Shown here piece by piece: positions 1 through 64,000 of a stretch of 64,000 nucleotides of DNA (positions within the stretch are counted from its first letter, which is position 1; every line of letters starts with the position of its first letter). The notes below the pieces were generated by a model. The model was given only the letters and a program-made list of their open reading frames with translations. It was not told the origin of the DNA and did not search any database. This DNA comes from Gammaproteobacteria bacterium (GTDB taxonomy: Bacteria > Pseudomonadota > Gammaproteobacteria > Xanthomonadales > SZUA-36), in NCBI GenBank assembly GCA_030431095.1, contig JAUIJU010000015.1:1-64000 (forward strand), given 5' to 3'. The position numbers and the translations under genes are program-made.

Positions 1-111
1 GGCGATTTCTCCGGCGATGCGTTCGATGCGCCCGTCACGAATCAGCAGGTCGGATGCGAAGGTCTCGCCCTCGTTGACCAGGATGGCTTGGGTGATGAGG
101 GTGGTGGGCAT
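1..111 (-). CDS. Dihydroorotase-like amidohydrolase, N-terminal part only
   Basis: The frame starts with ATG at 111 on the minus strand and runs off the left edge, so only 37 residues are visible. They read MPTTLITQAILVNEG, then LLIRDGRIERIAG. This is the usual N-terminal beta-sandwich start of the cyclic amidohydrolase family (dihydroorotase, allantoinase, hydantoinase). The metal-binding HxH motif would lie further in and is outside the window. Dihydroorotase would close carbamoyl-aspartate in pyrimidine synthesis. It lies 83 nt downstream of yidD on the same strand. The family call is reasonable; the exact substrate is an inference. Confidence 0.6.
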   Translation of the reverse strand, partial: MPTTLITQAILVNEGETFASDLLIRDGRIERIAGEIA

Positions 112-194
112 GATGGTCCGGGTTGTCTGGGAGGCTGCTTAGTGTACATGGCGAATGGCGGTGGGTGAGGGGTCTGCCGTCCGCCCGTTCCCAC

Positions 195-458
195 CTAGCC
201 ACTTCCGTCGTCCGCCTGCGAATGGCCCGCACCGCGACCGTCGTCCCGCGGCGGCACCGGATCCAGCCCGCCCTCGCAAAACGGGTGACAGCGGCCGATG
301 CGCCTGATGGCCATCCAGCTGCCGCGTGCCGCACCGTGCACGCGGATCGCCTCGGCGGCGTAGCGTGAACAGCTGGGCGTGAAGCGGCACTGCTGACCCA
401 CGAAGGGCGCCAGCGTCAGCTGGTAAGCGCGAATCATGCCGAGAAGGATCTTTTCCAT
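195..458 (-). CDS. yidD: Membrane protein insertion efficiency factor YidD
   Basis: This 87-residue protein has the YidD signature: an amphipathic N-terminal helix (MEKILLGMIRAYQ), then QQCRFTPSCSRYAAEAI, GSWMAIRRIGRCHPF and GLDPVPP. The three conserved cysteines are present. In the family it is a small peripheral inner-membrane protein that helps YidC insert membrane proteins. The ATG at 458 was chosen because the family starts here; the upstream extension to 500 has no family similarity. No Shine-Dalgarno is visible before this ATG. A possible promoter (465-493) would place the transcript start at about the start codon. yidD is usually beside rpmH-rnpA-yidC; here it sits alone between dksA and a dihydroorotase-like gene. 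Confidence 0.93.
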   Translation of the reverse strand: MEKILLGMIRAYQLTLAPFVGQQCRFTPSCSRYAAEAIRVHGAARGSWMAIRRIGRCHPFCEGGLDPVPPRDDGRGAGHSQADDGSG

Positions 459-464
459 GCGCGC

Positions 465-493
465 AGCATACGGCCGGCGGCCCGGGAAGACAA
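465..493 (-). promoter_or_regulatory. Candidate sigma-70 promoter of yidD
   Basis: On the minus strand TTGTCT (493-488) and TATGCT (470-465) are separated by 17 nt. The predicted transcript start falls near 458, at the yidD ATG. If this promoter is real, the mRNA would be leaderless or nearly so. Confidence 0.35.
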
Positions 494-500
494 AAAACAC

Positions 501-529
501 TTGCCCAATTGTTTCGCTTCGTTTATAAC
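501..529 (+). promoter_or_regulatory. Sigma-70 promoter upstream of dksA
   Basis: TTGCCC (501-506) and TATAAC (524-529) are separated by 17 nt. This predicts a transcript start near 536 and a leader of about 97 nt. The leader contains a run CCCCC-N7-GGGGG (547-563) that can fold back. AGGAG lies about 11 nt before the dksA ATG. Confidence 0.6.
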
Positions 530-632
530 ATCCGTCTTTTCTTAGCCCCCGTCCCCCGGGGGTTAGAATAAAAACTCTTTATTTCAGTTAGTTAAGAGAT
601 AAAGTTAAGAAGATACAGGAGTCAGGTTCGCA

Positions 633-1058
633 ATGCCCACCACCATCGAAGTGCCGGAAGGGTACAAACCGTCGGAAGACGAGGAATACATGTCGACCCA
701 GCAGCTGGCGTATTTTCGCCGCAAGCTGATGGACTGGCGCCAGGAGCTGGTGGACGAGTCCCGCGAGACCATCAGCAACCTGCGCGACGAGGTCCGCGAT
801 GTGGGCGACGAGGCCGAGCGCGCCACGCGCGAAACCGAAAACTCCCTCGAACTGCGCACCCGCGACCGCTACCGCAAGCTGATCAAGAAAATCGACCAGG
901 CCCTTTCGCGCCTCGACGACGGCGAATACGGCTATTGCGAGGAAACCGGTGAAGAGATTGGCCTGGCCCGGCTCGAAGCGCGCCCCATCGCCACGCTGTG
1001 CCTCGACGCCCAGGAGCGCTGGGAACTGCGTCAGAAGCAGATGGGGGACAGCCGGTAG
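633..1058 (+). CDS. dksA: RNA polymerase-binding transcription factor DksA, reduced-cysteine form
   Basis: At 141 residues this is full length for DksA, which binds the RNA polymerase secondary channel and acts with ppGpp in the stringent response. The coiled-coil tip motif DxxDxA is intact (D56, D59, A61 within DVGDEA). The C-terminal globular domain holds GYCEETGEEIG and LEARP. Only two of the four zinc cysteines remain: C102 and C123. The other two positions are T105 and A126. This C/T/C/A pattern resembles Pseudomonas aeruginosa DksA2, which works without zinc. The gene stands alone, with its own promoter upstream and an intrinsic terminator downstream. Confidence 0.93.
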   Translation: MPTTIEVPEGYKPSEDEEYMSTQQLAYFRRKLMDWRQELVDESRETISNLRDEVRDVGDEAERATRETENSLELRTRDRYRKLIKKIDQALSRLDDGEYGYCEETGEEIGLARLEARPIATLCLDAQERWELRQKQMGDSR

Positions 1059-1083
1059 AGCTTGCCCTCAAGCGTGCTGAAGA

Positions 1084-1109
1084 AGCCGGCCCCTGGGTCG
1101 GCTTTTTTT
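1084..1109 (+). terminator. Intrinsic terminator after dksA
   Basis: The stem AGCCG...CGGCT (1084-1102) encloses a GCCC/GGGT inner pairing and is followed by a run of seven to eight T. It lies 26 nt past the dksA stop. Confidence 0.85.
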
Positions 1110-1167
1110 GTGGCGCGCGAAAGGCGCCTCCGGTCTCCCGTCTACCGTCTCCCCCAACATCCAAACC

Positions 1168-1596
1168 CTACCCAACCATCTCCCGGGCCTTCGCCTTGAT
1201 CGCCCCCAACATCGCCCCCAGGCCATTCGCACGGGTCGGGCTCAGGTGCTGGCTCAGGCCGATGGCCTCGACGAATTCCGGTTCCGTGTCCAGCACCACC
1301 TGCGGCGGGGCGCCGTCGTAGACGCGAATCAGCAGGGCGATCAGGCCCGAGACGATGGCGGCGTCGGAGTTGGCGCGAATGCGCATGGCGCCCTCGTCGC
1401 CGTCCATCACCAGCCACACGCGCGACTGGCAGCCGTCGAGCAGGTTGGCGTCGATCCGCTCGTCGTCGTCCAGGGGCGCGAGCTTGCGGCCCAGGTCGAT
1501 CAGGTACTGGTAGCGGTCCAGCCACTCGGGGAACAGGCTGAAGTCGTCGATGATCGCCTTCTGCTCGGCGACGGGGTCGTGCGTTGCGGTGCTCAT
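1168..1596 (-). CDS. sufE: SufE-like cysteine desulfurase sulfur acceptor
   Basis: This 142-residue protein matches SufE/CsdE: IIDDFSLFPEWLDRYQYLIDLG near residues 15-36, then LLDGCQSRVWL with the sulfur-accepting cysteine at about C56, and a C-terminal helix ending in GAIKAKAREMVG. SufE takes persulfide from a SufS-type desulfurase and passes it to the SufBCD scaffold for Fe-S cluster assembly in the cytoplasm. The ATG at 1596 gives the conserved N-terminus. It lies 16 nt downstream of cysS on the same strand and is probably co-transcribed with it. No suf operon partners are in this window. Confidence 0.9.
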   Translation of the reverse strand: MSTATHDPVAEQKAIIDDFSLFPEWLDRYQYLIDLGRKLAPLDDDERIDANLLDGCQSRVWLVMDGDEGAMRIRANSDAAIVSGLIALLIRVYDGAPPQVVLDTEPEFVEAIGLSQHLSPTRANGLGAMLGAIKAKAREMVG

Positions 1597-1612
1597 GCCT
1601 GGAATATGGGGA

Positions 1613-3001
1613 TCAGCCGCCGCGGCGCCAACGGGTGCCTTCGGCCCCGTCTTCCAGCACGATGCCCATCCCGGTGAGCTGGTCACGAAGGTCATCCGCC
1701 CTGGCGAAGTTCCGGTCGGCGCGGGCCTGGTCGCGCTCTGCCACCAGGGCGTCGATGGCCGCGTCGTCTTCGCCGGCTTCACCCTTGAACCAGGTTTCCG
1801 GGTGGGTGGTCAGCAGTCCGATCAGTTCGCCGTCGGCGAGCAGTTCCGCGGTCAGCCCGCGCAGGCGCGCTTCGTCGGCGCTTTCACCCAATGCCTGACC
1901 CAGGCGCCGCGACAGGCCATTCATCTCGGCCAGCGCCTCGGGCGTGTTCAGGTCGTCCTCCAGGGCGGCCACGAAGTCCGCACCGGGCTCGCTCGCGGCA
2001 ACCTCGCCAAGGCGTCCCAGGGCATCGCGCAGGACCGCGTACATACGGTCCAGCGTGCGCCGGGCCTGGGCAATCGCCTCGGCGGACCATTCCAGCGGCT
2101 GGCGGTAGTGGGCGCTGAGCAGCACATAGCGCAGCGCTTCGCCGGGATGGTGCTCGAGCAGGTCGTGCACGATCAGGATGTTGCCCAGCGACTTGGACAT
2201 CTTCTCGTCGCCCATGTTGACGAAGCCGTTGTGCATCCAGTAGCGCGCGAAAGTCCGGCCGCCATGGGCGCACACGCTCTGGGCGATCTCGTTTTCGTGG
2301 TGCGGGAACACCAGGTCCTGGCCGCCACCGTGGATGTCGATGGTTTCGCCCAGGTGCTCCTCGGCCATCGCCGAGCACTCCAGGTGCCAGCCCGGACGGC
2401 CCCAGCCCCAGGGGCTGTCCCAGCCGGGCTGCGGGTCGACCGAGGGCTTCCACAGCACGAAGTCGCCGGGGTGTCGCTTGTAGGGCGCCACCTCGACGCG
2501 CGCGCCGGCCACCATCTCGTCCCTGTCGCGGCGGGACAGGGCGCCGTAGTCGTCATAGGTGTCGATGGCGAACAGCACGTGGCCCTCGGCCGCGTAGGCA
2601 TGGCCGCTGTCGATCAGCCGCTGGATCATGGCGATCATCTGGGGAATGTGCCGGGTGGCGTACGGCTCCACCGTGGGCAGGCGCACGCCCAGGGCGCCCA
2701 TGTCCTGGTGATAGGCCGCCGTGTAGCGTGACGAAATCACCTCGATCGGCACGTCCTGCTCGGCGGCCGCGGCATTGATCTTGTCGTCCACGTCGGTGAT
2801 GTTGCGTGCATACACCACCTGTGGGTAGCGGCGCGCCAGCACCCGGCTGAGCAGTTCGAACACGACCGCGGGCCGGGCGTTGCCGATGTGGGCGTAGTTG
2901 TAGACCGTGGGGCCGCAGGCGTACAGCGTCACCCGTTCCGGATCCTGCGGCTGAAAGTCTTCCTTGCGCCGTGTCAGCGTGTTGTAGAGGCGGATGGTCA
3001 T
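1613..3001 (-). CDS. cysS: Cysteinyl-tRNA synthetase
   Basis: This 462-residue class I aminoacyl-tRNA synthetase charges tRNA-Cys. The HIGH-type motif is HIGN (38-41) and the KMSKS loop is at 267-271. All four active-site zinc ligands are present: C29, C209, H234 and E238, at almost the same numbering as the E. coli enzyme. The length is normal (E. coli 461). Translation starts at ATG 3001. A TAGAAT -10-like element (3119-3114, minus strand) lies about 115 nt upstream with no clear -35. sufE follows 16 nt downstream. Confidence 0.97.
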
Positions 3002-3231
3002 CTTCGTCGAACCCCGGTGGTCTGCTCCGGCACGGCCGCCGGCCGGCCCGTGGCCGATTGAACTGCGGCGGCGGCGGGGCTACCCTCTGTGCCCCGGCGC
3101 GTGGCAAACGCGTATTCTAACCGGTTCCGGCGCCGCTTCGGCACCGTTCCCACGCGATTCGGAGGTCGCGGCGGCGGTCGGGGCATCCGGCGGGGCAGGG
3201 GTTCCGGCCAGCGAATCGACGAGGCGAAAAC

Positions 3232-4548
3232 ATGGCGAGCATGGAGCAGATTTCCCGGCATTACGCCGATCACGTGGCCCGGCTGCAGGCGACCTGGGAG
3301 GCGGCTTTGGCGGCCGAACAGTTCGATTCCGCGGTGGTGCACGCCGGCAGCCCCATCGTCAGTTTCCTGGACGACTACCACTACGCCTTCCGGCCCAATC
3401 CCCATTTCCTGGCCTGGCTGCCGCTGACCCACCACGAAGAGAGCGTGCTGATTTTCAGGCCCGGCCACAAGCCGGTGCTGTATTTCTACCAGCCCGACGA
3501 CTTCTGGCACCTGCCACCGGCGGACCCGGAGCCGTGGTGGGCGGATCATTTCGAGATTCGCGTGGAGCGCGAACCCGGCGAATGGCACCAGGGCGTGCCC
3601 GTGGGGCGCGAGGCCTATATCGGCGACGCGCCGGAGCTCGGCGCCGAGGACGACGTGAATCCGCCGGGGCTGCTGCACCGCCTGCACCTGGCGCGCACGC
3701 GCAAGACCGACTACGAACTCGACTGCCTGCGCCAGGCCAGCGTGACGGGTGCGCATTGCCACCTCGCCGCGGAGGCGGCTTTTCGCGAGGGTCGCAGCGA
3801 ATACGAGATTCACCAGGCCTACCTGGCGGCGGGCCAGTTCGACGATGCCGGGTTGCCCTATCCCTCCATCGTGGCGCTGAACCGTCATGGCGCGGTGCTG
3901 CACTACCAGCAGCGTGACCGCGCCCGGCCGGCGCGTTCCGATGCGTTCCTGATCGACGCCGGCGCCAGCTGTCACGGATATTGTTCGGACATCACGCGCA
4001 CCTACACCACGAAGGAAGGCGAGTTCGCGGCCCTGATCGGTTCCATGGATACCCTGCAACGGGGGCTGTGCAATGACATGAAGGCCGGGGTGGACTACCG
4101 CGAGATGCATCTGCGCGCCCACGCGGAGATCGCCGGCGTGCTGGCCGATCACGGGATCATCACCTGTGACGCCTCCGATGCGGTGGAGAGTGGCCTGTCC
4201 GGGGTGTTCTACCCGCACGGCCTGGGACACTACCTGGGCCTGCAGACCCACGACGTGGGTGGCCTGATCGCCGATGCCACCGGCCGCGAAATACCCCGTC
4301 CCGACGGCCACCCCTTTCTGCGCCTGACCCGCACGCTGGAGTCGGGCAACGTGCTCACCGTGGAGCCAGGACTCTACTTCATCGACAGCCTGCTCGAGCG
4401 CTGGCGCGCCGGCCGCCGCCGGGACATGATCGACTGGGAGCGCGTCGAGGCACTCAAGCCCTTCGGCGGGATCCGCATTGAAGATGACGTGGTGGTGACC
4501 GACGGCGAGCCGGAGAACATGACGCGAAACGCGTTCGAAGACGCCTAG
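3232..4548 (+). CDS. pepQ: Xaa-Pro dipeptidase (prolidase)
   Basis: This 438-residue M24B metallopeptidase of the PepQ type hydrolyses Xaa-Pro dipeptides in the cytoplasm. The dinuclear metal ligands are all visible: D242 (IDAG), D253 (CSDITRTY), H333 (HGLGHYLG), E378 (VEPG) and E417 (RIEDD). They correspond to D246, D257, H339, E384 and E423 of E. coli PepQ. ATG 3232 gives the family N-terminus. The gene diverges from cysS across 230 nt. It converges on the DUF1232-like gene with the stop codons overlapping by 4 nt and no terminator between. Confidence 0.95.
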   Translation: MASMEQISRHYADHVARLQATWEAALAAEQFDSAVVHAGSPIVSFLDDYHYAFRPNPHFLAWLPLTHHEESVLIFRPGHKPVLYFYQPDDFWHLPPADPEPWWADHFEIRVEREPGEWHQGVPVGREAYIGDAPELGAEDDVNPPGLLHRLHLARTRKTDYELDCLRQASVTGAHCHLAAEAAFREGRSEYEIHQAYLAAGQFDDAGLPYPSIVALNRHGAVLHYQQRDRARPARSDAFLIDAGASCHGYCSDITRTYTTKEGEFAALIGSMDTLQRGLCNDMKAGVDYREMHLRAHAEIAGVLADHGIITCDASDAVESGLSGVFYPHGLGHYLGLQTHDVGGLIADATGREIPRPDGHPFLRLTRTLESGNVLTVEPGLYFIDSLLERWRAGRRRDMIDWERVEALKPFGGIRIEDDVVVTDGEPENMTRNAFEDA

Positions 4549-5180
4549 TCTTCCGCCAGTCCGAGCCCTTTCAGGTCGTCGATCGGCATTTCTCCCGCCG
4601 GACCGTGGTTCCAGATGTTGGCGCGGGCCTCGAGGTGTCGGCGTTTGTCTTCGCTGGCCATGGATTTGACCGCCTGCATGATGCCGGCGTCTTCGATCGC
4701 GTTGGTCACGAAGCGGTCCAGTTCGGCCACGTAGGGGTCGCCGATGATGCGCCGCATGACGCGGTTGGCCAGGGTCAGGTCGTCGGGAAACATGTGTTTG
4801 CCGGTCTGCAGACGGTAGTGGTCGGAGACCGCCTGCAGGGTCACCAGGGAACAGTAGGCGTCGTCCAGCAGGCCGATCACGCCGAGGCTGTCGGGGATGA
4901 TGTCCTCGTCCTGCTCCCAGTAGGTCAACACCATGCGCACGATCAGTTCCATCTCCGCTTCCAGGCCGACATTGGCGGCGGCGGTGATGGCGACCTTCAG
5001 CATGTAGGGGACCTGGCCGATGTAGCCCAGCACGAATCGTGTACCGCGATCCAGTTCGCGCTCGTCGGGCTCGACCTCGTTGCGCACGGCGATGACGGCC
5101 AGCAGATCATGCAGATCGCGCTCGGCCAACGGGTCGCCGCTGATGTTCCGAATCATGCTGTCGATGCTGGAAGTGTCCAT
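4545..5180 (-). CDS. DUF1232/YkvA-like protein
   Basis: This is a 211-residue protein of unknown function. The middle contains RGTRFVLGYIGQVPYMLK and then IIPDSLGVIGLLDDAYCSL. The latter resembles the DUF1232 (YkvA) core, where an IPD...LGxLDD motif precedes a hydrophobic helix. There is no signal peptide; the C-terminal third is charged and helical. ATG 5180 (MDTSSIDSM) was preferred to an upstream ATG at 5267 because similarity begins there. Its stop overlaps that of pepQ on the opposite strand. The family assignment rests on a short motif. Confidence 0.65.
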   Translation of the reverse strand: MDTSSIDSMIRNISGDPLAERDLHDLLAVIAVRNEVEPDERELDRGTRFVLGYIGQVPYMLKVAITAAANVGLEAEMELIVRMVLTYWEQDEDIIPDSLGVIGLLDDAYCSLVTLQAVSDHYRLQTGKHMFPDDLTLANRVMRRIIGDPYVAELDRFVTNAIEDAGIMQAVKSMASEDKRRHLEARANIWNHGPAGEMPIDDLKGLGLAED

Positions 5181-5330
5181 CCGTGCCCTGATCGTCCGAT
5201 GACGACCGTCATTATTGTGCAAAAATTTTCGGTGATTTGAGGCGTCATCACAAGCCGGGGATGACATTCCCGGCTTGGCGCGCCCCGCCCGGCAAAGGTA
5301 CCCTATGCCGCTTGCCGCGGGAGGCTCACC

Positions 5331-5945
5331 GTGCTGTTACTGTCCATCATCGCCCTGTTCGCCGGGCCCTTGCTCTATCAGTGGCTGCGTCCGGGCGGCA
5401 GGACGGCCCGCACGGTGGAAGCAGGCATCGTGGCGGTGTTGGTGGTGCTGGTGGTGTTTCTGCTGGTGCCCGAATCCTTTCACGAGCTTGGTGTGTTTTC
5501 CCTGGCGCTGATGGCGGCCGGTTACGCCGTTCCGGGTCTGCTGGAACGGGTCGTGCGGCGCGCGGCGCACACCTTCCACACGATCTTCCTGGTGCTGGCC
5601 CTGGCAGGCCTGGCCTTGCACGCCCTGCTGGACGGCGCGGGACTGGCCAGCGCGCCACCAGTCGCCGAGTCGACCCTCGCCCTGGCCATCGTGCTACACC
5701 GCTTCGGCATGGGGCTGGTGCTGTGGTTCATGGTGCAACCCGTGTTCGGCCGGCGCGCCGCGCTGGGGGTGTTGGGTGGCATGGCGGCGGCCACGGTGGC
5801 GGGCTACACCGTTTCCGAACCCCTGCTGGCCATGGAGGGTGTGGACGTGGTGCATGGCGTGCAGGCGCTGGTCATCGGCACCATCATTCACAGCCTGGTG
5901 CACCGGGGCCACGCACACCCTCGGGATCAAGCAGGCCGGCAATGA
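5331..5945 (+). CDS. ZIP-like multi-pass membrane protein
   Basis: This 204-residue integral membrane protein has about seven hydrophobic segments. Histidine-containing helices recall the ZIP metal-transporter fold: HTFHTIFLVLALAGLALHALLDG, about residues 81-103, followed by IVLHRFGMGLVLW and a histidine-rich C-terminus (SLVHRGHAH). In ZIP proteins an HxxxDG-type helix and a following H-rich helix line the metal path. I see the resemblance but not the full canonical motifs. Start GTG 5331 is supported by GGGAGG about 8 nt upstream. It is probably a single-gene unit ending at the terminator at 6076-6102. Transport of a divalent metal is inference only. Confidence 0.55.
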   Translation: MLLLSIIALFAGPLLYQWLRPGGRTARTVEAGIVAVLVVLVVFLLVPESFHELGVFSLALMAAGYAVPGLLERVVRRAAHTFHTIFLVLALAGLALHALLDGAGLASAPPVAESTLALAIVLHRFGMGLVLWFMVQPVFGRRAALGVLGGMAAATVAGYTVSEPLLAMEGVDVVHGVQALVIGTIIHSLVHRGHAHPRDQAGRQ

Positions 5946-6075
5946 ATCTCGAGGGTGCGAATCGGGGAATTTTTCGTGCCGCGGGCGGTCACAGGTACTG
6001 AGTGAAAAACGCCTGCCGGCGCACGCCAACGACGGCGGCAGGCTGACCATCTCCTCATGTGTACTCAACGTTTGG

Positions 6076-6102
6076 GGCGCCGTCATGGCGCCTCTTTCTT
6101 TT
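6076..6102 (+). terminator. Intrinsic terminator
   Basis: GGCGCC (6076-6081), loop GTCAT, GGCGCC (6087-6092), then TCTTTCTTTT. It lies 130 nt after the membrane-protein gene and 64 nt before the GNAT gene. Confidence 0.7.
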
Positions 6103-6165
6103 GCCGTCGGGGTAACATGGGCAGTGAGCCCGGGGGGCGCCATCACGCGGAACTGGAGGGCGGAC

Positions 6166-6633
6166 ATGGAGCAATCGAACGGATTGGTGATCAGGCCCCT
6201 GCAGGCCGCGGACGAGGCGCACTGGCGCCGGCTGTGGACGGGTTACCTGGAATACTATGAGTCGAGCGTGCCCGAAGGGGTATACCGCGAAACGTTCCAG
6301 CGCCTGGTGAATGACGAGCCCGGTGAGTTCAGTGGCCTGCTGGCCGAACTGAACGGTGCGCCGATTGGCCTCGCGCATTACCTGTTTCACCGCAGTTGCT
6401 GGAGCATCGCGAACAAGTGTTACCTGCAGGATCTGTTCGTGGACCCGGCCCACCGCGGCCGGAGCTTCGGCCGGGCCCTGATCGAGGCCGTGTACGCGGC
6501 AGCCGACGCCCAGCAATGCCCGGACGTCTACTGGATGACCCAGCATTTCAACCAGGCCGGTCGAAGGCTTTATGACCGCGTGGGCCAACTGAGCGATTTC
6601 ATCGTCTACGAGCGCCCGGGCGGGAGCGCCTGA
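6166..6633 (+). CDS. GNAT-family N-acetyltransferase
   Basis: This 155-residue GNAT enzyme would transfer an acetyl group from acetyl-CoA to an amine. Strand 4 and the pyrophosphate loop are seen in CYLQDLFVDPAHRGRSFGRAL (Q/RxxGxG/A type: RGRSFGRA). The C-terminal NQAGRRLYDRVG is typical of the family. Start ATG 6166 has GGAGGG 5-10 nt upstream. The acceptor cannot be deduced. tamA begins 19 nt downstream, so co-transcription is possible though no functional link is evident. Confidence 0.85.
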   Translation: MEQSNGLVIRPLQAADEAHWRRLWTGYLEYYESSVPEGVYRETFQRLVNDEPGEFSGLLAELNGAPIGLAHYLFHRSCWSIANKCYLQDLFVDPAHRGRSFGRALIEAVYAAADAQQCPDVYWMTQHFNQAGRRLYDRVGQLSDFIVYERPGGSA

Positions 6634-6652
6634 TCGCGCACGAGACGACCGC

Positions 6653-8611
6653 GTGATGTCCCGATATCCCTCGGTGATCGCCATCGCCGTGCCGGCGCCC
6701 GCGTGGCGCCCTGGTGCGCTGGCCCTCGTGTTCCTGTGGCTGTGCCTGGCGCCGGCGCTGCCGTTACAGGCCCAGGAACCCGAATCACGATTGCGTGTCG
6801 TGGTGGAAGGAGTGGAGGGCGATCGATTGGACAATGTCCGCAATGCGCTGGGTGGCAGCACGGCGACCGCGACCGGCTTCGATTCGCGCCGCGCGCGCAA
6901 CCGCCTGGTGCGCCAGGCGGAGGACCAGGCGGTCATCGCCCTGCGCCCCTATGGCCACTACCACGCAAGCGCCACCGCGCGCCTGGAGCAGGACGAAGAC
7001 CAGTCCTGGCGGCTGAACGTGCAGGTGCAGCCCGGGCCGACGATCAGCGTCCGTGATGCGGACGTCCGTGTCGAAGGGCCGGGCGCCGCTCATCGCTCGA
7101 TGCGTGCCTGGCTGGAGGAGTGGCCGCTGCCCGCCGGCGCGGTACTCGACCAGGTGGCCTGGGAGCAATCCAAGCAGGCGGCCCTGGACCGCCTTACCGA
7201 GCGCGGTTATTTCTCCGCCCGATTCACCGAACAGCGCATCGCCCTGGACCTGGACCGCCAGGTCGCCGACCTGGCCCTGGTGTTGGAGACCGGGGAGCGG
7301 GCCGTCATCGGCGACGTCCGTTTCCAGCAGGATTTCCTGGAGGACTGGGTGCTGCGACCGGTGCCGCGGTTCCGTTCCGGAGAGCCGTTCCAGGCACGCC
7401 TGCTGGAGGACCTGCGCACCGACCTGTGGAAACTGGGCTACTTTTCCGCCATCGACATCGAGCAGGAACGGCGCCTGGACAGCAGCCCGCCCACGATTGA
7501 CCTGGTCGTGAAACTGGAACAGATACACCGCAACACCCACCAGGGGACCATCGGCTACGGAACCGACACCGAGTTTCGCACCCAGTACCGCTGGCTCCGC
7601 CACCAGTTGTCGCCGCGCGGCGACAACCTCACCGCCGGCCTGGCCTGGCAGACCCGTGACGAAGAACTGCTGCTCTACGGTGAGTACCGGTTACCCCGCC
7701 GAACCGACACGCAGCAGTACTGGCTGCTCAGCCCCAGCTACCGGGATCGCGACCAGCGTTTCGAGTTCGACGTGGAAGGGCGCGAGGAGTCCATTCCGGT
7801 GGCGGATGGGCGCATCGAGGAGTTTTACCTGCGCGCCGGTCGGGTGGCGCTGCGCAACCCCGAGCGCAGCAGCGAACAGGTCATCGAAACCCTGTTCGTG
7901 GACTACCTGTCGGAGCACAGCAGCATCGACGACATCGTGCTCCGTGGCGCGGCCAGCGACGACCTGGAGTCGCTGGCCGTGGTGCGTGCGAACAACCAGT
8001 CCATTGCGGTGGGCGCGGAGTGGGACTGGCCCAATTTCCGGGGGCTGGGCTTCGGCCTCAATGGGCACCGCGAGCGTGCCTGGCTGTTCACGGCCAACGA
8101 GGCCTGGGGTTCCGACCTGGATTTCACGCAGGCGTACCTGTCTTCCCGCTGGAACCTTCGTCTTGGGCACGACTGGCGGTTGTTGCTGCGCGGCGAGGTC
8201 GGCTATTCCGATGCCGAAGTGTACGAGGTCGAGGTGCAGTCGGGAGAGGACAACTTCCTGGTGTCGGTCACCGAACTGCCGTTCCGATACCGTTTTCGCG
8301 CCGGCGGCAGCCACAGCGTCCGTGGTTACGATTACGAAGAGCTGAGCAACAACGGCATCGGCTCCAACCACCTGCTGACCGGCAGCGTGGAACTGGAGCA
8401 CCGCGTTCACGAAAACTGGTCCGTGGCGGCGTTTATCGATGCCGGCAATGCGTTCAACGACTGGGGCCAGGCGGAACTGAAGGTGGGCAGCGGTCTCGGA
8501 GTGCGCTGGTACCGCTTCGGCTTTCCCGTGCGGCTCGACGTGGCGCAGGCGCACGACCTGGACGGCAGCCCCTGGCGCATTCACTTCACCATCGGGTCCC
8601 CCCTGTTTTGA
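6653..8611 (+). CDS. tamA: Translocation and assembly module outer-membrane protein TamA
   Basis: At 652 residues this Omp85-family protein has a signal peptide (hydrophobic 20-37, LQAQ cleavage region). Three POTRA-like regions follow (about 45-300), then a C-terminal 16-strand barrel ending in F (GSPLF). The barrel lid motif region reads RFRAGGSHSVRGYDYEEL (RxxG...VRGY), diagnostic of Omp85 barrels. With TamB it forms an envelope-spanning system for outer-membrane assembly and, in current models, phospholipid transport. The frame opens with GTG 6653 and an ATG follows immediately at 6656; either may be used. tamB overlaps by 4 nt. Confidence 0.94.
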   Translation: MMSRYPSVIAIAVPAPAWRPGALALVFLWLCLAPALPLQAQEPESRLRVVVEGVEGDRLDNVRNALGGSTATATGFDSRRARNRLVRQAEDQAVIALRPYGHYHASATARLEQDEDQSWRLNVQVQPGPTISVRDADVRVEGPGAAHRSMRAWLEEWPLPAGAVLDQVAWEQSKQAALDRLTERGYFSARFTEQRIALDLDRQVADLALVLETGERAVIGDVRFQQDFLEDWVLRPVPRFRSGEPFQARLLEDLRTDLWKLGYFSAIDIEQERRLDSSPPTIDLVVKLEQIHRNTHQGTIGYGTDTEFRTQYRWLRHQLSPRGDNLTAGLAWQTRDEELLLYGEYRLPRRTDTQQYWLLSPSYRDRDQRFEFDVEGREESIPVADGRIEEFYLRAGRVALRNPERSSEQVIETLFVDYLSEHSSIDDIVLRGAASDDLESLAVVRANNQSIAVGAEWDWPNFRGLGFGLNGHRERAWLFTANEAWGSDLDFTQAYLSSRWNLRLGHDWRLLLRGEVGYSDAEVYEVEVQSGEDNFLVSVTELPFRYRFRAGGSHSVRGYDYEELSNNGIGSNHLLTGSVELEHRVHENWSVAAFIDAGNAFNDWGQAELKVGSGLGVRWYRFGFPVRLDVAQAHDLDGSPWRIHFTIGSPLF

Positions 8612-11600
8612 ACGAGCGACCGACAAGGACGAATGACACCGGCCAGGGCCGGTCACGCCCACAACGCCGCCCCTGGCGCATAGTGGGCGGCGGCCTGTTG
8701 GTGCTGTTTGCCGTGGCCGCCCTGGGTGTGAGCTGGATGCTGGCCACGGCGTCGGGTACGCGGTGGCTGGTGAATCGCCTGCCCCTGCCGGCGGGTCTGA
8801 CCGTTGCGCGGGTCGAAGGCAGCGTGTGGCGCGGCCTGGAATTGCGGGGCGTGCATTACCTTGGTGAGTCGTTCGAGGTCGAGACGCCGCGCATTGCGCT
8901 GACCCTGCGGGCCCAGTGGCAGGGCCGCGCGCTGGTGCTGAGCGACTGGGTCGTCGATGACCTGCGCCTGGTGCTGCACGACGGTGAGGCGCAGGCGCCA
9001 TCACCGGACCTGGAAGCCCTGCTGGCCAACGCGGCATTGCCGGTACCCCTTTGGCTGGAGCCCGGCCGGGTGGCGGGCATCCACCTGGTGCTCGCCGATG
9101 GGTCGGTCTGGACGTTCGACCAGTTGCGCGCGCGGGGTCGTTGGGGCAGTGCGCTGCAGTCGACCCTGCTGCAACTCGATGCGTCCTGGCTGCAGGCGCG
9201 GCTGGCTGGTGACCTGGCCCTGGGGGAAGGGCGCACCGACCTGGCGCTGGAAGCCACGGTGGACGCACGCCGCTGGTCCGACGTCTTGCCGCCGGACCTG
9301 GCGGTGTCCGCTGTTGCCACGGAGCGGCTTGACCGGCTGGAGTTGACCGTGAGCAGCGCAACGGCCGCATTGTCGGCCAAGGGCGGCGTGGACGACCCGT
9401 TCACCGACCCGGTCCTGGAACTGCAACTGGCCCTGGCTGACTGGACCCTGCCGGGCACGGCGGAAAAACGTCCGCTGGTGACCACCGCCCGGGGTGAGTT
9501 GCGTGCCACGCCCCGGGGGTGGTCCACGGACCTGGAGGGCGTCCTGAGTGACCGCGAACTGCCTTCCGTGCATTGGCGTCTCGACGCCGCCGGGGTCGAC
9601 GAGGGTTTGGCCATCGAGGCGCTGGCGTTGCGCTCCGAACTGGGTGAGATCGATGCGGCCGGAACCGTGCGCTGGGGTGAATCCGCGAATCTCGACCTGG
9701 CCCTGGACTGGCGGCGCCTGCGCTGGCCGGCGGGGGACCAGCCGCCCAGGCTGTCCAGCGCCGAGGGACAGGGCCGGCTCAGCGGCAACCCGGACGACTG
9801 GCGGTTTCTTGGCGGGTTCCTGCTGGCCTCGGCCGGCTACCCGGAGGGCCGGGTTGAATTGCAGGCCTCCGGAGATCGCGAGCGCGCCGTCGTCGACTCG
9901 CTGCAGGGCGCCGTGCTCGGCGGCACCCTGGAAGCTTCCGGCACCCTGGGGTGGTCCGGCACGCCTCGGCTGGACGCCCGCATCAGGTTTGACAGCATGG
10001 ACACCGCCGTGCTGGTTCCGGAATGGCCGGCGGAGCTCAGCGGCGCGGTGGAGGTCGACGCCGTGGGCGGCGAACAGCCGGCCATCGACCTGGCGATCGA
10101 ACGACTGGCCGGGCGGTTTCATGGCGAGAAGCTGTCCGGAGCGGGCCGCCTGGCGTGGCGGGACCAGGCCTGGTCAGCGGACGATATCCGCCTCACACTT
10201 GGGCCCACGAGCCTCACGCTCGCCGGTGAACTGGACGATACCGCGCGCCTCGATCTCGAACTGGACATACGTCAACCGGGCTGGGTCGCGCGCCAGCTCG
10301 GGGGCGAGGCGAGCGGCACCTTGCGCATCGATACCGGGGCGGCCTTCCCGGTGCTTGCCGCTGACCTGCAGGCGGCGCACATCGACGTCGGCGGCCTGCG
10401 GCTGGACGCCCTGGACGTGTCCCGCGTGGCCGGGGAGTCGCGGGTGGTGATTTCGGCCCGGGACCTGTGGTGGGACGAGCGCAGCGTGGACCGGCTCGAT
10501 GGTGAATTGCTGGCGGGTGACGACGACTATCGTTTGCACCTCGCGGCCGTGGCGGGCGAACTGCTAGGCCAGGTGGCCCTGGATGGCCGGATCACGAGGG
10601 GTGAGCAGGCGGGCGGCCTGGCCTGGCACGGGCGCCTGGTGGACTTTCGCCTGCAGCGCCACGACCGCCGCATCCTCGAACTGGCGGCGCCGGCCGAAGC
10701 ACGGATTTCCCGCGACGCCTTTCTGCTCGATGACGCCTGTTTCACCGCCGGCGGCGGCGGTCGCATCTGCACCCGGGCGGAAGGCCGTCCCGGCGCCGGT
10801 GGCGACCTGGACCTGGCGTTGCACAGCCTGCCTCTGGGCCTGCTCCGGGCGCTGACCGATCACGACGTGCGCACCACCCAGCGGCTGGACGGGAAAGCGG
10901 AGTGGCACTGGGGGCCGGACAGCCAGCCGACGGGCTCGGCGGCGATTGACGTTTCGCCCGGAGAAGTCGGCCGTGCCGAAGATGACAGCCACCGCGTTCG
11001 CGTCGGCGCGGGTTTCATTGGTTTCCAGTTGGCGGAAGGCAATCTGGAAGGCGGCCGCATTGAGCTGCCGCTGGCCGGTGCCGGGCACGTGCGTGCCGAG
11101 GTGGGCGTTACCGGTGTGAATTTCGACGGCAGCGGGCGGGTCAGCGGCACGCTGGACCTCGATCTGCGCGATTTGTCCGTTCTGCAGGGCGTCGTCGGAG
11201 GCGTCGACGAGGTACGCGGCACCTTGCGTTCCACCATCCGCCTGGGCGGAACGGTCGCCGACCCGGTGCTGGACGGCACGTTCGACCTGGCGGAAGGGGC
11301 ATTCGAAGTGCCGTTGCTCGGCGCCCGCGTGGAGAACCTGGTGATGGAGGGCAGGGTGGACCGCGCCGACCGCCTGGAACTCGGTGGCCGCTTCATGGCG
11401 GGCGAGGGCACCGGCCGGGTGGTGATGATGGTGGGCTTCTCCGACCTGGCCTCGCCGCAACTCGACGCACGCGTGCGGGGCAACGACCTGGCCGTGGCGC
11501 GCCTGCCGGACCTCGAGGTGGACGCCGATCCCGACCTGCACCTCGCTTACGTGGACGACGCCTGGCGGCTGGAAGGCGAGGTCGTGGTGCCGCGCGCGCG

Positions 11601-12297
11601 GGTGACGCCTTTGACCTCCTTCGTGACCCGCGTCGACGAGAGCGCGGACGTGGTGGTGGTCGCCGGAGCGCGCAATCCACGCCCGGCTGCCGCCGACAGC
11701 CGTCCCGCGCAGCTGACCGGGCAGGTGGCGCTGCGGCTCGCGGACGATGTGCGGCTGGAAATGGACATGGCGTCTCTGGCGCTGGGCGGCGGCGTGGACA
11801 TGGCCTGGAACGGCAGCCTGGTGCCGATGGCGGACGGCCAGATCACGGTGAACGGAACGATCACCGCCTGGGGGCCGCGCCTGGTGATCGACGATGGCCG
11901 CGTGCGTTGGAGCGACGAAGTGGTGACCAACCCCTCGCTGGACCTGCGTGCCGAGCGGGACGTGTTCGGCAACACCCTCGTGCGGACCGTTGGCGTGCGC
12001 GTGACCGGCACCGCGAAACGACCGGACATCGATGCCTACACCCGGCCGCTGACCACCAGCGAACGCGCATGGGCCGTGCTGGTGACCGGCAGTGACGTCA
12101 ATTACGCCCAGGGCGTGGGGGCCGTAGACGTGGGTACCTATATCGCGCCGCGCATTTTTCTCAGCTACGGCATCAGCCTGTTCGACTCGGAAAACGTGGT
12201 GGGGCTGCGCTACGACCTCAAGCGCGGCTGGGGCATCAAGGCCACCTCGGGACAGAAGGAATCCGGCGTGGACCTGTCCTACACCATCGAGGACTGA
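8608..12297 (+). CDS. tamB: Translocation and assembly module inner-membrane-anchored protein TamB
   Basis: This AsmA-like TamB protein is 1,229 residues from TTG 8608. A basic N-terminus (RPQRRPWR) is followed by one membrane anchor (about 27-48), a very long beta-rich periplasmic region and the conserved C-terminal DUF490 domain (VTGSDVNYAQG to LSYTIED). TTG 8608 overlaps the tamA stop as TTGA; it is favoured because it keeps the positively charged pre-anchor segment. GTG 8683 is an alternative. The open frame continues upstream inside tamA but that part is not TamB. It works with TamA as a periplasm-spanning bridge. It converges with pldA, 6 nt between stops. Confidence 0.93.
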   Translation: MNERPTRTNDTGQGRSRPQRRPWRIVGGGLLVLFAVAALGVSWMLATASGTRWLVNRLPLPAGLTVARVEGSVWRGLELRGVHYLGESFEVETPRIALTLRAQWQGRALVLSDWVVDDLRLVLHDGEAQAPSPDLEALLANAALPVPLWLEPGRVAGIHLVLADGSVWTFDQLRARGRWGSALQSTLLQLDASWLQARLAGDLALGEGRTDLALEATVDARRWSDVLPPDLAVSAVATERLDRLELTVSSATAALSAKGGVDDPFTDPVLELQLALADWTLPGTAEKRPLVTTARGELRATPRGWSTDLEGVLSDRELPSVHWRLDAAGVDEGLAIEALALRSELGEIDAAGTVRWGESANLDLALDWRRLRWPAGDQPPRLSSAEGQGRLSGNPDDWRFLGGFLLASAGYPEGRVELQASGDRERAVVDSLQGAVLGGTLEASGTLGWSGTPRLDARIRFDSMDTAVLVPEWPAELSGAVEVDAVGGEQPAIDLAIERLAGRFHGEKLSGAGRLAWRDQAWSADDIRLTLGPTSLTLAGELDDTARLDLELDIRQPGWVARQLGGEASGTLRIDTGAAFPVLAADLQAAHIDVGGLRLDALDVSRVAGESRVVISARDLWWDERSVDRLDGELLAGDDDYRLHLAAVAGELLGQVALDGRITRGEQAGGLAWHGRLVDFRLQRHDRRILELAAPAEARISRDAFLLDDACFTAGGGGRICTRAEGRPGAGGDLDLALHSLPLGLLRALTDHDVRTTQRLDGKAEWHWGPDSQPTGSAAIDVSPGEVGRAEDDSHRVRVGAGFIGFQLAEGNLEGGRIELPLAGAGHVRAEVGVTGVNFDGSGRVSGTLDLDLRDLSVLQGVVGGVDEVRGTLRSTIRLGGTVADPVLDGTFDLAEGAFEVPLLGARVENLVMEGRVDRADRLELGGRFMAGEGTGRVVMMVGFSDLASPQLDARVRGNDLAVARLPDLEVDADPDLHLAYVDDAWRLEGEVVVPRARVTPLTSFVTRVDESADVVVVAGARNPRPAAADSRPAQLTGQVALRLADDVRLEMDMASLALGGGVDMAWNGSLVPMADGQITVNGTITAWGPRLVIDDGRVRWSDEVVTNPSLDLRAERDVFGNTLVRTVGVRVTGTAKRPDIDAYTRPLTTSERAWAVLVTGSDVNYAQGVGAVDVGTYIAPRIFLSYGISLFDSENVVGLRYDLKRGWGIKATSGQKESGVDLSYTIED

Positions 12298-12303
12298 GGG
12301 CCG

Positions 12304-13311
12304 CTACTGCAGCCAGTCGGTAAAGGAAATGCCTATGCCGATGCGGTTCACGCGGCGGTCGTAGTCGATAAGGCTCTCGCCGTAGCCGTAGAAGTACTGC
12401 AGGTAACCCTTGATGTGGGAATGGCCGAACAGGGGAAAACTCCAGCCCAGTTCCGCGGCGCCACGTTCGAAGTCGCTCTCGATCTGGTTGCGGAGCATCA
12501 GGCTGATCTCGTGCTGGTCCCAGCCCCAGGCAGCCAGCAGTTCCCCGTGCCCCATGTACTCGTCGATGTCGTCGTTGTCGCCGTCCACGTTTTCGTTCAC
12601 CCACAGCCAGGGCTTGACGCTGAACACGAACCCGCTCTTTTCAAAGACGAAATCCGCGTAGATGCGGTCCCATCCCCGCGACAACGGCTCACTCTGCCCG
12701 TTGGACTGGTGCACGTAGCCGATGCGATTCACGGCGTTGGTCACGCCGAACAGTTCCCAGTCGTTATGGAACTGCGCCCAGATTTCCGGCTCGTGGTTGG
12801 TTTCCCGGAAGGGTTGTGAGTATTCCTGGTTGTAGGCCTGCCAGAATGATCGGTTGGTGTAGGCCGCATACACGTCCATGTGTCCGTTGAACAGGTTGAC
12901 CGCCAGCGGAATCTTGAAGCTGAGCTGAAACTGCACTTCGACATCGTCGAGGTTGTAATCGGGGTCGCTTTCCGCCTCCTGAAAGGCCGACGGGTCCCAG
13001 CCGCGTTGGTTCCACGCTCCGACCAGCACGTAATTGGGCCGGTGGGCGATCAGGCTGAACGGTTGCGCGGCGGCCTCACGGTCGGCCGCGATGCGTTCTT
13101 CAACCGGGTTTCGCGGCTCACCCTCGAAGGGCGTGGCGCATTGTTCCCGCATCTCGCCGAGGGTCATTTCATCGCCACCGCTGTCGAGCAGGCCCAGCAG
13201 GCATTCACGTTCCGCCTCGTTGGCCGTTGCGAGTGCGGGGCACAGGCAAAGGCAAGCAAGCAGGGAGCCGGCTGCCGCGACGCGGCGACCAGCAGGAAAT
13301 TGAACATTCAT
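12304..13311 (-). CDS. pldA: Outer-membrane phospholipase A1
   Basis: This 335-residue PldA hydrolyses phospholipids that reach the outer leaflet of the outer membrane, helping to keep it asymmetric. It has a signal peptide (residues 1-30, ATA|NEA). A 12-strand barrel contains the active-site block GYVHQSNGQSEPLSRGWDRIY with H201 and S203, which match H142 and S144 of E. coli. The third triad position, Asn156 in E. coli, is aspartate here (D215). An extended N-terminal domain (31-90) with two cysteines precedes the barrel. ATG 13311 gives the signal peptide. A TAGAAT element at 13352-13347 may be its -10. Confidence 0.93.
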   Translation of the reverse strand: MNVQFPAGRRVAAAGSLLACLCLCPALATANEAERECLLGLLDSGGDEMTLGEMREQCATPFEGEPRNPVEERIAADREAAAQPFSLIAHRPNYVLVGAWNQRGWDPSAFQEAESDPDYNLDDVEVQFQLSFKIPLAVNLFNGHMDVYAAYTNRSFWQAYNQEYSQPFRETNHEPEIWAQFHNDWELFGVTNAVNRIGYVHQSNGQSEPLSRGWDRIYADFVFEKSGFVFSVKPWLWVNENVDGDNDDIDEYMGHGELLAAWGWDQHEISLMLRNQIESDFERGAAELGWSFPLFGHSHIKGYLQYFYGYGESLIDYDRRVNRIGIGISFTDWLQ

Positions 13312-13388
13312 GAGATCGGGGTTCCGGATTTGTTCGTACGAGCGCCATTCTAAGCGCTGGCACCGCGAGCTGCGCGTGAAACGGCAGC

Positions 13389-13411
13389 AAAAAGCCCCGC
13401 CGGGGCGGGGC
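13389..13411 (-). terminator. Intrinsic terminator of the DUF3313 gene
   Basis: On the minus strand GCCCCGCC/GGCGGGGC is followed by TTTTT (13393-13389). It lies 34 nt beyond the stop at 13445. Confidence 0.8.
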
Positions 13412-13444
13412 CGTTGCGAAATGGGTTGCCTGGGTGGGAAACCG

Positions 13445-14113
13445 TCAGGCGTCACCGGTGGCGGATTGCCGGGCCACGGTGGGCGGCAGGGACTCGGCCC
13501 AGCTGCGCATCATTCGTCGTGCGACCGCCTGGTTGTAGGGTCGGGTCCGCCATTCGTACCAGCCGCGGCGTGGATCGCGCTGGCGGTCTTCGATCTGCAT
13601 CAGGGTACGCCCGGTTTCGCCGTCGCGAAGCGTCAGGTCCAGGGTCATGGCGCCGGCCGATTCGGAATAGGACATCGTGCGGCTGGCTGTGGGCAGATCG
13701 GGCGCGACCAGGTCGAGGTCGACGATGTCGGGCTGTACGATCAGCACCCCGGCGCCGGGGCTATCGGCAAGTGTGTAACCGGCCGCCTCGAACGCTTCGG
13801 TCACAACGCGCTGCATCAGCCCGGACAGGTCGTCCTTGATCCGTTGCACGTCGCGGTCGCGCACCTTGATGCCGACGTTGCGGTTCTGGTCGCGCACCCA
13901 GTGCTTGCGAAACGCGACCTCGGGTCTGGCCACGTACACGCTTGCGTAGTGACCGAGATCGGCATCGGTTGCGACACGAACGGTGTCAAAGTCGCCTGAA
14001 TCAAGTTCAGACAACCCGTGCGTTGACGGGGCTTCCACGGCGTGTTCGGCCAGGGCGGACGCAGCGGACATCAGTCCGGCCAGGATCAGCATCATGGGCA
14101 GGGAACGGGTCAT
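13445..14113 (-). CDS. DUF3313-family exported protein
   Basis: This 222-residue protein has a clear signal peptide (MTRSLPMMLILAGLMSAASALA). The body contains YASVYVARPEV, DVQRIKDDLSGLMQRVVTEAF and GAMTLDLTLRDGETGRTLMQIED. This pattern matches DUF3313, a family of small secreted or lipid-anchored proteins of unknown function. There is no lipobox cysteine, so it is probably periplasmic. Start ATG 14113 was chosen because the signal peptide begins there. A perfect 16-bp palindrome (14163-14178) lies 50 nt upstream and a terminator follows, so it looks monocistronic. Confidence 0.75.
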   Translation of the reverse strand: MTRSLPMMLILAGLMSAASALAEHAVEAPSTHGLSELDSGDFDTVRVATDADLGHYASVYVARPEVAFRKHWVRDQNRNVGIKVRDRDVQRIKDDLSGLMQRVVTEAFEAAGYTLADSPGAGVLIVQPDIVDLDLVAPDLPTASRTMSYSESAGAMTLDLTLRDGETGRTLMQIEDRQRDPRRGWYEWRTRPYNQAVARRMMRSWAESLPPTVARQSATGDA

Positions 14114-14162
14114 GGGGCCTCCGGGCAGCGAACAACGCACCTCCAGTCCGACCGCGAACGCA

Positions 14163-14178
14163 ACGTGAAGTTTCACGT
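14163..14178. promoter_or_regulatory. Perfect 16-bp palindrome upstream of the DUF3313 gene
   Basis: ACGTGAA-GT-TTCACGT is a perfect inverted repeat, 50-65 nt before the start codon of the minus-strand gene. It resembles a dimeric-regulator operator. Its GTGA-N4-TCAC spacing differs from the CRP-type GTGA-N6-TCAC at 14450. Confidence 0.4.
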
Positions 14179-14259
14179 CTGGGTCATGAGGCTGAAATCT
14201 GGCCCGGGTGCCGGGCAGGTGCCGCCAGGAGACGGCGGCGGGGGTGTGGCGTCAGGCGG

Positions 14260-14394
14260 TCAGCCCTGCCATTGGGAAAGGTCACGGACGGGCAGGTAAC
14301 TTCCGACGAAGGCGCCAATCAGCAGTCCGGTCCCGATTGACAGCGTCGACATCGACAGCTGGAGGCTTTCAAGGTGTTGCAGCAGCGTAAACAT
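14260..14394 (-). CDS. 44-residue single-span membrane protein
   Basis: This small gene encodes MFTLLQHLESLQLSMSTLSI followed by a glycine-rich hydrophobic stretch (GTGLLIGAFVGSYLPV) and a short polar tail ending QWQG. The second half forms one transmembrane segment, so it should be an inner-membrane miniprotein. Translation support is good: AGGGAGAGA lies 6-14 nt before ATG 14394. Upstream on the same strand are a TGTGA-N6-TCACA palindrome (14450-14465), TTGACG (14449-14444) and GATAAT (14423-14418). I recognise no family. It may be a regulatory miniprotein, but the function is unknown. Confidence 0.6.
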   Translation of the reverse strand: MFTLLQHLESLQLSMSTLSIGTGLLIGAFVGSYLPVRDLSQWQG

Positions 14395-14417
14395 GTGATC
14401 TCTCCCTATTTCTGCCC

Positions 14418-14465
14418 ATTATCTTCAGGGGCAGTGATACATACGTCAATGTGAACCCGTTCACA
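14418..14465 (-). promoter_or_regulatory. CRP/Clp/Vfr-type site and promoter for the 44-residue protein
   Basis: TGTGAAC-CC-GTTCACA (14450-14465) is a perfect palindrome matching the CRP consensus TGTGA-N6-TCACA. TTGACG (14449-14444) adjoins it on the minus strand and GATAAT (14423-14418) follows after 20 nt. The palindrome centre would be about 46 nt upstream of the predicted transcript start, near a class II activator position. The long -35/-10 spacing fits activator dependence. Confidence 0.55.
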
Positions 14466-14660
14466 TCACTCAAAAACGGGTGTGTCCCCGCCGGTAACAC
14501 CAATCCCGGTGCTGACCGACGCCATCCTGGGTTGTCGCGCCTGAAGGGAACGTGAACCGGCGGATTCGTTTCGCCGTGCACGAGACCATTGATGCGCCTG
14601 TCGTACGGCAATTTCGGGTTGCCGCGCTATACTGAAATTGGCAGCCCCCGGAATCGAGCC

Positions 14661-14843
14661 ATGGACCACCACGACAGCCAAGCCCTGAAAACCATTCGGA
14701 ACGAAATTCGCGAGACCCTGAACGACAGCGTGCGACGCCCGCGCGTGGTCACCGACCACGAGCGCCTCGAGGACATCTCCCTGAAACTCGCACGGACGCT
14801 CAACACGATCGAACAGCAGATCTCGCAGATCGAAGCGCGATAG
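14661..14843 (+). CDS. 60-residue coiled-coil hypothetical protein
   Basis: This small soluble protein begins MDHHDSQALKTIRNEIRE and ends in a heptad-like helix (LEDISLKLARTLNTIEQQIS). It is rich in charged residues, with no signal and no cysteine. ATG 14661 is favoured over 14589 because the upstream part lacks this composition. TATACT at 14628-14633 could be a -10 element. It converges with the minus-strand pair of small membrane genes, 3 nt from the neighbouring stop. I recognise no family; a helical dimer or adaptor is possible. Confidence 0.5.
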   Translation: MDHHDSQALKTIRNEIRETLNDSVRRPRVVTDHERLEDISLKLARTLNTIEQQISQIEAR

Positions 14844-14846
14844 GCG

Positions 14847-15140
14847 CTAGATCCTGGCGGCGCCCTCCGCGCGCGTCGCGACCCACACAGATCGCTGGCG
14901 GTCCAGCTGGCGCCAGAAGTCGTGCGCCACGTGGTAGGGCGCGATCACGAGCATCAAGGGCGCCAGCAACAGGGCCGATACCAGCAGCAACTGTTCGGTG
15001 GCGTCGACACCGGCCATATTCCGTGCAAGCAGGAGGCGCGCGCCCAGGTCCGGATACCAGGGCAGGGTCAGTCCCAGGACGACGACCTGGAGAACGAAAA
15101 TCAATCCATAGCTCAGCACCAGACGCCGCCGACCCTTCAC
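14847..15140 (-). CDS. Small inner-membrane protein (97 aa)
   Basis: The protein has a basic start (MKGRRRLVLSYGL), a first membrane helix (about 8-27) and a second (about 48-67), then a polar, arginine-containing C-terminus. The two-helix hairpin layout suggests both ends lie in the cytoplasm. Its ATG overlaps the stop of the upstream gene as ATGA, so the two are translationally coupled. I recognise no family. Confidence 0.5.
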   Translation of the reverse strand: MKGRRRLVLSYGLIFVLQVVVLGLTLPWYPDLGARLLLARNMAGVDATEQLLLVSALLLAPLMLVIAPYHVAHDFWRQLDRQRSVWVATRAEGAARI

Positions 15141-15397
15141 GAACCGGTCCTCCCTGAGGACACGGGCGGCAGTGCCATCCGTCGATCGACCCGGCGCACC
15201 CAGAGCATCATCCAGGTTTCGAATCGCCGCGTGAAAAGCAGCAGGTAGATCCCCAGCGGAATCAGCCAGGCATAGGCCTGCAAGGCGATCGTGACCAGCA
15301 TGGCGGCAAGGGTCAGCACCGCGGTGAACGCCAGCGCGGCGAAGCCGAACCAGTAGGCGAACAGGCGAGAATGGCGTACGGCTGCTTGATGCGTCAT
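15137..15397 (-). CDS. Small inner-membrane protein (86 aa)
   Basis: This protein begins MTHQAAVRHSRLFAYWFGFA. It has two hydrophobic helices (about 10-38 and 41-57) and a basic tail (RRFETWMMLWVRRVDRR). ATG 15397 was chosen for its upstream GGGAA; an upstream ATG would add a 15-residue non-hydrophobic extension. It forms a two-gene unit with the 97-residue membrane gene through a 4-nt overlap. Their similar size and architecture suggest a hetero-oligomeric membrane pair. Function unknown. Confidence 0.5.
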   Translation of the reverse strand: MTHQAAVRHSRLFAYWFGFAALAFTAVLTLAAMLVTIALQAYAWLIPLGIYLLLFTRRFETWMMLWVRRVDRRMALPPVSSGRTGS

Positions 15398-15610
15398 CGT
15401 GGTGGCTTCCCGTTTGGACAGGTGTAGCGTAGGCACGGCCATGCCATGCCGCTTGACGTACACGGACAACCGTTTGTCAGACGTGTCGGGTCGGGTTGCT
15501 GTGTGGGTCGGGAACGGGCGGCTCTCCCATGGCGCGGCACCATGGTGCCAAACGCACTTCCCAGCCGACCCCGTCCAACAGGGGCTGTCCAGCCGCCCCC
15601 GCCCAACGAC

Positions 15611-15645
15611 AAAAAAAGCCACGCCCGGTATCCCGAACGTGGCTT
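15611..15645 (-). terminator. Intrinsic terminator of tRNA-Pro
   Basis: On the minus strand AGCCACG and CGTGGCT flank a 15-nt loop and are followed by a run of T (15617-15611). It starts 12 nt past the tRNA 3' end. Confidence 0.8.
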
Positions 15646-15656
15646 CTTCCGATATC

Positions 15657-15733
15657 TGGTCGGGGTAGCAGGACTTGAACCTGCGACCTCGTCGTCCCGA
15701 ACGACGCGCTCTACCAGGCTGAGCTATACCCCG
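15657..15733 (-). tRNA. tRNA-Pro (CGG)
   Basis: This is a 77-nt cloverleaf on the minus strand. The acceptor stem is CGGGGTA/TACCCCG with discriminator A and an encoded CCA. The D arm is GCTC...GAGC. The anticodon stem-loop is CGTCG-TTCGGGA-CGACG, giving anticodon CGG. The T arm is GCAGG-TTCAAGT-CCTGC. It corresponds to the proK-type proline tRNA. TAGAAT (15752-15747) followed by a GC-rich stretch is a likely -10 with a stringent-type discriminator. Confidence 0.96.
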
Positions 15734-15875
15734 AATGAGGGCGCGTATTCTATCGGAGCGTGGGCGCCATGGGAAGTCGGATTTCACCCGGCCGCGGAAC
15801 CGATCGATCGGGCCTCGCTTGCGACGCTACCCGGGCAGGCGTACGATGGTTTTCGTTTACTGGCATGACTTTTGT

Positions 15876-15894
15876 CAGTTGAAGTCAGCAACTG
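15876..15894. promoter_or_regulatory. Inverted repeat, candidate operator for the BlaI-type repressor
   Basis: CAGTTG-N7-CAACTG lies 11-30 nt upstream of the regulator start codon, overlapping the start of its Shine-Dalgarno region. BlaI-family repressors bind short dyads at their own promoters, so autoregulation is a reasonable inference. Confidence 0.4.
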
Positions 15895-15905
15895 AGGGAG
15901 CTTTG

Positions 15906-16307
15906 ATGACGATGGCGATAACACATGGGGAAATTCCCCAGCCGACAAAGACCGAACTGAACATCTTGCGAATTTTATGGCGTGAGGGCGCCTCCACGGT
16001 GCGAGACGTTCACGAGGCATTGAACAGGGAGGAGCCGAGCGGTTACACCACGGCGCTGAAGATGTTGCAGGTCATGCACCAGAAAGGACTGGTGTCCCGC
16101 GACGATTCGCAGCGTGCGCACGTGTACTCGGCGGCGGTCAGCAAGGAAGAGACACAGACCAGTTTTGTGAACGACATCGTCAACCGGCTGTTCGACGGGT
16201 CCACCTCGGAACTGGTCATGCAGGCCCTGGGCAGTTCGCCCTCGGCGGACCGTGAGCAGCTGGCGCGAATCGAAGCGCTGCTGTCGGAGATCGAAAACAA
16301 GTCCTGA
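15906..16307 (+). CDS. BlaI/MecI-family transcriptional repressor
   Basis: This 133-residue protein has the BlaI winged helix: PTKTELNILRILWREGASTVRDV (residues 13-35), then SGYTTALKMLQVMHQKGLV and a wing RAHVYSAAVSKEE. The C-terminal helices (about 70-125) would dimerise. In this family the repressor is inactivated by proteolysis after a membrane M56 protease senses a signal. The partner protease gene starts 3 nt downstream, confirming the pairing. GAGGGAG precedes ATG 15906. A dyad at 15876-15894 is a candidate operator. No beta-lactamase gene is nearby, so the target is something else, possibly the following TonB system. Confidence 0.92.
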   Translation: MTMAITHGEIPQPTKTELNILRILWREGASTVRDVHEALNREEPSGYTTALKMLQVMHQKGLVSRDDSQRAHVYSAAVSKEETQTSFVNDIVNRLFDGSTSELVMQALGSSPSADREQLARIEALLSEIENKS

Positions 16308-16310
16308 CCG

Positions 16311-18110
16311 ATGCCGGGAGTTGAACAGGTGCACAACGTGGTAAATGCCCTCGGGTGGATGCTCGTCCACCTTCTCTGGCAGGCGTGCCTGGTGGTGGGC
16401 GCCTTCTGGATGGTCCATCGACTGGCGCCGTCGCGCGCGGCGAACCTGCGCTATGTCGCCGGTCTGGCCGCCTATCTCGCCATTATCACCTTTCCCGCCG
16501 TCACCTTGTGGATGTACCTGGCGCCGGGTGCGGGCGGGCAGGGCGTCGCCACGGCGGTCAGCCTGCCGGCCCTGGGCGTCGCCACCGGTTATCCGGTCAC
16601 AGCCGAATCCCTGCTGCACCATGCGCTGGAGCCCGCCATGCCGGCCATCGTCATCCTGTGGGCGCTCGGTGTGGCACTGATGGCCGCGCGGACTGCCGTT
16701 GGCTGGTACGGCGCCCGGCAGCTGGTGCGCTGCGGCGTGGAAGCGGTGGATGCGCCCGTGCGGCAGCTGGCGGAACGCTTGCGCCTGGAAATGGGTGTGC
16801 GCCGCGCGGTGACGGTATTGCGCTCGACCCGTGTGGCGGTTCCGACCGTGGTGGGGTGGCTCGATCCGGTCGTATTGCTGCCGGTCAGTGTTCTGGCCCG
16901 CTTGCCGCGTGAGCAGCTCACGCTGGTGCTGGCGCACGAACTGGCCCACGTGCGTCGCAATGACTATCTCGTCAATCTGCTGCAACTGGTGGTGGAAACC
17001 CTGTTTTTCTATCACCCGGCCATCGGCTGGCTGGGGCGCCGCGTGCGTGAAGACCGTGAGCATTGCTGCGACGACGAAGTGGTGGCGGCATTCGGTGAAC
17101 GCGTCGCCTACGCCCGGGCGCTGGCCAGCCTGGAGCAGTTGCGCGCGCCGGCTTCCCCGGCACTGGCGGCCACCGGGGGTGATCTGTACCACCGTGTCGA
17201 CCGCATCGTTCATTGCGAGCCGCCGCGGCGCAGCTCCGGATTCGCGCAGGTCGCACTGGTCGCGGCCCTGGCGGTGGCGGCAGGCGTGGGCGTGAAACAG
17301 GGCGCGGAGCTGGGCGCCGACCTGGAACGAGTTCGCCTGACGGCGACGCCGGCGACGGTCATCGAACCCCTGCCGGACGCCCTGGCCGGCGCCCTCGGCC
17401 AGGGCGCGTTGCGTCACGAACGACGGCAGGCGGAACGGGAACAGCGCCGGCGACGAGCCCTGGCGGCGGAAGCCGAACGCGTGGCGCGCGACCGCGCGGC
17501 CCGTGAAGCCGAGCCGCAGCCAAAGCGCATCGCGGCCTTGGCCACGCAACCCCCACCGCCCGTCGCGGCCAGCGACACGCCCCTGGCGCTGGTCGTCACG
17601 CGTGATCGCGCCGTGTCGCCCGACGTGTTCCTGCCCGAACAGCTGCCGGGGGATGAACTCTTGCTGGCCGCGGTGACACCGGCGCCGGCGGTCGAACTCG
17701 CGCCTCCGCCTTCGGTGAAGCAGGTGCTCGAAGCCGTCGATGCGCCGGAGGTGCTCAAGCAGGTCTCGCCGGACTACCCCTACAAGGCCCACCGCAATGG
17801 ACTGGAAGGCCAGGTCCGGTTGGAGTTCACCCTGGATCCGCGTGGGCGCCCCCGTCAGGTACAGGTGGTGCAATCCCGGCCCGCGGGCGTGTTCGACAAG
17901 GCGGCCGTCAAGGCGATGGAAAAATGGCGTTTTGCGGCCAATCCGTCACGGGACGGTTCGACGCGTTATCTCCAGGTGTTCGATTTCACCCGGCCGGACG
18001 ATGACACCGGCCGTCGTTACCGCCGCTGCAATCGCACCGGCAGCAATATATGTGGCGGGCACTACGACCAGGCCAACGTGCGCCGTTTCGCGCCTGACGA
18101 ACACGACTGA
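16311..18110 (+). CDS. M56 (BlaR1-type) membrane metalloprotease with C-terminal TonB domain
   Basis: This 599-residue protein has three N-terminal membrane helices (about 10-36, 46-72, 107-127). A cytosolic zinc protease domain carries HELAHVRR (H209, E210, H213), with a probable third-ligand region EHCCDDE near 250. A further membrane segment lies near 310-325. A long Ala/Arg/Glu-rich stretch follows, then a TonB C-terminal domain (about 480-575) containing QVSPDYPYKAHRNGLEGQV and KAMEKWRFAAN. A 25-residue cysteine-containing tail follows. It forms a two-gene unit with the BlaI-type repressor. The TonB domain would reach the periplasm and could touch outer-membrane receptors. A TonB-dependent receptor gene follows. 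The signal is unknown. Confidence 0.9.
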   Translation: MPGVEQVHNVVNALGWMLVHLLWQACLVVGAFWMVHRLAPSRAANLRYVAGLAAYLAIITFPAVTLWMYLAPGAGGQGVATAVSLPALGVATGYPVTAESLLHHALEPAMPAIVILWALGVALMAARTAVGWYGARQLVRCGVEAVDAPVRQLAERLRLEMGVRRAVTVLRSTRVAVPTVVGWLDPVVLLPVSVLARLPREQLTLVLAHELAHVRRNDYLVNLLQLVVETLFFYHPAIGWLGRRVREDREHCCDDEVVAAFGERVAYARALASLEQLRAPASPALAATGGDLYHRVDRIVHCEPPRRSSGFAQVALVAALAVAAGVGVKQGAELGADLERVRLTATPATVIEPLPDALAGALGQGALRHERRQAEREQRRRRALAAEAERVARDRAAREAEPQPKRIAALATQPPPPVAASDTPLALVVTRDRAVSPDVFLPEQLPGDELLLAAVTPAPAVELAPPPSVKQVLEAVDAPEVLKQVSPDYPYKAHRNGLEGQVRLEFTLDPRGRPRQVQVVQSRPAGVFDKAAVKAMEKWRFAANPSRDGSTRYLQVFDFTRPDDDTGRRYRRCNRTGSNICGGHYDQANVRRFAPDEHD

Positions 18111-18139
18111 AATTCGCTTCATTTCCTCTCATTTGCGAA

Positions 18140-18185
18140 CTCGTTGTCGCAAGTTGTTGAATTAACGAGAACGTAAAAACTCGTT
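18140..18185. repeat. CTCGTT half-site cluster upstream of the TonB receptor
   Basis: CTCGTT occurs at 18140-18145, its reverse complement AACGAG at 18164-18169, and CTCGTT again at 18180-18185. The two direct copies extend to ACTCGTTG and are 40 bp apart. The cluster sits just upstream of a TATAGT -10 element and could bind a regulator. Confidence 0.35.
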
Positions 18186-18214
18186 GGTTTTTCATTAAAT
18201 TTCTTTGTTATAGT
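18184..18214 (+). promoter_or_regulatory. Candidate promoter of the TonB-dependent receptor gene
   Basis: TATAGT (18209-18214) in an AT-rich stretch is a good -10. TTGGTT (18184-18189) is a weak -35 with a 19-nt spacer. The leader to the GTG start would be about 170 nt. Confidence 0.45.
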
Positions 18215-18388
18215 GCTCATGCCATTCTTCGAGTGGGGGAGCACGTTGGCAGCAGCAGCGCACAGCGCACTGACCAGAAATGAGGGCACAGGCCGTCCCG
18301 CGTCTGTCATCCGCCTGTCACATGCACCTGAAAAAATTCACGCGCTATTCCTTTTCTCTTCACTGAATACCTTCGGGGGAATGAACCA

Positions 18389-21300
18389 GTGATTCACAAT
18401 CGACTTGCAAGGCTGTTCACCGCCTTGGCCTTCCTGCTTTTGCCGGTTGCCGCCATGGCCCAGGAAACCTCATCCGCGCTGCGCGTGGACACCTACCAGG
18501 CCGACGGTTCCCCGGCGGGCGACGTGTCGGTGACCGTAACCGACACCCGCACGGGCAATTCGCGGAGCAACTCGACTGGAGACGCCGGCACGGTGACGTT
18601 TTCCGGCCTGCGCGTCGGTGGCCCCTACACGGTGACCACGAGTGGTGGGGCGTACAACGACCAGACCGTCACCGACATCTTCCTGCGGCTGGGCGATACC
18701 TACCTGCTGCCCCTGAGCCTGGGTTCATCCGCCCTCGAAGAGGTGATCGTCACGGCGGCCCAGGTGCAGACCATGCAGCTGGCGCTTGGCCCGGCCTCGA
18801 CCTTTGGCCTGGAAGACCTCGAGGACATGCCCCACATCAACCGGGACATCCGCGACATCATCCGGGCCGACCCGCGCATTTACCAGGACAGCGCCTTCGT
18901 GGGCGCCATCCAGTGCGCCGGCGCCAACCCCCGATTCAACAGCCTGACGGTGGACGGCGTGCGCATGAACGACCTGTTCGGCCTCAACAGCAACGGTTAC
19001 CCGACGGAACGTCAGCCATTCTCCTATGACTCCCTGGAGCAGGTGGCGGTCGAGCTGGCGCCCTTCGACGTTCAGTATGGCGGGTTCACGGCCTGCAACA
19101 TCAACGCCGTGACCAAGTCGGGCACCAATGAGTTCACCGGTTCGGTGTTCTTCGACTACACCAGCGATTCCTTGCGAGGCGACAAGCTCGAGGGCGACCC
19201 GGTGGACTTCGGCGACTACGACGAGGAACGCTACGGCTTCAACCTCGGCGGGCCGATTCTCAAGGACAAGCTGTGGTTCTTCGTGGCCTACGAGAAGCTC
19301 GAAGGCGCCAACCTGTTCACCCAGGCGCCGGCCGGTTCCGGTTCCGCCGTCGAGGTGGCGGGCGTGAGCCAGGACCAGTACAACCTGATCCTCAACACCC
19401 TGCAGAACACCTACGGATTCGATCCCGGCACGCTGCCGTCGTCCATTCCCAACGAGGACGAGAAATACACCATCAAGCTGGACTGGGACATCTCCGACAA
19501 CCACCGGGCGGCCCTGACCTACAACTACAACGACGGCTACAACATCACCCGCTCCGATGGTGACTCCAACGAGCTGGAGTTCTCCAACCACTTCTACGAG
19601 CGCGGCGCGGAACTGAAATCGACCACCGCGGCCCTGTTTTCCGACTGGACGGACCGTTTCAGCACCGAGGTGCGCGTGTCCTTCCTGGACCTGGACAACC
19701 GCCAGCAGTCCCTGGGCGGCAGCACCTTTGGTGAGTTCCAGATTCGCACGTACAACAACGGCACCAGCGCCACGGTCTACGCCGGTGGTGACGATTCGCG
19801 CCAGGCCAACGACCTCGATTACGAGGCCGTGAACCTGAAACTGGCCGGCGCTTATGCCCTGGACAACCAGATCATCACCTTCGGTTACGAACGTGACGAC
19901 CTGGACATCTTCAACCTGTTCCTGCAGCACGTGAATGGCGAATACCGCTTTGACGAGGAATGTGGTTCCGACAACCCGGACGGTTGTATCCAGGCCCTGA
20001 TCGAAGGACGCCCGGACGACCTGTACTACGGCAACGCGGCACCGACCAACAACCCGAACGACGCAGCTGCGGAATTCGGCTACAAGATCAACACGGCCTA
20101 CGTGCAGGACGAACTGATCCTGGCCGATGGCACCGTGACCCTGATCGCCGGTCTGCGTTACGACTGGTACACCTCCAGCGATCTGCCTACGGAGAACCCG
20201 AACTTCATCGATCGCCAGGGCTACACCAACGCGCAGAACCTGGACGGGGAAGACCTGCTCCAGCCGCGCCTCGGCGTGACCTGGGACGTGAACGGTTTCC
20301 TCAGTCTGCGTGGCGGTATCGGCCTCTACTCCGGCGGCAACCCCAATGTCTGGCTGGGCAACAATTACCAGTCCGACGGCATCACCCAGGTGCAGCTGCG
20401 TGAGTTCCAGGTGCTGGAGCCGATCTACGGCGTGGACTTTTCCCTGTTCGACATTCCCCTCGGCGCGGATGGCAACGGCCAGCCGGGTTACGACGTCCCG
20501 CAGGACATGATCAACGCCATCGTCAACGAGACGGCCAACTCCGGCGTCAACGCCCTGGATCCGAGCTTCAAGATTCCGAGCGTGTGGAAATACAACATTG
20601 GCGCCACCTGGTACTTTGCCGAAGACTACGTGTTGAACGCCGACCTGCTGTACTCCGATCTGCAGGATTCCGCCATCATTCGTAACGACACGATGACCCA
20701 GACGGGCACCGCCCCGGACGGTCGTCCCATCTACACGGATTCGCGGGCCTTCAACTCGGACTACATCCTGAGCAACGTGCTGGGATCCGACGGCAGCTCC
20801 CTGTCCCTGTCCCTCGGCGTGTCGGCCGATTACGACTGGGGCCTGGACTGGTCCGTGGGCTACGCGTACACGGATGCCGAGGAAGTCAGCCCGATGACCT
20901 CCTCCGTGGCGTTTTCCAACTACACGAGCATTGCGGTGTCGGACCCCAACAATCCCGGCGTGGCGACGGCGAACTACGAGATTCCCCATCGCTTCACCTT
21001 CCGCGTGGGCTACGAGGCCTACTGGTGGGATGACAACCGCACCCGCTTCGACCTCTTCGGTTCCGCCAACGAAGGCCGGCCCTACAGCTACACCTTCAGC
21101 GATGGCGACGGCGACGTGTTCGGTGACTTCAGCAACGGCCGCCACCTGCTCTACGTGCCGACCGGCGCCGACGACCCGAACGTGATGTACGGTCCGAACT
21201 TCGACCAGTCGGCCTTCTTCGCCTTCCTGGACGAGTCTGGCCTCAGCGGCTACGCGGGTGAGATCGCGCCGCGCAACGACTGGAACAGCGGCTGGTGGAC

Positions 21301-21577
21301 CACCTTCGACCTGCGCATCGAGCAGGAATTCCCGGGCTTCCACCCGGAGCACCGCTTCGCCGGTTACATCACGATCCGCAACTTCTGCAACCTGCTGAAC
21401 GACAGCTGGTGCACGCTTGAGGAAGTCAGCTTCCCCCGCTTCCAGGGCGTCGTGGAACTCGATGGCATCGATAACGGCCAGTACGTCTACAGCGAGTTCA
21501 CGCGTCCCTCGGGCGAGTCCCGCGTGGCGGATCCCTCGGTCTACGAGATTCGTATCGGTCTGCGGTACGACTTCTGA
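18389..21577 (+). CDS. TonB-dependent receptor, Oar-like, with carboxypeptidase-regulatory domain
   Basis: This 1,062-residue outer-membrane receptor starts at GTG 18389; an ATG at 18381 stops after three codons, and GGGGGA precedes the GTG. The signal peptide is residues 1-24 (AMA|Q). A carboxypeptidase-regulatory-like beta-sandwich (about 28-105) is followed by a TonB-box-like EEVIVTA (117-123), a plug domain and a large barrel ending in phenylalanine (RYDF). This layout matches the Oar/SusC-like branch used for large substrates such as peptides or glycans. The substrate cannot be read. It lies 278 nt after the M56-TonB gene and ends at a strong terminator. Confidence 0.93.
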   Translation: MIHNRLARLFTALAFLLLPVAAMAQETSSALRVDTYQADGSPAGDVSVTVTDTRTGNSRSNSTGDAGTVTFSGLRVGGPYTVTTSGGAYNDQTVTDIFLRLGDTYLLPLSLGSSALEEVIVTAAQVQTMQLALGPASTFGLEDLEDMPHINRDIRDIIRADPRIYQDSAFVGAIQCAGANPRFNSLTVDGVRMNDLFGLNSNGYPTERQPFSYDSLEQVAVELAPFDVQYGGFTACNINAVTKSGTNEFTGSVFFDYTSDSLRGDKLEGDPVDFGDYDEERYGFNLGGPILKDKLWFFVAYEKLEGANLFTQAPAGSGSAVEVAGVSQDQYNLILNTLQNTYGFDPGTLPSSIPNEDEKYTIKLDWDISDNHRAALTYNYNDGYNITRSDGDSNELEFSNHFYERGAELKSTTAALFSDWTDRFSTEVRVSFLDLDNRQQSLGGSTFGEFQIRTYNNGTSATVYAGGDDSRQANDLDYEAVNLKLAGAYALDNQIITFGYERDDLDIFNLFLQHVNGEYRFDEECGSDNPDGCIQALIEGRPDDLYYGNAAPTNNPNDAAAEFGYKINTAYVQDELILADGTVTLIAGLRYDWYTSSDLPTENPNFIDRQGYTNAQNLDGEDLLQPRLGVTWDVNGFLSLRGGIGLYSGGNPNVWLGNNYQSDGITQVQLREFQVLEPIYGVDFSLFDIPLGADGNGQPGYDVPQDMINAIVNETANSGVNALDPSFKIPSVWKYNIGATWYFAEDYVLNADLLYSDLQDSAIIRNDTMTQTGTAPDGRPIYTDSRAFNSDYILSNVLGSDGSSLSLSLGVSADYDWGLDWSVGYAYTDAEEVSPMTSSVAFSNYTSIAVSDPNNPGVATANYEIPHRFTFRVGYEAYWWDDNRTRFDLFGSANEGRPYSYTFSDGDGDVFGDFSNGRHLLYVPTGADDPNVMYGPNFDQSAFFAFLDESGLSGYAGEIAPRNDWNSGWWTTFDLRIEQEFPGFHPEHRFAGYITIRNFCNLLNDSWCTLEEVSFPRFQGVVELDGIDNGQYVYSEFTRPSGESRVADPSVYEIRIGLRYDF

Positions 21578-21595
21578 GCGTAGAGGGGAAGACCG

Positions 21596-21630
21596 AAAAA
21601 GGGCCGGCGTTTTGCCGGCCCTTTTTCTTT
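21596..21630 (+). terminator. Strong intrinsic terminator after the TonB receptor
   Basis: A5-GGGCCGGC, loop GTTTT, GCCGGCCC-T5 forms a perfect stem with A and T tracts on either side. It could act on both strands. Confidence 0.92.
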
Positions 21631-21643
21631 GGGGATGCGGAAG

Positions 21644-21700
21644 GGCGGTAGGAGGGGGGAGGGAGTTGGCCATCCAGCCGCTTACCTCCCTCCTGCCGCC
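21644..21700 (+). other. Long stem-loop in the ppnN leader
   Basis: Positions 21644-21659 pair with 21685-21700 as a 16-bp RNA stem containing two G-U pairs; the outer part is GGCGGTAGGAGGG with CCCTCCTGCCGCC. The 25-nt loop can form a small inner GGC/GCC hairpin. No T tract follows, so it is not an ordinary terminator. It ends 66 nt before the ppnN start. Confidence 0.55.
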
Positions 21701-21766
21701 GGCCTCAAATGGATCCATGAGACAATCCATCCGGAAAATACGAAGCGCAAAAAGAGAACTCCACAC

Positions 21767-23137
21767 ATGAACACCCAAGTCGTCAACGCTCGCCTGTACC
21801 CCGCCGGAATGCTCACTTCCCTCAGCCGCATGGAGGTCGAGCGGCTGCACGATGCCAGCCGCGGAGACCTGTATGAACTGCTGCGCCGCTGCGCGCTGGC
21901 GGTGCTCAACAGTGGTAACGAGAGTGACGATGCAGAGGCGTTGCTGGCGCAGTTCCGCGACTTCGAAATCCAGGTGGAGCAGTTCAATCGGGGAATTCGC
22001 CTGGACCTGCAACATGCGCCGGGCATCGCTTTCGTCGACGGCAAGATCATCGAGGGGGTGCGCGAGCTGCTGTCCTCGGTGATCCGCGACCTGGTCTACT
22101 ACGACACCGAGATCGGCAGCAACCCGGACTATCGCCTGGAGACGGGTGAACAGATTTCCAACGCCGTGTTCGAAATCCTGCGCAACGCCGACGTGATTGC
22201 GCCACGCATCGAGCCGCACATGGTCGTGTGCTGGGGCGGACACTCCATCGCGCGCGAGGAATACGTCTACACCAAGGAAGTGGGCTACGAGATCGGCCTG
22301 CGGCGCATGAACGTGTGCACCGGCTGTGGCCCCGGGGCCATGAAGGGGCCCATGAAAGGCGCGACCATTGGCCACGCCAAGCAACGCGTGAAATCGGGCC
22401 GCTACGTGGGCCTGTCCGAGCCGGGCATCATCGCCGCGGAGTCGCCCAATCCCATCGTCAACCAGCTGGTGATCCTGCCGGACATCGAAAAGCGCCTGGA
22501 GGCCTTCGTGAGGCTGGGTCACGGCTTCGTGGTGTTCCCGGGCGGCGCGGGGACGGCCGAGGAGATCCTCTACCTGCTGGGAATCCTGTTGAACCCCAAG
22601 AACGCGGACATGCCGTTTCCGCTGGTGTTCACCGGTCCGTCGCAGGCGGCCGCATACTTCGAGCAGATCGACCAGTTCATCCGCCTGACCCTGGGAGACG
22701 CCGCCGCTGCCCGTTACGAAATTATTATCGACGATCCCGAAGCCGTGGCCCTGGCCATGCAGCGGGGCCTGGAGGAGGTGCGTGACTTCCGCAGCCAGGT
22801 CAAGGATGCCTGGTACTACAACTGGCGCCTGCAGATTGACCTGCCGTTCCAGATGCCCTTCGAGCCCGACCACGAGCTGATGGCCGCCCTGGACATCGAC
22901 GCCGACCTGCCGCCCCATGAATTGGCGGCCAACCTGCGGCGGGCGTTTTCCGGCATCGTGGCGGGCAACGTCAAGCCGCGCACCATTCGCACGATTCGTG
23001 AGCGCGGCGAATTCGAAATCAGCGGCGACCCGGCCATCATGGCGGCGCTGGACGCGCTGCTGGCCTCGTTCGTCGAACAGCACCGCATGAAGTTGCCGGG
23101 CACGGTCTACACCCCGTGCTACCGCGTGGTGACCTGA
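21767..23137 (+). CDS. ppnN: Pyrimidine/purine nucleotide 5'-monophosphate nucleosidase PpnN (YgdH)
   Basis: This 456-residue protein matches YgdH/PpnN along its length. PpnN cleaves nucleoside monophosphates to base and ribose 5-phosphate, and in E. coli it binds (p)ppGpp. The LOG-type catalytic motif PGGAGTAEEILYLLG is at about 260-274. An upstream block VCTGCGPGAMKGPMKGA and the C-terminal DUF3412-type region (WYYNWRLQIDLPFQ) are also present. ATG 21767 gives the family start. It has its own long leader with a large hairpin (21644-21700), and it converges with the secreted-protein gene, 6 nt between stops. Confidence 0.94.
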   Translation: MNTQVVNARLYPAGMLTSLSRMEVERLHDASRGDLYELLRRCALAVLNSGNESDDAEALLAQFRDFEIQVEQFNRGIRLDLQHAPGIAFVDGKIIEGVRELLSSVIRDLVYYDTEIGSNPDYRLETGEQISNAVFEILRNADVIAPRIEPHMVVCWGGHSIAREEYVYTKEVGYEIGLRRMNVCTGCGPGAMKGPMKGATIGHAKQRVKSGRYVGLSEPGIIAAESPNPIVNQLVILPDIEKRLEAFVRLGHGFVVFPGGAGTAEEILYLLGILLNPKNADMPFPLVFTGPSQAAAYFEQIDQFIRLTLGDAAAARYEIIIDDPEAVALAMQRGLEEVRDFRSQVKDAWYYNWRLQIDLPFQMPFEPDHELMAALDIDADLPPHELAANLRRAFSGIVAGNVKPRTIRTIRERGEFEISGDPAIMAALDALLASFVEQHRMKLPGTVYTPCYRVVT

Positions 23138-23143
23138 GGGCGG

Positions 23144-23890
23144 TCAGCCCTCTTCGGCGGGCGCCGTGACCACCGGCGCGGGGCGCAGCAGGGCACGGTC
23201 CGTGGTCAGGTTTTCCGCCCCCAGCAGCGGGCGCGCCTCTGACAGCGGTACGCCCTGGGTGAGCTTGTAGGTCCGGTCTTCGTTTTCCACGGCCAGGCCC
23301 CGCTCCAGCAGGTCCAGGCGTTCCTCGACCGCCAGGTTCTCGTACTCGAGCACCGCGTGGGCGTCGGCGTAGTCCACCGGCCGCGCCAGCGCTGCCAGGT
23401 CACTGGACAGGACCAGGCCTTCGGCGGGGTAACGCAGGGCATAGCTGTTGTCCGCCGTGACCAGTACGGTCAGCGCGCACCCCTGTTCGAGGCCCAGGTA
23501 TTGCCCATCCACGTCAGGGTTATTGCGAACGAACAGCAGGTATCGTCGTCCCTCCTCGGTGATCGGCGGGTTGGGAAAATAGCACTCGTTGTCGTGCAGA
23601 CCTTCCTCGTACACTTCGACGATATCGGGCAAAGCGCGGTCGGTCTTGTACGGAATCAGCACGCGGAGAAAGGCAGTGCCACCCGTCGGAAAGTCGCGCG
23701 CGTACTCGTAGTCGGTGTCCAGGACCTGCACCAGGGCCACGAGGTCGGCGGCGGCGGCCAGTTCCTGCAGGGTGGCGGGCGGCACGGTTTCGGTGTCCTC
23801 CGCCGCGGGTTCCTGCGCGAAGAGGGCAGGGGCCGCCAGTCCCGTGACCAGCAGGGACAGGGCGACCCGTGTTGCGTTCAATAGATTCAT
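23144..23890 (-). CDS. Secreted protein of unknown function
   Basis: This 248-residue protein has a signal peptide (about 1-25, ALFAQ). An acidic spacer is followed by a beta-rich core: LVALVQVLDTDYEYARDFPTGG, a TDRALPDIVEVYEEGL segment, two cysteines (NECYFPNP and EQGCALTV) that could form a disulfide, and RRYLLFVRNN. I recognise no family, though the core recalls small periplasmic proteins that bind metals or ligands. It lies 71 nt downstream of psd on the same strand and may be co-transcribed. ATG 23890 is preceded by AGGAGGAG. Confidence 0.7.
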   Translation of the reverse strand: MNLLNATRVALSLLVTGLAAPALFAQEPAAEDTETVPPATLQELAAAADLVALVQVLDTDYEYARDFPTGGTAFLRVLIPYKTDRALPDIVEVYEEGLHDNECYFPNPPITEEGRRYLLFVRNNPDVDGQYLGLEQGCALTVLVTADNSYALRYPAEGLVLSSDLAALARPVDYADAHAVLEYENLAVEERLDLLERGLAVENEDRTYKLTQGVPLSEARPLLGAENLTTDRALLRPAPVVTAPAEEG

Positions 23891-23961
23891 GGCGACTCCT
23901 CCTTACGGGGCTTTGACGGCCGTTCCGCCCGTCGGTTCCACGCGGCAGGCGGGCCGTGAAC

Positions 23962-24831
23962 TCATTCCCCGACCAGCCCCGCCAGTTTCTGGCCCATCCG
24001 AACGGCGTCACCCGCCGCCGGCAGCGCATCCAGTTCGGGCTCGATCGCACCGGGTGGCAATGCCATGACCACGGTCGAGCCCATGTTGAAGCGGCCCATC
24101 TCCTCGCCGCGCGCCAGGCGTACCTCTCCCGGAGCGTAGGACCAGCGTCGCGTGGCCCGATCCTTCGCCGGCGTTACCGTCCCGGCCCAGACCGTGTCCA
24201 TGCTGGCCACCAGCATGGCGCCCACCAGGACCTGGGCCATCGGGCCGAACTCGGTATTGAAAATACACACCACCCGCTCGTTGATGGCGAACAGGCCAGG
24301 CACTTCACGCACCGTGTAGGGCGCCACGCTGTACAGCCGGCCCGGCACGTACACCATGCGACGCAGTTCGCCGTCCAGCGGCATGTGTACGCGGTGGTAG
24401 TCCTTCGGCGACAGGTAGATGGTCCAGAAGCTTCCGCCGCGCAGTTCGCGACAGGAAGGGTCGTCGGCCAGCAGGGCCTGCAGACTGTAGTCGTGGCCCT
24501 TGGCCTGCAACAGGCGCCCGGCATTCATCGCGCCGCGCTCGCTGACCGTGCCGTCGCAGGGTGAGAGCAGGGCGCGCGGATCCGGATCCAGGGGACGTGC
24601 GCCGGGTTTGAGTTCGCGCGTGAAGAATGCGTTGAAGGATGCGTAGTCGTCCGGGTTGTCGCTGAGCGCTTCGTCGTAGTCGACACCGGCCAGGCTGCCG
24701 ACCTGTCGTATCAGCGCGTTCTTCACCCACCGTGTTTCCATGCGCATCAGGCGATGCACCAGCGCGGTAAGGGTGTGCTGCGGCAGCACCGACTGGGCGG
24801 CGGCCAGGGACTTTTCGAGCCATGACGGCAT
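23962..24831 (-). CDS. psd: Phosphatidylserine decarboxylase proenzyme
   Basis: This 289-residue enzyme makes phosphatidylethanolamine in the inner membrane. The self-cleavage motif is MGST (canonical LGST): cleavage between G251 and S252 would give the alpha chain with an N-terminal pyruvoyl. Other conserved blocks are SFNAFFTRELKPGARP, SPCDGTVSERG, YHRVHMPLDG and the FAINERVV segment. ATG 24831 (MPSWLEKS) was chosen; the much longer open frame upstream overlaps prmB and is not conserved. It diverges from prmB across 78 nt and is followed by the gene for a secreted protein. Confidence 0.96.
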   Translation of the reverse strand: MPSWLEKSLAAAQSVLPQHTLTALVHRLMRMETRWVKNALIRQVGSLAGVDYDEALSDNPDDYASFNAFFTRELKPGARPLDPDPRALLSPCDGTVSERGAMNAGRLLQAKGHDYSLQALLADDPSCRELRGGSFWTIYLSPKDYHRVHMPLDGELRRMVYVPGRLYSVAPYTVREVPGLFAINERVVCIFNTEFGPMAQVLVGAMLVASMDTVWAGTVTPAKDRATRRWSYAPGEVRLARGEEMGRFNMGSTVVMALPPGAIEPELDALPAAGDAVRMGQKLAGLVGE

Positions 24832-24853
24832 GGTCAATTGCACCTTGAATCGA

Positions 24854-24884
24854 TTGCCCGGGGGCGAAGGCAGGGGATTATACT
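24854..24884 (+). promoter_or_regulatory. Candidate promoter of prmB-aroC-asd
   Basis: TTGCCC (24854-24859) lies upstream of ATTATACT (24877-24884), giving 17-19 nt spacing depending on the hexamer chosen. The leader to prmB would be about 20 nt and contains GGGGAG. Confidence 0.5.
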
Positions 24885-24909
24885 GCCCGCAACGGTTCCG
24901 GGGAGCGCC

Positions 24910-25827
24910 ATGGAGAGCGTCGAAATATGGGTTCGCCGCTGCGCGGCGCGCATGGACGAGGCGAGTCTGTACTTCGGCCACGGCACGGACAATGCCTGGG
25001 ACGAGGCAGCCTGGCTGGTGCTGCACGTGCTCGACCGCGACCCCACCGCGCCGTTTTCCGCATGGGACCGCGCGGTGACCGACGCCGAGGGCGTCGCCAT
25101 CACGGATCTGCTCACGCGGCGCATCGAGACGCGGCAACCGCTGGCCTACCTGCTGGGTTCGGCCTGGTTCTGTGGCCTGCGGTTCACCGTGACGCCGGAC
25201 GTCCTGGTGCCCCGCTCGCCCATGGCAGAGCTGATCCTGGACGGTTTCCAGCCCTGGGTCGGCGAGCACGGGGCGCGACGCGCGCTCGACCTGTGCACCG
25301 GCAGCGGCTGTATCGCCGTGGCCATGGCGCACTGGTTGCCGGAGCTGTCGGTCGACGCGGCGGATATCAGTGCCGTGGCGCTTGACATCGCGGCCCGCAA
25401 CGTCAGGATGCATGGTCTGGAGCAGCGGGTTCGTCTGCATCGTTCCGACCTGTTCGACGCACTGGCCGGTGAACGCTATGACCTGGTGGTCAGCAATCCG
25501 CCCTACGTACCGGCGTCGCGCGTGACGACGCTGCCGGAGGAGTACCGGGCCGAGCCAGTGCTGGGCCTGGCGTCGGGAGACGATGGGCTGGACCTCCCGC
25601 TGCGCCTGCTGCGCGAGGCGCCGGACTTCCTGGCCCCCGGCGGCGTGCTGTTCTGCGAGGTCGGTGAGAGCGAGTCCCGTCTGCAGAATCTGCTCCAGGC
25701 GGTGCCGTTCACCTGGCTGGAATTCGAGCAAGGCGGGTCGGGGGTCTTTACAATCGACCGGAAACAACTGGAGGCGGCGCGTCCCCACGTGGACGCGGCG
25801 CTGGAGAAACGGGGACATGTCGTTTAA
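24910..25827 (+). CDS. prmB: Ribosomal protein uL3 N5-glutamine methyltransferase PrmB
   Basis: This 305-residue SAM-dependent methyltransferase modifies a glutamine in ribosomal protein L3. The N-terminal helical domain precedes [16 protein letters not shown]. The SAM-binding loop is [12 protein letters not shown] (127-138) and the catalytic NPPY is at 196-199, followed by YVPASRV...LPEEYRAEP, a PrmB-type stretch that separates it from PrmC. ATG 24910 has GGGGAG upstream. aroC overlaps its 3' end by 11 nt, the usual prmB-aroC order in gammaproteobacteria. Confidence 0.95.
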
Positions 25828-26881
25828 CACCTTTGGGCGCGCGTTGCGCCTGACCACCTGGGGCGAAAGCCACGGCCCGGCCATCGGATGCGTGCTGGAT
25901 GGCTGTCCGCCCGGACTGGCCATCAGCGAGGAGGAAATCCGCGCCGAACTCGCCCGCCGGGCCACCGGCCGGTCGCGTCACACCTCCCAACGCCGGGAAA
26001 AGGACGAGGTGAAAATCCTTTCCGGCATGTTCGAGGGGCGCACCACCGGGACGCCGATATCGCTGTTCATCGAGAATACCGACGCGCGTTCGCGGGACTA
26101 CAGCGAGATCTCCCGACAGTACCGTCCCGGTCACGCGGACTTTACCTATGACGCCAAGTACGGAACTCGCGACTATCGCGGAGGCGGTCGCTCATCAGCC
26201 CGCGAGACGACCATGCGCGTCGCGGCCGGCGCCATCGCCCGCAAGTGGCTGAAACAGGAATACGACATCGGCATCCAGGGCTGGCTGGCCCAGCTGGGCC
26301 CCATCCGCACCGACGAACAGCGGGACTGGGACGTGGTCGACGACAGCCCCTTCTTCGTGCCGTCCACGGACATCGTTCCGGAGCTGGAGGGTTTCATGGA
26401 CGCCCTGCGCAAGTCTGGCGACTCGGTGGGCGCACGGGTCAACTGTCGTGCATGGAACGTACCGGCCGGGCTCGGCGAGCCGGTCTACGGCAAGCTGGAT
26501 GCGGATTTGGCCACCGCCATGATGAGCATCAACGCCACCAAGGGGGTCGAGATCGGCGCGGGTTTCGACAGCGTGGCGCAGAAGGGCACCGAGCATCGCG
26601 ATGAAATGACGCCTGAGGGGTTCCTGGGGAACCAGGCCGGGGGCATCCTGGGCGGCATATCCAGCGGCCAGGAGGTGGTGGTTTCAGTGGCCTTCAAGCC
26701 CACCTCCAGCCTGCGCATTCCCTGTCGTTCCATTGACGTGGACGGCCAGCCGATAGAGGTGGTCACCAAGGGCCGCCACGACCCGTGCGTGGGCATTCGC
26801 GCCACGCCCATCGTGGAGGCCATGATGGCCCTCACGCTCATGGACCACGTATTGCGACACCGAGGACAGATCGGAACATGA
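25817..26881 (+). CDS. aroC: Chorismate synthase
   Basis: This 354-residue enzyme converts 5-enolpyruvylshikimate 3-phosphate to chorismate using reduced FMN. The family signatures are [18 protein letters not shown] (15-32), the [10 protein letters not shown] block and the C-terminal [10 protein letters not shown]...[11 protein letters not shown]. The start at ATG 25817 ([12 protein letters not shown]) lies inside the end of prmB. asd follows with an ATGA overlap, so prmB, aroC and asd form one operon. Confidence 0.97.
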
Positions 26882-27939
26882 ACACCAAGGAACGCCTGAC
26901 CATCGCTGTGGCCGGCGCCACCGGCGCCGTGGGCGAGGCCATGCTCGAGATCCTGGCACAGCGCCTGGGCACCGCCCACGACGTGCACGCCCTGGCCAGT
27001 GAGGGTTCGCTGGGCAGAACCGTCGAATTCGGCAATCGGGAGCTCGACGTGGAAGTGCTGGCCGACTTCGATTTCAGCGGCGTGGACTACGCCCTGTTCT
27101 CCGCCGGCGGTTCGGTCAGCGCCGAACACGCACCACGAGCGGCCCGTGACGGCGCCATGGTCATCGACAACACCTCGGAGTTCCGCTACCGCGACGAGTA
27201 CCCGCTGGTGGTTCCGGAGGTCAATGGCCATCGGCTCGATGGCCTGGGCCCGGGCGCGCTGATCGCCAACCCCAACTGCTCCACAATCCAGATGGTGGTG
27301 GCGCTGGCGCCGATCCACCGCGCATTCGGCATCGAACGGGTCAACGTCGCCACCTACCAGTCGGTATCCGGGGCCGGCCGCAAGGGCATGGAGGAACTGG
27401 CGCGACAGACCGCGGACCGACTGAACATGCGCGAGGTCGAGCCGTCCGCGTTCACCCAGCCGATCGCCTTCAACGTCCTGCCGAGCATCGACACCCTGCA
27501 GGACAACGGTTACACGCGTGAAGAAATGAAGATGCACTGGGAAACACGCAAGATCCTGGAAGATTCCGAGGTCATGGTGAACGCCACCGCCGTTCGTGTG
27601 CCGGTGTTTTTCGGGCATGCCGAGGCGGTGCACCTGGAAACCCGCGAAGCGGCGGACCTGGACGAGGTGCGCAAGCTGTTGTCCAGGGCGCCGGGCGTGG
27701 TCCTGGTCGGGGATGACGACCCGTCCGCCATCCCCACGCCGGGCAAACATGCCGCCGGCAGGGACGAGGTGTTCGTGGGGCGCCTGCGCAAGGACCTGAG
27801 CCACCCGCGGGGCATTGACCTGTGGGTGGTCTCAGACAACGTGCGCAAGGGCGCCGCGCTGAACGCGGTGCAGATCCTCCAGGCGCTGGAGGAGAAGGGC
27901 GCCCGGGACGGTGTGGCATCCGTGGCCGCTCAACCGTAA
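26878..27939 (+). CDS. asd: Aspartate-semialdehyde dehydrogenase
   Basis: This 353-residue enzyme reduces aspartyl phosphate to the semialdehyde for lysine, threonine, methionine and diaminopimelate synthesis. The N-terminal NADP-binding loop is AGATGAVGE (12-20). The catalytic cysteine is C134 in NPNCSTIQ, and the C-terminal NVRKGAALN is conserved. In several gammaproteobacteria a second Asd-like copy (USG-1) also lies next to truA/fimV, but the catalytic cysteine here argues for an active enzyme. The start codon overlaps the aroC stop by 4 nt; fimV follows after 55 nt. Confidence 0.94.
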
Positions 27940-27994
27940 ACTGGTCGCCATCAGCGAACTGTCGTGAACCGATCACCGGGAGGGTGAGACAATA

Positions 27995-30448
27995 ATGACG
28001 GGCACGAACCGCGACGCCGCTCGCCGGTCCAGGGGACGGACCCGGCTCACCGTCGGCGCCCTGGCCTGGCTGACCGGGCTGATGTCCCTGCTCTCCACGC
28101 ATCCCGCGCACGCCCTGGGCCTGGGCCAGGCCACGGTTCGCTCCTATTACCAGCAGCCGCTGAATGTGCGCATCGACCTGATATCCCGTTCGGAGGCGGA
28201 AATGGCCACCGTCACGGCAGGTCTGGCCTCGCCGTCGGATTTCCAGGTCATGGGACTGAGCCGGGCGGCCATTTCGACGCCGCTGGAGTTCACCATTCAC
28301 CGCGGCCTGGCGGACCCGCACATCCAGGTCACCAGCAAGCTGCCGATCAATGAACCGGTGGTGCAGCTGGTCATCGAGGTGGTGTGGTCCAGCGGGCGCA
28401 TGCTGCGCCAGTACACCCTGTTTCTCGATCCGCCGACCTTCGACGCGCCGGCGCCCCTGCCGTCGACGTCGTCATCCACCCCGACGCCCCGGCCGGTTCC
28501 CCGGGCCGATGCCCCCGCATCGTCGCGCGAGGAGCTGCAGATCACCGCGATCGAACGGCCCAGCGAACGCACGTCACCGTTTACCGACGAAGCGCCGGAA
28601 CCGGTCAGCCGCCCGCCCGTGGCCGATGCCGGCCCGCCATTCGATCCGGCGCCGGAACCGCGTCGTGAGGATTTCAGCGAGGTGCCGGGCGACGTGGCGC
28701 CACCGGCGCGTGACCTCGTCATCGAACCGCCGCCGGCCGAGCCGCAGGACCGGAACAGCGCGACGCCGCCCGCCGACCTCGAGACCCCCGTGGACGATCC
28801 TGGTGCGGCGATCGATGCCGTTGCGTCGATGGACGAGGCCAGTACCGGCGAAGCCGCCACGAGCGAACCTGCCCCCAGCGATCCCTTCGCGAACGAGTCC
28901 GCCACCGGAGACCCCGGTTCGAACGCGCCCACCGTGGATGAGTTCATCGCGAGTGAACCCGTCACGAGCGAGCCCGTCACGGACGAACTCATTGCGGATC
29001 AGCCCATTGCGGATGCACCCATCGCGGATGAACCCGCCGCGACCCAGGCCGACGCCACGAAACTGGCGGACAGCCCGACGGACGCCAGCCAGCCGTCGAT
29101 GGATGAGCCGGTCGCCAACGACCGACCGGCCGCAATGGACACTGACGCGGTGACGGCAGCGTCGCCCGGTGACGATCAGGAAGCCTTGTCCGTTGAAGCC
29201 CAGCCCCCCGATCCGGAACGGCTGGCCGAAAATGACGAGACCCGTGCGGCCGAGCCGCAAATCACGGCGCCTGTCGAGGACGCGCCGTCAGCACCGGCGC
29301 CCGAGGCATTCGAGCCGGTCGAACTGGTATACCGCGCGGTGTTGCCCGAACCCGGACAGCCCCTGCCGGGCAGCGTCGAGGTACGGCGCGGCGACACGCT
29401 GTGGAGCCTGTCGCGGGATTATGCCGAATCGCAGGGCGCCTCCATCAACCAGGTGATGCTGGCGGTTCAGCAGAAGAACCCACAGGCGTTCGTCGGCGGC
29501 AACATCAACGCCATGCTGGCCGGCCAGGTATTGCGCATGCCCGAACGTGACGAGGTTCTGCGCACCGGCGCGCGCGACGCCATGCTCGAGGTTTTGCGCC
29601 AGGAAGAGCTCTACCGCTCGCGCTATGCCGGCCCCGCTTCAGCGGATGAGTTGCCCACAGTGGACAACCTGGCCCAGGTCGCGACCACCGGGGACGATCC
29701 GGCGGAAATCGCTGCGCCGGAGCAGGATTTAAGCCCGGTCGAGGAAGACAGCCGACTGGAGCTGGTGCCACCATCCGGTGATGAGGCCGGCAGCGGGCAG
29801 GGCATGGGCCTGGGCACGGGCGGCGATGCGGGTGTGTCCAGCGGCGAGAGCGTGGTCGAAGAACTCGCACGCACCCAGGAGGAGCTGGCCAACGCGCGGC
29901 AGGAGAACGCCTACCTGGCCGAACGCATTACTGAACTCGAGGCCGAACTGGCGCGGCAGGACGTCACGGACACCACGGGCGTGGCCGACACCAACCTGGC
30001 GGAGATGGAAGACCGGCTTCGCGAAGAACGGGCGGCGGACGCGCCGGAGCCGGAAGTGGACATGACGCCGCCGGACCAGGCCGAGCACTGGCTGACCCGA
30101 TTCGGGTGGTGGCTGCTGGGCCTGTTGCTGGTGGCGGTGGCCGGCGTGGTGCTGTTCCTGCGCAGCCGACGCGACCCGGCATTTACCGAGCTCCCTGACA
30201 CGGACGAACCCCTGACCCTGCCGGACGAGTTTCCGGAACCGGATCCGGAAGACGAGGCCACCCGAATTCAGCCTGCCCCGGTCACGTCCGACGAGGCCCC
30301 GGGCGATCCGGAAGCCCGCCTGGACCTGGCACGCGCCTACCTGGCCATGGGCAAGTCGGCGCAAGCGCGCGAGCTGCTGGACGAGGTCATCCGCGAGGGA
30401 GACGCGGAACAGGTGCGCGAAGCCAGGGACATGCTCGGCGAACTCTGA
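27995..30448 (+). CDS. fimV: FimV/HubP-type polar peptidoglycan-binding protein
   Basis: This 817-residue inner-membrane protein organises the cell pole and supports type IV pilus function in relatives. It has a signal sequence (about 20-41), a conserved N-terminal FimV domain starting LGLGQATVRSYYQQPLN, and an acidic, Pro/Glu/Asp-rich linker (about 160-445). A LysM domain (about 460-512, RRGDTLWSLSRDYAE) is followed by a coiled coil, one membrane helix (about 704-724) and a C-terminal TPR-like FimV motif (PEARLDLARAYLAMGKSAQA). GGGAGGGTGAG precedes ATG 27995. Six tandem five-residue repeats lie in the linker. It occupies the standard asd-fimV-truA position. Confidence 0.93.
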   Translation: MTGTNRDAARRSRGRTRLTVGALAWLTGLMSLLSTHPAHALGLGQATVRSYYQQPLNVRIDLISRSEAEMATVTAGLASPSDFQVMGLSRAAISTPLEFTIHRGLADPHIQVTSKLPINEPVVQLVIEVVWSSGRMLRQYTLFLDPPTFDAPAPLPSTSSSTPTPRPVPRADAPASSREELQITAIERPSERTSPFTDEAPEPVSRPPVADAGPPFDPAPEPRREDFSEVPGDVAPPARDLVIEPPPAEPQDRNSATPPADLETPVDDPGAAIDAVASMDEASTGEAATSEPAPSDPFANESATGDPGSNAPTVDEFIASEPVTSEPVTDELIADQPIADAPIADEPAATQADATKLADSPTDASQPSMDEPVANDRPAAMDTDAVTAASPGDDQEALSVEAQPPDPERLAENDETRAAEPQITAPVEDAPSAPAPEAFEPVELVYRAVLPEPGQPLPGSVEVRRGDTLWSLSRDYAESQGASINQVMLAVQQKNPQAFVGGNINAMLAGQVLRMPERDEVLRTGARDAMLEVLRQEELYRSRYAGPASADELPTVDNLAQVATTGDDPAEIAAPEQDLSPVEEDSRLELVPPSGDEAGSGQGMGLGTGGDAGVSSGESVVEELARTQEELANARQENAYLAERITELEAELARQDVTDTTGVADTNLAEMEDRLREERAADAPEPEVDMTPPDQAEHWLTRFGWWLLGLLLVAVAGVVLFLRSRRDPAFTELPDTDEPLTLPDEFPEPDPEDEATRIQPAPVTSDEAPGDPEARLDLARAYLAMGKSAQARELLDEVIREGDAEQVREARDMLGEL
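28946..29035 (+). repeat. Six 15-bp tandem repeats within fimV
   Basis: Six in-frame 15-bp units encode IASEP, VTSEP, VTDEL, IADQP, IADAP and IADEP. The last three differ at only a few bases, so recent unit duplication is likely. They lengthen the acidic linker between the N-terminal and LysM domains. Confidence 0.8.
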
Positions 30449-30463
30449 GCCGGGCCGTGTGCT

Positions 30464-31246
30464 ATGCGATACGCCATCGGCGTCGAATACGACGGTAGCG
30501 GCTTCTACGGCTGGCAGACCCAGCGCCAGGAGCCCACCGTGCAGGCCACCGTGGAGCAGGCCCTGTCGCGGGTCGCCGATCATCCGGTCAGCGTGGTCTG
30601 CGCGGGGCGCACCGATACCGGCGTCCACGGTCTGTGCCAGGTGGCGCACTTCGACAGTCCCGCCGAGCGTTCGACGCGTTCATGGATCCTGGGTGTCAAT
30701 TCGAATTTGCCTGACACCGTCAGCGTGCTGTGGCTGCAGGCTGTGGATGACCATTTTCACGCCCGTTTTTCGGCCCTCGCCAGGCGCTACCGGTACGTGA
30801 TTCTCAATCGCTGGATTCGGCCAGCCGTCGCCCATGGGCGTGTCAGCTGGCAGCGCCGGCCGCTGGAAGCCGGCGCCATGCATGATGCTGCCCAGGTCCT
30901 GCTGGGTGAGCATGACTTCAGCAGTTTCCGTTCCTCGGGGTGCAAGGCCAACCACCCGGTGCGCGAGATCCAGGCGCTCACGGTGACGCGGGACGGGGAT
31001 CGTGTCACGATCGACGTGACCGCAAACGGATTTCTCTATCACATGGTGCGCAACATCGCCGGAACACTCATGGAAGTCGGTCTGGGTGATCGCCCGGAAG
31101 GCTGGGTGGCCGAGGTCCTGGCCGCCAGGAACCGCCGTGTGGCCGGTGTGACCGCGCCGCCGGACGGGCTGTATTTCACGGGCGTGCGCTACCCGGATCA
31201 CTTTGCATTGCCCGCGGAACCCGCGGCGTTTCCCGACCCGCGGTGA
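30464..31246 (+). CDS. truA: tRNA pseudouridine(38-40) synthase TruA
   Basis: This 260-residue enzyme converts uridines 38-40 of the tRNA anticodon arm to pseudouridine. The catalytic aspartate is D51 in AGRTDTGVHG. Other conserved parts are YDGSGFYGWQTQ (9-20), the RRYRYVILN strand and FLYHMVRNIAGTLMEVG. The length is normal. It follows fimV by 15 nt and is joined to trpF downstream, the common gammaproteobacterial arrangement. Confidence 0.97.
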   Translation: MRYAIGVEYDGSGFYGWQTQRQEPTVQATVEQALSRVADHPVSVVCAGRTDTGVHGLCQVAHFDSPAERSTRSWILGVNSNLPDTVSVLWLQAVDDHFHARFSALARRYRYVILNRWIRPAVAHGRVSWQRRPLEAGAMHDAAQVLLGEHDFSSFRSSGCKANHPVREIQALTVTRDGDRVTIDVTANGFLYHMVRNIAGTLMEVGLGDRPEGWVAEVLAARNRRVAGVTAPPDGLYFTGVRYPDHFALPAEPAAFPDPR

Positions 31247-31250
31247 GGCC

Positions 31251-31892
31251 TTGCAGGACGTTCGCGTAAAAATTTGCGGGCTGACCCGCGAAGCGGACCT
31301 CGCTGCCGCGGTGGAAGCCGGCGCGTACGCCGTCGGTTTCGTCTTCGCGCGCAGTCCGCGGCGCGTGACGGGAGCTGTGGCGCAATCCCTGGCCGTGACC
31401 GTGCCGCATGGTGTCGTCAAGGTCGGCCTGTTCATGGACCCGGTGGAAGAAGCAGTGCGCGCCGTCACGGAGCAGGTGCCGCTGGACCTGCTGCAATTCC
31501 ACGGTGGGGAAAGCAACGCGTTCTGCAAAGGCTTTGGCTTGCCCTTCCTCAAGGCGGTCTCCATGTTGGAAGAAGACCCGCGGCAGGTGGCCTTGTCCTA
31601 TCCTGACGCAACGGGCATCCTGCTCGATTCGCATGCCCCCGGGGGCGCCGGCGGCACCGGGAACACCTTCGACTGGCGCCGCCGCGTGGACTGCGACAAG
31701 CCCCTGTGGCTGGCCGGCGGGCTCAACCCCGACAACGTCGCACAGGCCGTGCGACAGTTCCGGCCCTGGGCGGTGGACGTGTCCAGCGGCGTGGAAAGCG
31801 CGCCCGGCGTCAAGAACCCGGAAGCCATGCGACGATTCATTCAACAGGCGAAACAGGCAATCCATGAACCCGCAAGCAACGACCCCCTCTGA
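31251..31892 (+). CDS. trpF: Phosphoribosylanthranilate isomerase
   Basis: TrpF isomerises phosphoribosylanthranilate in tryptophan synthesis. The catalytic cysteine is in VKICGLT near the N-terminus and the catalytic aspartate is in GILLDSHAP. The TIM-barrel phosphate-binding end [10 protein letters not shown] and VDVSSGVES are present. The likely start is TTG 31251 ([10 protein letters not shown]), just after the truA stop with GTGAGG upstream; the alternative ATG 31203 would add 16 non-conserved residues inside truA. The length is then 213 residues. trpB starts within its last codons. Confidence 0.93.
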
Positions 31893-33078
31893 GGCGCCCG
31901 ACCCGACCGGCCATTTCGGCGAGTTCGGCGGCTCTTACGTGTCAGAAACCCTGATGCACGCGCTGGAAGAACTGCGCGAGGCCTGGGGTCGCTGGCGGCA
32001 GGACCCGGAGTTCATGGCGCGCCTGGACCGTGACCTGGCGCACTACGTCGGGCGGCCTTCGCCGATCTATCACGCTGAGCGCCTCACCGCCCGTTGCGGC
32101 GGCGCGCGCATCCTGCTCAAGCGCGAGGACCTGAACCATACCGGCGCGCACAAGATCAACAACACCGTGGGGCAGGGGCTGCTGGCCAAACACATGGGCA
32201 AGCCACGGGTCATCGCCGAAACCGGCGCGGGCCAGCACGGCGTTGCAACGGCCACCGTGGCGGCGCGCCTTGACCAGGATTGCGTGGTGTACATGGGCGA
32301 AACCGACATTCATCGCCAGGCCATCAATGTGTTTCGCATGCGCCTGATGGGTGCGGAGGTACGCAGCGTCAGTTCCGGCTCCAGGACCCTCAAGGACGCG
32401 CTTAACGAAGCGATGCGCGACTGGGTGACCAACGTTGACGACACCTTCTACGTGATCGGCACCGTGGCCGGCCCGCACCCCTACCCGGTGATGGTGCGTG
32501 ATTTCAACGCCGTGGTCGGTCGCGAGGCGCGCGCCCAGATGCTGGCGCAGCACGAGGCATTGCCGGACGCCCTGGTGGCCTGCGTGGGCGGCGGGTCCAA
32601 CGCCATGGGCCTGTTCCATCCCTTTATCGGTGACGAGGACGTTGCCATGGTGGGCGTGGAGGCGGCCGGCCGTGGCCTTGCCACCGGTGAGCACGCCGCG
32701 TCCCTGTGTGCCGGCAAGCCCGGCGTGCTGCACGGCTGCCGAACCTACCTGCTGGACGACAACGCCGGGCAGATCACGCATACCCACTCGGTATCCGCGG
32801 GGCTCGATTACCCGGGGGTTGGCCCGGAGCACGCCTGGCTGAAGGACTCCGGACGTGCGCAGTACGTCGCGGTGACCGACGACGAGGCACTGGACGCCAC
32901 GCGGGCCCTGTCACGGTTGGAAGGGATTCTGCCGGCGCTGGAGAGCGCTCACGCGGTCGCCTATGGGTTGAAGCTGGCTTCCCAGATGCGCCCGGACCAG
33001 TCCGTGCTGATTAACCTGTCCGGGCGTGGCGACAAGGATGTGCAGACCCTGGCCGAAATCGAGGGCCTGTCCCTGTGA
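31864..33078 (+). CDS. trpB: Tryptophan synthase beta chain
   Basis: This 404-residue PLP enzyme joins indole and serine. The PLP lysine is K97 in [10 protein letters not shown], the phosphate-binding loop is GGGSNAMG, and LPALESAHA and LSGRGDKD are conserved. It overlaps trpF by 29 nt and trpA by 4 nt (GTGA), so the three trp genes are tightly coupled. No trp attenuator or leader peptide is visible, because the group sits inside the truA operon. Confidence 0.97.
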
Positions 33079-33875
33079 GCGGGCGCATCGGCAAGGCGTT
33101 CAACCGTGGCCGAACTTGCCTGGCGCCGTTCGTGACGGCCGGCGACCCGCACCCGGACTGGACCGTGGACATTCTGCACGCCCTGGTCGAAGGAGGCGCC
33201 GACCTGCTGGAACTGGGGGTGCCGTTTTCTGATCCCATGGCCGACGGCCCGGTGATCCAGCGCGCCAGCGAACGGGCCATCGAACGTGGCGTCACGCTGG
33301 AGTCGGTGCTGGACATGGTGTCCGAGTTCCGCCGCCATGACGCCGATACGCCGATCATCCTGATGGGGTACATGAACCCGGTGGAACGCTTCGGCGAAAC
33401 CCGCTTTCCTCCCGCGGCAGCCGCCGCCGGCGTCGATGGCCTGTTGCTGGTCGACTGTCCGCCGGAGGAGGGCGCCGCGCTGCACGGCGCGCTGCGCGAT
33501 GCGGGGCTGGCTTCCATTTTCCTGGTGGCCCCCACGACGACGGATGCGCGTCTGGATCAGATCTGTTCCGCCGCGCAGGGGTTCGTGTATTACGTGTCAT
33601 TCAAGGGCATTACCGGCGCCGATCGCCTGGATGCCGCGGCGCTCGCCGAACCCGTGGCGCGCATTCGCGAGCGAACGACGTTACCCGTGGCCGCCGGTTT
33701 CGGCATCAACGATGGTGATTCAGCCCGCGCGGTGGGTGCCTTCACCGACGGCGTGGTGATCGGCAGCGCGCTGGTCGGGCGACTGGCTGAGGCCGGGTCG
33801 CGCGACGAGGCGGTGGCGCGTGCCCGGGACTTTGTTGCGTCGGTCCGGGAGTCATTGGACAATGACGGCAGTTGA
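33075..33875 (+). CDS. trpA: Tryptophan synthase alpha chain
   Basis: This 266-residue TIM barrel cleaves indoleglycerol phosphate and channels indole to TrpB. The catalytic residues E46 ([11 protein letters not shown]) and D57 (MADGPVIQ) are present, as is the flexible loop region [13 protein letters not shown] and the phosphate-binding AAGFGIND. It starts at GTG 33075 in a GTGA overlap with trpB. accD follows after 36 nt. Confidence 0.97.
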
Positions 33876-33911
33876 TTCTCGCCGTTCCGTGACCGGAGTT
33901 CCGTCCACGCC

Positions 33912-34802
33912 ATGAGCTGGTTTACCAAACTGATGCCCTCGCGCATCCGCACCGAGGGTGGCAACAAGCGCAACGTGCCCGAGGGCTTGTGGACCAAGTG
34001 CAGCGCCTGCACCGCGGTTCTGTATCGCCCCGAACTCGAACGCAATCTGCAGGTCTGCCCCAAGTGCGGCGACCACATGCGTCTGACCGCGCGGACCCGC
34101 CTGGACCAGTTCCTGGACCCGGAGCCACGGCGCGAGATCGCCCGTGACCTGGAACCGGTGGACGTACTGAAGTTTCGCGACACCAAAAAGTACCGTGACC
34201 GCATCGTCACCGCGCAGAGAAACACGGGTGAGAAAGACGCCCTGGTCGCCATGGCCGGCGAGTTGCGCGGCATGGAACTGGTGGCCTGCGCCTTCGAATT
34301 CGGTTTCATGGGTGGCTCCATGGGCTCGGTCGTGGGCGAAAAATTCAGCCGGGCGGGACAGGAAGCCATCCGCATGAAGTGCCCGCTGGTGTGCTTCTCC
34401 GCGACCGGGGGCGCACGCATGCAGGAGGGCCTGTTGTCGCTGATGCAGATGGCCAAGACCAGTGCGGTGCTGGAGCGCATGGCCAATGCAGGCCTGCCGT
34501 TTGTGTCCGTGCTGACCCACCCGACCACCGGAGGCGTATCCGCCAGCCTGGGCATGCTGGGTGACCTGAACGTGGCGGAACCCGGAGCGCTGATCGGCTT
34601 CGCGGGACCGCGCGTGATCGAGCAGACCGTGCGTGAAAAGTTGCCCGAAGGCTTCCAGCGCAGCGAGTTCCTGCTGCAGAAAGGGGCCATCGACCTGATT
34701 ATCGACCGCCGCAAGCTGCGCGAAGAACTCAGCAGCCTGTTGGCCCTGCTGACATCGGGAGATCGCCCGATTCCGGTGACCGGCGAGGTGGTCCCGGCCT
34801 GA
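33912..34802 (+). CDS. accD: Acetyl-CoA carboxylase carboxyltransferase subunit beta
   Basis: This 296-residue subunit, with AccA, transfers the carboxyl group to acetyl-CoA for fatty acid synthesis. The N-terminal zinc ribbon has C30, C33, C49 and C52. The crotonase-like core holds [10 protein letters not shown] and the oxyanion region [15 protein letters not shown]. The length matches the family. It sits between trpA and folC, its usual place in gammaproteobacteria. Its product feeds the fatty acyl-CoA pool later used by the lipid genes at 39.5-48 kb. Confidence 0.97.
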
Positions 34803-34833
34803 GCGGGGCCGCATGGCGTCCTGATCCTGCGTC

Positions 34834-36132
34834 GTGAGCACCGCGCCGCGCTCCCTGGACGACTGGCTGGCCCTGCTCGAGGCACGCCATCCTGCCGATA
34901 TCGACCTGGACCTGTCGCGATGTGGCGCGGTGTATCGGCGCCTGGGCAGTCCACGGCCCGGCCGTCGCGTCATCACGGTGGCCGGCACCAACGGCAAGGG
35001 TTCCACCGTGGCCTGGGCGTGTGCCGCGCTGGACGCACTGGATTATCGCCAGGGCGCCTACACTTCGCCCCACCTGCTGTGCTTCAACGAACGCCTGCGC
35101 CTGTTGGGCGAAATGGTCGACACCGCCACGCTCCTGGCTGCTTTCGAAGCGGTGGAGGCTGCGCGTGGGGACACCTCGCTGACCTATTTCGAATTCACCA
35201 CGCTGGCCTGTTTCACGGTCATGGCCGGTGCGGACCTGGACGTCGCGGTCCTGGAGGTCGGCCTGGGAGGGCGCCTGGACACGGTGAACCTGGTCGATGC
35301 CGACGTGTCCGTGATCACGCCCGTGGGCCTGGATCACCAGGTGTTCCTGGGTGATGACCGGGAAACGATCGGGCGGGAGAAAGCCGGTATTTTGCGCCGC
35401 AGGCGCCCCGTCGTGCTGGCGGAATCGTCGCCGCCGGAAAGCGTCCTCGCGTCCGCGCAGGCGCTCGATTGCCCGGTGTCGCTCGCCGGCCGCGATTTCG
35501 ACCTCAGCGCCGTATCCGATGGTGCGGTGTGCTTTCGCCTGGGCAATCGGACCCTCGAATTGCCGCGACCGTCGCTGGGCGGGGCGCACCAGTTCACCAA
35601 CCTGGGCGGCGCGCTGGCCGCGGTGTTCACCCTGTTTCCGGGCGCCTGGCCCGTGATGGACGGGGTGGCCAAGCGGCTGGCCCGGGCCGTGGCCGGTGTT
35701 CAGCTGGCCGGTCGGCTGCAAGTCGCGGGTCCGCCCCCGGGCTATCTGCTGGACGTCGGTCACAACCCGATGGCCGCCACCGTGGTGCGCCAACGGCTGG
35801 CGGCGAACGCATCCGGACCCTGCGTTCTGGGCATGCTGGCGGACAAGGATGCCGAGGCGGTGGCGACGATACTGGCGCCGGTGGTGTCGGAATTTCTGTG
35901 CGCGGGACTCCGACAGGGTGGCCGTTCGCAAAGCGGGGAAGCCCTGGCCCGGCGCGTGGGCGCGGCGGTTCCGGACGCCACGGTGCGCGCCTTTCCGGAC
36001 GTATCACGGGCTCTTGAAACCACGCGTAACCGCCCGTCCGCCGGTGCGCCGACGTTGGTATTCGGGTCATTCCACACGGCCGCCGAAGCGCTGTGCTGGC
36101 TGCGTGGCGACGTGTGCGAGCTTGACGGGTGA
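34834..36132 (+). CDS. folC: Bifunctional folylpolyglutamate/dihydrofolate synthase
   Basis: This 432-residue Mur-ligase-type ATPase makes dihydrofolate and adds glutamates to folates. The P-loop GTNGKGST is at 51-58, TSPHLLCFNERLR follows, LEVGLGGRLD and the HQVFLGD block are conserved, and LDVGHNP marks the C-terminal domain. It begins at GTG 34834 (VSTAPRSLDDW). It follows accD by 31 nt and precedes dedD, the usual order. Confidence 0.95.
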   Translation: MSTAPRSLDDWLALLEARHPADIDLDLSRCGAVYRRLGSPRPGRRVITVAGTNGKGSTVAWACAALDALDYRQGAYTSPHLLCFNERLRLLGEMVDTATLLAAFEAVEAARGDTSLTYFEFTTLACFTVMAGADLDVAVLEVGLGGRLDTVNLVDADVSVITPVGLDHQVFLGDDRETIGREKAGILRRRRPVVLAESSPPESVLASAQALDCPVSLAGRDFDLSAVSDGAVCFRLGNRTLELPRPSLGGAHQFTNLGGALAAVFTLFPGAWPVMDGVAKRLARAVAGVQLAGRLQVAGPPPGYLLDVGHNPMAATVVRQRLAANASGPCVLGMLADKDAEAVATILAPVVSEFLCAGLRQGGRSQSGEALARRVGAAVPDATVRAFPDVSRALETTRNRPSAGAPTLVFGSFHTAAEALCWLRGDVCELDG

Positions 36133-36194
36133 GTGCCCACGCACCGCCGGCCCATGCCTGCTAGAATCAGCGGCTTCACGCACATGATCTCCCA

Positions 36195-37277
36195 ATGGAT
36201 AAAGCACTAAAACAAAGACTCGTTGGGGCCAGCGTGCTCGTGGCGCTGGCCGTGGTCGTCCTTCCCATGCTGCTTGGCGGGCAGCCTGAATCCCCCCAGG
36301 ACGAGCGGCAGATCGACATTCCGCCTCGCCCCCAGGAACTGTCTTTCGAAAAGCGGCGCTTCCCGATCGGTGAACAGCCGCCGGAACAACCCTCCCAGGT
36401 GCCTGATCGCCCGGCGCCGGCGCTGGACACCGGCGGCGGCCAGTTGCCCCCGTCGGACGGCCAGCCGCCGGCGACGACGGAGACCCTGCAACAACGCCTC
36501 GAGCGCGTGGCGGCCGAGTCGCCGGGTACGGACAGCGGTGAACCGCCCGAGGACGATGCGGCACTTGCTCCGGCAACGGAACTTGCCGCGGCGGAACCGG
36601 ATATCGACTCGCCGGTCGACGACGGAGCCGACGCGGACAACCCGGGCGAGCCGCCCACGCCCAATACCGGCGAGACGCCCGATCCCGGTGGCGAGAGCGC
36701 CCCGCTGGTGGCGGACCCGGCTCCGGCCGAGACCGTCCAGGTGGCCACTGCCGACGCCACCGCGGGGGGGCGCTACCTTGTCCAGGTGGCCAGTTTCAGC
36801 AGTACTGCCAATGCCAACCGCCTGGCCGGCACCCTGCGGGGTTCGGGCATGCCGGTGGTCATGGACACGGTAGACAGCGCGGCGGGCGTACTCCACCGGG
36901 TGCGCGTGGGTCCTTTCGAGCAACGTGCGCAGGCCGAACAGGTGGTGACCCGCCTGGGTCGGCAGATTCCGGATGTGCGTCCGCGGCTGGTCGACCTGCG
37001 TCCCGATGATGAATCCACCGTGACCGAGCCGGGGGATCCGCTGGTTCGCTGGGTGGTGCAGGTGGGCGTATTCTCCGAGCAGGCCAACGCAGAACAGCTG
37101 GTTTTTCGCCTGCGCGACGCTGGCTTCAGCGCCAGCAGCCGAGCCGAGACCGCCGGTGGGAACACCGTGTATCGCGTGCGCGTGGGACCGGAAGCCCGAC
37201 GCGAGAATGCCGTGAGCCTACGCGACCGCATTGAGGCCGAGCAGGGCATCAAGGGCATCGTGCAAAGCACGGAATGA
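36195..37277 (+). CDS. dedD: DedD-like cell-division SPOR protein with two SPOR domains
   Basis: This 360-residue protein has a short cytosolic start, one membrane anchor (about 10-28) and a long Pro/Asp/Glu-rich periplasmic linker. Two SPOR domains follow (about 193-268, RYLVQVASFSSTANANRL; and 286-358, WVVQVGVFSEQANAEQL). SPOR domains bind denuded septal glycan, so it should localise to the division site. E. coli DedD has a single SPOR domain; the duplication here is notable. TAGAAT at 36162-36167 may be an internal -10. It lies in the standard folC-dedD-cvpA-purF order. Confidence 0.92.
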   Translation: MDKALKQRLVGASVLVALAVVVLPMLLGGQPESPQDERQIDIPPRPQELSFEKRRFPIGEQPPEQPSQVPDRPAPALDTGGGQLPPSDGQPPATTETLQQRLERVAAESPGTDSGEPPEDDAALAPATELAAAEPDIDSPVDDGADADNPGEPPTPNTGETPDPGGESAPLVADPAPAETVQVATADATAGGRYLVQVASFSSTANANRLAGTLRGSGMPVVMDTVDSAAGVLHRVRVGPFEQRAQAEQVVTRLGRQIPDVRPRLVDLRPDDESTVTEPGDPLVRWVVQVGVFSEQANAEQLVFRLRDAGFSASSRAETAGGNTVYRVRVGPEARRENAVSLRDRIEAEQGIKGIVQSTE

Positions 37278-37281
37278 GGCG

Positions 37282-37887
37282 GTGAGCACTGTCGACCTCG
37301 TGCTGCTCGGCCTGGTCGGCCTGTCTGTCGTGGTCGGCCTGTGGCGCGGCTTCATCAAGGAGGTTTTTGCGCTGGCGGTGTGGGTTTTCGCCTTCATGGC
37401 GGCGTTTCATTTCTCCGGCGCCGCCGCCAACCTGCTCGAACCCTATGTCACGGTGCCTTCGGCGCGCCAGGGCCTGGCCTTCGCGGCCGTCTTCATCCTG
37501 GTGCTGGTCGCCGGTGGGCTGGTGACTTTCCTGATTGGACAGCTGGTCGAGAAGACTGGCCTCAGCGGCACCGACCGGCTCCTGGGCGCGGTGTTCGGAG
37601 CGGCCCGTGGCTTGTTGCTGGTGCTGGCTCTTATCCTGGCGGCCGGCTTCACGCCCGTGCCCGCCGACCCCTGGTGGGGCGAGTCGCGGGTGATTCAGTC
37701 CCTGCTCCCGCTGGCCGAATGGGCGGGCGGATTTCTGCCCGAATCCGTGACCGAGCACCTGGAGCTCTATCCGGAGCCCGCGGATGCCGTCGAGGACGGC
37801 GCGACCCCGTCCGATCCCGATCGCGCCGGGGCAGACGTGGCCGTGGTAGAATTCGCCGCGTCGCAGGCGCCAGGCCAGGGCGACTGA
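37282..37887 (+). CDS. cvpA: CvpA-family membrane protein
   Basis: This 201-residue inner-membrane protein has four hydrophobic helices in the CvpA pattern: VDLVLLGLVGLSVVVGLWRG at the start, and LVEKTGLSGTDRLLGAVFGAARG in the middle. It ends with an acidic soluble tail. In relatives it is linked to colicin V production and envelope or bile stress, but its activity is not settled. GTG 37282 was selected because the family starts there; GAGGC precedes it. It is directly upstream of purF. Confidence 0.93.
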   Translation: MSTVDLVLLGLVGLSVVVGLWRGFIKEVFALAVWVFAFMAAFHFSGAAANLLEPYVTVPSARQGLAFAAVFILVLVAGGLVTFLIGQLVEKTGLSGTDRLLGAVFGAARGLLLVLALILAAGFTPVPADPWWGESRVIQSLLPLAEWAGGFLPESVTEHLELYPEPADAVEDGATPSDPDRAGADVAVVEFAASQAPGQGD

Positions 37888-37934
37888 ACCCGGCGCGGCG
37901 CCGAGGCCAACCACCTCTCCAGGAATCGCCTGAC

Positions 37935-39434
37935 ATGTGCGGAATCATCGGAATCGTCGGTCGTGACATGGTGGCCCCGGCCATCTACGACGCCCTGACC
38001 ATGCTGCAGCACCGGGGCCAGGATGCCGCCGGCATCGCCACCCTGGATGGCCACCGCCTGAACCTGCACAAGGACAACGGCCTGGTCAGCGACGTATTCC
38101 GTGACTCGAGCGACATGGCCGGGTTGATGGGCAACGTGGGCATCGGGCACGTGCGTTACCCCACCGCCGGTGGTGACAACTCCGCCGAAGCGCAGCCGTT
38201 CTACGTCAATTCTCCCTACGGCCTGGCCCTGGGTCACAACGGCAACCTGATCAATACGCGGGCACTGGCCGAAGAACTGTTCGAAAGCGACCGGCGCCAC
38301 CTGAACACCGAATCCGATTCCGAGTTGCTGCTCAACGTGCTGGCCCATGAACTGGCGGCGGCGCGGGGCGACAACCTGACCCCGGAAGACATCTTTCGCG
38401 CGGTCGACGGCGTGCATCAGCGTTGCGAAGGCGCGTACGCCGCCATCGCCCTGATCGTGAACCAGGGTGTGCTCGGTTTTCGTGATCCCTGGGGCATTCG
38501 ACCGGCGGTCCTGGGTCAGCGTGAAACCGACAAGGGCATGGAGTACGCCATCACCTCGGAAAGCGTCGCGCTCGACGCTATCGGCTTTGAACTGGTGCGC
38601 GACCTCAAGCCGGGCGAGGCCGTGTTCATCAGCCGGGAAGGGGCCTTGTACAGTCACGAAAGCCCGCTGGCCAAGCCCCTGACACCGTGTATTTTCGAAC
38701 ACGTGTACTTCTCCCGGCCTGAATCCATGATGGACGACGTGTCGGTCTACAAGGCCCGGTTGCGCATGGGCGAGTCGCTGGCACGCAAGATTCTGCGTGA
38801 GTGGCCCGACCATGACATCGACGTGGTGATCCCGGTCCCCGACACCAGCCGTACTTCGTCCCTGCCGTTGGCTTACGAACTGGACGTCAAGTATCGCGAA
38901 GGCCTGATGAAGAACCGCTATATCGGGCGAACCTTCATCATGCCCGGCCAGGCGGAGCGCCAGAAGTCGGTGCGCCGCAAGCTCAACCCGGTGGGGCTGG
39001 AGTTTCGCAATAAGAACGTACTGCTGGTCGATGATTCCATCGTGCGGGGAACCACGTCCCGGCAGATCATCCAGATGGCCCGCGAGGCGGGCGCCAACCA
39101 GGTCTATTTCGCTTCTGCCTCGCCGCCCGTTCGGCACGCCAACATTTACGGTATCGACATGCCGGCCACTGCCGAGCTGGTGGCGCACGGGCGAACCGTG
39201 GAAGAGATCCAGGCTTTCCTGGGCGCGGATCGGTTGATCTACCAGGACCTGGACGACCTGGTCAGCGCCTGCCGGGAGGGCAATGAGAGCATTCGCCGCT
39301 TCGACACCTCGTGCTTTTCCGGCGACTACATCACCGGCGTGGAGCCTGGCTACCTGGAGGCGCTGGAAACGCGACGTTCCGACGCGGTCAAGGAAACGCG
39401 CCGCGTCGCCAACCTGGCCCGGCGCGTGAGCTGA
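37935..39434 (+). CDS. purF: Amidophosphoribosyltransferase
   Basis: This 499-residue enzyme catalyses the first step of purine synthesis, making phosphoribosylamine from PRPP and glutamine. After Met removal Cys2 (MCGIIGIVG) is the glutaminase nucleophile. The N-terminal Ntn domain includes HRGQDAAGIA and HNGNLIN. The PRPP-binding loop VLLVDDSIVRGTTSRQ marks the transferase domain. Length and order after cvpA are canonical. It closes the long housekeeping operon begun at asd or fimV. Confidence 0.97.
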   Translation: MCGIIGIVGRDMVAPAIYDALTMLQHRGQDAAGIATLDGHRLNLHKDNGLVSDVFRDSSDMAGLMGNVGIGHVRYPTAGGDNSAEAQPFYVNSPYGLALGHNGNLINTRALAEELFESDRRHLNTESDSELLLNVLAHELAAARGDNLTPEDIFRAVDGVHQRCEGAYAAIALIVNQGVLGFRDPWGIRPAVLGQRETDKGMEYAITSESVALDAIGFELVRDLKPGEAVFISREGALYSHESPLAKPLTPCIFEHVYFSRPESMMDDVSVYKARLRMGESLARKILREWPDHDIDVVIPVPDTSRTSSLPLAYELDVKYREGLMKNRYIGRTFIMPGQAERQKSVRRKLNPVGLEFRNKNVLLVDDSIVRGTTSRQIIQMAREAGANQVYFASASPPVRHANIYGIDMPATAELVAHGRTVEEIQAFLGADRLIYQDLDDLVSACREGNESIRRFDTSCFSGDYITGVEPGYLEALETRRSDAVKETRRVANLARRVS

Positions 39435-39507
39435 GCCCCCGCGCGGTCCTCGACTCGGGGCGAGTTGGCCTGTAATTCACATTAGTTAACATCAGGAGCC
39501 CATTGAT

Positions 39508-40971
39508 TTGACAGAGAAATCAAAAAGGGAGCCGATGTCCAAGGTGGATACCGCCTGGCTGCGCATGGAGCAGCCTTCCAACCTCATGATGATCACCGGG
39601 GTGATTGGCTTCGACGGTCCCCTGGACGACGATCGCCTGCTGGAGACGGTGGAGCGGCGCCTGCTCAAGTTCGACCGGTTCCGCCAGAAGGCTGTCGATA
39701 CCGCGGCCGGGGCGCGCTGGGAGTTCGACGAGGACTTCGACCTGCGCTCACACGTGCGCCGCGTGGCCTTGCCCGGAAAGGCGGACCGCGAAGAACTGGA
39801 GTTGCTGGTGGCCGACCTGGCGTCGACGCCGCTGGACCACTCGCGTCCCCTGTGGCAGTTCCACGTGGTGGAGAATTACGTCGATGGGCCGGCCCTGGTG
39901 GTGCGTATTCACCATTGCATCGCGGATGGCATCGCGCTCGTACAGGTGTTCCTGTCCCTGACCGACCAGAGCGCCGATGCCGCCCCCGCGAAGGCGGATG
40001 CCGCCGAAACCGACGAATCACGCCATCATGCCGCACCGGTGTTTCAGCGCTTGCTGGAGCCGGCCCGGGAGGGGCTCGATGCCGCCCTGCACCTGGGCCA
40101 GGCGGCCTGGGAAGAAGGGATCACCCTGCTGCAGGAACCCGGTCGGGTGGCGCGGTATGCCCACGAAGCGGGAGAGATCCTGGGTGAACTGGCTCATGCC
40201 CTGGCCTTGCCCAATGACCCCCGAACGCGGCTCAAGGGGCGCCTCGGCGCGCGCAAGCAGGTTGCCTGGGTCGAGCCCCTGCCGCTGGACGAGGTCAAGG
40301 CCGTGGGGAAGGCCTTTGGCTGCACGGTGAACGATGTGCTGATCGCCTGCGCTTCCGGGGCCGTGCGCCGCTTTCTCCTCGAGCATGGCGGTTCGGGCGA
40401 TGCCGATCACGACGTGCGCGCCACGGTGCCGGTCAATCTCCGGCCGCTGGAGCATGCACTGGAATTGGGTAACCACTTCGGCCTGGTGTTCCTGGACCTG
40501 CCAATCAGCGTGGGCAACCCGCTGGAGCGCCTCTACGTGGTCAACGACCGCATGACCGAGCTCAAGGCCTCGCGCCAGGCGGCCATGACCTTCGGCTTTC
40601 TCGCGGCGTTGGGCATGGGTCCTTCGGCCCTGCAGAAACCCGTGCTGGACGTGCTGAGCGAGAAGGCCTCCACGGTACTGACCAACGTGCCCGGCCCGCA
40701 GGTGCCGCTTTACCTGGCGGGGGCGAAGATGCGGGAACTGATGTTCTGGGTGCCGCAAAGCGGCAGCATCGGCATGGGTATCAGCATTCTGAGCTACGAC
40801 GCCCGCGTGTTTTTCGGTCTGATCGCCGACCGTCGACTGGTCCCCGATCCGGCCGCGATCACCCGGCGTTTTCACGCCGAATTCGAGCAACTGCTCTACC
40901 TCTCGTTGATGCTGCCACTGGAGGCGCGCTGCCCGACGGACCACGCCGAGCGCTTGCTGAACGGGGGCTGA
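39508..40971 (+). CDS. Wax ester synthase/diacylglycerol acyltransferase (WS/DGAT) family protein
   Basis: This 487-residue protein belongs to the WS/DGAT family, which joins acyl-CoA to a fatty alcohol or diacylglycerol. The acyltransferase motif HHxxxDG is intact: HHCIADG at 135-141. SRPLWQF (112-118), the central NDVLIA and the C-terminal NVPGPQVPLYLAGA (family NVPGP) are present. TTG 39508 is preferred because AGGAG lies 9 nt before it; an ATG at 39535 is possible but its purine run is too close. It begins a cluster with a phasin, an acyl-CoA-binding protein and an acyl-CoA reductase. Wax ester rather than triacylglycerol is inferred from the reductase. Confidence 0.93.
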   Translation: MTEKSKREPMSKVDTAWLRMEQPSNLMMITGVIGFDGPLDDDRLLETVERRLLKFDRFRQKAVDTAAGARWEFDEDFDLRSHVRRVALPGKADREELELLVADLASTPLDHSRPLWQFHVVENYVDGPALVVRIHHCIADGIALVQVFLSLTDQSADAAPAKADAAETDESRHHAAPVFQRLLEPAREGLDAALHLGQAAWEEGITLLQEPGRVARYAHEAGEILGELAHALALPNDPRTRLKGRLGARKQVAWVEPLPLDEVKAVGKAFGCTVNDVLIACASGAVRRFLLEHGGSGDADHDVRATVPVNLRPLEHALELGNHFGLVFLDLPISVGNPLERLYVVNDRMTELKASRQAAMTFGFLAALGMGPSALQKPVLDVLSEKASTVLTNVPGPQVPLYLAGAKMRELMFWVPQSGSIGMGISILSYDARVFFGLIADRRLVPDPAAITRRFHAEFEQLLYLSLMLPLEARCPTDHAERLLNGG

Positions 40972-40974
40972 GGC

Positions 40975-41826
40975 CTATTCGAGCTCAGCCAGCGCGCAAT
41001 CCACGTCCAGTCGCTCCATGGCGTCGCGAGGGTTCATTTCAGAGGCTTGCACGTACAGCTCGGTGACACGATCCAGCTGGCCGTCGCCGTACATCATGTA
41101 CAGGCCATTGCCGTATTCCATCCGCGCGATGGGTGATTCGGGGGCCAGCGCGACGGCGCGTTCGAAGTGCTCTTCCGCCTTGTCGGGGCTGGCGCCGTAC
41201 GTCATGGCGCCGATCATCTTGCCGATCTTGTCGACGATTTCCGCGTGGTACAGACCGAGCGCAGTATGCGCTTCGGCGTGATCGGGGGCCAGTTCCAGCG
41301 CCCGGTCCAGGCTTTCCTGGATGCGTCCGCCGATGCCCTGGCGGAGCGCCTTGACGACCGAGATCGACTGGCTGTAGCGCCCCAGGTTGAAGGCGTGAAA
41401 ATACCAGGTATTGGGATCGTCCGGCAGGACCGCCGCGGCCGCTTCCGCGCGGTCGGCCGCCGCCTTGTACAGCTCGCGCTGCAGCTTGTCGTCATCCACC
41501 AGGTAATGCGCATAGATGCCGGCGGCCTTGTTGGCGGCGGCGTGCCCCAGGGGGCCCAAGGCCGTGCCGAGTTCGATGGCGGATTCGAAATCGCCGGCGT
41601 GGAAGGCGCGCCAGGCGTCCTGCAGACGGGAGGCCAGCGAGGTTTCGTCGCCATCGTGGTCCCCGGGCGCTGCCTCGGGGTGCGCCTGGAGCACCGCGGC
41701 GACGTGTGTTGCGTCCGGCCAGGGCTCGCAATCGCCCCGGTGCAAATCGGGCCAGGCCTCGTGGAGCCGCTCCCCGTCATAGGTGTACGGCGCGGCGTCG
41801 TGTGGAAACGGACGGCTGATGCTCAC
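40975..41826 (-). CDS. TPR-repeat protein
   Basis: This 283-residue soluble protein contains several tetratricopeptide-like helix pairs, e.g. WRAFHAGDFESAIELGTALG, SLDRALELAPDHAEAHTALG and AEEHFERAVALAPESPIARM. The N-terminal 60 residues (His/Asp/Trp-rich) are distinct. It starts at GTG 41826 with GGAG 8 nt upstream. It converges with the WS/DGAT gene (3 nt between stops) and diverges from the phasin gene; a 20-bp palindrome lies between. A role in assembling lipid-granule proteins is possible but unproven. Confidence 0.75.
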   Translation of the reverse strand: MSISRPFPHDAAPYTYDGERLHEAWPDLHRGDCEPWPDATHVAAVLQAHPEAAPGDHDGDETSLASRLQDAWRAFHAGDFESAIELGTALGPLGHAAANKAAGIYAHYLVDDDKLQRELYKAAADRAEAAAAVLPDDPNTWYFHAFNLGRYSQSISVVKALRQGIGGRIQESLDRALELAPDHAEAHTALGLYHAEIVDKIGKMIGAMTYGASPDKAEEHFERAVALAPESPIARMEYGNGLYMMYGDGQLDRVTELYVQASEMNPRDAMERLDVDCALAELE

Positions 41827-41868
41827 GGGTGAGCTCCGTGGTTGCCGCGGCCGGTTCCCGGTCGGTCG

Positions 41869-41888
41869 ATTAGTGTGATCACTCTAAT
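41869..41888. promoter_or_regulatory. 20-bp palindromic operator between TPR and phasin genes
   Basis: ATTAGTGTGA-TCACTCTAAT is palindromic at 18 of 20 positions (mismatch only at the sixth base of each arm). It lies 43 nt before the TPR start and 57 nt before the phasin start, so one dimeric or paired-dimer regulator could control both. Its size and form suit a TetR-family protein, one of which is encoded 0.7 kb away. Confidence 0.6.
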
Positions 41889-41945
41889 TTATCTGTCCAG
41901 AATGGCGTCCAATGATTGAGCTACCCCCCATCGAGGAGGTTTGAA

Positions 41946-42431
41946 ATGGCAAATAAGACGCTGAACAAAAAGGTAACCGCGAAAGGCCCTGCAGGCAAGC
42001 TGACCGACCAGGTGACCGGTTCGGCCCGGGAATTGATGCTGGCCGGCCTGGGCGCGCTGTCCATGACCCGCCAGGAAGGTGGCAGGCTGGTGGAGCAGGG
42101 CAATCGACTGTTCGACAGGCTTGTCGAGGAAGGTACCCGGTTCGAGCAGGGCGCCCGCAAGGACGTCGAAGGCAAGGTCACCGGTCTGCGTGGTGGTGTC
42201 GAGTCGCGCGTCGCGGCCGTGCGTGAGCAAGCCAGCGGCAACCTGGTACGACTGGAAGGCCTGTTCGAAGAGCGCGTTGCGCGCGTTCTCGGTCGGCTGG
42301 GCGTGCCCACCGCCGATGACGTGAACAAGCTGTCCGCACGCGTGGAAAAACTGTCCGAGCAAGTCGCCGCACTGGCCGACAGGCAAGGCGCCAGGGCGAC
42401 ATCGCGCAAGGCGGCCAGAAACGCGGCCTGA
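41946..42431 (+). CDS. Phasin (PHA/lipid granule-associated protein)
   Basis: This 161-residue protein has a lysine/alanine-rich ends pattern and an amphipathic core: ELMLAGLGALSMTRQEGGRLVEQG, then FDRLVEEGTRFEQGARKDV. This is the PhaF/PhaI-type phasin signature (LAGLGA...G...F..LV..G). A leucine-zipper-like segment (ADDVNKLSARVEKLSEQVAAL, about 124-144) would oligomerise. Phasins coat polyester or lipid inclusions. GAGGAGG precedes ATG 41946. It is monocistronic with a strong terminator after it. No PHA synthase is in the window; with WS/DGAT and reductase neighbours it may coat wax-ester droplets. Confidence 0.88.
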   Translation: MANKTLNKKVTAKGPAGKLTDQVTGSARELMLAGLGALSMTRQEGGRLVEQGNRLFDRLVEEGTRFEQGARKDVEGKVTGLRGGVESRVAAVREQASGNLVRLEGLFEERVARVLGRLGVPTADDVNKLSARVEKLSEQVAALADRQGARATSRKAARNAA

Positions 42432-42483
42432 CCGGTCGCCAAACAGGGTTCTCCCTCGCACTCCATGCAGGGGTGTTTTGCAG

Positions 42484-42509
42484 GGCCGGCGCCAGCCGGC
42501 CTTTTTTTT
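42484..42509 (+). terminator. Intrinsic terminator after the phasin gene
   Basis: GGCCGGC, loop GCCA, GCCGGCC followed by eight T. It lies 53 nt past the phasin stop. Confidence 0.92.
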
Positions 42510-42556
42510 GCCTGCGGCCTGGTCCGCCCAGCCTGGCGTTCACCCCCGGCAACCGC

Positions 42557-43219
42557 CTAGGCCCCCATGTATTCCCTCGCCAACTCCCGGAACTGTTCCG
42601 CCTCAGCGTTGGCGAGGTACGGGATAAACAGGTACAACACCCGCGCCGCCGCCGCGGTCAGCGCACTGCCGTCGGCCAGGCCGGCGGTGTCGCGGATTTC
42701 CGCCCATGCGATCCAGAAGGTCATCTGCTGCAGGGTGTTGTTCACCAGGGCCGCTTCGTCTTCGGGTGAGATGGACATGACTTCGGCATCGCGCAGTCGC
42801 CCCACCAGGTGGTACAGGGCGGCTTCCTGGCGCCCGAGCAGCCCAACGATGGCCGGTCGCAGACGATCGATTCGCGTGCACAGCTCCGCCAGGTCACGGT
42901 GGACGAAGCGGTATCGCCCCATGGTTTCGAACAGCAGGTGCAAACGCAGGTACAACTCCTCGATGCCCGGCGCCTGGTCACCTTCGATCGGTTCGAGAAG
43001 CGGTGAGAGTTCCACCAGGTAACGTTTGAACAGTTCCAGGGCGATCTCGTCGCGATGCCGAAAGTGGTAGTAGAGATTGCCGGGACTGATGTCGGCTTCC
43101 AGCGCGATCTCGTTGGTCGACACGTTGGGTTCGCCCTGGTCGTTGAACAGGGCCAGGCTGGTCTGCAGGATCAGCTCCCGGGTGTTCCGGCGCGCGCCCT
43201 CCGGGGATTTTTTGCTCAC
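42557..43219 (-). CDS. TetR-family transcriptional regulator (PhaD-like)
   Basis: This 220-residue protein has an N-terminal helix-turn-helix: TRELILQTSLALFNDQGE, then STNEIALEADISPGNLYYHF (about 34-53). The C-terminal ligand domain is helical and hydrophobic. The pattern resembles PhaD and related TetR proteins near PHA and acyl-CoA genes, which respond to acyl-CoA derivatives. It starts at GTG 43219, 16 nt after the acyl-CoA-binding protein gene, as a two-gene operon. It is a good candidate to bind the palindrome at 41869-41888. Confidence 0.88.
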   Translation of the reverse strand: MSKKSPEGARRNTRELILQTSLALFNDQGEPNVSTNEIALEADISPGNLYYHFRHRDEIALELFKRYLVELSPLLEPIEGDQAPGIEELYLRLHLLFETMGRYRFVHRDLAELCTRIDRLRPAIVGLLGRQEAALYHLVGRLRDAEVMSISPEDEAALVNNTLQQMTFWIAWAEIRDTAGLADGSALTAAAARVLYLFIPYLANAEAEQFRELAREYMGA

Positions 43220-43235
43220 CGGACCAATCGCCCGC

Positions 43236-43502
43236 CTAGTCCACCTGGCCGCCCAGGGCCTTGACCAGGTCCACGTAACGTTCCTGCGCCTGGTCCCGGG
43301 GCGTGCCTTCGAGTTTTTCCCAGGCCTCGTACTTGGCGAGGCCGACGAAATCGAAGAACCCCGGCTTGTCGCCGCTGACGTCGCCTTCGCTCCCCTGCTT
43401 GTAGAGCGCGTAGAGCTTCAGCAGGGTGTCGTTGTCCGGCTTCTGATCGAGTTGTTTCACGGCCTCGGTGGCCGCCTGGAACCGCACATCGGTCTCTGTC
43501 AC
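43236..43502 (-). CDS. Acyl-CoA-binding protein
   Basis: This 88-residue ACBP-family protein has the four-helix motif: LLKLYALYKQGSEGDVSGDK, then GFFDFVGLAKYEAWEKLEG and a final YVDLVKAL helix. The tyrosine and lysines that hold the acyl-CoA head group (YALYKQ, K-W region) are present. GTG 43502 was chosen because GGAGG lies just upstream and the length fits; a GTG at 43514 lacks a ribosome site. It would buffer long-chain acyl-CoA for the reductase and WS/DGAT. It diverges from the reductase gene across 110 nt. Confidence 0.92.
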   Translation of the reverse strand: MTETDVRFQAATEAVKQLDQKPDNDTLLKLYALYKQGSEGDVSGDKPGFFDFVGLAKYEAWEKLEGTPRDQAQERYVDLVKALGGQVD

Positions 43503-43612
43503 ATCCCCTCCCACGGCGTCCGGCGGCGATGGCCGGAATGCCTTCTGCTAATATCCGGAAAACTGTCTTTGATCGTACCATGTCCCCGTCGGGGGGCATC
43601 CAGGAAGGGCTC

Positions 43613-45601
43613 ATGAATTACCTCATCACTGGTGGCACCGGGTTCATCGGCAAACACCTCGTTCGTGAACTGCTGCAGCGCCCGCGTGTTGGCAAGGTCT
43701 ACCTGCTGGTGCGCAAGGGTTCGAAACAGAAGTTCAACATTCTGAAAGCGGAACTGGGCAAGCCCGGGGAGAAGCTGGTGGCTGTCACCGGCGACCTGAC
43801 CCGCAAGCGCCTGGGCATCGCGCCCAAAATGCGCCAGGAACTCGACGGCGCCATCGACCACGTATTCCACCTGGCGGCGGTGTATGACCTCGAAGCCGAT
43901 ATCGACGCGCAGTGGACCGCCAACGTGGACGGCACCCGCAACGCGGTGCAGCTGGCCAACGAGATCGGCGCCCGCCGCTTCCATCACATGTCCTCCATTG
44001 CCGCTGCCGGACTCTATCCCGGCGTGTTTCGTGAAGACATGTTCGAGGAAGCGATGGAGCTGGACCATCCGTACTTCCGAACCAAGCACGATGCCGAAGC
44101 CGTGGTGCGGCAAGAATGCGACATTCCCTGGCGCGTGTACCGACCCGGAATCGTCGTCGGACATTCGGAAACCGGCGAGATGGACAAGGTCGACGGGCCC
44201 TACTACTTCTTCAAGGGCATCCAGAAAATGCGCAGCCTGCTACCGTCGTGGATGCCCACCCTGGGCATCGAGGGCAGCCGCATCAACCTGGTGCCGGTCG
44301 ATTACGTGGCGGCGGCGACCGTGCATATCGCGCATAAGCCGAAACTCGATGGCAGGGCGTTCCACCTGACTGAACCCAAACCACGACGCATCGGCGAAAT
44401 TCTGAATCTGTTCGCCGAGGCCGCGCATGCGCCAAAGATGACGATGCGTTTCGACGCGCGCATGTTCAGCTTCGTTCCGGCCAGCGTGCGCAACGCGGTC
44501 AGCATGTTGCCGCCGGTTCGCCGAATCGTGAACCAGGTGCTGGGCGACCTGGGCCTGCCGCGGGACATCCTGCGCTTCGTCAACTACCCGACCCGTTTCG
44601 ACAATCGCGACGCCGAGGAAGCGCTCAAGGGCAGCGGCATCAAGGTGCCGCGCCTGGAGGACTACGCCTGGCGGCTGTGGGACTACTGGGAGCGTCACCT
44701 GGACCCGGACCTGTTCATCGATCGCAGCCTGAAGGGCCACGTCGGCGGCGAGGTGGTGGTGGTAACCGGCGCCTCATCGGGCATCGGCAAGGCCACGGCA
44801 CTGATGATGGCCGAGGCGGGGGCCCGGGTGGTGCTGGTCGCGCGCAGCGAGGAAGGCCTGAAGGAGACGCAGGCGCACATCGAAGAGCTGGGAGGCGAGG
44901 CGCACAGTTACCCCTGCGATCTGACCGACCTGGATGCCTGCGATGCGCTGATCGACGACATCGTGGCCGACCTGGGCGGCATCTGCGTGCTGGTCAACAA
45001 TGCCGGTCGCTCCATCCGGCGCTCCATCGCGCACTCCTACGACCGTTTCCACGACTTCGAGCGCACCATGCAGCTGAATTATTTCGGCAGCCTGCGCTTG
45101 ATCATGCGCTGCCTGCCGCACATGACCGCCGCCGGCGCCGGACAATTCGTCAACATCTCATCCATCGGCGTACTCAGCAACGCACCTCGGTTCTCCGCTT
45201 ACGTGGCGTCCAAGGCTGCGCTGGACGCTTTCTCACGTTGTGCGTCCTCCGAGTTCAGTGATACCGGCGTGGCGTTCACCACGGTCAACATGCCGCTGGT
45301 GCGCACGCCCATGATCGCCCCAACGAAGATTTACGATCACGTGCCCACCATCAGCCCGGAAGAGGCCGCCGACATGGTCAGGCAGGCCGTGATTCACCGG
45401 CCGCAGCGCATCGCCACGCGCCTGGGCGTCTTTGCCCAGGTGCTGCACGCGGTCGCGCCCAAGGTCTCGGAGATCGTCATGAACAGCGCGTTCCGGATGT
45501 TTCCCGACTCGGCGGGTCGCAAGGGGGTGGATGCCGGCCAGACCCGGGCCAGCCAGGAACAGATCGCGTTTGCCAGCCTGATGCGGGGCATCCACTGGTA
45601 A
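43613..45601 (+). CDS. Two-domain fatty acyl-CoA reductase (alcohol-forming)
   Basis: This 662-residue protein has two Rossmann modules. The first has TGGTGFIG (6-13) and Y154xxxK158. The second is a short-chain dehydrogenase with TGASSGIG (385-392), NNAG (462-465) and Y530xxxK534. The layout and many segments, such as GHSETGEMDKVDGPYYFF and the C-terminal MRGIHW, closely match what I recall of the Marinobacter FACoAR enzyme that reduces acyl-CoA to fatty alcohol in two NADPH steps. The length (about 660) agrees. Fatty alcohol would feed the WS/DGAT gene upstream. ATG 43613 is preceded by AGGAAGGG. Confidence 0.92.
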   Translation: MNYLITGGTGFIGKHLVRELLQRPRVGKVYLLVRKGSKQKFNILKAELGKPGEKLVAVTGDLTRKRLGIAPKMRQELDGAIDHVFHLAAVYDLEADIDAQWTANVDGTRNAVQLANEIGARRFHHMSSIAAAGLYPGVFREDMFEEAMELDHPYFRTKHDAEAVVRQECDIPWRVYRPGIVVGHSETGEMDKVDGPYYFFKGIQKMRSLLPSWMPTLGIEGSRINLVPVDYVAAATVHIAHKPKLDGRAFHLTEPKPRRIGEILNLFAEAAHAPKMTMRFDARMFSFVPASVRNAVSMLPPVRRIVNQVLGDLGLPRDILRFVNYPTRFDNRDAEEALKGSGIKVPRLEDYAWRLWDYWERHLDPDLFIDRSLKGHVGGEVVVVTGASSGIGKATALMMAEAGARVVLVARSEEGLKETQAHIEELGGEAHSYPCDLTDLDACDALIDDIVADLGGICVLVNNAGRSIRRSIAHSYDRFHDFERTMQLNYFGSLRLIMRCLPHMTAAGAGQFVNISSIGVLSNAPRFSAYVASKAALDAFSRCASSEFSDTGVAFTTVNMPLVRTPMIAPTKIYDHVPTISPEEAADMVRQAVIHRPQRIATRLGVFAQVLHAVAPKVSEIVMNSAFRMFPDSAGRKGVDAGQTRASQEQIAFASLMRGIHW

Positions 45602-45626
45602 GGCGCGACGCCGGGCGCCGTATCGT

Positions 45627-46862
45627 TCAGCTCGCGGCGCGCAGCAGGTCCTCGAGCTCGTCCAGCACCGTGGCCAGGTCGCGTCCCACCGTGGCGTGGC
45701 CATCCAGGTCGTGGTTGATGGAATCGAGCAGGCTGCGATCCGGGTCGTCCAGCCGTTCGTGGTTGAGGCTCATGCCGTAATCGGCAAGCACCGGCTCGAG
45801 GGTTTCGACCTGGCGCCGCAGGTCCGCCCGCGTGACCTGGAAGGCGTGCTCGCACAGCGCGGTGCGGCTGGCGTAACTGAACACATTGGTGAAGAACAGC
45901 TCGCGGTCGTCGCGCTCGGGTTCGAGCAGCACCAGGTCTGTCGCGGGATGGCTGGTGTGGTAACGGCGAAAACCCACGTGCATGCGCGACTGGATCAACG
46001 CCCGGAAGGTCTGCGACAGAATCAGGGGCAGGCCGCCGCGCATCAGCGTGGCCAGCGGCACCTCTTCATCGTCTCCGGCGTCGTAGGGAACCAGCGGATT
46101 GATGCCGATGAACAGGTCGACGCCACGTTCCAGGGCCACCGAGGCATGCAGCGTGCGTCGCAGCGCGCCGTCCACGTAATGCCGTCCGTCAATTTCAACC
46201 GGCGGATACAGGCCGGGGAGGGCGGCACTGGCCTGCACCGCCCGCGAGATCGGCACCCCGCGATGACCCTCGTCCCCGAAGCGCACCGAGGAGCCACTGT
46301 CGAGGTCCACCGCCACCACGTACAGCTCACAGTCCAGCGCGTCGAAGCGGTTGCCCTTGCCGTGGGTTTCGAACGAGTGTTGCAGGAAGCGGTGTATCTG
46401 CTCGTTGTCGTAGACGCCGCTGGGCAGGGCGCGCCCCAGTTCGGTAATGGTTTCCGACAAGGTGGCGCTGGCGGGGTTGCGCATGATGTGGAACAACGCG
46501 TCGCGCAATACCGCCGGCAGTTTCATGGCGCGCTGGAAATACTCCCGGTACGCCGGTCGCAAGAACAGTTCCGGCACGAATTTCAGCGAGGCATGCTGGC
46601 TGCCCATGAAGATGCGGCACTGTTCGGTGCAGGAAATGCCGTTGGCCAGCGAGGCGGCGATGAAAGCGCCGGCGCTGACACCGACGTAGACGTCCAGTCG
46701 GTGCAGATCGAGTCCGTCGATGCTTTCTTCCAGCGCCCGCAGGGCGCCGAGCTCGTAAACCGCGCCCACCGGACCGCCACCGGCCATGGCGAGGCCCAGG
46801 GATGGGGAGCGGTCGCGCCCCGTGAGCGGCGCCGGACGCGACGCCTGGTGTATGGTCAGCAT
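45627..46862 (-). CDS. Patatin-like phospholipase
   Basis: This 411-residue serine lipase has the patatin signatures: the oxyanion loop AGGGPVGAVY (27-36), the nucleophile S63 in GVSAG (61-65) and the catalytic Asp in DGA (231-233). The C-terminal 150 residues are helical. Patatins hydrolyse acyl esters of phospholipids or neutral lipids, so it could release fatty acids from the stored lipid; this is an inference from context. ATG 46862 was chosen as the family start. It converges with the reductase gene (25 nt) and diverges from the next gene (74 nt). Confidence 0.92.
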   Translation of the reverse strand: MLTIHQASRPAPLTGRDRSPSLGLAMAGGGPVGAVYELGALRALEESIDGLDLHRLDVYVGVSAGAFIAASLANGISCTEQCRIFMGSQHASLKFVPELFLRPAYREYFQRAMKLPAVLRDALFHIMRNPASATLSETITELGRALPSGVYDNEQIHRFLQHSFETHGKGNRFDALDCELYVVAVDLDSGSSVRFGDEGHRGVPISRAVQASAALPGLYPPVEIDGRHYVDGALRRTLHASVALERGVDLFIGINPLVPYDAGDDEEVPLATLMRGGLPLILSQTFRALIQSRMHVGFRRYHTSHPATDLVLLEPERDDRELFFTNVFSYASRTALCEHAFQVTRADLRRQVETLEPVLADYGMSLNHERLDDPDRSLLDSINHDLDGHATVGRDLATVLDELEDLLRAAS

Positions 46863-46936
46863 GCGATGTTCGAGCCTGGTCGTTTGTCGAAATTTTACCC
46901 ACCCCCCACGATGCGCGCCAGCCGAGGGTACGGATC

Positions 46937-47656
46937 GTGAACGCGAAGGACGCTCTGCGCGTCGAGCTCGAGGCCAGCCACGCACAGGCGGAGCGGCTGC
47001 GGGCGCCGGGTTTCCCCCGTGCAGCCCTGGAAGCCGTGCAGGCGTTCCAGCGTCGTCGCCTGGCACGCACCTACGATGACCTCTCGCGTCAGCCGCGGTA
47101 CGGCCCGGCCGTGCAGTTTTTTCTCGAAGAGCTCTATGGTGGCCGTGATGCGCAGGCGCGGGACCGGCAGGTCGCGAAGGCCTTGCCCATCATGCAGGCC
47201 ACCCTGCCGGGGCGCCTGCAGGAGACGCTTGCCGACGCCTTTCGGCTGCAGGCTCTGAGCATGGAACTGGACATCCGCCTGGCCGAGGGTCTGCAACGCG
47301 ACGGTGGCTCGCTGGACGTGGCGCGCTACGCCGAACTGTATCCCGAGGTGCCGCGAGCTCGGCGCGAGGACCAGATCGCACTGATCCACCAGCTGGCGCT
47401 GGAACTGGACCGCGTGGTGCGCCTGCCACTGGTGCTGGGGCTCATCAAGGCCATGCGCGGCCCGGCCCGCGCCGCGGGTTTCAGCGCCTTGCAGGCGTTT
47501 CTCGAGCGCGGGCTTCGCGCATTTCGCACCTTGCGGGGCGCGGTTGAATTCGCCGACATCGTGCGGCGCCGTGAAACCCGCATCATGAACCGCCTGTATG
47601 CCGGCGCGCAGGATCCGTTCGGCGATCCGCCGGAAGGCGAGGGTGGTGACCCCTGA
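46937..47656 (+). CDS. Conserved hypothetical protein with FFLEELYG motif
   Basis: This 239-residue, all-helical soluble protein is rich in arginine and glutamate. It contains YDDLSRQPRYGPAVQFFLEELYG and KALPIMQATLP. I recall similar FFLE-LYG hypothetical proteins beside lipid genes in other gammaproteobacteria but know no function. It has no signal peptide or cysteine-rich site. It starts at GTG 46937 and diverges from the patatin gene, so the two may share a regulatory region. The C-terminus is acidic and glycine-rich. Linkage to storage lipid metabolism is inferred only from position. Confidence 0.65.
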   Translation: MNAKDALRVELEASHAQAERLRAPGFPRAALEAVQAFQRRRLARTYDDLSRQPRYGPAVQFFLEELYGGRDAQARDRQVAKALPIMQATLPGRLQETLADAFRLQALSMELDIRLAEGLQRDGGSLDVARYAELYPEVPRARREDQIALIHQLALELDRVVRLPLVLGLIKAMRGPARAAGFSALQAFLERGLRAFRTLRGAVEFADIVRRRETRIMNRLYAGAQDPFGDPPEGEGGDP

Positions 47657-47671
47657 GGAGCTCTCGTGGAA

Positions 47672-47965
47672 TTACCCGTCCTGGAATTCGCAACCGAAGT
47701 GTTCGCGCAGGTAGCGGATGATTTCCTGTTCGATGGGTCCCTTGAGCATGGCCAGCATGAAGCCCAGGTGGGCCTGAACGTGGATGTCGTCGTCGGTGAC
47801 GTCGATTTGGCCCTGTACACCGGGGCGCTCGAAGTGGATGGTGTCTCCGTCCCAGCCATAGTCGATCCCGAATTTCTCGGCCAGGTCGCGGGACAGGTCG
47901 TCGGCCGCCTGCTGGGCCGCTTCACGGTCCATCTGGTGGCGGGCATGGATATCGATACGGGACAT
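47672..47965 (-). CDS. Polyhydroxyalkanoic acid system (PHA_gran_rgn) family protein
   Basis: This 97-residue protein matches the PHA granule-region family: RQ...AQQAADDLSRDLAEKFG, a WDGDTIHFERPGVQGQIDV strand pair, then LGFMLAMLKGPIEQEIIRYL. Members occur near PHA genes but their role is not established. ATG 47965 was chosen because AGGA lies 8 nt upstream; a GTG at 47971 is too close to it. TAGAAT at 47997-47992 is a likely -10. It converges with the gene at 46937 (15 nt between stops). It strengthens the storage-granule interpretation of this region. Confidence 0.85.
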   Translation of the reverse strand: MSRIDIHARHQMDREAAQQAADDLSRDLAEKFGIDYGWDGDTIHFERPGVQGQIDVTDDDIHVQAHLGFMLAMLKGPIEQEIIRYLREHFGCEFQDG

Positions 47966-48112
47966 GGGCACCGTCCTGTTGAGCCTGCGGCATTCTAGCA
48001 GGGTGCCATCCGCCCGGTTTCCGCCAGGGTGGGTTCACGGTCTGCGAGCCATTACACTATGCCTCCCGCGCGGGGCTGGCCCGCGCGAAGCGATGAAGGG
48101 CCGGAGCGGGCA

Positions 48113-49234
48113 TTGAGCCAGGACGACGACAAACTGCAGGCGGTGCGGGAACGCATCAACACGCTGGATGCCGAGATCCAGCGTCTCATCAACGAGCGTG
48201 CCGAACTGGCTTTCGAGGTCGGTCGCAGCAAGGGAAATCTCGCCAGCGCCGCCGATTTCTACCGGCCAGAGCGCGAGGCGCAGGTACTGCGTGGCGTACT
48301 GGAGCGTAACCAGGGTCCGCTCGCGGATTCGGAAATGCTGCGCCTGTTTCGCGAGATCATGTCGGCCTGCCTGGCGCGCCAGGAGCCGCTCAAGGTGGCC
48401 TACCTGGGACCCGAAGGCACCTTCACCCAGCAAGCGGTGTATCGGCACTTCGGCCATTCCGTGCTCGGTGTCGGCCAGGCCACCATCGAAAGCGTGTTCG
48501 AGCAGGTGCAGGGTGGCGAGGCGGATTTCGGCGTGGTGCCGATCGAAAATTCCACCCAGGGCGTGGTCAGCCACACGCTCGACCTGTTCATCGATTCGCC
48601 GCTGAAGATCTGCGGCGAAATCGAACTGCGCATTCACCACAACCTGATCACCCGCGCCACCGGCCTGTCGGTGATCGACCGGGTATACGCGCACCAGCAG
48701 TCGTTCTCCCAGTGCAAGGGCTGGCTCAAGCGCAATCTGCCGGGCGTTGAGTTGCTGGCTGTCAGCAGCAACGCCGAGGCCACGCGTCGGGTGCGCAACG
48801 CGCCCGAGGCGGCCGCCATCGCCGGCCTCAATGCGGCGGAGATTTACGGGGTGCCTGTGCTGTTTTCCAACATCGAGGATCAACAGGACAACACCACCCG
48901 TTTCCTGGTCATCGGGCGGGAGCTGTTCAGCGCTTCCGGCGACGACAAGAGCACCGTGCTGCTGGCCGGCGACGAGGGGCCCGGACTGCTGCACACATTG
49001 CTGGCGCCGCTGGCCACGCACGGCGTGAACATGACCCGCATCGAATCACGTCCCGCGCCCGGCGGCAAGTGGGAGTACGTGTTTTTCATCGACGTGGACG
49101 GCCACGCCGAGCAGGACCCACTGAAATCCGCACTGGCCGATATGGATGAATTGGGCGGCAGTTGCCGCCTGTTGGGTTCCTACCCGCGGGCCGTGCTGGC
49201 GCGCTTGCCGGGAAGCGAAGAGGACACGCCGTGA
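48113..49234 (+). CDS. pheA: Bifunctional chorismate mutase/prephenate dehydratase (P-protein)
   Basis: This 373-residue protein makes phenylpyruvate from chorismate. An AroQ mutase domain (about 5-95, VRERINTLDAEIQRLINERA) is followed by a prephenate dehydratase domain (YLGPEGTFTQQA, PIENSTQGVV, DNTTRFLVIG with the catalytic TRF). A C-terminal ACT domain (TRIESRPAPGGKWEY) allows phenylalanine feedback. TTG 48113 with GGAG upstream gives the usual N-terminus; an ATG at 48059 would add residues encoded by a GC-rich hairpin. It heads a coupled operon: hisC overlaps by GTGA. Confidence 0.95.
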   Translation: MSQDDDKLQAVRERINTLDAEIQRLINERAELAFEVGRSKGNLASAADFYRPEREAQVLRGVLERNQGPLADSEMLRLFREIMSACLARQEPLKVAYLGPEGTFTQQAVYRHFGHSVLGVGQATIESVFEQVQGGEADFGVVPIENSTQGVVSHTLDLFIDSPLKICGEIELRIHHNLITRATGLSVIDRVYAHQQSFSQCKGWLKRNLPGVELLAVSSNAEATRRVRNAPEAAAIAGLNAAEIYGVPVLFSNIEDQQDNTTRFLVIGRELFSASGDDKSTVLLAGDEGPGLLHTLLAPLATHGVNMTRIESRPAPGGKWEYVFFIDVDGHAEQDPLKSALADMDELGGSCRLLGSYPRAVLARLPGSEEDTP

Positions 49235-50358
49235 ACGCCTGCGATCCGGCGAGCCACGCCGTCGCCGGCGTCAGCGGTCTGAAGCCCTACGAGCCAGGCA
49301 AGCCGATCTCGGAACTGGAGCGGGAGTACGGCGTAAGCGACGTGCTCAAGCTGGCCTCGAACGAGAACCCGCTGGGCGTGAGTCCTGCCGCCAGGGCGGC
49401 CATGGCCGGCCAACTCGATGACCTGTGGTTGTATCCGGACGGAGGCGGGTTCGATCTGCGGCGCGCCCTGGCGGCGCGTCACGGGGTCGAGCCAGCCTGC
49501 ATCACGCTCGGTAACGGTTCCAATGACGTGCTGGTGCTGTTGGCCGAGACCTTCCTGGCCCCGGGCCGGTCGGCGGTGTTCTCGCAGTACGCTTTCGCCG
49601 TGTATCCCATCGCCACCCACGCCACCGGCGCAGAAGCACGAATCGTACCCGCGCTGTCGCAGGATGCGCGTCAGCCCCTGGGTCATGACCTGGACGCCAT
49701 GGCCGCGGCGGTGGACGACGACACCCGCTTGGTGTTCGTGGCCAACCCCAACAACCCCACCGGCACCTGGGTCGGGGCGGATGCCTTGCGGCGGTTCCTG
49801 GCCGACGTGCCCGCCGACGTGGTGGTGGTCGTGGACGAAGCCTATTTCGAGTACGCGCAGGCCATGGGCGTTCCGGACGCCAGTGCGTGGCTGGGCGAGT
49901 TTCCGAACCTGGTGGTCAGCCGGACCTTCTCGAAGGCCTACGGGTTGGCCGGCATCCGGGTGGGCTATACCGTTTCCTCGCCGGCCATCGCCGACCTGTT
50001 GAACCGTGTGCGCCAGCCCTTCAACGTGAACAGCCTGGCCCTGGCCGGCGCCGAGGCCGCGCTCGGCGATACGGCCTTCATCGACCGTGCGGTACGCGAG
50101 AACGCGGCGGGCATGGCGCAGTTGCGGAAAGGGCTCCTGGCGTTGGGCGCATCAGCGGCCCCCTCGGCGGGCAATTTCCTGCTCGTCGACCTGGGTCGGG
50201 ACGCAGCGACGGTCAACGAGGCATTGCTGCGCCTGGGCGTGATCGTGCGCCCGGTGGCCAACTATGGCCTGCCCGGGCACCTGCGCATCACCGTCGGTAC
50301 CGCACCCCAGAATGACCGTCTGCTGGCGGCGCTGACCCAGGTGCTGGAGACGACATGA
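49231..50358 (+). CDS. hisC: Histidinol-phosphate aminotransferase (HisC2-type)
   Basis: This 375-residue class I/II PLP aminotransferase has LASNENPLG (substrate loop), NPNNPTGT, VVDEAYFEY and the PLP lysine in SRTFSKAYGLAG. It fits HisC. In pheA-hisC-aroA operons the enzyme is often HisC2, which may also act on aromatic acids such as phenylpyruvate, so its main role could be in aromatic amino acid synthesis. It starts at GTG 49231 in an overlap with pheA and overlaps aroA by ATGA. No tyrA gene is present beside it, unlike in Pseudomonas. Confidence 0.9.
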   Translation: MNACDPASHAVAGVSGLKPYEPGKPISELEREYGVSDVLKLASNENPLGVSPAARAAMAGQLDDLWLYPDGGGFDLRRALAARHGVEPACITLGNGSNDVLVLLAETFLAPGRSAVFSQYAFAVYPIATHATGAEARIVPALSQDARQPLGHDLDAMAAAVDDDTRLVFVANPNNPTGTWVGADALRRFLADVPADVVVVVDEAYFEYAQAMGVPDASAWLGEFPNLVVSRTFSKAYGLAGIRVGYTVSSPAIADLLNRVRQPFNVNSLALAGAEAALGDTAFIDRAVRENAAGMAQLRKGLLALGASAAPSAGNFLLVDLGRDAATVNEALLRLGVIVRPVANYGLPGHLRITVGTAPQNDRLLAALTQVLETT

Positions 50359-51653
50359 GGCTGTTCGTGACACCGGCCGCCGCGCCGCTGCGTGGTGAAT
50401 TGAGTCCGCCGGGGGACAAATCCATTTCCCATCGCGCCCTGATCTTCAGCGGCCTGGCCGAAGGACAGTCCCGGATCGAGGGCTTGCTCGAAAGTGGCGA
50501 CACCAATGCCACGCGACGCGCCATGGAGCAGCTCGGCGCCCGCTTCGAGCGGGCGGGTGACGCGCTTCTGGCCACGGGGATCGGCAGCGACGGTTTGCAG
50601 GCGCCGGACGGCGTGCTCGACATGGGCAATTCCGGTACCGCCATGCGCCTGTTGGCCGGCGTGCTCGCGGGTCAACCCTTCACCAGTGTCCTGAGCGGGG
50701 ACGCGTCGCTGAACAGCCGTCCCATGGGTCGCATCATCCGGCCCCTGGAGCAGATGGGTGCGCGCATCGAAGCGGAAACGGGTGGCCGGGCGCCGCTGCG
50801 CATCCAGGGCAGTGACGCCCTGCACGGCATCGACTACGAATCACCCGTGGCCAGCGCGCAGGTCAAATCCTGCGTGTTGCTGGCCGGACTGTTCGCCCGG
50901 GGCCGCAGCTCGGTCAGCGAACCGCGGTTGAGTCGCGACCACACCGAGCGCATGCTGCCGCATTTTGGCGTCACGCTGGAGTCGGGTCCCGCACTGGACG
51001 GAGGCCAGGCATTGCGCGGCGCGCCGGTCACGGTGCCGGCGGACCCGTCCTCGGCTGCGTTCCTGGCGGCGGCGGCCCTGCTGGTGCCGGGTTCGGACGT
51101 CCTGCTGCACGGCGTGGGTCTCAATCCGACCCGCGACGCGTTTTTCCGCGTGGTGCGTGCGATGGGCGGACGCCTGGACATACTCGATCGCCGCGAGTCC
51201 GGCGGTGAGCCGGTAGGGGACCTGCGGGTGCGCCATAGTCCGGATCTGGTGGGTGTGGATGTGCCGGGCGAGTGGATTCCGGCCATGATCGACGAGGTGC
51301 CCATCCTGCTGGCCCTGGCCGCGCGGGCCCACGGCGTGACGCGCATCCGCGAGGCGGAGGAGCTGCGGGTCAAGGAAAGCGACCGAATCGCGGTCATGGC
51401 GCGTGGGCTTTCCGCCATGGGCGTCGACTTGACCGAATACCCGGACGGCATTGACGTGACGGGCGGTGACAGCAGCCACGCAGTGGTCGCCTCCAGCCAC
51501 GACCACCGTTGCGCGATGAGTTTCGCCGTACTGGGCCTGGTCAGTGAAGGCGGGGTGACCATCGAGGGCGCCGAATACATCGACACGTCCTACCCGGGCT
51601 TCCGTGCCGACCTGGCCGGTCTGGGCGCCGAATTGCGGACAGAGGGATCATGA
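50355..51653 (+). CDS. aroA: 3-phosphoshikimate 1-carboxyvinyltransferase (EPSP synthase)
   Basis: This 432-residue enzyme makes the chorismate precursor EPSP. The signature PPGDKSISHRALI is near residues 17-29, LDMGNSGTAMRLLAG carries the second motif, and VKESDRIAVMARGLSAMG and DHRCAMSFAVLGL are in the C-terminal half. It stands alone, whereas in pseudomonads it is often fused to TyrA. Translation is coupled to hisC (upstream) and cmk (downstream) by ATGA overlaps. Its substrate pathway continues in aroC at 25.8 kb. Confidence 0.97.
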   Translation: MRLFVTPAAAPLRGELSPPGDKSISHRALIFSGLAEGQSRIEGLLESGDTNATRRAMEQLGARFERAGDALLATGIGSDGLQAPDGVLDMGNSGTAMRLLAGVLAGQPFTSVLSGDASLNSRPMGRIIRPLEQMGARIEAETGGRAPLRIQGSDALHGIDYESPVASAQVKSCVLLAGLFARGRSSVSEPRLSRDHTERMLPHFGVTLESGPALDGGQALRGAPVTVPADPSSAAFLAAAALLVPGSDVLLHGVGLNPTRDAFFRVVRAMGGRLDILDRRESGGEPVGDLRVRHSPDLVGVDVPGEWIPAMIDEVPILLALAARAHGVTRIREAEELRVKESDRIAVMARGLSAMGVDLTEYPDGIDVTGGDSSHAVVASSHDHRCAMSFAVLGLVSEGGVTIEGAEYIDTSYPGFRADLAGLGAELRTEGS

Positions 51654-52336
51654 ACCGGGTGTCCGCGCCCGTGGTCACCATCGACGGTCCGGTCGGCTCG
51701 GGCAAGGGCACGATTTCCACCCGGCTGGCGGCCCGCCTGGGCTGGCGATTTCTCGACAGCGGCGCGCTGTACCGCCTGGTGGCGATCGCCGCGCTGCGAC
51801 AGGGCCTGGCAGGTGACGACCACGATGCCCTGGCGCGGGAAGCCCGCGATCTCGACTGTCGCTTCGAATTTGACGGCCAGGAAACACGCGTGTGGCTTGG
51901 CGAAGAAGAGGTTACCCGCGAGCTGCGCAGCGAGCCGGTCAGCCTGATGGCCTCCCGGGTGGCCGCGGTACCGGCGGTTCGCGCGGCCCTGGTGCAGCGC
52001 CAGCGGGACTTTCGTCGTCCCCCGGGGCTGGTGGCGGACGGACGCGACATGGGCACCGTGATCTTTCCCGATGCCGAGGTGAAACTGTTTCTTACCGCCA
52101 GCACCGAGGCGCGCGCCGAAAGACGATATAAGCAGTTGAAAGCAAAAGGGGAAAGAGTTAAACTCTCGCGCCTTTTCCGGGACCTGGCGGCACGGGACGA
52201 GCGGGACAGTTCCCGCGAAGTCGCGCCACTGCGCCCGGCAGAGGACGCCATCCTTATCGATTCGACCGAATTGGACATCGACGAGGTGGTGCAGAAAGCT
52301 TATGTAGTCGTTCATGAAAAGCTTTCAAAAGATTGA
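51650..52336 (+). CDS. cmk: Cytidylate kinase
   Basis: This 228-residue P-loop kinase phosphorylates CMP and dCMP. The Walker A motif is GPVGSGKGT (10-18), followed by LDSGALYRLVAIAA. The CMP-binding insert and VADGRDMGTVIFPDA and AERRYKQL(K) segments are conserved. It begins in an ATGA overlap with aroA and ends 126 nt before rpsA, where an attenuator-like structure lies. The aroA-cmk-rpsA-ihfB order is standard. Confidence 0.97.
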   Translation: MNRVSAPVVTIDGPVGSGKGTISTRLAARLGWRFLDSGALYRLVAIAALRQGLAGDDHDALAREARDLDCRFEFDGQETRVWLGEEEVTRELRSEPVSLMASRVAAVPAVRAALVQRQRDFRRPPGLVADGRDMGTVIFPDAEVKLFLTASTEARAERRYKQLKAKGERVKLSRLFRDLAARDERDSSREVAPLRPAEDAILIDSTELDIDEVVQKAYVVVHEKLSKD

Positions 52337-52350
52337 TTTTTTTTGTTTAT

Positions 52351-52376
52351 ATTGCGTTCCGCAATTGCGGATTTTT
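52351..52376 (+). promoter_or_regulatory. Competing hairpins in the cmk-rpsA intergenic region
   Basis: ATTGCG-TTC-CGCAAT (52351-52365) and CCGC-AATT-GCGG (52359-52370) followed by ATTTTT overlap and cannot form together. The second resembles a weak terminator, the first an antiterminator. TATATT at 52348-52353 could be a -10 element of an rpsA promoter. Confidence 0.4.
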
Positions 52377-52462
52377 AAACCACTCGACTCAGGCCAGACA
52401 CGGCCGGTCGATACAAACGGGTGGACATCGGCGCACGCCGCATGTCCGTGAGACTCAAACCA

Positions 52463-54139
52463 ATGACTGAAAGTTTTGCAGAGCTCTTTGAAGAGAGCCT
52501 GGCCTCGAAGAGCCTTAAGCCAGGCACCATCGTCACCGGCACCATCGTAGACATCCGCGACGACGTCGTGGTGGTCAACGCCGGCCTCAAGTCCGAAGGC
52601 ATCGTTCCGATCAACCAGTTCAAAACCAGCGATGGTGAACTGGAGGTCGAACTGGGCGACAGCGTCCAGGTGGCCCTCGACGCCGTGGAAGACGGTTTCG
52701 GTGAAACCCGACTGTCCCGCGAAAAGGCCAAGCGTTCACTGGTGTGGGACAAGCTGGAGAAAGCCTTCGAAGACGACGAGATCGTCCAGGGCAAGATCAG
52801 CGGCAAGGTCAAGGGCGGCTTCACGGTCGACATCAGCGACATCCGCGCTTTCCTGCCCGGCTCCCTGGTGGACGTGCGCCCCGTGCGCGACCCGGCCTAC
52901 CTGGAAGGCAAGGACCTGGAATTCAAGATCATCAAGCTCGACCGCAAGCGCAACAACGTGGTGGTTTCACGTCGCGCGGTGGTCGAGTCCGAGTACAGTG
53001 CCGAACGCGAGGCGCTGCTGAAGGAACTGGAAGAAGGCCTGATCGTGAAGGGTGTCGTGAAGAACCTGACCGACTACGGCGCCTTCCTGGACCTGGGCGG
53101 CATCGACGGCCTGCTGCACATCACCGACATGGCCTGGAAGCGGGTGCGTCACCCGTCCGAAGTGGTCAACGTGGGCGATGAGCTGGAAGTGCGCGTGCTG
53201 CGCTTCGACCGTGAGCGCAACCGCGTTTCGCTGGGCCTGAAGCAGCTGGGCGAAGATCCGTGGACCGATCTGGGCCGCCGTTACCCGGTCAGCACCCGCC
53301 TGTTCGGCACCGTGACCAACATCACCGACTACGGCTGCTTCGTGGAAATTGAAGACGGCGTGGAAGGCCTGGTGCACGTGTCCGAAATGGACTGGACCAA
53401 CAAGAACGTCAACCCGGCCAAGGTCGTGCAGACCGGCGACGAAGTCGAAGTCATGGTGCTGGAGATCGACGAAGAACGTCGCCGTATCTCCCTGGGCATG
53501 AAACAGTGCTCCTCCAACCCCTGGGAAGCCTTCGCGGCCACCCACAACAAGGGGGATCGCGTGAGCGGCGCCATCAAGTCCATCACCGACTTCGGTATCT
53601 TCATTGGCCTGGACGGCGGTATCGACGGCCTGGTGCACCTGTCCGACATCTCCTGGCTGACGCCGGGCGAGGACGCCGTGCGCAACTTCACCAAGGGCGA
53701 GGAAATCGAGGCTGTTGTGCTGGCTGTCGACCCAGAACGCGAGCGCATCTCGCTGGGTGTCAAGCAGCTGGACCAGGACCCCTTCGCCACCTTCATGGCC
53801 GAGCATCCGCGCGGCAGCACCGTGAAGGGCACCGTGAAGGAAGTGGACGCCCGTGGCGCCGTCATCGAACTGGACGACGGTGTGGAAGGCTACCTGCGCG
53901 CCTCCGAGCTGAAGAAGGAGCGCGTGGACGACGCCACCAAGGAACTGTCCGTCGGTGATGAAGTCGAGGCCAAGTTCACCAGCCTGGACCGCAAGAACCG
54001 TTCCCTGAGCCTGTCCATCAAGGCGCTGGAAGACGATGAGCTTGCCGAGGCGCTGGAAGAGTACCAGCAGACCAGTGGCGCCAAGGGCACCACGTCGCTC
54101 GGCGAACTGCTGAAGGAACAGCTCGACCAGGGCAACTGA
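52463..54139 (+). CDS. rpsA: 30S ribosomal protein S1
   Basis: This 558-residue protein contains six S1 OB-fold domains that bind mRNA, with repeated marks such as [46 protein letters not shown] and [19 protein letters not shown]. The start [13 protein letters not shown] is the classical S1 N-terminus. As in E. coli, no clear Shine-Dalgarno precedes ATG 52463, consistent with the S1 leader structure and autoregulation known for rpsA. A strong terminator follows, then ihfB. Confidence 0.98.
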
Positions 54140-54147
54140 CCCGGAAC

Positions 54148-54179
54148 GCGGGCGGCCGGCTGGCCGCCCGCGGTTTTTT
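54148..54179 (+). terminator. Intrinsic terminator after rpsA
   Basis: GCGGGCGGCC, loop GGCT, GGCCGCCCGC forms a perfect 10-bp stem, then GG and six T. It lies 8 nt past the rpsA stop. Confidence 0.93.
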
Positions 54180-54215
54180 CCGGCTTGTCGATGCACCTAA
54201 TGACAGGGAATCCTA

Positions 54216-54497
54216 ATGACAAAATCCGAACTCATCGATCGCCTGGCGGAACAGCAACAGCACCTGGCCCACGTTGACGTGGAACTGGGCGTCAAGGCCA
54301 TTCTCGAGCAGATGAGCGCCTCCCTGGCCGACGGGGATCGTATCGAGATCCGCGGCTTCGGGAGCTTTTCGCTGCATTTCCGCGCCCCGCGCCTGGGACG
54401 CAACCCCAAGACGGGTGACGCCGTGTCCCTGCCGGGTAAATACGTCCCCCATTTCAAGCCGGGCAAGGCCCTGCGCGAACGGGTGAACAACGTCTGA
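54216..54497 (+). CDS. ihfB: Integration host factor subunit beta
   Basis: This 93-residue DNA-bending protein carries the HU/IHF fold: [28 protein letters not shown] and the DNA-intercalating arm [20 protein letters not shown] with the conserved proline. It would pair with IhfA (not in this window). It follows rpsA across a terminator, as in most gammaproteobacteria. Confidence 0.97.
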
Positions 54498-54549
54498 TCC
54501 CGCTCCGGCAACGGCTCCTGCTTCGGCCGCCACGCCAAACGGAGGCGAC

Positions 54550-54819
54550 ATGTACAAGCTGTTTTTCGTCCTGATCGCGATTCTCGCGGTCGGCGGCGGC
54601 TTGCTGATCGGCACGCTGAACGCGCAGCGAGTCACCCTCGACTTGTTGTGGGTCCAGCTCGACTGGCCGCTGGGCCTGGTGGCCGTGGCCTTCCTGGCGC
54701 TCGGCGTGCTGCTCGGCGTTGCCGCCACCTGGGTGTTGCAGGTCTGGCCCGCTCGGCTGGCCCTGCGTCGCGAACGCAGCGCGCGTGACGCGACATCCCC
54801 GCCTGACGTCGAATCATGA
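54550..54819 (+). CDS. lapA: LapA-domain (DUF1049) inner-membrane protein
   Basis: This 89-residue protein has two membrane helices (about 3-22 and 41-66). The LapA pattern is seen in LNAQRVTLDLLWVQLDWPLG, and a basic cytosolic tail follows. With LapB it regulates lipopolysaccharide synthesis by controlling LpxC degradation through FtsH, as known in E. coli. AACGGAGGCG precedes ATG 54550. lapB overlaps by ATGA. Confidence 0.92.
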   Translation: MYKLFFVLIAILAVGGGLLIGTLNAQRVTLDLLWVQLDWPLGLVAVAFLALGVLLGVAATWVLQVWPARLALRRERSARDATSPPDVES

Positions 54820-55982
54820 TGGAGTGGTTTCTGCTCGCCCTGGTGCCACTGGCGGCACTGGGCGGTTGGTGGCTGGCGCGTAAGCTGTTTCAGCGCAACG
54901 AGACTCGGCGCAACCGCCAGTTCTCCAGTCGCTACTTCCAGGGGCTCAACTACCTGCTCAACGAGCAGCCCGACAAGGCCATCCAGGTTTTCCTGGAAAT
55001 GGCCGAAGTCAACAAGGACACCTTCGAGACCCACCTGGCCCTGGGCGCGTTGTTTCGCCGACGTGGCGAGGTGGACCGTGCCATCCGTATCCACCAGAAC
55101 ATCATCAGCAAGCACAACCTGGACGACGCGCAACGCACCAAGGCGCTGCTGGAATTGGGCGAAGACTACATGCGCGCCGGTCTGTTCGATCGTGCCGAGC
55201 GCCTGTTCAGCGAGTTGACGCAGCGTGGGGCGCACGCGCCGTCGGCACTGCGCCACCTGCTGGACATCTACCAGCAGGAGAAGGACTGGGACAAGGCCCT
55301 GGAAAAGGCCCGGGCACTCGAAGAAGTCAGTGGTGAGCGCATGGGGGTGATCATGGGGCACTTCTGCTGCGAACTGGCGGAGGAAGCCCTGCAGGGTGGC
55401 GAGGCGGAGACTGCACGCAAGATGCTGCGCCAGGCGCGGCGTCACGATCCGCAGAGTATTCGGGAGCGCATCGTGCAGGCCAAGATCGCCCGGCACGCGG
55501 AACAGTTCGTGGAAGCGATGGGCCTGTACGAGGAAATCGCCGGCATGGACGGCGACGTCATTCCGGATATTCTCGAACACTACCTCGAGTGCGCGGAAAC
55601 CAGTGGCCAGCTGGCGCGCGCCGAGGCGACGCTGCGCGAGTGGTGCGCCGCCCACGGCAGCATCAGCGTCATTCTGAAACTGACCGAAATGCTGCAGCAG
55701 CACGAGGGCCTTGGCCCGGCAGCGCGTTTCCTGGCCGGGGAGCTGGGCAAGCACCCCTCGGTACGGGGCCTGGACAAGTTGATCGAGCTCAAGCTGGCCG
55801 GCGGTCCGGACATCGAGTCGGGGGACGAAATTCTCCGGGCGGTGGCACAGCGACTGCTGGCGCGTCAGCCCACGCATCGCTGCAGCCATTGTGGCTACAG
55901 CGGGCATACCAATTACTGGCAATGTCCCAGCTGCCGCCGCTGGGGCACCACGCGCGTCATTCACGGCGTGCTGGGTGACTGA
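54816..55982 (+). CDS. lapB: Lipopolysaccharide assembly protein LapB (YciM)
   Basis: This 388-residue protein is anchored by an N-terminal helix (about 4-22). Several TPR units (about 40-340, e.g. ETHLALGALFRRRGEVDRAI) are followed by a C-terminal rubredoxin-like zinc knuckle with C356/C359 and C370/C373. LapB acts as an adaptor that delivers LpxC to FtsH. Length and motif order match E. coli LapB (389). It is translationally coupled to lapA and precedes the O-antigen-type sugar genes. Confidence 0.96.
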   Translation: MMEWFLLALVPLAALGGWWLARKLFQRNETRRNRQFSSRYFQGLNYLLNEQPDKAIQVFLEMAEVNKDTFETHLALGALFRRRGEVDRAIRIHQNIISKHNLDDAQRTKALLELGEDYMRAGLFDRAERLFSELTQRGAHAPSALRHLLDIYQQEKDWDKALEKARALEEVSGERMGVIMGHFCCELAEEALQGGEAETARKMLRQARRHDPQSIRERIVQAKIARHAEQFVEAMGLYEEIAGMDGDVIPDILEHYLECAETSGQLARAEATLREWCAAHGSISVILKLTEMLQQHEGLGPAARFLAGELGKHPSVRGLDKLIELKLAGGPDIESGDEILRAVAQRLLARQPTHRCSHCGYSGHTNYWQCPSCRRWGTTRVIHGVLGD

Positions 55983-56012
55983 ACCGGGCCGCACCGTGCA
56001 GGGTTGGCACGC

Positions 56013-57020
56013 GTGATCCCGGCCATCCTCCTCAGTTTTTTCCTGTCACTGGCCGGCACGGGCGCCTACGCGTGGGCGGCGCAGCGGGGCGGTCTGCTGG
56101 ATCGCCCGGGTCACCGCGCCAGTCACGATACGCCCACGCCGACCGGCGCCGGTATCGCCCTGGTGGCCTCGCTTCTGATCACGGCCTGGGGGGTCGGGGT
56201 CGACGGCGGTGAGCCACGACTGGGGCTGCTGTCCCTGTCCGCGTCCTGGGCCGTCGTTGCACTACCGCTTGCGCTGGGCCTGTCCCTGGTGGGGCTGGCG
56301 GATGACCGCTTCGATGTCTCCGCCTGGTGGCGACTGCTGGCGCAAGTCCTGGCCTCCGGGGGGCTGCTGGTGGCCGCCGGCGTGCCTGGCGGGCTCGCGC
56401 CCTGGTCCATCCCGTTGCTGGTGCTGGCGCTGGTGTGGACCATGAACGCGGTGAATTTCATGGACGGCAGCAACGGCATGGCCGGCATGCAGGGTCTGTT
56501 CTCCGCAGCCCTGGTCGGCGGGGTGTCTGTCCTGGGTGGCGATTCCGCGCTGGCGATCGCGGCGTTCTGCCTGGCGGCCGCCTGCGCCGGCTTTCTGCCC
56601 TGGAACGCGCCGCGCGCGCGGGTGTTCATGGGTGACGCGGGCAGCGTGCCGCTGGGATTTCTCCTGGGTGGCCTGTGTATCGCCGGCGCGCTGCGCAGTG
56701 TGCTGCCCTGGCCGGCCGCCATCGCGGTGCTGGCCGTATTTCACGTGGACGCCGGCCTGACCCTGTTGATGCGAATGCGACAGGGCGAGCGGTGGTATAC
56801 TCCGCACCGAAGGCACGTGTACCAACGGCTGCTTGCCCAGGGATGGTCTCACGGTCAGGTACTGCTGCTTTATTCGGCGCTCAATGTCGGTATCGTGGCG
56901 CCGGGCGTGATGCTGGGAACCATCCATGCGCAGTGGGCCTGGGAAATCGCCGCTGGGGTGTTTGTACTGCTGGCGGCAAGCTGGTACGCAGTGTCTCTCA
57001 AGCTGGGGGAAGAAACTTGA
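56013..57020 (+). CDS. WecA/WbpL-type undecaprenyl-phosphate sugar-phosphate transferase
   Basis: This 335-residue protein has about ten membrane helices. The family motifs are present: LADDRFDVS (metal-binding DD), NFMDGSNGMAG and FMGDAGSVPLG, and the cytosolic HRRHVYQRLLAQGWSH loop near the C-terminus. It would link a GlcNAc- or FucNAc-type phosphate sugar to undecaprenyl phosphate to begin O-antigen or another glycan. GTG 56013 with AGGG upstream is preferred; TTG 56004 is possible. The following epimerase gene overlaps by TTGA. The position next to ihfB-lapAB recalls the Pseudomonas O-antigen locus. Confidence 0.9.
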   Translation: MIPAILLSFFLSLAGTGAYAWAAQRGGLLDRPGHRASHDTPTPTGAGIALVASLLITAWGVGVDGGEPRLGLLSLSASWAVVALPLALGLSLVGLADDRFDVSAWWRLLAQVLASGGLLVAAGVPGGLAPWSIPLLVLALVWTMNAVNFMDGSNGMAGMQGLFSAALVGGVSVLGGDSALAIAAFCLAAACAGFLPWNAPRARVFMGDAGSVPLGFLLGGLCIAGALRSVLPWPAAIAVLAVFHVDAGLTLLMRMRQGERWYTPHRRHVYQRLLAQGWSHGQVLLLYSALNVGIVAPGVMLGTIHAQWAWEIAAGVFVLLAASWYAVSLKLGEET

Positions 57021-58927
57021 GCGACAACGAAACTGACAACTGGCAGGGGCTGTTCCGGCACCCGAGAGCAGCCGTCGTGCTGCATGACCTGGGCATGGTC
57101 TTCCTGTCCTGGTTCGCCGCACGTTTCATGGCCGAGCGCCTGTTCGACATTCCCATTCTCGACACCTGGTCACTGACCTCCGAATGGCCGCTGGTCATGG
57201 CCCTGCAGGGCCTGGTGCTGTGGGCCACGGGCCTGTACAAGGGCCTTTGGCGCTTCGCCAGCTTCAACGACATGTGGAACATCGTACGCGCGGCCGTATT
57301 CGGTGGCGTGCTGATTTTCCTGGGCCTGTCGCTGCTGCGCGGCGGGCAGTTCGGCAGCTGGCTGCCGGAAGTACTGGTTTATCCCGGCCTGCTGTTCGTC
57401 GCGCTGGCTTTCCCGCGCATGTTCTACCGATTCTGGAAGGATTCCCGCTTACCGCACCAGGCGGCGGACGAAGGCCTGGAGCGCGTGATCGTGCTCGGCG
57501 CCGGACGGTCCGGAGCCATGCTGGAACGTGAACTCAAGCACCGTGGCGGTTATCTGCTGGTGGGCTTCCTGGACGACGATCCACGCCTCCGGGGCGGCGA
57601 GGTGCATGGCGTGCCCGTGCTGGGTGTGATCGACGACCTGCCGGCCCTGGCCCAGCAACTGAAGGTCGACCTGGTCATCATCGCCATGCCCTCGGCCACC
57701 AACCAGCAGATGCAGCGCATCGTGCGGGTGTGTGAGCACAGCGACGTGGAATTCCGTACCCTGCCCACGCTGCAGGATCTGGGTAACAAGGCCACCCGCA
57801 TCAACGTGTTGAAGAAGGTTGCCATCGACGACCTCCTGGGCCGCGAACCGGTGTCGCTGGACTGGGACGCCCTGCGCGACGGCCTGGTCGGCAAACGGGT
57901 CATGGTGACTGGCGGCGGCGGCAGCATCGGTTCGGAGCTGTGCCGACAGATCGCCCGCCTGAACCCGGTGGAGCTGGTCGTCATGGACAACAGTGAGTAC
58001 GCCCTGTACCGGATCGACCTGGAACTGCGCGGCGAGTTCGAGGACCTGGTGTTCTCATCCATCCTGGGCGACATCTGCGATCCGGCGACGGTGGAAACCA
58101 TGATCGCGCGTTACAAGCCGGAAGTGATTTTCCACGCAGCCGCCTACAAGCACCTGCCCATCCTGCAGACGCAGATTCGCGAAGCGGTGCGCAACAACGT
58201 GATCGGCACGCGGAGACTCGCCGAGGCGGCGGACCGTCACGGCGTGGGGACCTTCGTGCTGATTTCCACCGACAAGGCCGTCAATCCGGCCAACATCATG
58301 GGCGCGACCAAGCGCGTGGCCGAGATGTTCTGCCAGAACATGAACTCGCACTCCGACACCCGTTTCGTGACCGTGCGTTTTGGCAACGTGCTCAACTCCA
58401 ACGGCAGCGTGGTGCCCCTGTTCAAGGAGCAGATCGAACGGGGTGGTCCGGTGACCGTGACGCATCCCGAGATCACGCGCTATTTCATGACCATCGCCGA
58501 GGCCAGCCAATTGATCATGCAGGCGGCGTTGCAGGGTCAGGGCGGTGAAATCTACGTTCTGGACATGGGTGAGCCGGTACGCATCACCTTCCTGGCCGAA
58601 CAACTGATTCGCCTTGCAGGCAAGGAGCCGGGGCGCGATATCCAGATCGTCTACACTGGCCTGCGCGCCGGCGAGAAGTTGTTCGAGGAACTGTTCCACG
58701 AACTCGAACCCAACGAAAAAACCGCCCACCAGAAAATCTACCTGGCGCACCCGCGGCAGGCCGATTGGGCGGAGTTGCAACGCGAACTCCAGCGAATGGA
58801 GGCGGCAATGCAGCGCTACGACGTCAACGCCCTGCAGGACAGCCTGAACCGACTCGTGCCGGAACTGAGCCAGTCCGTGCAGCGCTCCTCGAGAGAGCGG
58901 GTCGTCCCCATTCATCGCAGCAACTGA
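57017..58927 (+). CDS. WbpM/CapD-type nucleoside-diphosphate sugar 4,6-dehydratase
   Basis: This 636-residue protein has four N-terminal membrane helices (about 15-130), then a first Rossmann unit (VIVLGAGRSGAMLEREL). The catalytic extended SDR domain has VTGGGGSIGSEL and the active-site stretch STDKAVNPANIMGATKR, where Met replaces the usual Tyr (S-M-K type). It would convert UDP-GlcNAc to its 4-keto-6-deoxy form for QuiNAc or FucNAc. TTG 57017 overlaps the preceding stop and has GGGGGA upstream. The pair equals wbpL-wbpM of Pseudomonas. Confidence 0.92.
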   Translation: MSDNETDNWQGLFRHPRAAVVLHDLGMVFLSWFAARFMAERLFDIPILDTWSLTSEWPLVMALQGLVLWATGLYKGLWRFASFNDMWNIVRAAVFGGVLIFLGLSLLRGGQFGSWLPEVLVYPGLLFVALAFPRMFYRFWKDSRLPHQAADEGLERVIVLGAGRSGAMLERELKHRGGYLLVGFLDDDPRLRGGEVHGVPVLGVIDDLPALAQQLKVDLVIIAMPSATNQQMQRIVRVCEHSDVEFRTLPTLQDLGNKATRINVLKKVAIDDLLGREPVSLDWDALRDGLVGKRVMVTGGGGSIGSELCRQIARLNPVELVVMDNSEYALYRIDLELRGEFEDLVFSSILGDICDPATVETMIARYKPEVIFHAAAYKHLPILQTQIREAVRNNVIGTRRLAEAADRHGVGTFVLISTDKAVNPANIMGATKRVAEMFCQNMNSHSDTRFVTVRFGNVLNSNGSVVPLFKEQIERGGPVTVTHPEITRYFMTIAEASQLIMQAALQGQGGEIYVLDMGEPVRITFLAEQLIRLAGKEPGRDIQIVYTGLRAGEKLFEELFHELEPNEKTAHQKIYLAHPRQADWAELQRELQRMEAAMQRYDVNALQDSLNRLVPELSQSVQRSSRERVVPIHRSN

Positions 58928-58951
58928 TCGTTTCGATCCCGGATTTTTCAC

Positions 58952-59839
58952 GTGTCATCGCCAGTCAGGAAAGCCGTGTTTCCCGTGGCGGGTCTCGGTA
59001 CCCGCTTTCTTCCCGCCACCAAGGCCGTTCCCAAGGAGTTGTTGCCGGTGGTGGATCGCCCGCTGATCCAGTATGCCGTGCAGGAGGCCGTCGAGGCCGG
59101 GGTGGACACCCTGGTGTTCGTGATCGGCCCGGAGAAGCGCGCGATCCTGAAACACTTCGAACGCGACCCCGGCCTCGAGGAACTGTTGGCGAGCGCCGGC
59201 AAGGACGAACTGCTGGCCCGCGTCAGGGACATTCTTCCCGACGGCGTTTCCGCGCACGCCACTGTTCAGGAGCAGGCGCTGGGCCTGGGTCACGCGGTGT
59301 TGTGCGCGCGCGAGTTCGTGCCCGCGGATGAACATTTTGCGGTGCTGTTGCCCGATGACATGGTGCTGAATCATGGCCCCGGCGCGCTGGCGCAGCTGGT
59401 GGCGGTGCACGAGGCCACCGGGGGCGGCGTGATCGGCATGGAACGCATCGACCCGTCACTGACCGGTAGTTACGGCATCGCCGAAGTGGCGGAAGACGAC
59501 AGCGGTTATTCGCGCATCGCTTCGCTGGTGGAGAAGCCGCCGCCTGAAGAGGCGCCTTCCAACCTGGGGGTGGTTGGCCGCTACGTCCTTGACGGCCGCC
59601 TGTTCGATACGCTCGAGACCATCGGTAAAGGCGCCGGGGGTGAGATCCAGCTGACCGACGGTATTGCGCAGTTCATGGGTGAGCACCCGGTTTACGCCCA
59701 GGCTCTGGAGGGCAAACGGTACGATTGCGGATCCCGCATGGGCATGCTGCAGGCCAACATCGACTACGCCCTGGAAGTGGACGATCTGCGCGATCGCTTG
59801 CTGGCGCACCTTAACAGCGCGTTGGCGCGCCAACGCTGA
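58952..59839 (+). CDS. galU: UTP-glucose-1-phosphate uridylyltransferase
   Basis: This 295-residue enzyme makes UDP-glucose for envelope glycans. The nucleotide-binding signature AGLGTRFLPATKAVPKELLP is near residues 12-31. VDRPLIQYAVQEAVEAG, LPDDMVL and EKPP are conserved. It begins at GTG 58952, 24 nt after the WbpM-like gene, so it is probably in the same transcript. The downstream esterase gene starts 1 nt after its stop. Confidence 0.96.
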   Translation: MSSPVRKAVFPVAGLGTRFLPATKAVPKELLPVVDRPLIQYAVQEAVEAGVDTLVFVIGPEKRAILKHFERDPGLEELLASAGKDELLARVRDILPDGVSAHATVQEQALGLGHAVLCAREFVPADEHFAVLLPDDMVLNHGPGALAQLVAVHEATGGGVIGMERIDPSLTGSYGIAEVAEDDSGYSRIASLVEKPPPEEAPSNLGVVGRYVLDGRLFDTLETIGKGAGGEIQLTDGIAQFMGEHPVYAQALEGKRYDCGSRMGMLQANIDYALEVDDLRDRLLAHLNSALARQR

Positions 59840-59840
59840 G

Positions 59841-60914
59841 ATGCCCCGCGTCCGGGATTTTGCCGATTGGCCGTCGGGCCGTATCTTGCGCCTGCCCCAT
59901 CGATCCCGTGTGCTGGCGGGGAATCCCTGGGACGACCCCCTCGATCGCGACCTGAATGTCTATCTTCCGCCGGGCTACGACGATGCCGGCGATCCGCTGG
60001 TGTCCCTGTGGGATTTCGCGGCCTTTACCAACGCCGGCCCGGGGCACCTGAACTGGCGCAACCAGGGTGAGAACCTGGTGCAACGCCTGGACCGCCTGAT
60101 CCACCAGGGCCTGTTGCCACCGGTGGTCGTTCCCATGCCTGACTGCTACACCTCGCTGGGTGGCAATCAGTACATCAATTCACCCGCGGTGGGCGCTTAC
60201 GCCGACTACGTGGTCGAGGAACTGGTGCCGCTGCTCTCCAGCGCGGTCAACGTGGCCGATACGGCTGCCGGTCGTGGCGTGTTCGGCAAATCCAGCGGCG
60301 GCTACGGCGGACTGCGCCTCGCCATGGCTCGCCCGGATGTCTGGGGCGGGGTTGCGATGCATGCCGCGGACTGCGGCTTCGACTGGGTCTATCGCCCGGA
60401 ATTGCCCACGACCTGCCAGGTGCTGGCCGATCACGGTGGCGACCCGCAGCGATTTCTCGAGGTCTTCTGGCGCAACCGAAAGCTGGGCGGAAGGGACTTT
60501 TCCGTGCTGATGACGCTGGCCATGGCCGCGACCTACGATCCGGACCCCGAAGAGCCGGGACGTATCCGTCTGCCCATGGACCTGGAAACCTGCACCCTGG
60601 ACGAAGTTCGCTGGTCGGCCTGGCTGGCGCATGACCCGCTGAACCTGGTGGCGGACCATGTGGAGGCCTTGTCCGGGCTGCACTGCCTGTACATCGACGT
60701 GGGCCGGCGTGACCAGTACAACATCCAGTTCGGGACCCGTGCGCTGGTCCAGCGGCTGGAAAACCTGGGTATCCGCCACCATTTTGAAGAGTTCGAGGGC
60801 ACCCATTCACAGATGGATTGGCGCCTGGACACTTCGCTGCCCCTGCTGGCCCGGGCCTTGTACAAAGCCTCCGGACTGGCCACCGGGCAGGATGACGAGG
60901 ACCGCGAACCGTGA
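59841..60914 (+). CDS. Alpha/beta-hydrolase, esterase D/enterochelin-esterase-like
   Basis: This 357-residue protein has an alpha/beta-hydrolase fold: RDLNVYLPPGYDDAG, the nucleophile elbow GKSSGGYGG (GxSxG), MHAADCGFDWVY and a C-terminal FEEFEGTHSQMDW with the probable catalytic histidine. The pattern fits the putative esterase family that includes Fes and esterase D. There is no signal peptide, so it is cytosolic. It is coupled to galU (1 nt) and nfuA (GTGA overlap), genes of unrelated function. The substrate is unknown. Confidence 0.85.
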   Translation: MPRVRDFADWPSGRILRLPHRSRVLAGNPWDDPLDRDLNVYLPPGYDDAGDPLVSLWDFAAFTNAGPGHLNWRNQGENLVQRLDRLIHQGLLPPVVVPMPDCYTSLGGNQYINSPAVGAYADYVVEELVPLLSSAVNVADTAAGRGVFGKSSGGYGGLRLAMARPDVWGGVAMHAADCGFDWVYRPELPTTCQVLADHGGDPQRFLEVFWRNRKLGGRDFSVLMTLAMAATYDPDPEEPGRIRLPMDLETCTLDEVRWSAWLAHDPLNLVADHVEALSGLHCLYIDVGRRDQYNIQFGTRALVQRLENLGIRHHFEEFEGTHSQMDWRLDTSLPLLARALYKASGLATGQDDEDREP

Positions 60915-61489
60915 TCGAAATCACTCCCGCCGCGCAGGAATACTTCGGCAAGCTGCTGGCGCAGCAGGATGCCGAAGACCTGGCGTTGCGCATCCAGGTA
61001 CAGCACCCGGGCACCCCGAAGGCCGCCTGTGACCTCCAGTTCTGTCCCGACGGCCATCAGGCCCGCGATGACCGGAGCGAGTCCTTCGAGCATTTCACCC
61101 TCTACGTGGCGGCGGACAGCGTGACGTGGCTGGAGGATGCCCTGATCGATTTCGAGGCCGAGGATACCGGCGGCCAATTGACCATCAAGGCGCCGAACAT
61201 CAAGGGTGATGTACCGGCGGATAATGCGCCGCTGGCCGATCGCGTGCGCTGGGTAATCGATTCGGAGATCAATCCGCAGCTGGCTTCCCACGGCGGGATG
61301 GTGTCGCTGGAGGGCATCACGGACGACATGCAGGTGGTGTTGCGTTTCGGCGGCGGCTGCCACGGTTGCGGCATGGCTGACGTGACGCTCAAGGAGGGGA
61401 TCGAAAAAACCCTCAAGGGGCAGTTTCCGGAGATTGCCGGATTGCTCGACGCGACCGATCACGCCACCGGCGAGAATCCTTACTACTGA
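60911..61489 (+). CDS. nfuA: Fe-S cluster carrier protein NfuA
   Basis: This 192-residue protein has an N-terminal degenerate A-type domain (about 1-95, lacking the usual cysteine triad) and a C-terminal Nfu domain. The cluster-binding CxxC is C150/C153 in GGGCHGCGMADVTLKEG. It carries 4Fe-4S clusters to target proteins and aids stress survival. The start at GTG 60911 overlaps the esterase stop. A perfect 7-bp hairpin (61508-61524, GGTCGCC/GGCGACC) lies 18 nt past the stop without a T tract. Confidence 0.95.
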   Translation: MIEITPAAQEYFGKLLAQQDAEDLALRIQVQHPGTPKAACDLQFCPDGHQARDDRSESFEHFTLYVAADSVTWLEDALIDFEAEDTGGQLTIKAPNIKGDVPADNAPLADRVRWVIDSEINPQLASHGGMVSLEGITDDMQVVLRFGGGCHGCGMADVTLKEGIEKTLKGQFPEIAGLLDATDHATGENPYY

Positions 61490-61568
61490 TCGCGTGCCGG
61501 CCTTACGGGTCGCCGCTGGCGACCAGTAATGCGCAAAACTCGTGATGGCAGGTTCCCGGACGGGAACG

Positions 61569-61904
61569 TCACTCTTCTTCGAGGGTCTCCACGCCACTGG
61601 GCAGGGATGCGTAAAACGCGGCCAGGTCCTCGATGTCCTCGTCGCTCAGGGTGGTGACCAGCCCGGCCATGATGGCGTTTTTGCGTTCGCCGTCACGGTA
61701 GGCCCGCAGGGCATGGGCCAGGTAGTCTTCGTACTGCCCGGCCAGGATGGGATACATCGGGTCGATGCCCATGCCGTCGGCGCCGTGGCAGGCCTGGCAG
61801 GTGGTGGATTTTTCCTTGCCGGCATCGGCATCGCCCGCCCATGCCTGAGGGGCGCCGGCCAGTAGCACGGCGGTGGCCAGCCCGCCCAGCAGTTGGCGCA
61901 TCAT
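61569..61904 (-). CDS. Class I cytochrome c (c553/c5-type), 111 aa
   Basis: This small periplasmic monohaem cytochrome has a signal peptide (about 1-23, AWA|GDA) and the haem-binding CxxCH in TTCQACHGADG. A likely Met ligand lies in the NAIMAGLV or GIDPMYPIL segment, and the family C-terminal helix is DEDIEDLAAFYASL. It would carry electrons between respiratory complexes. ATG 61904 overlaps the stop of the upstream cytochrome gene, so the two are translationally coupled. Confidence 0.92.
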   Translation of the reverse strand: MMRQLLGGLATAVLLAGAPQAWAGDADAGKEKSTTCQACHGADGMGIDPMYPILAGQYEDYLAHALRAYRDGERKNAIMAGLVTTLSDEDIEDLAAFYASLPSGVETLEEE

Positions 61905-62227
61905 TGTTCTTCTCCCTTGGCGCCTTCCAGCCAGGCCGCGATGTCGGCGATGTCCTCGTCGCTGAGGCTTTCTGCGTGCAGGCTCATGGTCGGATGTTCG
62001 CGGTCACCGGAGCGGTATGCCTTGAGTGCCGATTCGATGTACACGGCCCGCTGACCGGCCAGTTTCGGCACGCTGTACGTCGGGTAGACGTTTTTGTAGC
62101 CCGGAATGCCATGGCAGCCGGTACAGGTGTAGCCCTTGATTTCGCCGGCTTCCGCATCGCCTTCCGCCATGGCCGGGGTGGCCAGCAGCGCGGTCAGTGC
62201 GAGTCCCGTGGTAAGCAGTGTTCGCAT
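61901..62227 (-). CDS. Class I cytochrome c, 108 aa
   Basis: This protein is a second small cytochrome c with a signal peptide (about 1-21, AMA|EGD). CTGCHG binds haem, TMSLHAESL contains a likely Met ligand, and the DEDIADIAAWL helix resembles its downstream neighbour, so the two probably arose by duplication. It is the first gene of a two-cytochrome operon. ATG 62227 was chosen because the signal peptide begins there. A near-consensus promoter lies 38-66 nt upstream. Confidence 0.92.
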   Translation of the reverse strand: MRTLLTTGLALTALLATPAMAEGDAEAGEIKGYTCTGCHGIPGYKNVYPTYSVPKLAGQRAVYIESALKAYRSGDREHPTMSLHAESLSDEDIADIAAWLEGAKGEEQ

Positions 62228-62264
62228 GGGGTCATCGTCTCGGGATGATTCAATCAAGGGCGGG

Positions 62265-62293
62265 ATTATACCGGCCCGGCGTGCCCAAACCAA
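62265..62293 (-). promoter_or_regulatory. Near-consensus promoter of the two-cytochrome operon
   Basis: On the minus strand TTGGTT (62293-62288) and a perfect TATAAT (62270-62265) are separated by 17 nt. The transcript would begin near 62258 and have a leader of about 30 nt. Confidence 0.75.
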
Positions 62294-62485
62294 AGGCTTT
62301 ACGGCTATGTCCGCCAGATTTCACCGCGGGTTGGCGATTTCCGCCACGGCGTGGCGGAGCGCCGTGGGCTGAACTCGTACAAGTGTCTGATTATCCGTGA
62401 AATTCGGGCATGGCGTGGATTTTGCATCAGGGGAGGGGAGCAAGACCGTTCCCGGGGAAGGCCACCATCCGCAACCGGCCGACCA

Positions 62486-62551
62486 CGGGTTTCCCGCCCC
62501 GGAGCGGGGCCGCGTGCCGATTCTGGTTGAAGCCGCGACCCCGCTGCGGGG
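62486..62551. repeat. Cluster of three GC hairpins after dnaE2
   Basis: CGGG-TTT-CCCG (62486-62496), GCCCCG-GAG-CGGGGC (62496-62510) and CCCCG-CTG-CGGGG (62539-62551) are perfect small inverted repeats with three-base loops. They lie 8-73 nt beyond the dnaE2 stop and may stabilise the 3' end of its mRNA. Confidence 0.45.
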
Positions 62552-62558
62552 CACCTCC

Positions 62559-64000
62559 TCAGCAGAAGTCCCGCGAGCGCGCCCGGAAACCCCGCATCAG
62601 GGAATCGTAGTCGTGCAGGCGCCCGGCGATCAGGTGGTGCACGTCACCGTCGCTTTCCAGTATTCCGTCCACGCCGAGCAGGCCGGCGCGCAGCACCAGG
62701 GCGCGCTGGCGCTCCCAGACCCGGGGCCACAGCACCACGTTCACCGTCCCCGTTTCGTCTTCCAGGGTGAGAAACAGGGTGCCGTTGGCGGTCTGCGGTC
62801 GCTGGCGCATGGTCACCAGGCCACCGGTTCGGGTATGGCTGCCGTGGGGCAGGGCGATCACCTCGGCGGCGGTGCGTGCGCGTCGCTGACGCAGCGCGCC
62901 GCGCACGAAGGACACCGGGTGGCGCCCCAGGCTCAGGCCCGTAGCGCGGTAGTCGGCCTCCAGGTCGTCCCGTGGCGCGGGGGGGCGGATGGCCACCTGG
63001 CGGCTGTCCCGATTGTCGCGCCCGTCTACGCCGGCCAGCAGGTCGGCCCGTGTCGCCTGGACGGCGGCCGATTCCCAGCGCGCGCGGTGGCGGTGGCCGG
63101 CGATACCGCGCAAGGCGCCGGCCTCGGCCAGGGCCCGCAGCTCGCGCCGGTTCAGGCCTGCCCGGTCACACAGGTCCTGGGTGTCACGGAAGCGGCGTAG
63201 CGCCCGCGCGGCGACCAGTCGTTGCGCGGCGGCTTCGCCGAAGCCCCTGATCATGCGCAGGCCCAGGCGCAGGCAAGGGAGATGCCGCTGCCCCCGTTTT
63301 TCCTCCAGGGTGCAGTGCCAGTCGCTGTAGCGCAGGTCCACGGGATGCACGGTCACGCCATGTCGTTTTGCGTCCTGCACCAGCTGGGCGGGTTGGTAAA
63401 AGCCCATGGGCTGGGCGTTGAGCAGGGCGGCGGTGAAGGCAGCGGGATGATGCCGCTTGAGCCAGGCCGAGACGTACACCAGCAGGGCGAAGCTGGCGGC
63501 GTGTGACTCGGGAAAACCGTATTCTCCGAAGCCCTTGACCTGGTTGAAAATCTGCTCGGCGAATTCCTCGTTGTAGCCGCGCTCGCGCATGCCGCCCACC
63601 AGTCGCCGGTGCATGTGCTCCAGGCCGCCACGACGCGCCCAGGCTGCCATGGAACGGCGCAGCTGGTCCGCTTCCGAGCCGCTGAAGCCGGCCGCCACCA
63701 TGGCGATCTGCATCACCTGCTCCTGGAAGATGGGCACGCCCAGGGTGCGCTCCAGGACCCGTCGCAGATCTTCCGAGGGGTAGCGGACCTGCTCCTCGCC
63801 ACGGCGCCGTTTCAGGTAGGGGTGCACCATGTTGCCTTGGATGGGTCCGGGCCGGACGATGGCCACCTCGATCACCAGGTCGTAGAAACACGCCGGCTTC
63901 AGGCGCGGCAGCATGGCCATCTGCGCCCGGGACTCCACCTGGAACACGCCCACCGTGTCAGCCTGCTGGATCATGGCGTAGGTCGCCGGGTCTTCCGGCG
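62559..64000 (-). CDS. dnaE2: Error-prone DNA polymerase DnaE2, C-terminal part
   Basis: The frame enters from the right edge and ends at 62559, giving about 480 residues. It shows the polymerase III alpha-type C-terminus: GVFQVESRAQMAML, PGPIQGNMVHPYLKRR, LGVPIFQEQVMQIAM, FGEYGFPESHAASFALL and an HhH region. A final OB-fold (GGLVTMRQRPQTANGTLFLTLED) follows. The shorter C-terminus without a tau-binding tail and the phrase YPSEDLRRVL distinguish DnaE2 from DnaE1. DnaE2 works with ImuA/ImuB in SOS mutagenesis; those genes would lie outside the window. Confidence 0.93.
   Translation of the reverse strand, partial: PEDPATYAMIQQADTVGVFQVESRAQMAMLPRLKPACFYDLVIEVAIVRPGPIQGNMVHPYLKRRRGEEQVRYPSEDLRRVLERTLGVPIFQEQVMQIAMVAAGFSGSEADQLRRSMAAWARRGGLEHMHRRLVGGMRERGYNEEFAEQIFNQVKGFGEYGFPESHAASFALLVYVSAWLKRHHPAAFTAALLNAQPMGFYQPAQLVQDAKRHGVTVHPVDLRYSDWHCTLEEKRGQRHLPCLRLGLRMIRGFGEAAAQRLVAARALRRFRDTQDLCDRAGLNRRELRALAEAGALRGIAGHRHRARWESAAVQATRADLLAGVDGRDNRDSRQVAIRPPAPRDDLEADYRATGLSLGRHPVSFVRGALRQRRARTAAEVIALPHGSHTRTGGLVTMRQRPQTANGTLFLTLEDETGTVNVVLWPRVWERQRALVLRAGLLGVDGILESDGDVHHLIAGRLHDYDSLMRGFRARSRDFC

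Follow-up and report, generated by a model that had tools for sequence, protein, structure and literature searches.

The window analysed here, a stretch of 64,000 nucleotides from a gammaproteobacterial contig (JAUIJU010000015.1), contains a block of nine genes bordered on the left by purF (37935-39434, + strand) and on the right by pheA (48116-49234, + strand; chorismate mutase/prephenate dehydratase; PF00800, PF01817 and PF01842), both of which lie outside it. Scans with Pfam and NCBIfam models identified all eight genes that a first-pass annotation had named in this 8.5-kb stretch, although that set was incomplete, as a ninth gene encoding a FFLEELY-motif protein (46937-47656, + strand) had been missed.

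Enzymes and regulator of the block

The leftmost gene (39535-40971, + strand) encodes a 478-aa WS/DGAT wax ester synthase/acyl-CoA:acyltransferase (TIGR02946, PF03007 and PF06974), with a TIGR02946 score of 415.7 bits over residues 1-454 compared to a cut-off of 309.95. The gene itself had been correctly recognised, but its start had been set at 39508, where an upstream TTG is found. The HHxxxDG motif, which we take to be the active-site motif of WS/DGAT enzymes, is intact (HHCIADG, residue 126), and the protein was the single match to TIGR02946 in its own genome at an E-value of 1e-20. The solved structures 7nxg and 6chj are sequence relatives.

A two-domain fatty acyl-CoA reductase of 662 aa is encoded at 43613-45601 (+ strand) and matched NF005539 (PRK07201) with 980.9 bits (cut-off 549) over residues 1-662, covering both reductase domains, NAD_binding_4 (PF07993) and short-chain dehydrogenase (PF00106). 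The motifs GxxGxxG and TGxxxGxG, presumably involved in nucleotide binding, and YxxxK, which we take as a reductase motif, were intact across both halves (positions 7, 154, 385 and 530). The designation 'MAQU_2507 type' used here is a label of this analysis, the enzyme being classed by the NF005539 profile.

Divergently from the reductase runs the gene for an acyl-CoA binding protein (ACBP) of 92 aa (43236-43514, - strand; PF00887, E = 1.3e-28), and 16 bases from it, on the same strand, lies that of a TetR-type regulator of 220 aa (42557-43219, - strand; PF00440 and PF13972), whose nearest solved relatives are 3nnr and 3rh2. The block has three divergent promoter regions, of 119, 98 and 74 bases. 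An operator was sought between the divergent ACBP and reductase genes of the window and 65 loci, and no dyad was shared by more than 3 of these 66 intergenic regions. Octamers of the TTGACC type, present in 19 of these regions, were rejected as operator candidates because they resemble -35 boxes and are absent from the window's own region.

The patatin-like lipase (411 aa; 45627-46862, - strand) matched PF01734 with 91.6 bits (threshold 27.7; E = 9.4e-26), and what we take to be its catalytic motifs, GxSxG and the DG[AG] of the dyad, were intact (GVSAG at 61 and DGA at 231). A TPR-repeat protein of 283 aa (PF13428 and other TPR models) is encoded at 40975-41826 on the - strand.

Phasin, PHA_gran_rgn and FFLEELY proteins

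The phasin (161 aa; 41946-42431, + strand), a candidate droplet coat, was assigned by PF05597 (E = 2e-30; 105.9 bits vs. a gathering score of 28.8) and TIGR01837 (97.8 vs. 94.7 bits) and has an amphipathic stretch at about residues 43-66. The PHA_gran_rgn protein, of about 97 aa, is encoded at 47672-47965 (- strand) and matched PF09650 (E = 5.8e-28; 97.4 vs. 26.6 bits) and TIGR02610 (87.3 vs. 40.25 bits). Neither protein had a match at E 1 among the sequences of solved structures. Both families are among the four phasin families listed in the accessible text of PMC5658603. A second phasin, with PF05597 plus DUF2188, was also observed, unlinked to the cassette.

An AlphaFold2 model of the PHA_gran_rgn protein gave a small alpha/beta fold (mean pLDDT 87.2), which was compared with solved structures with an SRPBCC or KA1-like fold in question. 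The best Foldseek match was weak (E = 9.4e-4, TM 0.49), and VIA-align returned mixed, unrelated rows, among them human spermine synthase residues 6-113 (Z 12.0, 90 aligned residues, rmsd 1.9) and Rv2186c (Z 10.0, 93 aligned residues, rmsd 2.8). The FFLEELY-motif protein (239 aa) matched NF047641 with 198 bits (cut-off 55) and was modelled as all-helical with a mean pLDDT of 91.3; comparison with known folds produced no nameable one (Foldseek best E = 0.54, VIA-align best Z 4.7), and the best match among sequences of solved structures was at chance level (E = 0.73).

Conservation of the neighbourhood

In order to rank the neighbours, 80 loci were picked by the acyl-CoA reductase alone and, together with the window, open reading frame families were ordered by the number of loci in which they appeared. 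The eight commonest neighbours of the reductase (81 loci) were exactly the other eight cassette genes: TetR (72), phasin (57), ACBP (49), patatin (42), TPR (40), PHA_gran_rgn (32), FFLEELY (29) and WS (25). The next ranks were all housekeeping genes, namely pheA (20) and hisC, a class-V aminotransferase and aroA (15 each). Gene order and strand varied between lineages, so the linkage outlasts rearrangement. WS was found at 26 of the 80 loci, many of which are cut by contig ends, and at 12 of the 41 with full flanks; genome-wide it was present in 50 of 50 genomes with reductase plus phasin (covering 50 of 58 such loci), even where it was unseen at the locus.

In seven relatives, as in the window, the interval from purF to pheA holds the whole block or the greater part of it. 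The block is absent from two genomes of the same genus (G001 and G005), where gaps of about 103 and 87 bases separate purF and pheA, and from two others (G023 and G031), where only serC lies between them; phasin, reductase, WS and PHA_gran_rgn are jointly missing from these four genomes. Thus, the synteny in relatives for which the first-pass annotation had proposed a search was found, together with block absence at the same site.

In a phylum-wide sample of 200 genomes, own genome included and with five candidates scored per genome, the reductase was detected in at least nine. Over stretches of 15-19 kb, the reductase was accompanied by further cassette genes in three of these nine, namely G129 (phasin, patatin, TetR and TPR), G047 (TetR and ACBP) and the own genome, whereas in the other six all eight were missing. 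Two further genomes showed no cassette neighbours (G041) or TetR plus ACBP (G039). A PhaC-like stretch (23-27% identity) was observed near the reductase of G113, at a locus without other cassette genes.

Co-occurrence of the phasin with wax genes and PhaC

As had been claimed, a PHA synthase is absent from the window, in which four PhaC queries gave no match, and a search of the own genome (87% complete) with PhaC_N and the class III model TIGR01836 revealed none elsewhere either. PhaC was not found at any of the 80 reductase loci over the stretches examined.

Co-occurrence was analysed in 61 genomes, the own genome and 60 relatives, 37 of which belong to the window organism's family. The reductase was present in 42 of 47 phasin-bearing genomes vs. 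3 of 14 phasin-free ones (both, phasin only, reductase only, neither: 42/5/3/11; Fisher p = 2.8e-6, shared ancestry ignored), whereas for PhaC the figures were 17 of 47 vs. 4 of 14 (17/30/4/10; p = 0.75, with the same simplification). All 45 reductase genomes had WS, and two WS genomes were without reductase; no phasin-bearing genome (0 of 47) lacked both PhaC and the reductase/WS pair. Within the family, the reductase accompanied the phasin in 28 of 28 genomes, in 23 of them on one contig with starts at most 7.4 kb apart, whereas PhaC did so in 3 of 28; in the other 25, own genome included, PhaC of class I/II or III was undetected, and 11 of these 25 are more than 95% complete. Within this family, the distribution of the phasin matches that of the wax genes rather than that of PHA synthase.

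Elsewhere the pattern was less exclusive. In a wider draw of 50 genomes with reductase and phasin, 33 had a PhaC of class I/II or III away from the locus, so the phasin could serve PHA there, although PhaC was unseen at the locus itself. Five relatives had phasin and class III PhaC without wax genes, and in three of them (G037, G048 and G057) PHA_gran_rgn lay beside the phasin, indicating that both families can accompany PHA. Thus, the earlier proposal of a reused phasin stands as regards its tie to wax genes but not as exclusive use, which would rather be shared or switched.

Proposed role of the cassette

Taken together, the gene identities, the intact motifs, the recurrence of the same neighbours, a block that is present in some genomes and missing from the same site in others, and co-occurrence with wax genes rather than PhaC make it probable that the nine genes form a storage cassette for neutral lipid, most likely wax ester, with phasin and PHA_gran_rgn at the droplet surface. 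We infer the biochemical steps, the product, the droplet localisation and the ligand and direction of control of the TetR protein. ACBP would present acyl-CoA, part of which would be converted into fatty alcohol by the two-domain reductase, and WS/DGAT would join alcohol and acyl-CoA into wax ester. The ester would separate as droplets that the phasin would coat and size, probably assisted by the PHA_gran_rgn protein, and the patatin lipase would mobilise the store. The TetR protein, adjoining ACBP and divergent from the reductase, may sense acyl-CoA or fatty acid and set expression, and the TPR and FFLEELY proteins may act as structural or assembly partners. The phasin as a coat of wax-ester droplets, already suggested by the first-pass annotation, thereby gains support, the coat role through genome comparison.

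An alternative is that phasin and PHA_gran_rgn serve PHA granules, with PhaC missing from the assembly and the wax genes sharing only a 'storage' location. The 87% completeness of the genome, the PhaC genes elsewhere in 33 of 50 locus-bearing genomes and the three relatives in which phasin and PHA_gran_rgn accompany class III PhaC without wax genes would fit it, but it is very improbable in view of the 25 of 28 family phasin genomes without detected PhaC (11 of them more than 95% complete), the absent phasin-PhaC association, the 80 loci in which PhaC was not found and the four genomes without phasin and wax genes together. A store of triacylglycerol or of mixed acyl esters, with the alcohol or aldehyde of the reductase used for another end and the phasin still coating the droplets, is also unlikely. 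The own genome's one WS adjoins the reductase, and among the 61 genomes WS accompanied the reductase in 45 of 45 and occurred without it in only two; against this, WS/DGAT enzymes are commonly bifunctional, some family members have several WS genes, and WS was unseen at 54 of the 80 loci, so reductase and WS need not be one pathway everywhere. In Marinobacter, according to the accessible text of PMC10351704, MAQU_2507 supplies the alcohol for wax ester. Wax ester rather than triacylglycerol is the most likely product of the cassette.

The phasin might instead be a general amphipathic chaperone or a nucleoid anchor and not a surface coat, as the accessible text of PMC5658603 describes phasins as multipurpose, including granule-to-nucleoid attachment (PhaF and PhaM) and stress reduction. 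Its presence and absence are, however, shared with the lipid genes, and phasins are known at inclusion surfaces from the same source, which makes this reading quite unlikely as a replacement for a coat; both roles are compatible with each other. For a chance vicinity of unrelated genes no supporting evidence was found, and given the neighbour ranking in 81 loci and a purF-pheA interval that holds the block in some genomes and lacks it in others, its likelihood is negligible.

To our knowledge, the coating of wax-ester droplets in Gram-negative bacteria is poorly known, and this locus offers candidate genes for coat, mobilisation and control in one testable block, with natural null genomes in the same genus (G001 and G005 vs. 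G002-G004). The 25 of 28 family phasin genomes without detected PhaC suggest that a phasin annotation alone does not signify PHA production. With evenly balanced confidence, we consider a broader reading in which two phasin families and the FFLEELY protein, taken from or shared with PHA granules, coat wax-ester droplets as a dedicated carbonosome in a gammaproteobacterial family and related Betaproteobacteria, the unlinked PF05597 plus DUF2188 phasin included. If so, the protein coat would be conserved and the stored polymer exchanged.

Comparison with known systems

The cassette would follow the same two-step route as the Marinobacter wax-ester pathway, with a MAQU_2507-type reductase and WS/DGAT, but unites WS, reductase, ACBP, TetR, lipase and two granule-protein families in one block. 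At 662 aa the window reductase belongs to a similar length class as MAQU_2507. The accessible text of PMC3522743 gives an alignment of 639 aa between MAQU_2507 and FCR1, a protein of 650 aa, and in that of PMC10351704, sediment homologues in a similar neighbourhood show 58.8, 59.2 and 61.9% identity to it, and a fourth 49.5%.

The closest parallel is found in sediments of Ushuaia Bay (Galvan et al., 2023; PMC10351704, accessible text), where betaproteobacterial scaffolds combine WS/DGAT and an adjoining ACBP with a MAQU_2507-like SDR and a PHA-system protein. A phasin is present on a further scaffold, and the granule proteins were interpreted there as PHA metabolism. A gammaproteobacterial scaffold has SDR and ACBP near WS/DGAT, and alphaproteobacterial WS/DGAT genes lie among PHA-metabolism genes, so both kinds can be neighbours. 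The words 'Patatin' and 'TetR' do not occur in the main text of that paper, and its accessible text mentions neither PhaC co-occurrence nor genomes lacking the block. Thus, of a combination for which the first-pass annotation knew no description, parts (ACBP, WS/DGAT, MAQU_2507-like reductase, PHA-system protein and phasin) had been published in 2023. Among the papers listed in a literature search with weak coverage of subscription journals, this was the only one joining phasin, wax ester and gene clusters.

The PF05597 and PF09650 families, of which the window proteins are members by profile score, are described for PHA granules in the accessible text of PMC5658603, whereas here they are tied to wax genes in a family mostly without PhaC. 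Precedents for phasins on neutral-lipid inclusions are, as far as the accessible texts go, GA14 of Rhodococcus ruber, a PHA phasin also found on lipid inclusions (PMC5658603), and PhaP1 of Ralstonia eutropha, expressed heterologously in Rhodococcus opacus and a mycobacterium. In contrast to both, the phasin of the cassette appears, from its neighbourhood and shared absence, to be dedicated.

Nine genes of a probable neutral-lipid storage cassette lie between purF and pheA

The first-pass annotation had named eight genes here, encoding a WS/DGAT acyltransferase (WS), a TPR protein, a phasin (PF05597), a TetR regulator, an acyl-CoA-binding protein (ACBP), a two-domain fatty acyl-CoA reductase, a patatin and a PHA_gran_rgn protein (PF09650). 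All eight were confirmed, and a ninth, encoding a protein with an FFLEELY motif (46937-47656), was added. The nine genes occupy positions 39535-47965, with purF on one side and pheA-hisC-aroA-cmk-rpsA on the other (short names of flanking genes were assigned from Pfam domains). Their strands mostly alternate, and three divergent promoter regions are found, between TPR and phasin (119 bases), ACBP and reductase (98) and patatin and FFLEELY (74); the remaining gaps measure 3-25 bases, except for 125 bases from the phasin stop to the TetR stop. TTGACC-type 8-mers, probably -35 boxes, were common in the ACBP-reductase intergenic regions of 65 related loci plus the window (up to 19 of 66).

The cassette is conserved across loci with a similar reductase

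Eighty named genome loci were chosen by reductase similarity alone (61-72% identity, the best 80 among the matches listed), and after ORF prediction, all-against-all comparison and resolution of overlaps, the ORFs were clustered. The synteny that the first-pass annotation had wanted checked in relatives was found: in the 81 loci, window included, the nine commonest families were the nine cassette genes (reductase 81, TetR 72, phasin 57, ACBP 49, patatin 42, TPR 40, PHA_gran_rgn 32, FFLEELY 29 and WS 25), followed by pheA with 20. Direct tblastn of the 80 loci (E 1e-3) detected TetR in 72, ACBP in 71, phasin in 58, patatin in 42, TPR in 40, PHA_gran_rgn in 34, FFLEELY in 33 and WS in 26; at E 1e-10, phasin was detected in 54/80, the midpoints of phasin and reductase being no more than 9 kb apart. 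Contig ends interrupt many of these loci, and among the 41 with full 10-kb flanks the counts were TetR 38, ACBP 38, phasin 35, TPR 24, patatin 23, PHA_gran_rgn 22, FFLEELY 19 and WS 12.

Inspection of individual loci revealed that gene order and strand vary between lineages: the window's family and Wenzhouxiangella have the phasin 5' of the reductase, Lysobacter, Pseudoxanthomonas and Silanimonas have it 3', and betaproteobacterial loci show yet another arrangement. Ten annotated representatives of rarer neighbour families included an aminotransferase, a peroxiredoxin, an ABC transporter and others with no evident link to the cassette. TetR, ACBP and reductase alone, the other six genes not being found in the available stretch, were seen at 15 loci (L006, L020, L021, L023, L025, L026, L028, L030, L040, L041, L045, L047, L050, L059 and L071), five titled Marinicella and several being short contigs; these are perhaps the oldest core, or loci from which the remainder was lost.

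The block is bordered by purF and pheA in seven relatives, spanning 8.5-11.5 kb; by tblastn, WS and patatin are missing from two of them (L002, L004), patatin from L016 and FFLEELY from L085. At the locus of another relative, G006, the WS/DGAT gene (contig C160, 13024-14385) carries a single in-frame TAG. In G001 and G005, of the window's genus and 98-99% complete, pheA follows purF after about 103 and 87 bases, and in G023 and G031 only serC, identified from its open frame, lies between them; genome-wide searches of these four for phasin, reductase, WS and PHA_gran_rgn gave no match. The four represent two genera, in one of which 4/6 and in the other 6/8 of the searched genomes carry the reductase, so at least two losses of the cassette are the simpler reading.

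The phasin is associated with wax genes rather than with PHA synthase

According to the first-pass annotation, a phaC elsewhere in the genome could have explained the phasin, and none was found in this assembly (87% complete), either as a PhaC_N match or as a class III PhaC. Phasin, reductase, WS, PHA_gran_rgn and PhaC were scored in 61 genomes (this one and 60 relatives), with PhaC taken as present upon a strong PhaC_N match or TIGR01836 above cut-off; lone weak PhaC_N matches and a weak phasin of G056 were left out. In tests that count each genome as independent despite shared ancestry, phasin was associated with the reductase (both 42, phasin only 5, reductase only 3, neither 11; p 2.8e-6), as it was with WS (p 1.4e-4), and showed no association with PhaC (17, 30, 4 and 10, in the same order; p 0.75). 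In the window's family (37 genomes), all 28 phasin-bearing genomes had the reductase (on the same contig in 23 and on different contigs in 5) and 3/28 had PhaC. Furthermore, four PhaC queries found no PhaC within the available sequence of the 80 loci. In the window's family, the phasin-family proteins, candidate coat proteins, are genetically tied to the cassette.

Against a pattern of phasin without PhaC, PhaC of some class was present in 33/50 named genomes with reductase and phasin (50 of 58 such loci), all 50 also having WS; this set overlaps the 61, since some of the named loci lie in relatives' genomes (for G062 and G016, for example, the match coordinates in both sets agree). The five phasin genomes among the 61 that lack wax genes all had class III PhaC, and no phasin genome lacked wax genes and PhaC alike. 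Phasin and PHA_gran_rgn are also paired in three genomes without wax genes (G037, G048 and G057), a few kb 5' of pheA and with class III PhaC elsewhere in the genome, so both families accompany PHA in the absence of the wax genes. In G113, a stretch 23-27% identical to the PhaC queries (L105, 1309-2505) was seen about 2 kb from a reductase without other cassette genes nearby.

Further phasins and predicted structures

A second PF05597 protein, which carries DUF2188 at its C-terminus, is encoded elsewhere in the genome without linkage to the cassette (contig C60; L081, 8546-9289). No PhaC was found in the 18-kb stretch around it, nor were other PHA genes seen when translated ORFs were inspected by eye. 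A similar second phasin is present in G004 (L083, 8799-9611). No phasin of any kind was found in the cassette-free G001 and G005, so the second phasin is also missing where the cassette is missing. In one genus (g9; G013, G028, G033, G034 and G035), the ordinary phasin has beside it a longer protein that matches the phasin domain several times within a single frame (L084, 5863-7494; L091, 5333-6574).

PHA_gran_rgn was predicted as an E-H-EEEE-H fold (pLDDT 87), with weak and mixed matches to solved structures. FFLEELY was confidently predicted as all-helical (pLDDT 91), with no convincing match among solved structures. The nearest solved structures to the TetR are 3rh2 and 3nnr, the latter presumably from Marinobacter.

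Comparison with known systems

The block is best read as a conserved cassette for neutral-lipid storage, its stored product being very probably wax ester. In the portions of the literature consulted, alphaproteobacterial WS/DGAT genes are described among PHA-metabolism genes (excerpt of PMC10351704), and FCR1 and MAQU_2507 are given as 40% identical over 639 residues (excerpt of PMC3522743). None of the papers seen in the literature searches combines phasin, reductase and WS with a missing PhaC. To that extent, the full gene combination and the phasin-without-PhaC pattern are new; the enzymes of the cassette are already known, and there are earlier examples of phasins at lipid inclusions (PMC5658603; a title cited in PMC6273058).
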